This document shows, in pieces, positions 1 through 27,830 of a stretch of 27,830 nucleotides of DNA. The DNA is from a virus. The DNA lies in IMG/VR virus record IMGVR_UViG_3300009419_000072, positions 1 to 27,830 of that record. The stretch is one strand, 5' to 3'. The notes under the pieces were generated by a model. That model had not been told where the DNA came from and searched no databases. It saw nothing but the letters and a program-made list of their open reading frames with translations. A program made the translations under genes and the position numbers. Position 1 is the stretch's first letter; each line of letters begins with the position of its first letter.

Positions 1-3000
1 AGTAATATAATTGTTTCTGGAACACCAACATATTTTAGATCGTCTCAGTACGGTGGTGTTTTTGTTTATGAACAAGGTATTGATGGGTCGTTAACAAACA
101 TTGGAAGATTCCGTCCATTTATTTCAGGAGTAACAGGCTACGGAAGCACAGTAGTTTACGATGATATTTCTTTTGGATCTTCACGATTTGGTCTAATTTT
201 TGCAGGAGCACCGTTAGCATATTCATCAGAAGGTGCTTTGAAAGTTAGTGCAGTTGACGATATTCTTCTTGCACAAGGAACAAGCACTTGGATTTCTAAC
301 CCAACTCCTTCAATTGGCAGTTTTGGTAAGAGTGTATTTGTTGAAAGAAATACTTCAACGAAACAAGTTTTAATTGGCGCAGCCAATGCTGTATATGCAT
401 ATACCGTTAGAGATTTAAACGGAACAATTTCTGTATCCTCTCCAACTACATTAACAGATAGCACAATAACATTAACACCTAGTAGTGAATGGGGCTATTC
501 AATCAGCGGAGCAGAAGATGCATCTTATATTGCAGTAGGTGCACCTGGATATTCAACTGGATTAGGATTTGTTACTATCTTTAATAAATCTTTGACACGT
601 ACACAAACTTTAATTTCTCCTTTTGGTAACGATAGTAGATTTGGTGAAACAGTTGCAATGAGTCCATTAGGTGATTACTTGTTTGTTGGAGCACCGGATG
701 TTGAAAACGAAGATGCATCTAATGGTAAGGTTGCTGTTTATATAAACACTACTGGAACATTTGTACTTGATCAGATTTTAGAAAATCCTGTTGCAACAGA
801 TGGCATGAAGTTTGGTAAGTCTATTAGTGTCAATGCAGACACAAATATATTAGCAATTTCTGCACTAGGAGTTAATCATACTTTCCCAACTACATTTGAT
901 AATGGAGAAACTACATTCGACGGCGGCATTACTGATTTTACAGGAACAGAAGCAAACTCTGGTGCAGTATACATTTTCAACAGATTGAACAAACGATTTG
1001 TACTTGGTCAGGAACTAACAGATCCTATTATTGCAGTTACTCCTGGAACTAATTATGGTGTAAGTGTTGTTATTGAAGATAACTTAGCATTGGTAGGAGC
1101 ACCTGCAAATGATAATATAGCGGCACTAAGTGGTTTTTATAAATTTAATAGAATTGATAACACTTCATTTAGTTGGAACAGCATTCGTAAACAAACTCCA
1201 TTAGTTGATGTTAGTACAGTTCAACGTATAACATTGATCAACACAGTTAAAGACGAAGTAGTCGAGTATCTAGATATCATAGATCCGTTAAAAGGAAAAG
1301 TAGCTGGCATTGCTGAACAAGAACTTTCATATAAGTTAGTCAGCGACCCTGCAATTTATTCTATTGGTGTTGCAGGTACTAATAATGATACAACTAAAAA
1401 CTGGCTTGACGATCACGTGGGAGAACTATGGTGGGATTTAAGTACCGCTAAGTATCAGTGGTACGAACAGAGCGACCTTGAGTACCGTCGTAACAATTGG
1501 GGTAAGCTATTCCCAGGAGCAACTATCGATGTATACGAGTGGATTGGTACTTCGTTGCTTCCAACCGAATGGGCATCTCAAGCTGACACTCCAAAAGGAT
1601 TAGCAAAAGGTATCAGTGGTCAGCCTAAGTTTGCTGATAACAGCGTTATTTCTGTTAAACAAGTTTACGACACCATTACAAATACATTTAGTAATGTTTA
1701 TTACTATTGGGTAAAAAATAAAGTTACTGTTCCTAATGCAAAGAATCGTCGCATCAGCAGTTATGAGGTCGCTAGTATAATTGCTGACCCGTCTGCTTAT
1801 GGATTATCATTTGCAGCGGCCATTGCTGAAAATGCAATTGCATTAACTAATATTGGAAACAAGTTAGTTGATGAAAATATTAGTTTAAATATTGCCCAAA
1901 ATCTATCTACAGAATCTACAATTCCTCCACGCCATACTGAGTGGTTATTGTTGCAAGAAAATTCTGCATCAAGTATGCCTACACCGGCAATGGAGAAAAA
2001 ACTTATTGATAGTTTATTAGGTCACGACAGTTTAGGTAACCTTGTACCCTCTCCGTTGTTATCTGAACGTACACGATATGGTATTGGCATTAGACCTCAA
2101 CAAACATTGTTTAAGAATAGGTTAGAAGCATTAAGAAACATTGTTGAATTTTCTAATAACATTCTAATTTCTAATGTTGTTACTGGAAAATATAGTTTTG
2201 CTAATTTAAATGCACAGGAAGAAATTCCTATTAGAGAATCAAACAAGTATGACAGTATCGTTGAAGATAATAGCGAACTAGCAGGAGTTGATACAACTGG
2301 ATTCCAGCAAGCTATAATTGAGTGCAGAGTAAATGCCAATGGCGAAGTGTCAAGTATTCACGTAGTAAATCCTGGATACGGTTATGGCATACTAAATCCA
2401 ATTCGTAATATACTTGGAGATATTATTGGATATGAAGGCCCAACATTTGATGATGTAAGCTACACATATACAACTACATTTGATAATAACACAACTACAT
2501 TCGACGGTGGCAACACTAAATTCTTTGAAGTTGATGCAACCAATACATACGGCAGAGATTTAAAAATTGCTACCATTGTTGATGACACTGGTAGTATTAT
2601 TGATACACAGATTATTTCATCTGGCAAAGGATATATCAGTAACTTCAAATTTGTTGCCCGTCCGCAGACTATTATAGTTCTAAGTGATGATACCTATAAT
2701 GGAAAATGGACACAATACGAATTTGATTATATTACATTAAGCTGGAATCGTGCCCACACACAAAGCTACAACACTCAGTTATACTGGGATTATGTAGACT
2801 GGGCAAGTTCTGATTACAATCCTTATAAGATTTATACCTATGTAATTGGAAGCCCTTATGAGTTAAACGAGCTAACACTTGAAGAAGGTCAGTACGTTAA
2901 AATTAATAACGGCGGTACAGGTTACTATGTAGTAGTTGAAAGAATCTCTCCAAATGTTTACGGAACATTTGGTAAAGGTTATAACTTGGTATACAGCCAA

Positions 3001-6000
3001 AACGGCACCATTCAAATCTCTAATGGTATATGGGACGTCTTAAACAGCGGCCTAGGATGGGATTATATCAACACATATGATTCAACATTGTTTGATCAAA
3101 CACCAGACCTTGAACTTCAATATATTTTAAAAGCATTGAAAGATGACATATTCATTAACGAACTTAAAGTTAATTGGAATCTGTTATTCTTTAAGGCTGT
3201 TAAGTATGCGTTCACTGAACAGAAATTGCTTGATTGGGCATTTAAAACATCGTTCATTAATGTTACAAATAGTGCTGGTGAATTAAATCAACCACCTGTT
3301 TATAAATTACAAGACAGTTCTTTCTACGAGAATTATATCAACGAAGTTAAACCTTATCACACAAAGATAAGAAACTTTACAACTGAGCATTCTATCCTTG
3401 AAGAAAGTAATACACGTATTGATGATTTTGATTTCCCTGCATATTTTAATACAGTTACGAATTCGTTTAATGTTCCTACAGTTACAGATTCTGATGTTTT
3501 AAATAATCCTGTACGTCACAATTCTATTACTATGAAGTTTGATAGAATAACAACTGATAGTGAAGTTGGAACATTTAGTGCTGTTGATACATTTATTGCT
3601 GACGGTGCAACAGTTGAATATGTACTAAACTGGACACCAGATTTAGATATTTCTAAGTTTGAAATTAGAGTAGACGGAATCTTAGTATTTGGTAGTAATG
3701 TATATATTACACATTTTACTGACCTAGTTAACGGCTACCGTAAGAAGTTTGGTAAGATTGTATTTGTAGATATGCTTCCATCGGCAGGTTCTATTATCAC
3801 TGTGCATTATCAGAAAGACAGCAGTATATTAAACGCCGCAGAACGTATTTTAAATTACTATTCTGCAACTCCTGGAATGTTTGGAGTTGATTTAGCTCAA
3901 CTAATGTCTGGAGTAGAAGTTAATACACAAATTGGTGGACAATACGAAGGTATTGAATTTAATAACCCGTTTGGTGGAGTATACGTCGATAGTTTAGTAA
4001 ATGGCGGCACATGGGCTAACGGATTACCTGTTGGTGCATTAGGACTGAACCCTGAAGATTTAGTAATCGATGGAGAATACAGTTTTATAACACCGTTCTC
4101 TAGTCCTGCACCGGAAGAAGTTGTTCCAGGAGCAGTCGCAGAAAGTTTAGGAATTAGTGTATATACTAAAGGACCATCTGGAGCACCGATTGTTTTAAAT
4201 GGAACATTTGATACTGTTGTATCATCTGGTGTTCAGACATTTGTATTACCTGAAAATCCTTCTACAGTTGATGCAATAACTGTTATTTGCAACGGTATTA
4301 TTTTAGATTATGTTAATAGTGGAAATCCTTCTTCAACTCAATTCTCTATTGATTGGAGCACACGAGAATTATATATTCCACCTCAATCAATAGTAGGTAA
4401 AGTTAGCTATACTATTGTTGAAGTAGGCGGCGGCTCGGGCAATACATTTGGATATGTTGACCATGGATCTTTCTTTGCACAAACTGCATCGACAGTTAGA
4501 ATTGAAAGTTTGGCAGAATACGGAATCATTCAAGATGCATTTGTAACAATGAACGGATCTTACGTTCCTCGCACAACATCGACTTCTACATTTGGATTTA
4601 TGTTATACAATGATGTGCAAGATGACAGAGCATTTGTTAAAATTTATAATGTACCTGCAGGAAATAATTTCCTACAGGCATGGTTCTTTGCAGAATCACA
4701 TGAATATTTTAACGAAATTCGTCAACAGAATGTAAATGTCACAGGAGCTACAACTACAATTAGTTTAGATTTCCCTCCAGCTGACATTGGACCAGTATCT
4801 GTACAAACAGTAGTTGAATTAACAGATTCTCAAGGTACTCGAAGACTTCTACCGCCTAGCGTTAACTATCATACAGTTGACAATGTAGCGGAGTCTACCT
4901 TTACTATTTCTGTGCCAACGACAACACCTGTGACATTTAATACATCAACAGTTAGTGTTTATAAGAACGGTGTACAAATAGGTAGGACAGAGTATAATTG
5001 CGTATCTCAAACAGTTGTTATTAATACTGCAACTACTTCTTTAGCAGTTGGAGATAAAATTGCAATTGAAACAACAGGTACAAACTACTATTATGATTTC
5101 ACAGTAAATGGTGATACATTAATACTATCTCCGGGTGTAGTAACAGAAAGTTCTCAGTTAGAAATTGTTACCTATACAGATCACGACAGTATGTTGATTC
5201 ATACAGAACAATTTATTGGAGACTCCAACAGGAGATTTACAATTTCTCGTCCTGTACTAAATGACAAATATGTTTGGGTTACTTTATATAGGGCATCAAA
5301 CGATACTTACGGGTTAGCAAATGGTGTTGATTTTAGTATTTTAGAAGATAATGCTACAATACAAATATCCGATTCGTGGACTATTGATTCAACTGACATT
5401 GTTGAAATCATGAGTATGCAAGCACCAGATCCTTTTAATAACATTATGGGTTACAAAATCTTTAGTGATATTTTAGGTGGAACAACATTTACACGACTAA
5501 GTGTTAATAATACAACATACCTAACACAACCATTAAGTTTTACTGATACTGAAATTCATGTTGCCGATACTTCTGTTTTAACACAGCCTAATGTTATAGA
5601 AAACATTCCAGGTGTTGTTTTTATTGACGGCGAACGCATTGAATTCCGCGAAGCAACCACTAGTACACTACGTCAATTGAGTAGAGCTACTATGGGAACA
5701 GGCCCAGCATGGTATCTACGTGCAGGAACAAAAGTAGTTGATCAAGGTGTTAACCAAATCATCGAAAGTCCTGAAGCAGTTTATATTCAGAATACCTTTA
5801 CTAATACATTGACAAATATCTATGTTATTAGTACTGCAAGCCAAGTTATTACAGATCCTAATAATGGCGATTTATTGCAGAGCGATGGAATTACATTGAA
5901 TACAACAATCCCAGGCATTGCTCGTGTTGATCAAATTGATGTATACTATGGTGGACGTAAACTAAGAAAAGATGGTATGTACCAACATGACACTACAGTA

Positions 6001-6528
6001 ACGTATGATAGTATTCCTATTGAAAATATTGTTGGTACTGTACCAACAGTAAGTTCGTTGCCGTCTGATGTATCAATTGGAAATGCTTATTTGGTAACTG
6101 CTACCAATCAAGTTTGGGTCTACACAAAATTCAGAACTGCTTCTACTTCTACAGCAGCCGGATATGTATTCTCTGGAGTAACATATATAGAACCTGAATT
6201 TAAAGTTGAGTCGGCTCAGACTTTAAAGTTAAATACTGCAACGGTTATGTTGGAGAACAATGTTCAACTAGCTATTGTTAGAAAAGAAACTTCGACCAAT
6301 GCTGTTTGGAATAATACTATTACAAACACAACTACTATATCGATACTAGATAGCAATACTCCAGTTGCACTATTCTTGAAATCGGGTCCTGCAGAGTTGC
6401 CGGACGATAGCTATCGTGGTGGAGATCCAAGATTAACAAACGAAAATAACGAACCGTTGTTAGTAACAGTTCAAGAATTGTTGCCGAATGTAATCAACAC
6501 AGCAACATACCTAACAGGATATTATTAA
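1..6528 (+). CDS. Very large virion structural protein with FG-GAP-like propeller repeats (5' end outside window)
   Basis: The frame is open from the first base, so the gene starts upstream; at least 2175 codons are present. An ATG is not needed near position 238, where the only candidate is a TTG inside the open frame. The first ~390 residues hold repeated FG-GAP-like blades: FGSSRFG..FAGAP, WGYSISG..YIAVGAP, RFGETVA..LFVGAP, KFGKSIS, NYGVSVV..LALVGAP. Such repeats form beta-propellers (integrin-alpha type). Later parts carry short motifs I associate with T4-like phage virion proteins: INEVKPYHTKIR near nucleotide 3340 and FIDGERIEFRE..TLRQLSRATMGTG near 5620-5690. The protein is rich in Thr, Asn, Val and Gly with no membrane segment, typical of extended beta structure. 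The stop lies one base before the next ATG, so the two are probably co-translated. Role inferred: tail, baseplate or adsorption component. The structural call is fairly safe; the exact part is unknown. Confidence 0.8.
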   Translation, partial: SNIIVSGTPTYFRSSQYGGVFVYEQGIDGSLTNIGRFRPFISGVTGYGSTVVYDDISFGSSRFGLIFAGAPLAYSSEGALKVSAVDDILLAQGTSTWISNPTPSIGSFGKSVFVERNTSTKQVLIGAANAVYAYTVRDLNGTISVSSPTTLTDSTITLTPSSEWGYSISGAEDASYIAVGAPGYSTGLGFVTIFNKSLTRTQTLISPFGNDSRFGETVAMSPLGDYLFVGAPDVENEDASNGKVAVYINTTGTFVLDQILENPVATDGMKFGKSISVNADTNILAISALGVNHTFPTTFDNGETTFDGGITDFTGTEANSGAVYIFNRLNKRFVLGQELTDPIIAVTPGTNYGVSVVIEDNLALVGAPANDNIAALSGFYKFNRIDNTSFSWNSIRKQTPLVDVSTVQRITLINTVKDEVVEYLDIIDPLKGKVAGIAEQELSYKLVSDPAIYSIGVAGTNNDTTKNWLDDHVGELWWDLSTAKYQWYEQSDLEYRRNNWGKLFPGATIDVYEWIGTSLLPTEWASQADTPKGLAKGISGQPKFADNSVISVKQVYDTITNTFSNVYYYWVKNKVTVPNAKNRRISSYEVASIIADPSAYGLSFAAAIAENAIALTNIGNKLVDENISLNIAQNLSTESTIPPRHTEWLLLQENSASSMPTPAMEKKLIDSLLGHDSLGNLVPSPLLSERTRYGIGIRPQQTLFKNRLEALRNIVEFSNNILISNVVTGKYSFANLNAQEEIPIRESNKYDSIVEDNSELAGVDTTGFQQAIIECRVNANGEVSSIHVVNPGYGYGILNPIRNILGDIIGYEGPTFDDVSYTYTTTFDNNTTTFDGGNTKFFEVDATNTYGRDLKIATIVDDTGSIIDTQIISSGKGYISNFKFVARPQTIIVLSDDTYNGKWTQYEFDYITLSWNRAHTQSYNTQLYWDYVDWASSDYNPYKIYTYVIGSPYELNELTLEEGQYVKINNGGTGYYVVVERISPNVYGTFGKGYNLVYSQNGTIQISNGIWDVLNSGLGWDYINTYDSTLFDQTPDLELQYILKALKDDIFINELKVNWNLLFFKAVKYAFTEQKLLDWAFKTSFINVTNSAGELNQPPVYKLQDSSFYENYINEVKPYHTKIRNFTTEHSILEESNTRIDDFDFPAYFNTVTNSFNVPTVTDSDVLNNPVRHNSITMKFDRITTDSEVGTFSAVDTFIADGATVEYVLNWTPDLDISKFEIRVDGILVFGSNVYITHFTDLVNGYRKKFGKIVFVDMLPSAGSIITVHYQKDSSILNAAERILNYYSATPGMFGVDLAQLMSGVEVNTQIGGQYEGIEFNNPFGGVYVDSLVNGGTWANGLPVGALGLNPEDLVIDGEYSFITPFSSPAPEEVVPGAVAESLGISVYTKGPSGAPIVLNGTFDTVVSSGVQTFVLPENPSTVDAITVICNGIILDYVNSGNPSSTQFSIDWSTRELYIPPQSIVGKVSYTIVEVGGGSGNTFGYVDHGSFFAQTASTVRIESLAEYGIIQDAFVTMNGSYVPRTTSTSTFGFMLYNDVQDDRAFVKIYNVPAGNNFLQAWFFAESHEYFNEIRQQNVNVTGATTTISLDFPPADIGPVSVQTVVELTDSQGTRRLLPPSVNYHTVDNVAESTFTISVPTTTPVTFNTSTVSVYKNGVQIGRTEYNCVSQTVVINTATTSLAVGDKIAIETTGTNYYYDFTVNGDTLILSPGVVTESSQLEIVTYTDHDSMLIHTEQFIGDSNRRFTISRPVLNDKYVWVTLYRASNDTYGLANGVDFSILEDNATIQISDSWTIDSTDIVEIMSMQAPDPFNNIMGYKIFSDILGGTTFTRLSVNNTTYLTQPLSFTDTEIHVADTSVLTQPNVIENIPGVVFIDGERIEFREATTSTLRQLSRATMGTGPAWYLRAGTKVVDQGVNQIIESPEAVYIQNTFTNTLTNIYVISTASQVITDPNNGDLLQSDGITLNTTIPGIARVDQIDVYYGGRKLRKDGMYQHDTTVTYDSIPIENIVGTVPTVSSLPSDVSIGNAYLVTATNQVWVYTKFRTASTSTAAGYVFSGVTYIEPEFKVESAQTLKLNTATVMLENNVQLAIVRKETSTNAVWNNTITNTTTISILDSNTPVALFLKSGPAELPDDSYRGGDPRLTNENNEPLLVTVQELLPNVINTATYLTGYY
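889..927 (+). repeat. Copy 1 of in-frame direct repeat (TTFDN..TTFDGG)
   Basis: This 39-base segment encodes TTFDNGETTFDGG and is matched by a second copy at 2473-2511 in the same frame of the same gene. Each copy is itself an internal doublet (TTFDN / TTFDG). It sits at the edge of a propeller blade. Confidence 0.75.
2473..2511 (+). repeat. Copy 2 of in-frame direct repeat (TTFDN..TTFDGG)
   Basis: This segment encodes TTFDNNTTTFDGG. It matches 889-927 except for a few bases in the middle (GGAGAA versus AACACA) and one third-position change near the end. Confidence 0.75.
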
Positions 6529-6529
6529 A

Positions 6530-7837
6530 ATGCCAAACATTAATTCATTACCGTCAATTACCGCACCCTCGTCTGGTACTTATATTATTGTATCAGATAA
6601 CGGGTTTGCAAGGAGACTTCCTTATACACAGATAACTGATTCTTTTAACAATACTGTTATTGGAGATAATAGAACCGACCAGCCTTTATTTTCTACAAGT
6701 TCCGTATCGTTTAATAATATCACATTGGTTGATAACAGTACTTCTACGTTCCAATTAAGACACGGTTTCACTTCATTTGCTAAAAGCCACATGGCTGGCC
6801 CGCTTTTGAAGTTTGATAGCCTTGGACAAGTTAGGTTTGTAGGATACGATGGTGTAAATCAACCGTCGGATACCACATTCCCTTCTTTTCAGTTAGGAAC
6901 ATTTGCATTTGAAGATTTTGCCGGGGTGTCTGGCAGAACAAATAATGGCGGAGCTGGATGGCAAATTTCAGTACAGCCATCAGGAACGCAGATGTCTGAT
7001 CAAAGCCGCCAGCGAATGATATTTGGAGGATTTCCATCCGGTCCTAATATCTCCGGCCCTGAGCCATTGCCTCCACTTGGTCTGCTTAGATTTGGATCTG
7101 GAATAGATGGAGCATTTCCTACATTGGTAACATCTACCGGCACAAATATGCAACCAGGATTTGGTAAAACTCTTATTGAATTTATAAATTCAAGTGTTGG
7201 TATATTTGGTGTTACATCTTCTGATACTTCGCCAGAAAATGATACAGTAACTGGTACAAACTTTATTTCAATCTACACAGGTCGTACTAGTGCAATTGGA
7301 TCTCGACACACTCCAATAAAGAATAATGATAGCCTTGGCGGTATTGTATTCAATGGCGCTGCATCTACCGGCACAACTAGCACAAGTAATTATGGGCATG
7401 TTAGAGTTGGAGCAATTGTTGCAAATGCAATAGAAGACTTTGGCCCAGGTAACGATGCTATTAATTTAGTATTTCAAACCAACAACGTATCTGCTTCACC
7501 TAATAAGACAAAACTACTGTTATCTGAACCAACAAACAATTATACAAGTAATAATCATTCTTTTAAAACAGTAAATCAAACTAGTGTTCTAGATATAAGT
7601 GATTCATTAATTAGCATGTTTGCTGGTGAATTTCAGTTCCATTCAACCGGTACTATGGTATTTCCGGACAGCACCGTGCAAACTACTGCATACAATGGAA
7701 ATGCTCCTAGATCAGTTGCTGTACCTGGGTATTCAAATGCACCCGGCTCAGTGGGGGATGTTGCGTGGGACGAGGCGTATGTTTACATATGTGTTGCTCC
7801 AAATACATGGAGAAGGTCGGTTGCTAGTGGTTTTTAA
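6530..7837 (+). CDS. Fibre-like virion protein, 435 aa
   Basis: A 435-residue protein starting one base after the stop of the giant gene, which suggests coupled translation. The first ~55 residues (NINSLPSITAPSSGTYIIVSDN) look like a small attachment domain. The body is Gly/Ser/Thr/Asn-rich with no catalytic motif. Near the C-terminus it has FPDSTVQTTAY (residues about 379-389), a motif I know from many phage fibre and appendage proteins. It then ends with GSVGDVAWDEAYVYICVAPN and TWRRS, a short terminal domain also common on phage fibres. Inferred role: tail fibre or other surface appendage. The class is supported by composition, motifs and position in the late region; the specific part of the particle is unknown. 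Confidence 0.65.
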   Translation: MPNINSLPSITAPSSGTYIIVSDNGFARRLPYTQITDSFNNTVIGDNRTDQPLFSTSSVSFNNITLVDNSTSTFQLRHGFTSFAKSHMAGPLLKFDSLGQVRFVGYDGVNQPSDTTFPSFQLGTFAFEDFAGVSGRTNNGGAGWQISVQPSGTQMSDQSRQRMIFGGFPSGPNISGPEPLPPLGLLRFGSGIDGAFPTLVTSTGTNMQPGFGKTLIEFINSSVGIFGVTSSDTSPENDTVTGTNFISIYTGRTSAIGSRHTPIKNNDSLGGIVFNGAASTGTTSTSNYGHVRVGAIVANAIEDFGPGNDAINLVFQTNNVSASPNKTKLLLSEPTNNYTSNNHSFKTVNQTSVLDISDSLISMFAGEFQFHSTGTMVFPDSTVQTTAYNGNAPRSVAVPGYSNAPGSVGDVAWDEAYVYICVAPNTWRRSVASGF

Positions 7838-7841
7838 TCTG

Positions 7842-7849
7842 TATAAATA
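7842..7849 (+). promoter_or_regulatory. T4-type late promoter octamer TATAAATA
   Basis: An exact match to the T4 late promoter sequence TATAAATA lies 4 bases after the stop of the preceding gene and upstream of a structural gene in the same direction. With T4 spacing, transcription would begin near 7855, leaving a short leader with GGAA at 7857-7860 before the ATG at 7870. I noticed no other exact plus-strand copy. Confidence 0.55.
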
Positions 7850-7869
7850 TGAACATGGAACATACGAAA

Positions 7870-8490
7870 ATGAATAGTCAACCTTTTAACCCTAACGATA
7901 ATAGTGCTGTATCTGTACGCGGCCACATCAAAATCTACAATCCCGAAACAGGGGAAGTTTTTATTGATAAGCCCAACGCTATTCATTATGAAAACTTTAG
8001 TTTGTCAATGGCTAGAAGTTTAAGCCATCAAGGCGAAGGATTTATTTCAGAAATGTGCTTTGGTAATGGCGGCACACGAGTTGACGATACTGGTATCATC
8101 ACATACCTTACACCTAATACAATTGAAACTGGCTCTAGTTTATATAACCAAACTTATGTAAAAAATATTGATGCTAATAATCCTGACACTATAGCTCCTA
8201 CTAGGAATTACATGGAAGTTAGGCATGTTGCAGGTGCATACTATTCAGATATTTTAGTTAGTTGTTTGTTAGATTTTGGCGAACCGTCGGGGCAACAAGC
8301 ATTTGATAATTCTACAAATTCTGATGGGACTTACGTATTTGATGAATTGGGACTAAGGGCATACAGTCCAGATGGTCCCGGAACTGGGCTATTACTAACA
8401 CACGTTATATTCCATCCTGTGCAAAAGTCATTGAATAGAATGATTCAAGTTGACTATACTGTACGAGTACAAAGTCTAAGCGGAGTATAA
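7870..8490 (+). CDS. Conserved-type phage virion protein, about 206 aa
   Basis: Encodes a protein with VRGHIKIYNPETGEVFIDKP and NAIHYENFSLSMARSL near its N-terminus and VDYTVRVQSLSGV at its end. I recognise the style of this protein from virion proteins of T4-like aquatic phages but cannot assign a part. In-frame ATGs occur at 7849, 7855 and 7870. I choose 7870 because the first overlaps the late promoter octamer, transcription from that promoter would begin after both earlier ATGs, and GGAA lies about 9 bases upstream of 7870. If the gene is read only from an upstream transcript, 7849 (213 aa) remains possible. The next gene begins 2 bases after its stop. Confidence 0.65.
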   Translation: MNSQPFNPNDNSAVSVRGHIKIYNPETGEVFIDKPNAIHYENFSLSMARSLSHQGEGFISEMCFGNGGTRVDDTGIITYLTPNTIETGSSLYNQTYVKNIDANNPDTIAPTRNYMEVRHVAGAYYSDILVSCLLDFGEPSGQQAFDNSTNSDGTYVFDELGLRAYSPDGPGTGLLLTHVIFHPVQKSLNRMIQVDYTVRVQSLSGV

Positions 8491-8492
8491 AC

Positions 8493-8966
8493 ATGTCTTA
8501 CATCATTTATGCCAGCAGCGGAACCGTATTAACTACTATTCCTACAGGAAAAACAAATACAGCAACTACTAGTCTTACTTTAATTGGTCGAGATATTTCA
8601 AACTACGGTCGATATATTAATCAGAACTTAGTTTACATGTTGAGTAATTTTGCAAACTCAGCACCTGCTAATAATCCAATTACAGGGCAGTTATGGTACG
8701 ATACAGACCTTAACAAATTAAAAGTTTATGATAGTGAATACAGCACAGTTGGCGCAGCCAAAGTTTCAGATTTACAACCAGTGGGACAAGAACCTGGAGA
8801 ATTCTGGTACGATTCTACTCAAGGAGTTTTAAAATTTTTAAATTCCGATGGACAGTACATTGAGTTAGTACCTGCTAGTGACGTCATTAAAAAAGATCAG
8901 TTGCAATCGATTGTTGCAGATAGCACTAGTTTTTCAGATTTCCAAACACGTATTGCTGATCTATAA
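8493..8966 (+). CDS. Virion appendage protein, paralogue of the next gene's N-terminal domain
   Basis: A 157-residue protein preceded by GGAG. It opens with MSYIIYASSGTVLTTI and has GRDISNYGRYINQNLVYML, then PITGQLWYD and a second GEFWYD. The same framework occurs in the first ~115 residues of the following protein (MPYILKKTDGTTLTTV, GRNYSGYGQPVEENFVKLL, PVQGQLWFD, GDLWWD), so the two are tandem paralogues. GQLWYD-type repeats are common in phage fibre and appendage proteins. This copy stops after the shared module and lacks the long C-terminal half of its neighbour, so it may be an adaptor or a trimmed duplicate. Function inferred from position and family style only. Confidence 0.65.
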   Translation: MSYIIYASSGTVLTTIPTGKTNTATTSLTLIGRDISNYGRYINQNLVYMLSNFANSAPANNPITGQLWYDTDLNKLKVYDSEYSTVGAAKVSDLQPVGQEPGEFWYDSTQGVLKFLNSDGQYIELVPASDVIKKDQLQSIVADSTSFSDFQTRIADL

Positions 8967-8978
8967 GAAGAAATAACC

Positions 8979-10178
8979 ATGCCATATATTTTAAAGAAAA
9001 CAGACGGAACTACACTAACAACGGTACAAGATGCATCGATTGATAGCTCAACTGGATTAACCTTTGTAGGTAGAAACTATTCAGGATACGGTCAGCCTGT
9101 TGAAGAAAACTTTGTTAAGCTTCTTGAAAATTTTTCAAATACTTCGCAACCATCTAAACCTGTTCAAGGACAATTATGGTTTGATAAAACTTCATCTGTT
9201 AGACGTCTACTAGTTTGTTATGATGGAACAAATTTTAGAGATGTGTCAAACGTTCCGTATGGCACAACTGAACCTGCCAATCCACAAACTGGTGATCTAT
9301 GGTGGGACTCTTTTAACAGTCAAATTAAAGTTTATAATTCTGTTGATAACTCTTGGACAGCAAGTCAACCATATGGTGGCGCAAGTAGTTCTTGGGATTT
9401 TGGACGAGTTGAAGATTCAAATTCAAATAACCAAAATGCAATTAAAGGTCTATCTGGCAACACAGTAATGCTAATGATTTCTAATACAAGGTATGTTCCT
9501 AATTCAGTTACAGGACTTGATATTAGATTCCCTAATGTTAAAACAGGTATTACTTTTCCTAATGCCGATCCAGTTACCGGTAGTTCGGCAGCGTCTACTT
9601 CTACTGGATATATTCTTTGGGGAACAGCGGCAGAATCTTTGATTACTCAAAAGATAGACTTACAACCTACCAATGATACAGGTCTGCATTACATTCCGTT
9701 TGCTACAGCTACAACTGGTCAAAATAACTTATACACCACAAGTACATTTAGTTTTAACCCTACTACCAATGTTTTAAATGTTACTGCGGCTAGTGCCTTA
9801 TATGCTGACATTGCAGAACGTTACGAAGCAGATGCAGTCTACGAACCCGGCACCGTTTTAATGATTGGCGGCGAAAAAGAAGTTACTATTGCCTGCTTTA
9901 GTGCTACGACAGCGGTAGCAGGTATTGTGTCTACAAAACCCGCTTATATGATGAATTCTGAGGCAGGATCCGACGAAACTCACCCCTATATTGCCTTAAA
10001 AGGCCGAGTTCCTTGCAAGATTTGTGGCCCTGTTAAGAAAGGCGACCTACTAGTTGCTAGCGGATACAAACACGGCTACGCTACCAAGAAGCAAGATCAC
10101 GACAGTTCGGATGCTGTAATAGGAAAAGCCCTACAAGATTTTGCAGGGCCTTTTGGAGTTATTGAAGTTAAAGTTTAA
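8979..10178 (+). CDS. Fibre-like virion protein with peptidase-G2-like C-terminal domain, 399 aa
   Basis: The first ~115 residues repeat the GRNYSGYG / GQLWFD / GDLWWD module of the preceding gene. A middle beta-rich region follows. From about residue 275 the sequence ADIAERYEADAVYEPGTVLM, then KGRVPCKICGPVKKGDLLVA, and a final GPFGVIEVKV resembles the peptidase G2 (autoproteolytic intramolecular chaperone) tail found on phage fibres and spikes. In that family the C-terminal part helps trimerisation and may cleave itself off; whether this one cleaves cannot be told here. AAGAAG lies shortly before the ATG. The stop codon overlaps the stop of thyA on the opposite strand. Module calls are from memory of the families. 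Confidence 0.65.
   Translation: MPYILKKTDGTTLTTVQDASIDSSTGLTFVGRNYSGYGQPVEENFVKLLENFSNTSQPSKPVQGQLWFDKTSSVRRLLVCYDGTNFRDVSNVPYGTTEPANPQTGDLWWDSFNSQIKVYNSVDNSWTASQPYGGASSSWDFGRVEDSNSNNQNAIKGLSGNTVMLMISNTRYVPNSVTGLDIRFPNVKTGITFPNADPVTGSSAASTSTGYILWGTAAESLITQKIDLQPTNDTGLHYIPFATATTGQNNLYTTSTFSFNPTTNVLNVTAASALYADIAERYEADAVYEPGTVLMIGGEKEVTIACFSATTAVAGIVSTKPAYMMNSEAGSDETHPYIALKGRVPCKICGPVKKGDLLVASGYKHGYATKKQDHDSSDAVIGKALQDFAGPFGVIEVKV
10124..10154. terminator. Possible bidirectional terminator at the convergent gene junction
   Basis: GCCCT (10128-10132) pairs with AGGGC (10145-10149) around a 12-base loop, and flanking AAAA/TTTT extends the stem with one bulged base. On the minus strand it would follow the thyA stop by about 25 bases and run into TTTTCC. 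On the plus strand it lies just inside the coding region and its T-run is short. Weak support. Confidence 0.35.
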
Positions 10179-11059
10179 ACCGCCATTGGTGCTTTGATAG
10201 CATCGTGGCTTTCATATCCTACTAATTCAATATCGTCCATTTCAAAATCTGTAATAACTCCTACATCAGGATTCAACTGTAAAGTTGGTAACGGTAGGGG
10301 TTTTCTTTTGAGTTGTTCTTTAACTTGCTCAACATGGTTACTATAGATATGGGCATCGCCAATTGAAATAATTAAGTCGCCTACTTCTAAGTTACATACC
10401 TGTGCAAGCAAGTGTGTGAATAATGCATATGATGCAATATTAAATGGAATACCAAGGAACATATCTGCAGAACGTTGATACATCTGACAACTTAGTTTTC
10501 CGTTGTTGACATAGAATTGTGCCATCATGTGGCAAGGCGGCAACGCCATTAGATCAATTTCACCAGGATTCCATGCTGTAATAATATGTCTGCGGCTGTA
10601 TGGATCTTCTTTTAATCCTGCAATTAACTCTAGCAATTGATCGTGATTTTGTAGAACAACTTTGTTAATACGTATTAATGGTTTGCGCCATCTACGCCAT
10701 TGTACCCCGTACACTCTGCCAAGATCAGATGCGTTACGTTGATGACGACGATTAATCCAGTAGTCAGCTGTAACGTTATCGGTCCAAATAGTTCTCTTGC
10801 TAGTATCTCGGGTTCCGTGCAAAATCTCAGCAAGGCGTCTTTCGTCTCCGCTTCCTTCGATGAACCACAACAATTCACTTACCACGGCCTTCCATGCTAA
10901 TTTTTTTGTAGTAACAGCGGGAAATCCTTCTGTAAGATCGAATCGCATTTGCAATCCAAAAATACTTTTGGTGCCAACACCTGTTCGGTCCGGCCGATCA
11001 TCGCCGTTATCTAAAATGTTCTTCAATGCGTCTAGATAAACTTTTTCTGGATGTGTCAT
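10175..11059 (-). CDS. thyA: Thymidylate synthase
   Basis: Converts dUMP to dTMP using methylenetetrahydrofolate. At 294 aa it is slightly longer than the 264-residue E. coli enzyme. Visible landmarks are DRTGVGT (residues 22-28), DPYSRRHI (152-159) with the paired arginines that bind phosphate, ALPPCHMMAQF with catalytic Cys176, QRSADMFLG (195-203), GIPFNIASY with Asn207, and DAHIYSNH (235-242). Asn207 is the residue that selects dUMP; dCMP hydroxymethylases have Asp there, so this is a true thymidylate synthase. It overlaps the upstream folA stop by four bases (ATGA), so the pair that makes and recycles the folate is co-translated. Its stop overlaps the plus-strand stop at 10176-10178. Confidence 0.96.
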   Translation of the reverse strand: MTHPEKVYLDALKNILDNGDDRPDRTGVGTKSIFGLQMRFDLTEGFPAVTTKKLAWKAVVSELLWFIEGSGDERRLAEILHGTRDTSKRTIWTDNVTADYWINRRHQRNASDLGRVYGVQWRRWRKPLIRINKVVLQNHDQLLELIAGLKEDPYSRRHIITAWNPGEIDLMALPPCHMMAQFYVNNGKLSCQMYQRSADMFLGIPFNIASYALFTHLLAQVCNLEVGDLIISIGDAHIYSNHVEQVKEQLKRKPLPLPTLQLNPDVGVITDFEMDDIELVGYESHDAIKAPMAV

Positions 11060-11532
11060 AGATTATATTCTTTTATAGTATATTTTACTGGTTCAGTAAA
11101 TGTAACATGTTCTTTTACTTTTGTAAAGTGATTTTTTACATAGGTTAAATCAAAGAACTTATCGCAGGTGTACTCTGCATCAATTTCTGTTACATAAAAT
11201 CGATCAATAATATCAAGGTATTGCTCATAAATGGCACTTCCGCCTATGATGAATATTTCTTTATCGGGATATTCTACAGAACAGTAATCTAATGCACTAC
11301 CACAATCGTCAAAAGTGTGATCGCCTAGTTCTCTCTTTCTGCTTATCACTACATTAATTCTATTAGGTAAAGATTTGCCCAAGCTATCGTATGTAGTTGA
11401 TCCCATAATGACAACTTGGTTAGTAGTCATTTGTTTAAACCAATTCATATCGCCCTTAAGGCGAGGCCAGGGCATCTGACCATTAAATCCGATGCCCTGG
11501 TTTTTCTCTACTGCTACTAAACAGTTAATCAT
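11056..11532 (-). CDS. folA: Dihydrofolate reductase
   Basis: Reduces dihydrofolate with NADPH, regenerating the cofactor consumed by thymidylate synthase. The 158-residue length is normal for the family. Motifs in order are GIGFNGQMPW (residues 13-22) in the substrate loop, the acidic Asp28 in KGDMNWFK, MGSTTYDSLG and LPNRINVVISR in the NADPH-binding region, and IIGGSAIYEQYL (95-106). MGSTT replaces the more usual MGRKT, a small departure. The start shares four bases with the stop of the upstream 197-residue gene and the stop shares four bases with thyA, so all three are translationally linked. The folA-thyA order mirrors frd-td of T4. Confidence 0.94.
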   Translation of the reverse strand: MINCLVAVEKNQGIGFNGQMPWPRLKGDMNWFKQMTTNQVVIMGSTTYDSLGKSLPNRINVVISRKRELGDHTFDDCGSALDYCSVEYPDKEIFIIGGSAIYEQYLDIIDRFYVTEIDAEYTCDKFFDLTYVKNHFTKVKEHVTFTEPVKYTIKEYNL

Positions 11533-12122
11533 TCAACGTCGGCTACAACTTCTTTCTTTTTGCTCTTCGGCGGATCGATTGCATCTGCTTGTTTACGCAA
11601 AACCTGAGCTTGCTTAAACAATGCATCTGCTTTACTACGCATTTGGGCAGGAGAAAGATCATCTGCTGGGATATCTTCTACAATTGGAGCAGGCTCCAAT
11701 GTTGGATCAACAGTTTTCTTAGTACGCGGATTTGGATTGATACCATCCGTAACAGCAAGTTCATCAATTGTAACACCTTTTTGCTCGGCAATAATAGTGT
11801 TCAATTCACTTAACAATACAGATTGATTAGACGATGGAGTCATCAACACACCATTAGTTGGAACCTTCTTAAGGTGTCCGCCATTGTGTAATGCGTGTAA
11901 CATAACATTTCCATCTGGGAAGCGACGAACAGCAAGGATGTCTGCAAGTTCGTTTGCTTGTTGTCCACTGGTTTCCTGAATTAAATTCATTAAAGAATCG
12001 TGCCACGAATCAGGAAGTCCGTTTGTTCCAATTACAAGAGCACTACCTGAATCGCCTGGTAGCGTTCTGTAAGCAACGGCAATTTTAGCGCCGTTGTTTT
12101 TCATTTTTCCTATATGTTTCAT
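11529..12122 (-). CDS. Conserved-type phage protein of unknown function, 197 aa
   Basis: Begins MKHIGKMKNNGAKIAVAYRT and continues LPGDSGSALVIGTNGLPDSW, a globular N-terminal half of about 110 residues. A linker rich in Pro and Thr follows (KTVDPTLEPAPIVEDIP) and then a Lys/Ala/Gln helical tail (SKADALFKQAQVLRKQADA) ending in SKKKEVVADVE. I recall similar hypothetical proteins in T4-like aquatic phages but know no function. AGGA lies just upstream of the ATG, and the stop overlaps folA by four bases. It sits in the moxR/VWA-to-thyA gene series. The lysine-rich tail could contact nucleic acid or a partner, but that is a guess. Confidence 0.6.
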   Translation of the reverse strand: MKHIGKMKNNGAKIAVAYRTLPGDSGSALVIGTNGLPDSWHDSLMNLIQETSGQQANELADILAVRRFPDGNVMLHALHNGGHLKKVPTNGVLMTPSSNQSVLLSELNTIIAEQKGVTIDELAVTDGINPNPRTKKTVDPTLEPAPIVEDIPADDLSPAQMRSKADALFKQAQVLRKQADAIDPPKSKKKEVVADVE

Positions 12123-12132
12123 TATAGGTTCC

Positions 12133-12384
12133 TTATTCTGCTGTTGGTGCAGGTTGCTCAGCAGAAGTTTGTGCTGGTGCTACAGCAGTTAAGAATGTAT
12201 TCAAACGATCGAATACACTTCCGACAGCAGTTGCTTCGGCGGCGCCAAATGCTCCACGGCGTACAGCAGTATCAATGATAGCACGGATGTTTTGCAAATC
12301 TGCAATGTTTAATTCTGGTTGTGCTGGTGCTTGTTCTCCGCCAACGTCTTGGCTCGGTACTTGCGCTTGTTCAATATTTTCCAT
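12133..12384 (-). CDS. Small Ala/Gln/Pro-rich protein, 83 aa, unknown function
   Basis: A short protein with low-complexity ends (SQDVGGEQAPAQPE and APAQTSAEQPAPTAE) around a helical core (LNIADLQNIRAIIDTAVRRG, then AFGAAEATAVGSVFDRLNTF). The core looks like one small helical hairpin domain. AAGGAAC is a clear ribosome site upstream. It lies between two other small genes in one transcript direction with 10-16 base gaps. No family recognised. A virion or regulatory adaptor is possible, but nothing in the sequence decides it. Confidence 0.55.
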   Translation of the reverse strand: MENIEQAQVPSQDVGGEQAPAQPELNIADLQNIRAIIDTAVRRGAFGAAEATAVGSVFDRLNTFLTAVAPAQTSAEQPAPTAE

Positions 12385-12399
12385 TTAAAAAGTTCCTTT

Positions 12400-12678
12400 T
12401 TATTTTTTATGAATGTAAGGGCAACCTAAAGTTAGCATTGTGATTTCTCGAGAATCTTCAATACCAATTTCAATTACTTCGACCATCTTTTTATTTTGGT
12501 CAAGAGCAATTGTCTTTTTAATTGCGTACCTACTATTTAAGTGGTAGTTAATCCAGTGGTCTAATAATTTGATATCAACTAAATCCACTTGTAATTTAGA
12601 AAAATGCTCGGGAATAAAGCTCAGTTTTCTGAGCTTTAAAATTCCCAATGGGTTTACTTCACCTCTACTTAGAGCCAT
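12400..12678 (-). CDS. Hypothetical protein, 92 aa
   Basis: Encodes a mixed alpha/beta small protein (start MALSRGEVNPLGILKLRKLS, end CPYIHKK). It begins two bases after the stop of the metallopeptidase-like/VWA gene, so it is probably translated from the same message. No signal peptide, membrane segment or known motif. The two cysteine/histidine residues at the end are too few for a clear metal site. Function unknown. Confidence 0.55.
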   Translation of the reverse strand: MALSRGEVNPLGILKLRKLSFIPEHFSKLQVDLVDIKLLDHWINYHLNSRYAIKKTIALDQNKKMVEVIEIGIEDSREITMLTLGCPYIHKK

Positions 12679-12680
12679 AC

Positions 12681-13937
12681 TTATTCTTTATAGTAAGCAG
12701 TTTGTCCAAACGGTGCAACAATACTATCGTTGCCATGCACAATAAACAGGCTTTCGCAGTAGTTTTCGTCGCCCCAGCTACCACAAGGATAACCGTCTGT
12801 AAACATAATGAAGCGTTTTGGCTCGATGCCCTGATCCTTCATAAATTCATAGTTTACGTCAAAGTCAGTACCACCACCGCCTTTGCATTCGTAATCCATA
12901 ATTTCATCGGCGGTGTCACCAGTAAATTGTTTGTAGCCGTATACACTGGTATCAAACGTCCACAAGTCCAATTTAAAATCAACGTATTCGTCCATAATGC
13001 CTTTGACTTCGCTCAAGAAGTCTTTTGCCATTTTGTCTGAAATACTACCAGACATGTCAATTGCTACAGACACATCGATAGTTTCTTCATTCATCATACC
13101 CGGCAAGATAGCACCGCAATGCTGACTCTTACGGTTAGGACGCTGGAAACTAAAGTTACTCTTAATGATGCTCTGGATGTTCATACGCAACATTTGGCGC
13201 CAGTCCATCTTAGGCTCAGTGAACTGTTGGATCATACGTGCAACACCTGCAGGAACTTTGCCTGCACCTGCGGCTTGGGCGGCCGCAACCATTGCTTCTT
13301 TAATCTCGTCTTTAATTGCTTTCTTTTCTTCAGCAGTTAACTTTGGACGCTTGCCCTTGCCTTCTTTGTCGCCGTCTTCGCCGTCTTCGTTTTCGCCATC
13401 GCCTTCGCCGTCAAGGTGCTCGTCTAACAATTCCCCAAGTGCGCTGATATCGATCTTGTCTGCTTTTTCATACAAGTCATCATAAATTTCTTCGTAGCTC
13501 TTACCACGATATTTGTTATCCTGATAGATTTTAATCCAATCTGGCACTTCACCGATGCGTTCATCTTTACAGATTTGGTTAACAGCATAGTCAGCGGCAA
13601 TGTTAGACAATGTAGGATCGCGGAAGTCGCGTCGGCCCATATGGTCAAACACATTATGAAGAACTTCGTGTGCAAAGCCAAACTCTGCCTGCTTAGGAGT
13701 GAGCTTGTTTACAAAGTCGTTATTGTAATAGAAGTGACGACCGTCTGTTGCAAGTGTGCCACACCACTCCGTCGCATCAACAAGTTTCAAACGAGTTGCA
13801 AGATTACCGAAGAATGGATGACGCAACAGCAAACCAATACGTGCTGTAATTAGTTTTTCAACAATTTTATTCTTTTCAGCGGCTGTAAAATCACGCTTTT
13901 GAATAGTATTCTTTTTGGATGAGGATGTAGTTGCCAT
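12681..13937 (-). CDS. Metallopeptidase-like protein with VWA domain (DUF2201 type), partner of the MoxR ATPase
   Basis: A 418-residue protein with two recognisable parts. Residues about 20-150 contain HEVLHNVFDHMGRR with His90, Glu91, His94 and a third His99, the zinc-peptidase-like pattern of the DUF2201 N-terminal family. Residues 176-200 are a very acidic Gly/Glu/Asp linker followed by basic KGKGKRPK. From about residue 285 a VWA-like domain shows DVSVAIDMSGSIS (MIDAS motif DxSGS at 294-298), GGGGTDF (353-359) and FTDGYP (379-384). In bacteria such VWA proteins work with MoxR AAA+ ATPases to remodel or activate protein complexes. The MoxR gene lies directly upstream, separated by a terminator and a promoter, so the two can be expressed at different levels. 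The phage target is unknown, and proteolysis is not shown. Confidence 0.85.
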   Translation of the reverse strand: MATTSSSKKNTIQKRDFTAAEKNKIVEKLITARIGLLLRHPFFGNLATRLKLVDATEWCGTLATDGRHFYYNNDFVNKLTPKQAEFGFAHEVLHNVFDHMGRRDFRDPTLSNIAADYAVNQICKDERIGEVPDWIKIYQDNKYRGKSYEEIYDDLYEKADKIDISALGELLDEHLDGEGDGENEDGEDGDKEGKGKRPKLTAEEKKAIKDEIKEAMVAAAQAAGAGKVPAGVARMIQQFTEPKMDWRQMLRMNIQSIIKSNFSFQRPNRKSQHCGAILPGMMNEETIDVSVAIDMSGSISDKMAKDFLSEVKGIMDEYVDFKLDLWTFDTSVYGYKQFTGDTADEIMDYECKGGGGTDFDVNYEFMKDQGIEPKRFIMFTDGYPCGSWGDENYCESLFIVHGNDSIVAPFGQTAYYKE

Positions 13938-13964
13938 TGTATGTCCTGTTTAGTGTATGTACTT

Positions 13965-13993
13965 ATTATACACTCAAAATAGAAAAAGAGCAA
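13965..13993 (-). promoter_or_regulatory. Putative sigma-70 promoter for the VWA gene
   Basis: On the minus strand TATAAT (13965-13970) lies 17 bases from TTGCTC (13988-13993). The -10 is perfect but the -35 matches only its first three bases. Transcription would start near 13958, about 20 bases before the ATG at 13937, with AGGA in the leader. It sits immediately after the hairpin that ends moxR. Confidence 0.5.
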
Positions 13994-13997
13994 GTAG

Positions 13998-14019
13998 AAA
14001 AGGCCCTTGCGGGCCTTTT
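13998..14019. terminator. Rho-independent terminator after moxR, T-rich on both sides
   Basis: GGCCC (14002-14006), loop TTGC, then GGGCC (14011-14015), extended by AAAA/TTTT pairs on the flanks. T-rich tracts follow on both strands. It abuts the moxR stop codon (14020-14022), so it should end the moxR transcript before the VWA promoter. Confidence 0.8.
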
Positions 14020-15099
14020 TTATTCCATTGCCTGGATAATAAACTTACCATATTTGTCATGGAAACGGTCAAAGTTCTTCAACTTAGACGCATCAAACGG
14101 CAGGTGATAGTTAGTCAACGCAACCTTTGCACCCATAACAACCAGCTCGGTTGGGAAATTATCCATCATAAAGCCAAAGAAATTGTCTGCCATGGCATCC
14201 CAATCTTTAACTTTCTTCTCATGAGCAGTTTGGAGCTCGTAACACATAGACACAGTAAGTGAATACATCGCAGAGATTTCTTTGATATTGCACTTTTCTA
14301 CTTTGCCAGACAGAATGTCTTCTGGTTTAGGCATCTGTTTAGCAACCTTACGGTGAGCCATGAACTTAACAGCAAGGCCTTCACCAATTGCACCTGCAAC
14401 CAAATCAGTCAAAGTACCTTCTGGCAAGTCGTCGTCTTCCAACAACTCGGAAACAAACGACCAGCTACGTGGAGTAGCAAAGGCACGCGAGCTAGACTTT
14501 GGATCAAAGTCGTACAAGTCTTGTTTGGCAAAGCCAACATAACCAACAACTTGTTCGTGAACCTTGTTCTTAACAGCCCATTCTTGCCAGTCTTCGAAGT
14601 CCGACTTCAGTTCCAAGTGAACAAAACGGTTAGCCAACGGAGCAGGCATACGATAAGTAACACCTTTGTCCGATTCACGATTACCTGCGGCAACAATACT
14701 AACACCTTTTGGCAGTACATAAGTACCAACACGGCGGTTAAGCACCAACTGGAAAGCCGCCGCTTGGGTAGCAGGAGCCGCAGAGTTCAATTCATCCAAG
14801 AACAGGATAGCAGTAGACTCTGGATCAGTGGGCAATTCTGCAGGAGGAGCCCAAGTCATTGTATTTTCGGTGGAGTTGTAATAAGGAATACCCTTAATAT
14901 CGGTGGGTTCCCAAAGGCTCAATCGAACGTCAATAACGTCACGACCTTGTTCGTCGCCAATTTGTTTAACAATATCGGACTTGCCGATACCGGGAGGACC
15001 CCACATAAACACGGGTCGTTGAATTTTGACACACTTACGAATAGAACGTTTAGCTTCGTTAGGAGTGACTGTGCGATTTGAAGAAATTTGCTCTGCCAT
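14020..15099 (-). CDS. MoxR-family AAA+ ATPase
   Basis: A 359-residue single-domain AAA+ protein. It shows Walker A GPPGIGKS (residues 34-41), Walker B ILFLDELNSA (98-107, with Asp102-Glu103), a sensor-1 stretch VAAGNRESD (136-144) and an arginine-finger region PLANRFVHLEL (154-164). These fit the MoxR/CoxD type, ATP-driven remodellers usually encoded next to a VWA protein, as here. The start at 15099 is the only sensible ATG. It lacks a strong Shine-Dalgarno but carries the leader AAAGCGTAAAATGGCA, seen again at 18205-18220. Its own ideal sigma-70 promoter lies in the end of the upstream gene, and a strong terminator abuts its stop, so it can be a one-gene transcript. The substrate in infection is unknown. 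Confidence 0.88.
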   Translation of the reverse strand: MAEQISSNRTVTPNEAKRSIRKCVKIQRPVFMWGPPGIGKSDIVKQIGDEQGRDVIDVRLSLWEPTDIKGIPYYNSTENTMTWAPPAELPTDPESTAILFLDELNSAAPATQAAAFQLVLNRRVGTYVLPKGVSIVAAGNRESDKGVTYRMPAPLANRFVHLELKSDFEDWQEWAVKNKVHEQVVGYVGFAKQDLYDFDPKSSSRAFATPRSWSFVSELLEDDDLPEGTLTDLVAGAIGEGLAVKFMAHRKVAKQMPKPEDILSGKVEKCNIKEISAMYSLTVSMCYELQTAHEKKVKDWDAMADNFFGFMMDNFPTELVVMGAKVALTNYHLPFDASKLKNFDRFHDKYGKFIIQAME

Positions 15100-15161
15100 T
15101 TTACGCTTTCAAAAATGAGTTGGATTAAACTACTGAGTGCAGTGTGCTTCAGTATGTATTA

Positions 15162-15190
15162 ATTATATACTCATTTAGCGTCTTTGTCAA
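15162..15190 (-). promoter_or_regulatory. Consensus sigma-70 promoter for moxR
   Basis: On the minus strand TTGACA (15185-15190) and TATAAT (15162-15167) are both perfect, with a 17-base spacer. The -35 lies in the last codons of the gene ending at 15171. Transcription would start near 15155, giving a leader of about 55 bases before the moxR ATG. Host RNA polymerase should use this early in infection. Confidence 0.85.
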
Positions 15191-15554
15191 GCGATTTTGC
15201 TTTTGCAGTGGAGAATTTTGCTATGTTGCCGGAAAACAACACTAATTGTACAGCCATTTTTTCGTTAAAAACGAACACATCCTTCTTTTTTACGTACCAA
15301 GGACAAGTTATAAAACGGTCTAACCGGAGAATTAGTTGATTTGTATATTCAACTTCCTCTTCAAAACGGACACGATGCGCTTTAATATATGCAGTTAAAC
15401 GGGCAAACCCTTCGTCAGTTAACTTAAGACCGCCCGGGTCTCTTTTTCTAGGATTTTGCCACCATACAGGGATAAGTTTTCTAATGGATTTTTCGTCAGT
15501 AGGTAAACCTGCTTGTTCAGCAACATACCTTGTTAGTTCAGTCTTCAGATCCAT
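15171..15554 (-). CDS. Hypothetical phage protein, 127 aa
   Basis: Last gene of the MazG/QueE-like/exonuclease series. The sequence is basic and mixed alpha/beta: LIPVWWQNPRKRDPGGLKLT near the start, then YIKAHRVRFEEEVEYTNQLI, ITCPWYVKKKDVFVFNEKMA and a lysine-rich end (KAKSLDKDAK). The compact, charged composition suits a cytoplasmic protein, perhaps binding nucleic acid, but I recognise no family. It overlaps the upstream gene by 17 bases. Its last codons also serve as the -35 region of the moxR promoter, so this stretch is under two constraints. Confidence 0.6.
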   Translation of the reverse strand: MDLKTELTRYVAEQAGLPTDEKSIRKLIPVWWQNPRKRDPGGLKLTDEGFARLTAYIKAHRVRFEEEVEYTNQLILRLDRFITCPWYVKKKDVFVFNEKMAVQLVLFSGNIAKFSTAKAKSLDKDAK

Positions 15555-15837
15555 CGGCTATTTTTTCGCCTGTTGTTAATTTAAAAACGGAGAAGTCTTG
15601 AGTGTTAAACATTTTGTTTAATTTTTCAGCAAGATTATGGGCATGTCCAGCGTTACTAAAACTAACCTTCTTATACTTTGGGCCTAATTGCTGTGCAACT
15701 ATGCTACTTGTTTTGAGGTTAATTGGCTTATCTTGATAAAATACAGCCCAAATGGCATCTGCTTCTAAAACTTGTTCTGTTTTATAAGTCTTTTTATTTG
15801 TAATCTCTAAAAGTACAGTTGGCTTTGGTCTGCTCAT
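15538..15837 (-). CDS. Hypothetical phage protein, 99 aa
   Basis: A 99-residue basic protein (MSRPKPTVLLEITNKKTYKT at the start, TQDFSVFKLTTGEKIADGSE near the end). No motif recognised. It overlaps the next gene by 17 bases, a sign of coupled translation. An inverted repeat lies between its start and the upstream gene. No Shine-Dalgarno is obvious next to its ATG, which falls within an AT-only stretch. Confidence 0.55.
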   Translation of the reverse strand: MSRPKPTVLLEITNKKTYKTEQVLEADAIWAVFYQDKPINLKTSSIVAQQLGPKYKKVSFSNAGHAHNLAEKLNKMFNTQDFSVFKLTTGEKIADGSED

Positions 15838-15838
15838 T

Positions 15839-15870
15839 ATATATACGGTCTCCGAAAAGTGCGTATATAT
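15839..15870. repeat. Inverted repeat ATATATACG / CGTATATAT before a start codon
   Basis: Nine-base arms at 15839-15847 and 15862-15870 are perfect inverted copies around a 14-base loop. The element fills most of the short gap between the start of the 99-residue gene and the stop of the 70-residue gene. It could be an operator or an mRNA hairpin affecting initiation; no T-tract follows, so a terminator is unlikely. Confidence 0.5.
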
Positions 15871-15887
15871 TTACCAAATTTATCAAT

Positions 15888-16100
15888 TTAGAACTCGCCG
15901 CCGTTCATTTTAATAACTATATCTTCAGAAACACCAGCAGATTGATTCTCACCTGCAATACGAGTCATAACAACACTAAGGCTATTCTGCAAGTCAGTTA
16001 CTTCTTTGATAGTTAAGGTAATGTTCTTTTGATTAGTTTTAATTGCTATTCTAGCTTTGTCTAGAAAGTCTTCGATTGGAAAGGTATTAAGATTCTTCAT
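15888..16100 (-). CDS. Small hypothetical phage protein, 70 aa
   Basis: A 70-residue protein with a likely helical middle (KNITLTIKEVTDLQNSLSVV) and the end GVSEDIVIKMNGGEF. I have an impression of similar small proteins in T4-like aquatic phages but no known function. It overlaps the upstream gene by 14 bases and is followed by a roughly 50-base gap holding the inverted repeat at 15839-15870. No membrane or metal-binding features. Confidence 0.6.
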   Translation of the reverse strand: MKNLNTFPIEDFLDKARIAIKTNQKNITLTIKEVTDLQNSLSVVMTRIAGENQSAGVSEDIVIKMNGGEF

Positions 16101-16566
16101 TTTTGTTTAATTTATTTAATACTACTTTCATTTCCTGAGCTGTTTTAAACGGCCCTTGGTACAGATTTCGTTCAAGAGTAATTAGTTTAGGACAGAAACT
16201 CTTTAACCATCCTTTCTGGAACTTAATAACATAGTACCCGGCACAATATCTACTCTTACTTTTAAGATTCTTTGTATAAAGAGGCAACCTATCCTTTACA
16301 TTATATACAGGATTGTATGGCTGTGTTCTGCATGGAAAGTCATGTACTGAATATTCAGATGTTTGGGTAGTTGTTTTCTTAAAACTTTCTTCAAACAGTT
16401 CAATCCCTAACTGTGCCTTAACTTCATTGAGATTTTTAAAGCCTAGTTCTTTACCGTTTTTGTGAAAGATATACCCTTTTTTGTTTTTAGTTAATCCGCC
16501 TATCTTTTGATGATTATCGGTAACTAGCCATTCTTTATTTGGGACTAATACTTTAGCTGTGTTCAT
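16087..16566 (-). CDS. Hypothetical phage protein, 159 aa, basic and aromatic-rich
   Basis: A basic protein with many Lys, Tyr and Phe residues (KIGGLTKNKKGYIFHKNGKE, VIKFQKGWLKSFCPKLITLE). Such composition suits nucleic-acid or nucleoprotein contact but gives no family. Cys residues at VHDFPCRTQ, RYCAGYY and SFCPKL are widely spaced and do not form a clear zinc finger. Its ATG overlaps the stop of the exonuclease gene (ATGA), so it is co-translated with a replication/repair nuclease; a role in replication is possible by association only. Confidence 0.55.
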   Translation of the reverse strand: MNTAKVLVPNKEWLVTDNHQKIGGLTKNKKGYIFHKNGKELGFKNLNEVKAQLGIELFEESFKKTTTQTSEYSVHDFPCRTQPYNPVYNVKDRLPLYTKNLKSKSRYCAGYYVIKFQKGWLKSFCPKLITLERNLYQGPFKTAQEMKVVLNKLNKNEES

Positions 16567-17555
16567 GCTACATACCTCGCATTAAGTGGTTCGGCATAAC
16601 TTGTAACTTGCTCGCTGATCTTTTGTAGATCAAACTCTGCACAGAATTTAAGCAGGCGTATGCCAACCTGCGGAATATTCTTGTCTGCTGTAGTAGCATT
16701 ATTAATGCATTCCTTAATAAGAGCCTTAATCTCAGACGGTTGTGCTGTAAGGTCACACAGTATTACATTGCGGTTGTAGTCATCTAGTACTCTGTGTTCG
16801 ACACCTTCATGGTCGGTCCAACGCTGGAGCATCATGTTGTTCCAATTGTAGCCTTTGGATTCTCTATCGGCAAAGGCTTCACGGAGACCAACCTTATTCT
16901 TTGTGCCTTTCTCACGTACTCCCGGATAAGCAGAGAAGATGTTGTCGGAGGTGTCGCCACGCATACACTTCTCAAAGAGTAACCATGTTGGGTCCGGCTC
17001 GGGCTTTGGCAGATTAGTTTTCTTATCAATGACACGCTTACCTTTTTCATCAAAGTACCCTTCGTGTGTGGTTGTAATCTGCATTACACCATTGTACTGT
17101 TTTACGTTAGGAGCAATTAATTGTGCGAAATCTCCATCTGTTGAAATGATAATATGGTTATCATTTGGATGTGCCTGGATGAAGCCGGCGATTAAATCGT
17201 CTGCTTCTAATTGTGGATGTTGTAGAACAGTACAGTTAGTCTTGTTAATAACAAAGTCTTTGAACTGATCAAAAGTTTCCCAAAATACTCGATCTTCTTC
17301 TGCTTCACGAGGGCTCTGTGCCGCACGAGCTTCTGTACGCTGACGCTTATATGGCTCGTAATGATCTTTACGCCAGCTACGACCTTCAAGGCAGAAAATA
17401 ATATGGTCGCCTTTAAAGTCTTTCCATGCCTTTCGAACACTACCTAGTACAGTAGCTAAACTCATTCCTACTTTATCTTCTAGACTACCACGAACAACGT
17501 GTCTAGCACGGAAGAATGTATTTGCTGTATCTACTAGTATATATGTTTTGTTCAT
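16563..17555 (-). CDS. 5'-3' exonuclease of FEN/T4 RNase H type
   Basis: A 330-residue nuclease that in relatives removes RNA primers and 5' flaps during phage DNA replication. Metal-binding residues seen are Asp9 (ILVDTANTFFR), the cluster EADD (117-120), STDGDF (138-143, with Asp140 and Asp142) and GDTSDNI (200-206), which also marks the helix-hairpin-helix region. WRKDHYEPYKRQR (61-73) matches the basic helical arch. This order is diagnostic of the 5' nuclease family; length is near T4 RNase H (305). The start forms a TAATG overlap with the upstream stop, and its own stop overlaps the next ATG. Whether it is closer to T4 RNase H or to other phage 5' exonucleases needs alignment. Confidence 0.92.
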   Translation of the reverse strand: MNKTYILVDTANTFFRARHVVRGSLEDKVGMSLATVLGSVRKAWKDFKGDHIIFCLEGRSWRKDHYEPYKRQRTEARAAQSPREAEEDRVFWETFDQFKDFVINKTNCTVLQHPQLEADDLIAGFIQAHPNDNHIIISTDGDFAQLIAPNVKQYNGVMQITTTHEGYFDEKGKRVIDKKTNLPKPEPDPTWLLFEKCMRGDTSDNIFSAYPGVREKGTKNKVGLREAFADRESKGYNWNNMMLQRWTDHEGVEHRVLDDYNRNVILCDLTAQPSEIKALIKECINNATTADKNIPQVGIRLLKFCAEFDLQKISEQVTSYAEPLNARYVA

Positions 17556-17959
17556 TAAGAAACCTCAGTTCTACCACCACCCAAATTGTTTACATTGATA
17601 TAGCCTGCTCCTCGCCTGCTCATATCAACACCTTCTTCGTTACCTAAGTTACGACAGAGCTCACTGAACCATTGATCAACAATAGATTCATCAGTCTCGC
17701 CTGAGTAACCGGCAGCTCTTAATTGTAACACAAAGTATTCGTTCCAGTCAAGCTCAAAAAATCCATTACGGATATTGTCTTTATTAACGTGTGTTTCCAA
17801 AACAGCAATCCACGGTTCTCTGTTTTCAGTAGCACGTTCTTTTGGAGTTAATTTAGAAATGCGTTCTGCTTCTTTGGCCTCCGCAGTTTCCTGTACAGCT
17901 CTTACGGTATCCTCTTGAATTTTATCAAGTCCTAACATTTTTCTAATAAACTGTTTCAT
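17555..17959 (-). CDS. Hypothetical phage protein, 134 aa
   Basis: Encodes MKQFIRKMLGLDKIQEDTVR followed by a charged helical segment (AVQETAEAKEAERISKLTPK), then a more globular part (FFELDWNEYFVLQLRAAGYS, ESIVDQWFSELCRNL). I chose the ATG at 17959 because AGGAAG lies just upstream and it overlaps the previous stop as TAATG. A GTG at 17980 would add seven residues but has no such support. The amphipathic start followed by a coiled region is compatible with membrane or partner association. No family recognised. The stop overlaps the exonuclease start. Confidence 0.6.
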   Translation of the reverse strand: MKQFIRKMLGLDKIQEDTVRAVQETAEAKEAERISKLTPKERATENREPWIAVLETHVNKDNIRNGFFELDWNEYFVLQLRAAGYSGETDESIVDQWFSELCRNLGNEEGVDMSRRGAGYINVNNLGGGRTEVS

Positions 17960-18210
17960 TATCTTCCTTTTAGATTCCACACTATGAATTCATTTTTGTC
18001 TAACCAATAGTCTACTGGAATAGGATCTCCAGGGCCGGTTAACCAATTTTGAGCGTAATATGCTCGTTTGCCCCATAAAGGCTTTCCACTTAAAAAACAT
18101 TTTCTTGGAAGCCAACATAGTTTTAACTCCCATCCTTTGGCTCTACGCAAACCCCAAGTATCAGATGGGGGTGATTGAGTCACTTCGTCACTTATTTTGC
18201 TTAATGCCAT
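17959..18210 (-). CDS. Conserved-type phage protein of unknown function, about 83 aa
   Basis: The protein reads LCWLPRKCFLSGKPLWGKRA, then GPGDPIPVDYWLDKNEFIVW and ends NLKGR. I recall this Trp-rich style (CWLPRRCFLSGK...) from hypothetical proteins of T4-like phages. Two starts are possible. ATG 18210 carries the leader AAAGCGTAAAATGGCA, identical over 16 bases to the moxR start. ATG 18237 directly follows the upstream stop (TAAATG) but has a 6-base hairpin (TGACAG/CTGTCA, 18220-18236) just after it. I prefer 18210; 18237 would add nine residues. Function unknown. Confidence 0.6.
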   Translation of the reverse strand: MALSKISDEVTQSPPSDTWGLRRAKGWELKLCWLPRKCFLSGKPLWGKRAYYAQNWLTGPGDPIPVDYWLDKNEFIVWNLKGR

Positions 18211-18237
18211 TTTACGCTTTGACAGAAATCCTGTCAT

Positions 18238-19092
18238 TTAAGTACCCCACTCGTTTTTAAACAAAGGCACCTGCAATCTGTCGCTATAGCGAAGACCATT
18301 TTTCATGGCCGCTAGTGCCACTGCTTTGTTATTTAACGAGTAAACACTTTCTACTCCGCCAACCGGCATTAAGTAGACGTGTCCTTTAAATCCTTCTTTG
18401 CGGAATTCTTCTGTTGCTTTGAGTGCATCTGCAATATCTTGTTCTGTTGCTACAACAAACTTCAAATACACTGTGCCTACAGTTTCATAATCACAAACAA
18501 CTTTGGGTTTAATAGCATCTTTCCAAGGCTCGCCACTTGCAGGAAGTTTAGCACTTACACTAAAAGTAATCTCACGATTAAATTCTGTATTAGGCATTTG
18601 CCATGCTATTAGATATTCTTTAAACTTAGGTGTTAACCGCATTGTACCGTTTGTTTCGAAAGTAATTTCTTTTAAACCTGCCATGCAAGGTTGCTCTAAC
18701 AAATCTGGATAAGCACGTTGCCACCCTAGTAAAGGCTCGCCGCCTGTGATAACCAAATGCTCGTCTTGCCATTCCTTAAAAGGTAATGTATCGACAACCG
18801 CTTTGGCAAGGCCCTCAACTTCGATCATTGGGCTAAGATCTTTAAATGCAGGATGCCAACTTGCGTAACTATCGCACCCTGTACTAACAAGTGGAAGAGA
18901 TTTGTATTCTTTAAATTCAACAGCACGTTCTGCAATTTGATCTGCTTCGGTGCTTAGTTTGCCGAGCTCCATACCAAACCCTTGACAGGTAAAGTTGCAT
19001 CCATATGTTCTTAAGAACACAGACGGCACACCCATATAGCGACCTTCGCCTTGGATGGAATAGAATAATTCTGATACTTTAATTTTACTCAT
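18238..19092 (-). CDS. queE: QueE-like radical SAM enzyme (7-carboxy-7-deazaguanine synthase homologue) with split cluster motif
   Basis: QueE turns 6-carboxytetrahydropterin into 7-carboxy-7-deazaguanine, a step toward preQ0. The N-terminus ELFYSIQGEGRYMGVPSVFL and RTYGCNFTC match QueE (compare IQGEG...VRTAGC in Bacillus). ITGGEPLLGW (residues about 115-124) is the SAM-binding GGEP motif. The cluster cysteines are unusual: Cys32 and Cys36 fit CxxxC, but the third ligand seems to be Cys73 in TGCDSYASW, which aligns with WCDSAFTW of Bacillus QueE. A stretch of 36 residues (GFGMELGKLS...) is thus inserted between the second and third cysteines. 284 aa is longer than common QueE proteins (about 220-245). 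Overlaps the MazG-like gene by eight bases. A DpdA-like protein and a QueD-like protein lie about 5-9 kb away. Confidence 0.78.
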   Translation of the reverse strand: MSKIKVSELFYSIQGEGRYMGVPSVFLRTYGCNFTCQGFGMELGKLSTEADQIAERAVEFKEYKSLPLVSTGCDSYASWHPAFKDLSPMIEVEGLAKAVVDTLPFKEWQDEHLVITGGEPLLGWQRAYPDLLEQPCMAGLKEITFETNGTMRLTPKFKEYLIAWQMPNTEFNREITFSVSAKLPASGEPWKDAIKPKVVCDYETVGTVYLKFVVATEQDIADALKATEEFRKEGFKGHVYLMPVGGVESVYSLNNKAVALAAMKNGLRYSDRLQVPLFKNEWGT

Positions 19093-19360
19093 ATATGTTA
19101 GACCATTTCTTTAATTTTTCAATTTTAGCATACTTTGCCGACTCTAAGCAAGCCTCTGAAACTACGTTCATCTCTTTCAAGATATCAATCATTGCAAGCA
19201 TGTCGCCAAGTTCTTCTTCCAAATGTTCTCGGTTTGTTTTTGGCTTACCGGGCTTAAAGTTATCAATGCCAAATCGACTAATTTTACTAACTGCTTGAAT
19301 TACCTCTGCACATTCTTCTTGTAGAATGTCCATAACTTCTTTAATTTTTGCTGATTCCAT
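19085..19360 (-). CDS. MazG-like nucleotide pyrophosphohydrolase
   Basis: A 91-residue all-alpha protein with LQEECAEVIQAVSKI (Glu15, Glu16, Glu19) and HLEEELGDMLAMIDIL (Glu50, Asp53), the EExxE...ExxD metal site of MazG-type NTP pyrophosphatases. Such enzymes hydrolyse (d)NTPs or nucleotide alarmones; phage versions are thought to tune nucleotide pools, although the true substrate differs between cases. It is the first gene behind the strong promoter at 19384-19411 with AGGA before the ATG, so it should be expressed early. It is co-directional with the QueE-like gene and overlaps it by eight bases. Confidence 0.85.
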   Translation of the reverse strand: MESAKIKEVMDILQEECAEVIQAVSKISRFGIDNFKPGKPKTNREHLEEELGDMLAMIDILKEMNVVSEACLESAKYAKIEKLKKWSNIYE

Positions 19361-19383
19361 GATTCGTCCTGAGTGGATAAGTA

Positions 19384-19411
19384 ATTATACATTAATATTT
19401 AGATCTGTCAA
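19384..19411 (-). promoter_or_regulatory. Consensus sigma-70 promoter for the MazG/QueE-like/exonuclease series
   Basis: On the minus strand TTGACA (19406-19411) and TATAAT (19384-19389) are perfect, with a 16-base spacer. Start would be near 19377, leaving a leader of about 17 bases to the ATG at 19360. It occupies nearly the whole 57-base gap to the divergent plus-strand gene at 19418, so that gene's own promoter must overlap it or read from farther away. Confidence 0.85.
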
Positions 19412-19417
19412 CGACCT

Positions 19418-20362
19418 ATGGAAAATTTAACTACTAAAATACATTGGATACTTAATGATTACTGTAGAGCACAGTGTAGTTATTGTCCAACCCAAATAAG
19501 CGGAGGAGGGCTTCCTGCCGAAACCAAAGATTACATTCGCGCCGCTAACACCATTATTAATTCGTATAAAGCCGCAGGAAGAGAAATTGATTGGACATTT
19601 ACAGGCGGTGAGCCGCTTGACATGAATGACATTGTTGTTTTATTAAAATTATGTCGGGCTAACGGACGATCAATGACACTACATACAAATGGTGGAAAGC
19701 TATGGATGGATTGGTGGGCCATAGAACCGTATGTAGATGTATTACATCTTACATTTCATTATTGGCAACAACCTGCTTTAATGAAATATATTATTGATGT
19801 ATTTCGAAATAAAAATAAAACCTTCTACATCACTGCGCCTATACGCCCTGATTATTTTAAAGAAGATTTAAATCGAATATTGTTATTAGAAGATACAGCA
19901 GATATTCTTATTCTAAAAACATTACTGTACAGGGAAGCAGACCAAACAATAGGTATGTTTAATTATAATGTAGATGATTTATGTACACTTGATCTTTATA
20001 ATCAACCAAAGGCAGAGCGGGCACGTATAATTGAAGCAAATAAAAAAAGAACAGAACCTGGTCCGTTAACTCCGTCTGCAAAACAAAAAGTTTATATAGA
20101 TAACACTAGTTGGAATGATCGCCATGTTAATACATTCAAAGCTCATCCTAGTTACACACATCAGCTGTGTAATGCAGGTGTAGAATTTTTAAATATCGGA
20201 GCACAAGGTTGGGTATCGGGTAGTGTTTGCAGAAATACCACACTTGGAAATATTTGGCACGATGGATGGAGTTTAAATGTAGAGCCTCAGCGATGCTCAA
20301 TGATTTCGTGCGTCCATGAATCTGATCGACGTATTACAAAATTCCCTTTGACCGACCAGTGA
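19418..20362 (+). CDS. Radical SAM protein with C-terminal four-cysteine (SPASM/twitch-like) region
   Basis: A 314-residue protein. CRAQCSYC (Cys16, Cys20, Cys23) is the classic CX3CX2C 4Fe-4S site, and FTGGEPL (61-67) is the SAM-binding motif. LTFHYWQQP and FYITAPIRPDYF follow in the barrel. The C-terminus has Cys251 (HQLCNAGVEF), Cys271 (GSVCRNTTLGN), Cys293 and Cys298 (QRCSMISC), spaced like an auxiliary iron-sulfur cluster; the GN-W pattern resembles SPASM-type proteins. Those enzymes usually modify peptides, proteins or sugars, and no substrate is visible here. It is the only plus-strand gene between 10.2 and 27.8 kb, divergent from the QueE-like series and overlapping the cupin gene tail to tail by 29 bases. 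No clear Shine-Dalgarno before the ATG. Confidence 0.85.
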   Translation: MENLTTKIHWILNDYCRAQCSYCPTQISGGGLPAETKDYIRAANTIINSYKAAGREIDWTFTGGEPLDMNDIVVLLKLCRANGRSMTLHTNGGKLWMDWWAIEPYVDVLHLTFHYWQQPALMKYIIDVFRNKNKTFYITAPIRPDYFKEDLNRILLLEDTADILILKTLLYREADQTIGMFNYNVDDLCTLDLYNQPKAERARIIEANKKRTEPGPLTPSAKQKVYIDNTSWNDRHVNTFKAHPSYTHQLCNAGVEFLNIGAQGWVSGSVCRNTTLGNIWHDGWSLNVEPQRCSMISCVHESDRRITKFPLTDQ

Positions 20363-20798
20363 GATACTGCTCGTTGTGCATCCATTTATTCTTATATAAA
20401 AATCCCCATTCGCGTTTTTGAGGACCTGGCATGAACATTGTCCAGCATTCTACATTGGGATCGAGTTCAATACGATGATAGCTAGTAGCACTACATGTAC
20501 GAAAATGTCCTGCACCTCGCCATTTACGTGTCTCAGCAATCTTCTTTCCTCTTCCGTCGAAAACAGGAGTCCATTCATAATAACCACCTTTTAAGATAAG
20601 TGTAGCGTAAGGCCATGGATGATCATGCACATCATCGGGGTCTGACTTAAGAAACTTGTGCAAGAACACATTGAATGGAAACCGCTTTCGGTCGCGGAGA
20701 AATATATAATAGCGTTCCAGATACGGTTCATTGTTTATCCTATCCATTACAACACGTTTACGATCGAGTTTCTCAAGTATATTAAGAAGCCATTTCAT
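20334..20798 (-). CDS. Cupin-fold protein, 154 aa
   Basis: The centre reads DDVHDHPWPYATLILKGGYY followed by Glu, the HxH...G pattern of cupin motif 1 (His58, His60). A later SATSYHRIEL supplies a third histidine (His108), and VECWTMFMPGPQ is the closing strand. It probably binds a metal in a beta-barrel. I have seen similar cupins in T4-like phages without a known substrate. The gene follows galE with a 17-base overlap, so it may act on a sugar or nucleotide-sugar, which is inference from position. Its 3' end overlaps the convergent radical SAM gene by 29 bases. Confidence 0.75.
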   Translation of the reverse strand: MKWLLNILEKLDRKRVVMDRINNEPYLERYYIFLRDRKRFPFNVFLHKFLKSDPDDVHDHPWPYATLILKGGYYEWTPVFDGRGKKIAETRKWRGAGHFRTCSATSYHRIELDPNVECWTMFMPGPQKREWGFLYKNKWMHNEQYLTGRSKGIL

Positions 20799-21762
20799 GC
20801 AGTTTCATCCAGTTATAAGTTGTTTCTACAATTGTTAATAGATTACTATGAATCGGAGCCCAGTTAGCATCTTTGATAAACGCAGAAGGATCGGCAACTA
20901 GTTCAGCAGGATCACCATCTCGTCTTGGCCCAAATTTAATTTTAAAATTACTACCAGTTACTTGTTTAACAGCTTGAGCAATTTCTAAATTAGAGTAACC
21001 TTGTCCTGTTCCTAAATTATATGCTCTAAATGTACCAACGTCAATCTCATCGCATAGCGCAACTGCTTGAACGTGTGCATTTGCAATATCGGTAACATGC
21101 AGATAATCTCTAATACATGTTCCGTCTGTAGTTGGAAAATCTGATCCGTTGATTGTAAACGATTGATTTTCTAGAATTGCTTGAGTAATCCTAGGAATTA
21201 AATGTGAATCGTTCCACACATTTCCTAGATCTGCATCTCCGTCGCAACCACAGGCATTAAAATATCTTAGAGCAATACTTTTGTGTCCGTATGCACGAGT
21301 GTGATCTGCAATAATATATTCACACATTTTTTTACTATGTCCGTATGGACTAACAGGAACACCTTCTGCAGATTCAACAATAGGAACAACACAACTGTTT
21401 CCATATGTTGCCGCTGAACTACTAAAAACAATTTTGCCATACCATCCTGCTGATGCTAAATCGTCTAGCATCTGATTTGTTTTGGCTGTATTGTTTTTGT
21501 AATATTCTCCGGGATTTTGTAAAGAAGGCCCAACAAGACTTGTACCTGCAATGTGTATAATTGCGTCTACTTTTTCTGTTATTGCAATTGTTGATGTAAT
21601 GTTTACAAAGTCGTCTATAAACAATTCATCACAGAAGAAGGACCCTTCTTTCATGGTCCATTCTCTGTCAATGCCAATTACTTTATACCCAGCTTTCTTA
21701 AAAGCCTTTGCTGTGTGTCCACCGATAAAACCGAGTACACCTGTAATAATAACTGTTTTCAT
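20782..21762 (-). CDS. galE: UDP-glucose 4-epimerase-like NAD-dependent sugar epimerase
   Basis: Extended SDR enzyme of 326 aa, close to the 338-residue E. coli GalE. The N-terminal GVLGFIGG (residues 8-15) is the GxxGxxG NAD-binding loop. SSSAATYG (114-121) holds the catalytic serine, and YGHSK (140-144) is the YxxxK pair. LRYFNACGC and SHLIPRI match GalE substrate-loop segments; CIRDYLHVTDIANAH and YNLGTGQGYSNLEI are typical further down. It interconverts UDP-glucose and UDP-galactose, or a related pair. It overlaps the upstream acidic gene by four bases and the cupin by 17, and a glycosyltransferase lies about 1 kb upstream, so it may supply that enzyme. Specificity is not proven. Confidence 0.88.
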   Translation of the reverse strand: MKTVIITGVLGFIGGHTAKAFKKAGYKVIGIDREWTMKEGSFFCDELFIDDFVNITSTIAITEKVDAIIHIAGTSLVGPSLQNPGEYYKNNTAKTNQMLDDLASAGWYGKIVFSSSAATYGNSCVVPIVESAEGVPVSPYGHSKKMCEYIIADHTRAYGHKSIALRYFNACGCDGDADLGNVWNDSHLIPRITQAILENQSFTINGSDFPTTDGTCIRDYLHVTDIANAHVQAVALCDEIDVGTFRAYNLGTGQGYSNLEIAQAVKQVTGSNFKIKFGPRRDGDPAELVADPSAFIKDANWAPIHSNLLTIVETTYNWMKLHEMAS

Positions 21763-22253
21763 TTTGTACTAAATGGCCAAGCATTTGCTCCGCCGGGAAC
21801 TTCTGGGCAGGGCTTTAGTTTAACATTTTCTTCAATAACTGTGCCGTCATCTTCGCATAGGCTGACTTGATATGGGCCATAGATATGTACAGCAGTATCT
21901 TCTTCACACCAATCATGCTCACCGTCGAACAACCAACCTGCACCGCCTTCGTAATACGATTCTTTGATTTCTTGTTGCTCTAATGGAGGAATATCATCAC
22001 TGAATTCCCATTCGATACTAATGCTGTCATCAAATTCACATCCCCATCCTACATCGGCTGTAGCATACGCAACTTTATCGCCTTCCCAGGGAAGATTGCA
22101 ATCCAATTCTTCATCAATAAAGCCTTGTCCCCAGCGATATGTTTCGTCAATGTTAAACCAACTAATACTACCATCTGGATTACTACGATACATTTCTACA
22201 TGGTAGACAATGCTTTTCTTTTCAAGTGGCTTAATTAGATATACCTTAGACAT
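21759..22253 (-). CDS. Acidic protein of unknown function, 164 aa (paralogue of the next upstream gene)
   Basis: Rich in Glu, Asp, Trp and Tyr. The segment DGEHDWCEEDTAVHIYGPYQ followed by VSLCEDDGTVI matches DDGDWYLEDSEVWIWGPIEV and the EDGNV that follows in the adjacent upstream protein, which is also exactly 164 residues long. The pattern DW..ED..V.I.GP..V...DG.V is shared, so they are probably diverged tandem duplicates. No catalytic motif. The four-base overlap with galE suggests co-expression with sugar genes. Function unknown; strongly acidic phage proteins can mimic DNA or bind basic partners, but there is no direct evidence. Confidence 0.6.
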   Translation of the reverse strand: MSKVYLIKPLEKKSIVYHVEMYRSNPDGSISWFNIDETYRWGQGFIDEELDCNLPWEGDKVAYATADVGWGCEFDDSISIEWEFSDDIPPLEQQEIKESYYEGGAGWLFDGEHDWCEEDTAVHIYGPYQVSLCEDDGTVIEENVKLKPCPEVPGGANAWPFSTK

Positions 22254-22255
22254 TG

Positions 22256-22750
22256 TTATTCCTCAAAGTCAATCATGTTGCCATCTTCGTCTGCACAAAC
22301 AATACGAACATTGCCATCTTCGTCTGTAACTTCAATTGGTCCCCAGATCCAAACTTCGGAGTCTTCTAAGTACCAATCGCCGTCGTCTTCGAGAGCAATT
22401 GCACCATTTTCATTAATGAATTCTTCAAGTTCTACAACTTCGTCTTCATCCTCGATACCTGTGATTTCTATATCACCCCAGCAACCGCCGTCAAACATTT
22501 CAACAAGTTCTGAACCTTCAATGTTTGGGCCGGATAGATTATACATATCTAAGCTATCCTTTTTGCCATCACCGCCTGGAACACAGTCAAATTCAAACTG
22601 TGGAAACTCGTCGTCATTAGTTTCTACTTGAAACTCGCAGAAACGAAACCCGTCCTTAACAAGGATTCGTCCTTCGCCTTCACGTTGAACATAATGTTCG
22701 TGCTGTTCGCACGACTTCTTGTAATATGTTTTAACTGTAAACCAAGCCAT
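22256..22750 (-). CDS. Very acidic protein, 164 aa, unknown function
   Basis: By my count it has 47 Asp/Glu against about 10 Lys/Arg in 164 residues. The N-terminal ~80 residues look like a beta-rich domain (MAWFTVKTYYKKSCEQHEHY). The middle contains EDEDEVVELEEF, and the C-terminal third matches the next protein (EDSEVWIWGPIEV). AAGGA precedes the ATG. It begins eight bases after the glycosyltransferase stop and ends two bases before its paralogue. A DNA-mimic or anti-restriction role would be a testable idea given the modification genes nearby, but nothing in the sequence proves it. Confidence 0.6.
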   Translation of the reverse strand: MAWFTVKTYYKKSCEQHEHYVQREGEGRILVKDGFRFCEFQVETNDDEFPQFEFDCVPGGDGKKDSLDMYNLSGPNIEGSELVEMFDGGCWGDIEITGIEDEDEVVELEEFINENGAIALEDDGDWYLEDSEVWIWGPIEVTDEDGNVRIVCADEDGNMIDFEE

Positions 22751-22758
22751 AATTTTCC

Positions 22759-23949
22759 TTAGTATTTAGATTCGCGAGTATGTTTACGATAGTCAGTTGA
22801 CATACGTTTCCATTGTTCGCCTTTGCCTTCTAAAATGTCAACGATACGATCAATTGTGCCATCTGTCCAACGGCTAATATTGTTCATATTAACATGAGGT
22901 TCTTTTAGCAAAGGCATCAGTTTACGGATCGCATCGTCGATGCTCCACGGAACATAAAGACGTTCGTAATCGTTGCTAAAAGTTTCAGGGAAAGATCGAT
23001 AAGCAGGATAAAGCACATTACATCCAAGTGTATCTGCTTCACTAACTGTATTAGATACCCAATCTTGTAATGCACAATTAAACAATACACGGCTGTCGGC
23101 TAATAGATTATAGTAATCGTTTTTACCTAAGTCTTCGTAAATTGTTAGCAAGCCACGTTCTTGCAAATCGCGAGTACGTTTCATGTAACTGTCGTTATTA
23201 GATTTTAACTTTGCACCTGAGAAAATTGCAAATTCAACTCGAGGACTATCTGGAACTGCGGCATCGTGTCTACGATTCCATTCTTCGATTAGATCCATAT
23301 AGAAGTCTGGTTGCTTCTCTTGATCCCAACGTGCAGAAAAGCATACACGAATCTTACGTTCGTTAAACGGAATAAGTTTATCAACACGACTACGGACTTC
23401 GTCTCGACTAAATGCCAATCCACTAATGTTATAGATTGGAGCCTGCCAACCTGCAACTTTCATGTGCATTGCCATTTCTTCATTAGATGCAAGAACTATG
23501 TCCGCAAACTTATCCACCATCTTTTCGTATGCAGCCATCCAATCTTGCATACCCCAAACATGAACAAAGTCATCGGGATCAATACTTTGTGCAAGACAAC
23601 GAACGGCAATGCGAGGACGCATAGTAGCAGGCACTTGATCCATAATGTAAGGCAAGCTCTCGATACCGGGTTGAAACATGTCTTCAAAGTAGATAACATC
23701 TTCATTAGTAACTTCTCCTGCCTTCATCATCTTAACTAGATTCATTAGTTGACTCATACCAAAGTATGTTCGACCGTGTGCATCTAGCACCTGTCCAGTT
23801 ACAATAGCTTGATCGTTGCTAAGTGTTTCGCCAGGAACAACAACATAGTCGATTCCCCTGCGCTTAAACACTGCCTCGTTCCAGTCTTGCAACTGTAGAG
23901 TATATCGGGCCTTATATGGTTCAAGACCCATATAGAATAGCTTACGCAT
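22759..23949 (-). CDS. Glycosyltransferase, GT-B fold (family 1/4-like)
   Basis: A 396-residue protein with two Rossmann-like halves. The second half starts at RKIRVCFSARWDQEKQPDFY (residues about 198-217), the usual beginning of the donor domain. VEFAIFSGAKL (238-248), TIYEDLGKNDYYNLLADS and CALQDWVSNTVSEADTLGC (292-310) then YPAYRSFPE (314-322) match the nucleotide-sugar-binding E...E region of GT4-like enzymes. It would transfer a sugar from a nucleotide donor; the acceptor (DNA, virion protein or host surface) is unknown. The start overlaps the upstream stop as TAATG with GGAG ahead. GalE downstream could supply UDP-sugar. No membrane segment, so cytoplasmic. Confidence 0.78.
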   Translation of the reverse strand: MRKLFYMGLEPYKARYTLQLQDWNEAVFKRRGIDYVVVPGETLSNDQAIVTGQVLDAHGRTYFGMSQLMNLVKMMKAGEVTNEDVIYFEDMFQPGIESLPYIMDQVPATMRPRIAVRCLAQSIDPDDFVHVWGMQDWMAAYEKMVDKFADIVLASNEEMAMHMKVAGWQAPIYNISGLAFSRDEVRSRVDKLIPFNERKIRVCFSARWDQEKQPDFYMDLIEEWNRRHDAAVPDSPRVEFAIFSGAKLKSNNDSYMKRTRDLQERGLLTIYEDLGKNDYYNLLADSRVLFNCALQDWVSNTVSEADTLGCNVLYPAYRSFPETFSNDYERLYVPWSIDDAIRKLMPLLKEPHVNMNNISRWTDGTIDRIVDILEGKGEQWKRMSTDYRKHTRESKY

Positions 23950-24179
23950 TATACTCCTTGTGCCTCGCGGCGAGCACGATTTTCGCGTCGAGCTTTGCGT
24001 TCAAGATATTCTTGTTCTTGTTGGAACTTACGATATTCGTGTGAACGATACATATCTGCTGGATTAAATGCAAGCAGATTAAATCTGCAATGATCTAACC
24101 ATTTATCAAGATCTTCAAAGATACGCTCAACTTCGGGTTTCATGATAAGAGTCTTCTGGATATATTTTGGCTGTGCCAT
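23949..24179 (-). CDS. Small basic hypothetical protein, 76 aa
   Basis: A helical, highly charged protein; the C-terminal third (KFQQEQEYLERKARRENRAR then REAQGV) looks like a single basic helix or coiled coil. The N-terminal part has KTLIMKPEVERIFEDLDKWL. I recall small proteins of this style in T4-like phages, function unknown. AAGG lies upstream of its ATG, and its stop overlaps the glycosyltransferase start (TAATG), so it is translated with it. Could bind nucleic acid through the basic helix, an inference only. Confidence 0.6.
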   Translation of the reverse strand: MAQPKYIQKTLIMKPEVERIFEDLDKWLDHCRFNLLAFNPADMYRSHEYRKFQQEQEYLERKARRENRARREAQGV

Positions 24180-24192
24180 TTTGTGTTACCTT

Positions 24193-24595
24193 TTATTTGT
24201 GGTAATTGATTGATGAAGGAAATTTAATGAAGCAGCCATTTTCGCCGTCTTCACTAACGTCTGCCCAAACCTCGCGGCCTGGGTATCTTGCGACGATTGT
24301 AGCGTGTAGATCACGTGCAATCATTTCGCAGGATTTGTGGTTAAGTTCGAGTGTGCCATCTGTGTAGCAGTTCTCGAGCCAACGCTTAAACTGGATAAAT
24401 TCGATATCACGGTCATCGTGGAAAACTTCGATATGAATTTTAAAGTGGAAAAATATGTCGGTGCGGTGTACCGAGGAAACTAACATCGTACATGTCACCT
24501 GTTTTAAGAGCAGGATCAGTAGCTGCCGCTGGATACATGTGAACACCTTCTTTGCGGAAGGATACCCAAATCATTGATTTTTCTGTAGCACTCAT
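24193..24595 (-). CDS. QueD/6-pyruvoyl-tetrahydropterin-synthase-like protein, reading frame broken by one extra base
   Basis: QueD makes 6-carboxytetrahydropterin, the substrate of QueE. Two frames together give one coherent protein. From ATG 24595 the first frame reads MSATEKSMIWVSFRKEGVHM... to PHRHIFPL and stops at 24440-24442 (51 aa). The +1 frame continues as HFKIHIEVFHDDRDIEFIQF to the stop at 24193. Removing one base in the run TTTTTCC (24447-24453, minus strand) joins PHRHIF to HFKIHIEV, giving about 133 aa. HRHIFHFK is similar to the HGHxY zinc motif, LNHKSCEMIARDL to the PTSE region, and VSEDGENGCF to the terminal Glu motif. The first ATG overlaps the upstream stop (ATGA), confirming that start. 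Assembly error, mutation or programmed frameshift are all possible. Family call moderate. Confidence 0.6.
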
Positions 24596-24741
24596 TTCTT
24601 TTTAACTTCTTTCTCTTGTGGAAGGTTATCTTTCATCATGTTGTAGATTTCCCACAACTTCCAGTCAATACTCTCGAGTAACTTGAATAGTTTCTCTTGT
24701 GGGTCTTCTTTTGTACCCTTGGTTACTTTTGCATTAATCAT
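24592..24741 (-). CDS. Small charged protein, 49 aa
   Basis: A 49-codon frame reading MINAKVTKGTKEDPQEKLFK, LLESIDWKLWEIYNMMKDNL and PQEKEVKKK. It exactly fills the space between the 174-residue gene and the QueD-like gene, and shares ATGA overlaps at both ends, which is strong support that it is a real coupled gene. It contains one amphipathic helix (about residues 15-38) and a lysine-rich tail. No family recognised; it could be a small partner or regulator. Confidence 0.6.
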   Translation of the reverse strand: MINAKVTKGTKEDPQEKLFKLLESIDWKLWEIYNMMKDNLPQEKEVKKK

Positions 24742-25262
24742 TTAAGAATTTCGTCCTTTGTATATTTAGACCATGGAGTAAAGTTATTACGATTTAGTAA
24801 GTCATGAACATTATGACACCAGACTCCTGGATTGGTTGCGTTAAAATCTTTGTCGTCGAGTTTGATTGTAGCATTATATCCTAGCTGTTGTATATAGGGT
24901 AATTTTGCCGAAATCATTGGAATAAAATTATGGTACTCGCACATACCACTTTCAAGCAATCCTTCGACACATGCAATGTCAATATCTAGTGTGCAAAGAT
25001 AATCTCGTTCCAAAAAGTAGTAAATCATATTTTCCCACTTGCCCCATTCTGCACCATTGTTAACATGGAGATCTTTTGGAAAACTCATGTTAGCACCAAA
25101 ATAGATATGTTCGCTTCCATTTAGGTTAAGTGCAATAGACTCGTGCGATTGAACTCCTACGACAAATAATGTTTTCTTTCCAAAAGCAGGCGTATGTTCA
25201 ACTTCGGTACCTGTAAAAAAGGTAACGTTCTGTTCAATACCGTCTGTATAATTGCGTTTCAT
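24738..25262 (-). CDS. Hypothetical phage protein, 174 aa
   Basis: Starts MKRNYTDGIEQNVTFFTGTE and contains FGKKTLFVVGVQSHESIALN, EHIYFGANMSFPKD, a stretch DYLCTLDIDIACVEGLLESG, and ISAKLPYIQQLGYNATIKLD then NPGVWCHNVHDLL. It looks like an alpha/beta domain. I chose ATG 25262; an upstream TTG at 25325 would add a hydrophobic stretch but overlaps the previous gene and lacks a good ribosome site. The start has TATAAT directly before it rather than a clear Shine-Dalgarno. I do not recognise a family. It lies between DpdA-like and QueD-like genes, so a link to 7-deazaguanine metabolism is possible by position only. Confidence 0.6.
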   Translation of the reverse strand: MKRNYTDGIEQNVTFFTGTEVEHTPAFGKKTLFVVGVQSHESIALNLNGSEHIYFGANMSFPKDLHVNNGAEWGKWENMIYYFLERDYLCTLDIDIACVEGLLESGMCEYHNFIPMISAKLPYIQQLGYNATIKLDDKDFNATNPGVWCHNVHDLLNRNNFTPWSKYTKDEILK

Positions 25263-25314
25263 ATTATTATAATAGCTTAGTTTGCATAAGATTGCAACCA
25301 ATAATTTTACCAAA

Positions 25315-25509
25315 TTAGCTATCAATTTCCATTGATAGTGCTTCTTTGATTACTTCGAATAATTCTGCTTCTGTAGAGCACAATACTTTGCAGTTCTTCC
25401 ACTCGCTTTCTTTATCACGGCCGCCGACCTCGATCATAAATCCATTGTCGTAACGATTGACTGTAAATGATTCGTTTACTTTTGCAAGTTTGTTTAATTT
25501 TTTAGTCAT
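25315..25509 (-). CDS. Small basic/mixed protein, 64 aa
   Basis: Reads MTKKLNKLAKVNESFTVNRY, DNGFMIEVGGRDKESEWKNC and KVLCSTEAELFEVIKEALSM, ending EIDS. The ATG at 25509 has AAGGA upstream and overlaps the previous gene by eight bases; a GTG at 25548 would give an unlikely basic extension. The core pattern (SFTV..YDNG..IEV..., then EAEL.EVIKEAL) parallels the centre of the preceding protein (HLTVTTFPDGRTELEW, then EALLKEVQEAIASV), so the two are probably related. A roughly 50-base gap separates it from the next gene. Function unknown. Confidence 0.55.
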   Translation of the reverse strand: MTKKLNKLAKVNESFTVNRYDNGFMIEVGGRDKESEWKNCKVLCSTEAELFEVIKEALSMEIDS

Positions 25510-25807
25510 TTGTTTTTTCCTTTTTCTTACGTGTTGCTGCCTTTGCACGAACAGCAGGTTTTAAGTTTGCTAGTTCTACACTAGCAATTGCTTCCTGTAC
25601 TTCTTTAAGAAGTGCTTCGTCATCCCATTCGAGTTCTGTTCTACCATCTGGGAATGTAGTAACAGTTAAATGGTTACCTTTAACTACAGTAGGCTCTTTT
25701 ACCGTTGGTTTAAAAACTTTAGTTTCTTGTTTAACTCTCTTGGTAATTGGAGTAGGTTTTTTAACTTCTACAATTACCTCTGCTTCTTTCTTTTTACGTG
25801 TTGCCAT
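25502..25807 (-). CDS. Lysine-rich protein with matching termini, 101 aa
   Basis: Starts MATRKKKEAEVIVEVKKPTP and ends AKAATRKKKEKTND, so ATRKKKE occurs at both ends. The middle (HLTVTTFPDGRTELEWDDEA, LLKEVQEAIASVEL) is a small ordered domain flanked by Lys/Thr/Pro-rich, probably disordered, arms. This design suits nucleic-acid binding, but no family is known to me. It begins one base after the DpdA-like stop, with GGAG upstream, so it is co-translated with the proposed DNA transglycosylase and might assist it. Confidence 0.6.
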   Translation of the reverse strand: MATRKKKEAEVIVEVKKPTPITKRVKQETKVFKPTVKEPTVVKGNHLTVTTFPDGRTELEWDDEALLKEVQEAIASVELANLKPAVRAKAATRKKKEKTND

Positions 25808-25808
25808 T

Positions 25809-27365
25809 TTACTCTCCTAAATCTTGTTCAAGTTTACGCAGTTCTTCATCTTCTGGATTTTCTAGATCGATTTCGTCTGCTCTTGTAACTTCTTCTACTT
25901 CAAATAATCCACCAAACAAGTTGTCGTTCTGTCCATTGGTTGTGTTACGAGCACCGGCAATACTAACTAAGAAAGATTTAGCCTGTGGACTTTCTAACAT
26001 TTCCATAGCTTCGTCTAATGTTTTTGTTTCAAATAATTCTGAAACAAATCTATCAAAGTATAGAATACTACGTGGAATCCATTCGCTGAACTGATCGCTA
26101 CTAGAATCTTTTGCGTTTAGTTTCTTCCAATGTCTCCAGTCTGGCTTAAAACGAGTGCATTCGATATCTGCTAAATGATTAGCTTTTTGTACAGCATCAA
26201 TATGACATTGAACATTATGACCCATATACAATGCATAAGCAAAACTATCCCAAGAAGTTTTACCTTCTTTGCCAATCTTGTTTAGCATACCTGGCGCATA
26301 GTGACAAATGTCACCCATTGTTAACCTGCGGCCAATTTCGCTTTCAAACGGGAACGGTATGTCGGAACCGGCAAGTCCTTTGTTGTCTGGGGCTTTTTCC
26401 ATAACAACGCTGAACTTTTTCGCTGTGTGGACTGCTCCTGTGTAGACGAGGCCGTGTGCTGTTGCGACAAACGGTGAGGCGCAATCAAAAGATATGGTAA
26501 GGTTTTCATTGATGTGTTTCCTAAGTTGACGTTGAATTGAAGTTAGATAGCAAGCCCAATCTAACTGTGCTGTACCCAAGAAGTGGATCCAGTCCTTGCC
26601 AGTGAGCATGCCTTCCTCTCGCATGATCATTAGACGCTTCAGTGTCATGTCCATCTTAGACATATTGACACCTCCCATCGCCCATCCTTCGGCGGCCTTA
26701 TCGCCCCATACCTTAGGATCACTGAATTCTTTTACACCTTCGTACCACTCTTGGGCACTTAGCCAATCGCTACCTTGTAGCACATTTAACCATTTAGTCC
26801 TTCCTAGTCTGTTTTCTAAGAAGTACTTGTTGTTAAAACGAGTTTTCTCTAAACAGTCAGCAGGACTAGTCAACCCTGTACGAGGCTGATTATTTTTATC
26901 ACACGCCCAAATTGGAACGTCTAGCATCATTGACCAGTCAGCAGTCATCTCTAACCAGCCGATAATATCGTCACGAGTTTTATTAGCGGCCTTGCCTTCG
27001 AAGTCTTTCCAGTCAAACTTAAGAATACCCTTACCAATCTGGTATCCTCCAGAGTCACCTAGAATCATTGTGTTGGCATGATCTCGCTGTTGAACCATAC
27101 TTTCTTGTGTATAACTCTTTACTAGATCTAATTGTGCGTGTCCTGCAGAATACAAAGCATACTTGTATGTAAAGTATCCTTGTTCTGCGTTAAGGAAGTT
27201 CATGCCTTCGATTCCACGATCAAATCCTGCTGGAATTCGATCTTTAGGCACAAACTCACCTTCTCTTTGTTTAGCAATATAAGTGCTATAGAAAGAACTA
27301 ATTGCTGGCAAATAGACAGCATAGTCTTTCTGTAATGGTGATAGGTTAACTGGTGGTCTGCTCAT
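25809..27365 (-). CDS. dpdA: DpdA-like transglycosylase (tRNA-guanine transglycosylase superfamily)
   Basis: A 518-residue TGT-superfamily protein. GDSGGYQIG (residues 103-111) carries the first catalytic Asp (Asp104), MMLDVP (147-151) has the second conserved Asp, NVLQGSD (194-200) matches the TGT VQGG loop, WAMGGV (229-233) the GGL/SVGE region, HFLGTA (261-266) the MGVG region, and SFDCASP (292-298) the nucleophile (Asp294). The usual tRNA-binding VLPTR segment after FDC is replaced by ASPFVATAHG, and the CxCxxC zinc motif is not visible, although GHNVQCH (382-388) aligns with the HNL zinc histidine. Known phage DpdA enzymes exchange guanine in DNA for preQ0-type bases. Length (518 versus about 375-430 for bacterial TGT) and divergence fit DpdA better than a host Tgt. 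Overlaps the upstream gene by 20 bases. Confidence 0.8.
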   Translation of the reverse strand: MSRPPVNLSPLQKDYAVYLPAISSFYSTYIAKQREGEFVPKDRIPAGFDRGIEGMNFLNAEQGYFTYKYALYSAGHAQLDLVKSYTQESMVQQRDHANTMILGDSGGYQIGKGILKFDWKDFEGKAANKTRDDIIGWLEMTADWSMMLDVPIWACDKNNQPRTGLTSPADCLEKTRFNNKYFLENRLGRTKWLNVLQGSDWLSAQEWYEGVKEFSDPKVWGDKAAEGWAMGGVNMSKMDMTLKRLMIMREEGMLTGKDWIHFLGTAQLDWACYLTSIQRQLRKHINENLTISFDCASPFVATAHGLVYTGAVHTAKKFSVVMEKAPDNKGLAGSDIPFPFESEIGRRLTMGDICHYAPGMLNKIGKEGKTSWDSFAYALYMGHNVQCHIDAVQKANHLADIECTRFKPDWRHWKKLNAKDSSSDQFSEWIPRSILYFDRFVSELFETKTLDEAMEMLESPQAKSFLVSIAGARNTTNGQNDNLFGGLFEVEEVTRADEIDLENPEDEELRKLEQDLGE

Positions 27366-27714
27366 CTTTACTCAATATAATTGTTGTTTTTAATTGCTCT
27401 TCGGCCCGCTTTAGATTTTCATATGCGGCACTAATAGCAGGATGCTTTTTAGAAAGTTCTTCTAATTTTGCATCTTCTGCCATTTTAGTCATTGCCCAAT
27501 TAATAGCGGATACAGCAGAACTATTTAGACTTACGGTAGGGTGTGACATAGTAATTTGTTGCCAATTATTACCATCCCACACTTCTAATTGTTGCTTGTT
27601 GGTATTGTACAAAACATTCCCAACACCTGGCGCATTTGGATTACCGTAGACATAAGTTCCAGTGCCTCCGCCCTGGATGTCTATCATAGTACCTGCTGTA
27701 ATACCTCTTATCAT
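27346..27714 (-). CDS. Virion-like small protein, 122 aa
   Basis: The first ~60 residues (MIRGITAGTMIDIQGGGTGT, GVGNVLYNTNKQQLEVWDGN, NWQQITM) form a short beta module that I associate with phage structural and decoration proteins (Y-N-LEVWDG-W pattern). The rest is helical and charged (INWAMTKMAEDAKLEELSKK, NLKRAEEQLKTTIIL). Its ATG overlaps the upstream stop by four bases (ATGA), and its end overlaps the DpdA-like gene by 20. A virion component is the best guess, and its place just before dpdA in the same direction may just reflect compact packing. Confidence 0.6.
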   Translation of the reverse strand: MIRGITAGTMIDIQGGGTGTYVYGNPNAPGVGNVLYNTNKQQLEVWDGNNWQQITMSHPTVSLNSSAVSAINWAMTKMAEDAKLEELSKKHPAISAAYENLKRAEEQLKTTIILSKDEQTTS

Positions 27715-27830
27715 GCGTTTGCAGGAATAATGTATTTGTAAGTAGCAATGCCACTATCAAGTTCAATTTGCATGGCACCATCGTTACTAAAGCTCATCTT
27801 AGTATTGTTTGCATCTGCAATCTTCAAGAT
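27711..27830 (-). CDS. Partial gene running out of the window (3' end only)
   Basis: An open frame enters from the right edge and ends at TGA 27711-27713, giving at least 39 residues: ILKIADANNTKMSFSNDGAM, then QIELDSGIATYKYIIPANA. The stop shares bases with the ATG of the 122-residue gene (ATGA). The strand-turn rhythm (NNTKMSFSNDGAMQIEL) suits a virion or beta-rich protein. Nothing more can be said without upstream sequence. Confidence 0.6.
   Translation of the reverse strand: MLKIADANNTKMSFSNDGAMQIELDSGIATYKYIIPANA

What the first reader, a model, noticed from the sequence alone, without database searches (positions are those of the whole stretch)
19418..20362. Lone opposite-strand radical SAM protein with a C-terminal four-cysteine region
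It has the classic CX3CX2C plus CX19CX21CX4C near its end, typical of an auxiliary cluster, and is the only plus-strand gene in about 17 kb. It has no nearby precursor peptide and faces the QueE-like transcript back to back. It could modify a sugar, peptide or virion protein.
Basis: partly seen in the sequence, partly recalled or inferred. Interest (0 to 1): 0.6.

Follow-up and report, generated by a model that had tools for sequence, protein, structure and literature searches.

The report
Phage accessory twitch-type radical SAM enzyme
An uncultured T4-like freshwater phage carries a genuine, strongly conserved iron-sulphur radical enzyme of an uncharacterised viral family, inserted backwards in a long operon with what looks like its own late promoter; what it modifies is unknown, though its bacterial cousins sit in peptide-toxin operons, so a protein target is the best guess.

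Summary
Window 19418-20362 (+) encodes a 314-aa radical SAM protein with CX3CX2C and, near its end, CX19CX21CX4C. It is the only plus-strand gene between 10.2 and 27.8 kb. The seven cysteines are invariant in every complete member of a family of 72 distinct IMG/VR proteins, and pN/pS is 0.02-0.2. The predicted fold (pLDDT 90) is a radical SAM barrel plus a C-terminal part resembling 'twitch' auxiliary-cluster domains; SkfB, a peptide maturase, ranks first. No relative was found in isolated phages.

New: the gene is accessory. It is gained or lost at least 9-12 times on the QueE tree, always at the same spot beside QueE and always reversed. It travels with a divergent control region: a perfect early promoter that restarts the QueE operon (64/64 with the gene, 0/44 intact without) and, facing the gene, a T4-type late-promoter-like site (60/60 within one mismatch). 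At this locus it tends to replace folE, which argues against 7-deazaguanine DNA modification. Distant bacterial relatives (20-22% identity, same cysteines) include two from Vibrio-type plasmid operons with a GG-leader peptide and C39 exporter.

Best reading: a late-expressed enzyme acting on a protein or peptide, possibly a virion protein. The substrate is not shown.

The parts
19418..20362 (+). radical SAM / twitch-like protein, 314 aa
19463..19486 (+). codons of C16, C20, C23: CX3CX2C, predicted SAM-binding [4Fe-4S] site
   Evidence: invariant in 93/93 rows
20168..20311 (+). codons of C251...C271...C293...C298: predicted single auxiliary Fe-S cluster (twitch-like)
   Evidence: invariant in all complete members; aligned to SkfB C-terminus
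19376..19383 (+). GATAAGTA, T4-type late-promoter-like site (NATAAATA with one mismatch), 42 nt before the ATG
19384..19411 (-). perfect sigma-70 early promoter TTGACA-N16-TATAAT with CTAAATA in the spacer, driving MazG-QueE leftward
   Evidence: 12/12 match; present in 64/64 rSAM+ intergenic regions
19085..19360 (-). MazG-type pyrophosphohydrolase, next gene back to back
   Evidence: PF03819
18238..19092 (-). QueE-like radical SAM protein, constant neighbour of the gene
   Evidence: phrog_2076 E 8e-52; neighbour in all loci not cut by a contig end
20334..20798 (-). cupin-like protein (phrog 'cysteine dioxygenase'), convergent neighbour
   Evidence: phrog_4786 E 3e-39

Best explanation
The gene encodes a real radical SAM enzyme with one auxiliary Fe-S cluster in a twitch-like C-terminal domain (sequence and predicted fold shown here; cluster binding inferred). 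It is an accessory gene of a large clade of uncultured T4-like phages, repeatedly gained or lost at one fixed place beside queE and always in the opposite direction (shown). Because it lies backwards inside a long early operon, it comes with a divergent control region: an early sigma-70 promoter that restarts the MazG-QueE operon and a T4-type late promoter that drives the enzyme (sites and their conservation shown; activity inferred). Most likely it is made late in infection and uses a 5'-deoxyadenosyl radical to remove a hydrogen from a residue of a protein or peptide encoded elsewhere in the phage or the host. The auxiliary cluster would take an electron or position the substrate, giving a crosslink, epimerised residue or dehydrogenated residue. 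A virion or other late protein is the leading candidate (inferred).
For: Core motifs and all four C-terminal cysteines invariant; purifying selection. AlphaFold model pLDDT 90.1, pTM 0.87. Best structural matches include peptide-acting radical SAM enzymes: SkfB Z 15.5, SuiB, EpeE, PqqE and anSME; profile match to SkfB E 1.9e-5, best over the C-terminal half. Full-length relatives (20-22% identity, same C-x2-G-x-E...C...G-x-I...C-x4-C...TK signature) on Vibrio and Photobacterium plasmids, in operons with a 95-aa protein bearing a GG-type leader, a C39-peptidase ABC exporter, HlyD, a HlyC-type acyltransferase and a SelO-like protein. Accessory state: 23 QueE loci with the gene, 50 without; at least 12 changes on the QueE tree, 9 forced. 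Early promoter in 64/64 regions with the gene; in 1.3 kb upstream of QueE without it, 1/44, and that one is decayed. ATAAATA is the late-type motif of these phages (25 against 0.48 expected and 19 against 0.32) and precedes virion-like genes. Before this gene a match with at most one mismatch occurs in 60/60 distinct loci (shuffles about 24); loci that lost the usual site have an exact NATAAATA closer to the ATG.
Against: No substrate identified, no adjacent precursor, and no GG-leader ORF in the parts of two long genomes searched. The bacterial relatives are only 20-22% identical and just three contexts were seen. Structural matches to peptide enzymes are nearly tied with nucleotide- and sugar-acting ones (viperin Z 14.3, BlsE 14.2, MoaA 13.3). 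In most loci the late-promoter site is one base off consensus (GATAAGTA), and that exact variant is only weakly enriched genome-wide. No RNA data.
Confidence: 0.42

Rival explanations
1. It is part of the QueE / 7-deazaguanine pathway and further modifies a deazaguanine base or precursor for DNA (or tRNA).
For: QueE is the constant neighbour. MazG, a phosphoribosyltransferase, a GMP reductase-type protein and a putative DpdA-like protein cluster nearby.
Against: Close QueE relatives (47-81% identity) keep the operon without it in 50 loci, and so do Paride and BUCT-ZZ01. At this locus it excludes folE (0/47 with the gene, 13/31 without), and whole records with it have FolE in 4/14 against 13/15. 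QueC was over its cut-off in 1 and QueD in 3 of 22 records with the gene. It is transcribed away from the operon and seemingly late.
Confidence: 0.15
2. It acts on a small molecule such as a nucleotide or sugar, in the manner of viperin, MoaA, BlsE or BtrN.
For: N-terminal similarity to viperin profiles (PADLOC pVip E 1.5e-8; NF038283 2.6e-6). Model matches viperin Z 14.3, BlsE 14.2, MoaA 13.3. Sugar-nucleotide genes (galE, GT-like) nearby.
Against: The viperin match covers only about 100 residues of the generic core and is far under the curated cut-off (26.8 against 180 bits). The solved viperins lack the C-terminal cluster (own knowledge). galE is absent from most loci with the gene.
Confidence: 0.25
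3. It modifies a host protein, or makes a peptide with a phage or host precursor, to inhibit a host process or a competing phage (a moron-like RiPP system).
For: Bacterial relatives sit in microcin-like operons; accessory distribution.
Against: No exporter, immunity or precursor gene nearby; no GG-leader ORF in the long contigs searched.
Confidence: 0.15

Closest known systems
SkfB (sporulation killing factor sactisynthase, PDB 6efn) and other twitch-type radical SAM enzymes
   Same: radical SAM barrel plus C-terminal twitch-type region with four conserved cysteines; top structural and profile match
   Different: no N-terminal peptide-binding (RRE) domain, no adjacent precursor, different cysteine spacing, 13% identity
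Radical SAM proteins of Vibrio/Photobacterium and Nocardia plasmids (WP_308388256.1, WP_340642545.1, WP_011212318.1)
   Same: full-length alignment with the same C-terminal signature
   Different: 20-22% identity; lack the phage-specific WMDWWAIEP block and carry an extra cysteine (CX4CXC); the Vibrio/Photobacterium pair lies in peptide-export operons
STM4011 family radical SAM proteins (NF038073)
   Same: similar C-terminal region (E 1.7e-6 for one family member)
   Different: far below the curated cut-off (17.7 of 200 bits for the window protein)
Viperins (NF038283; PADLOC pVip)
   Same: similar N-terminal core
   Different: match limited to the core; cut-off not met; C-terminal cluster differs
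Radical SAM proteins reported in T4-like Methylophilaceae phage VP_139 of Lake Baikal (PMC7678222)
   Same: T4-like freshwater phage with radical SAM genes and methionine adenosyltransferase; MetK also occurs beside QueE in some loci here
   Different: no sequence comparison was possible; that paper tied its radical SAM genes to PQQ synthesis

Membership tests
Radical SAM superfamily (PF04055) | CX3CX2C and profile match above the gathering score | tested here: met
   32.7 bits against 29.5; invariant in the family
Radical SAM superfamily (PF04055) | binds [4Fe-4S] and cleaves SAM | not testable with these tools
   needs protein
Twitch (single auxiliary cluster) | about four conserved C-terminal cysteines after the barrel | tested here: met
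   definition from PMC6231123
Twitch (single auxiliary cluster) | canonical spacing CX9-15GX4C ... CX2C | tested here: not met
   CX12GX6C ... CX4C in the window protein
Twitch (single auxiliary cluster) | C-terminal fold of the twitch type | tested here: inconclusive
   whole-chain matches to SkfB, MoaA and BtrN; rmsd 4-6 A; the C-terminal part was not searched alone
SPASM | seven-cysteine motif, two auxiliary clusters | tested here: not met
   four cysteines only; no SPASM match in the Pfam scan
RiPP maturase | precursor peptide encoded nearby | tested here: not met
   no adjacent ORF; no GG-leader ORF in the long contigs searched
RiPP maturase | N-terminal RRE domain (not universal) | tested here: not met
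   the chain starts directly with the barrel, first strand at residues 5-11
Viperin (NF038283) | score over the curated cut-off of 180 bits | tested here: not met
   26.8 bits
QueE | score over TIGR QueE cut-offs | tested here: not met
   26.1 against 260 bits
STM4011 family (NF038073) | score over the curated cut-off of 200 bits | tested here: not met
   17.7 bits

The most novel reading that the evidence does not exclude
A phage-encoded, late-expressed radical SAM enzyme installs a radical post-translational modification (crosslink, epimerisation or thioether) on one of the phage's own virion proteins, and the gene spreads among T4-like phages as a cassette with paired early and late divergent promoters.
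Probability: 0.22. Interest if true: 0.82.

Novelty: new variant of a known kind. Interest (0 to 1): 0.5.

Why it matters
More than a hundred uncultured freshwater viruses carry this enzyme family and no isolated phage in the collection searched does, so it has gone unnoticed. Its repeated gain and loss at a single site gives matched genomes with and without it, which makes the substrate question testable. Enzymatic radical modification of a virion or late phage protein would, as far as I know, be new. The promoter arrangement shows how a phage can insert a late gene backwards into an early operon without silencing the operon.

Tried and rejected
A fold test of the neighbouring DpdA-like protein (25809-27365) gave pLDDT 57 and was not used; no Pfam, PHROG or PDB sequence match either, so 'DpdA' stays a lead resting on a DSGGYQ motif and gene context. 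The single genome-contig scan found only one unrelated radical SAM protein; further bacterial relatives could not be collected because the genome search needs a genome handle as centre. The phage nt-1 DpdA2 record was sought and not reached. A lateral-transfer reading from bacteria was dropped for lack of sequences. The stronger GT association of gene-bearing loci (41/47 against 5/31) is probably a distance effect, since GT is ancestral (Paride, BUCT-ZZ01). The apparent '+RSAM' in L233, L235 and L237 is an antisense MazG ORF caught by single-linkage clustering.

Full report
What is there. ORF 19418-20362 (+) encodes 314 aa. It matches only the general radical SAM family in Pfam (32.7 bits, cut-off 29.5). 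No NCBIfam model reaches its cut-off, and PHROGs give only weak partial matches. It is the only plus-strand gene between 10175 and 27830. The intergenic gap to MazG is 57 bp and it overlaps the convergent cupin gene by 29 bp, so there is no room for a precursor gene.

Family. tblastn against 50,697 phage records finds no full-length relative. IMG/VR holds many: 37 loci with the single sequence, 174 candidate relatives with a profile. Across 72 distinct proteins (41-100% identical to the window's) the barrel and C-terminal cysteines are invariant wherever the sequence reaches them. So are W10, G63-G64, the WxDWWA block, G254, E256, I260 and G264. A proline-rich linker of variable length separates barrel and C-terminal domain in some members. 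Close pairs show pN/pS 0.02-0.2. In genome contigs only an unrelated radical SAM protein was hit.

Fold. With 47 family sequences AlphaFold gave pLDDT 90.1, pTM 0.87. Foldseek and VIA-align place it among auxiliary-cluster radical SAM enzymes: SkfB first (Z 15.5), then a near-tie of viperin, BlsE, SuiB, PqqE, EpeE, MoaA and anSME. A family profile hits SkfB at 1.9e-5, best over the C-terminal half. The SkfB paper (PMC6231123) defines twitch as the one-cluster truncation of SPASM and warns that fold and function are hard to predict from sequence similarity networks in this group. The cysteine spacing here (CX12GX6C...CX4C) is a variant of the canonical one. Cluster binding is inferred.

Bacterial cousins. 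Plasmid searches found three full-length relatives at 20-22% identity sharing the C-terminal signature. In Vibrio and Photobacterium the gene lies in an operon with HlyC-type acyltransferase, SelO-like protein, glycosyltransferase, a 95-aa glycine-rich protein whose N-terminus (MFNLTNDEIVMVDGGG) looks like a double-glycine leader, HlyD and a C39-peptidase ABC exporter. That is a microcin-like context and is the main reason to prefer a peptide or protein substrate. The Nocardia copy lies with another radical SAM gene and a methyltransferase.

Place and control. In all 92 IMG/VR loci, and in 12 of 13 further ones (the last is cut by the contig end), the gene is plus and QueE minus, adjacent or separated by one to three genes (MazG, HIT or inserts). 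The intergenic region carries, on the minus strand, TTGACA, a CTAAATA box and TATAAT (window 19411-19384, 12/12), present in 64/64 distinct regions. On the plus strand lies GATAAGTA or a variant. In two long genomes ATAAATA is the most enriched 7-mer before genes (25 against 0.48, 19 against 0.32) and precedes several virion-like genes (my reading of their sequences), as expected for a T4-type late promoter. Before this gene a match with at most one mismatch occurs in 60/60 distinct loci, against about 24 in shuffles. Loci that lost the usual position (L008, L009, L015, L049, L052) carry an exact NATAAATA nearer the start. The second perfect early promoter of the 15-27.8 kb region (15190, minus) lacks the adjoining site, so it is not simply part of the early promoter. 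These loci are related, so the counts are not independent.

Accessory nature. Scanning with QueE itself shows 23 loci with the gene and 50 without it among those with 1.3 kb or more of upstream sequence. Without it, MazG, cupin, phosphoribosyltransferase and other genes continue on the minus strand and the early promoter is missing next to QueE (0/44 intact). L220 has a decayed promoter (-10 lost) near QueE, MazG and cupin adjacent, and no enzyme gene, which looks like a loss. On a QueE tree of 108 rows the state changes at least 12 times, 9 forced by supported branches. Long branches warn against over-reading single events. Paride and BUCT-ZZ01 keep a related block without it.

Against the deazaguanine reading. 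folE lies near QueE in 13/31 loci without the gene and 0/47 with it. Whole records with the gene have FolE in 4/14 against 13/15 without. QueC (1 over the cut-off) and QueD (3) are rare among 22 records with the gene. Fragments and phylogeny weaken these numbers, but they run opposite to what a partner in that pathway would show.

Conclusion. A real, selected, twitch-like radical SAM enzyme; accessory; probably late; probably acting on a protein or peptide encoded elsewhere. The first three statements are well supported, the late timing moderately, the substrate class weakly.

Noticed in passing
19384-19411 (-) and 15162-15190 (-): Early promoters of these phages share a CTAAAT box inside the TTGACA-TATAAT spacer; the same arrangement appears upstream of other operons in related contigs.
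   Followed up: partly
L034, L035, L068, L159 near QueE: Some relatives carry an S-adenosylmethionine synthetase (MetK) gene beside QueE and this enzyme, perhaps supplying SAM.
   Followed up: partly
25809-27365 (-): 518-aa protein with a DSGGYQ motif, about 41% identical to proteins of PA5oct/Paride-like phages; possibly a divergent DpdA/TGT but no family or fold match obtained.
   Followed up: partly
L220 about 3290: Apparent scar of a lost copy: decayed early promoter left beside a probable homing-endonuclease insert (unclassified) and QueE.
   Followed up: yes
L160 (Pseudomonas phage Paride 94-107 kb): Paride/PA5oct-like jumbo phages share the QueE, exonuclease, MoxR-like, GT-like and putative DpdA block with this window, without the radical SAM gene.
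   Followed up: yes
L039 11362-11649 and L040 11252-11539: Small glycine-rich proteins with double-glycine-type leaders in a plasmid operon with radical SAM, SelO-like and HlyC-like proteins: a possible unusual microcin family.
   Followed up: no
10175-11532 (-): Phage thymidylate synthase and dihydrofolate reductase genes side by side (by sequence appearance, not tested).
   Followed up: no
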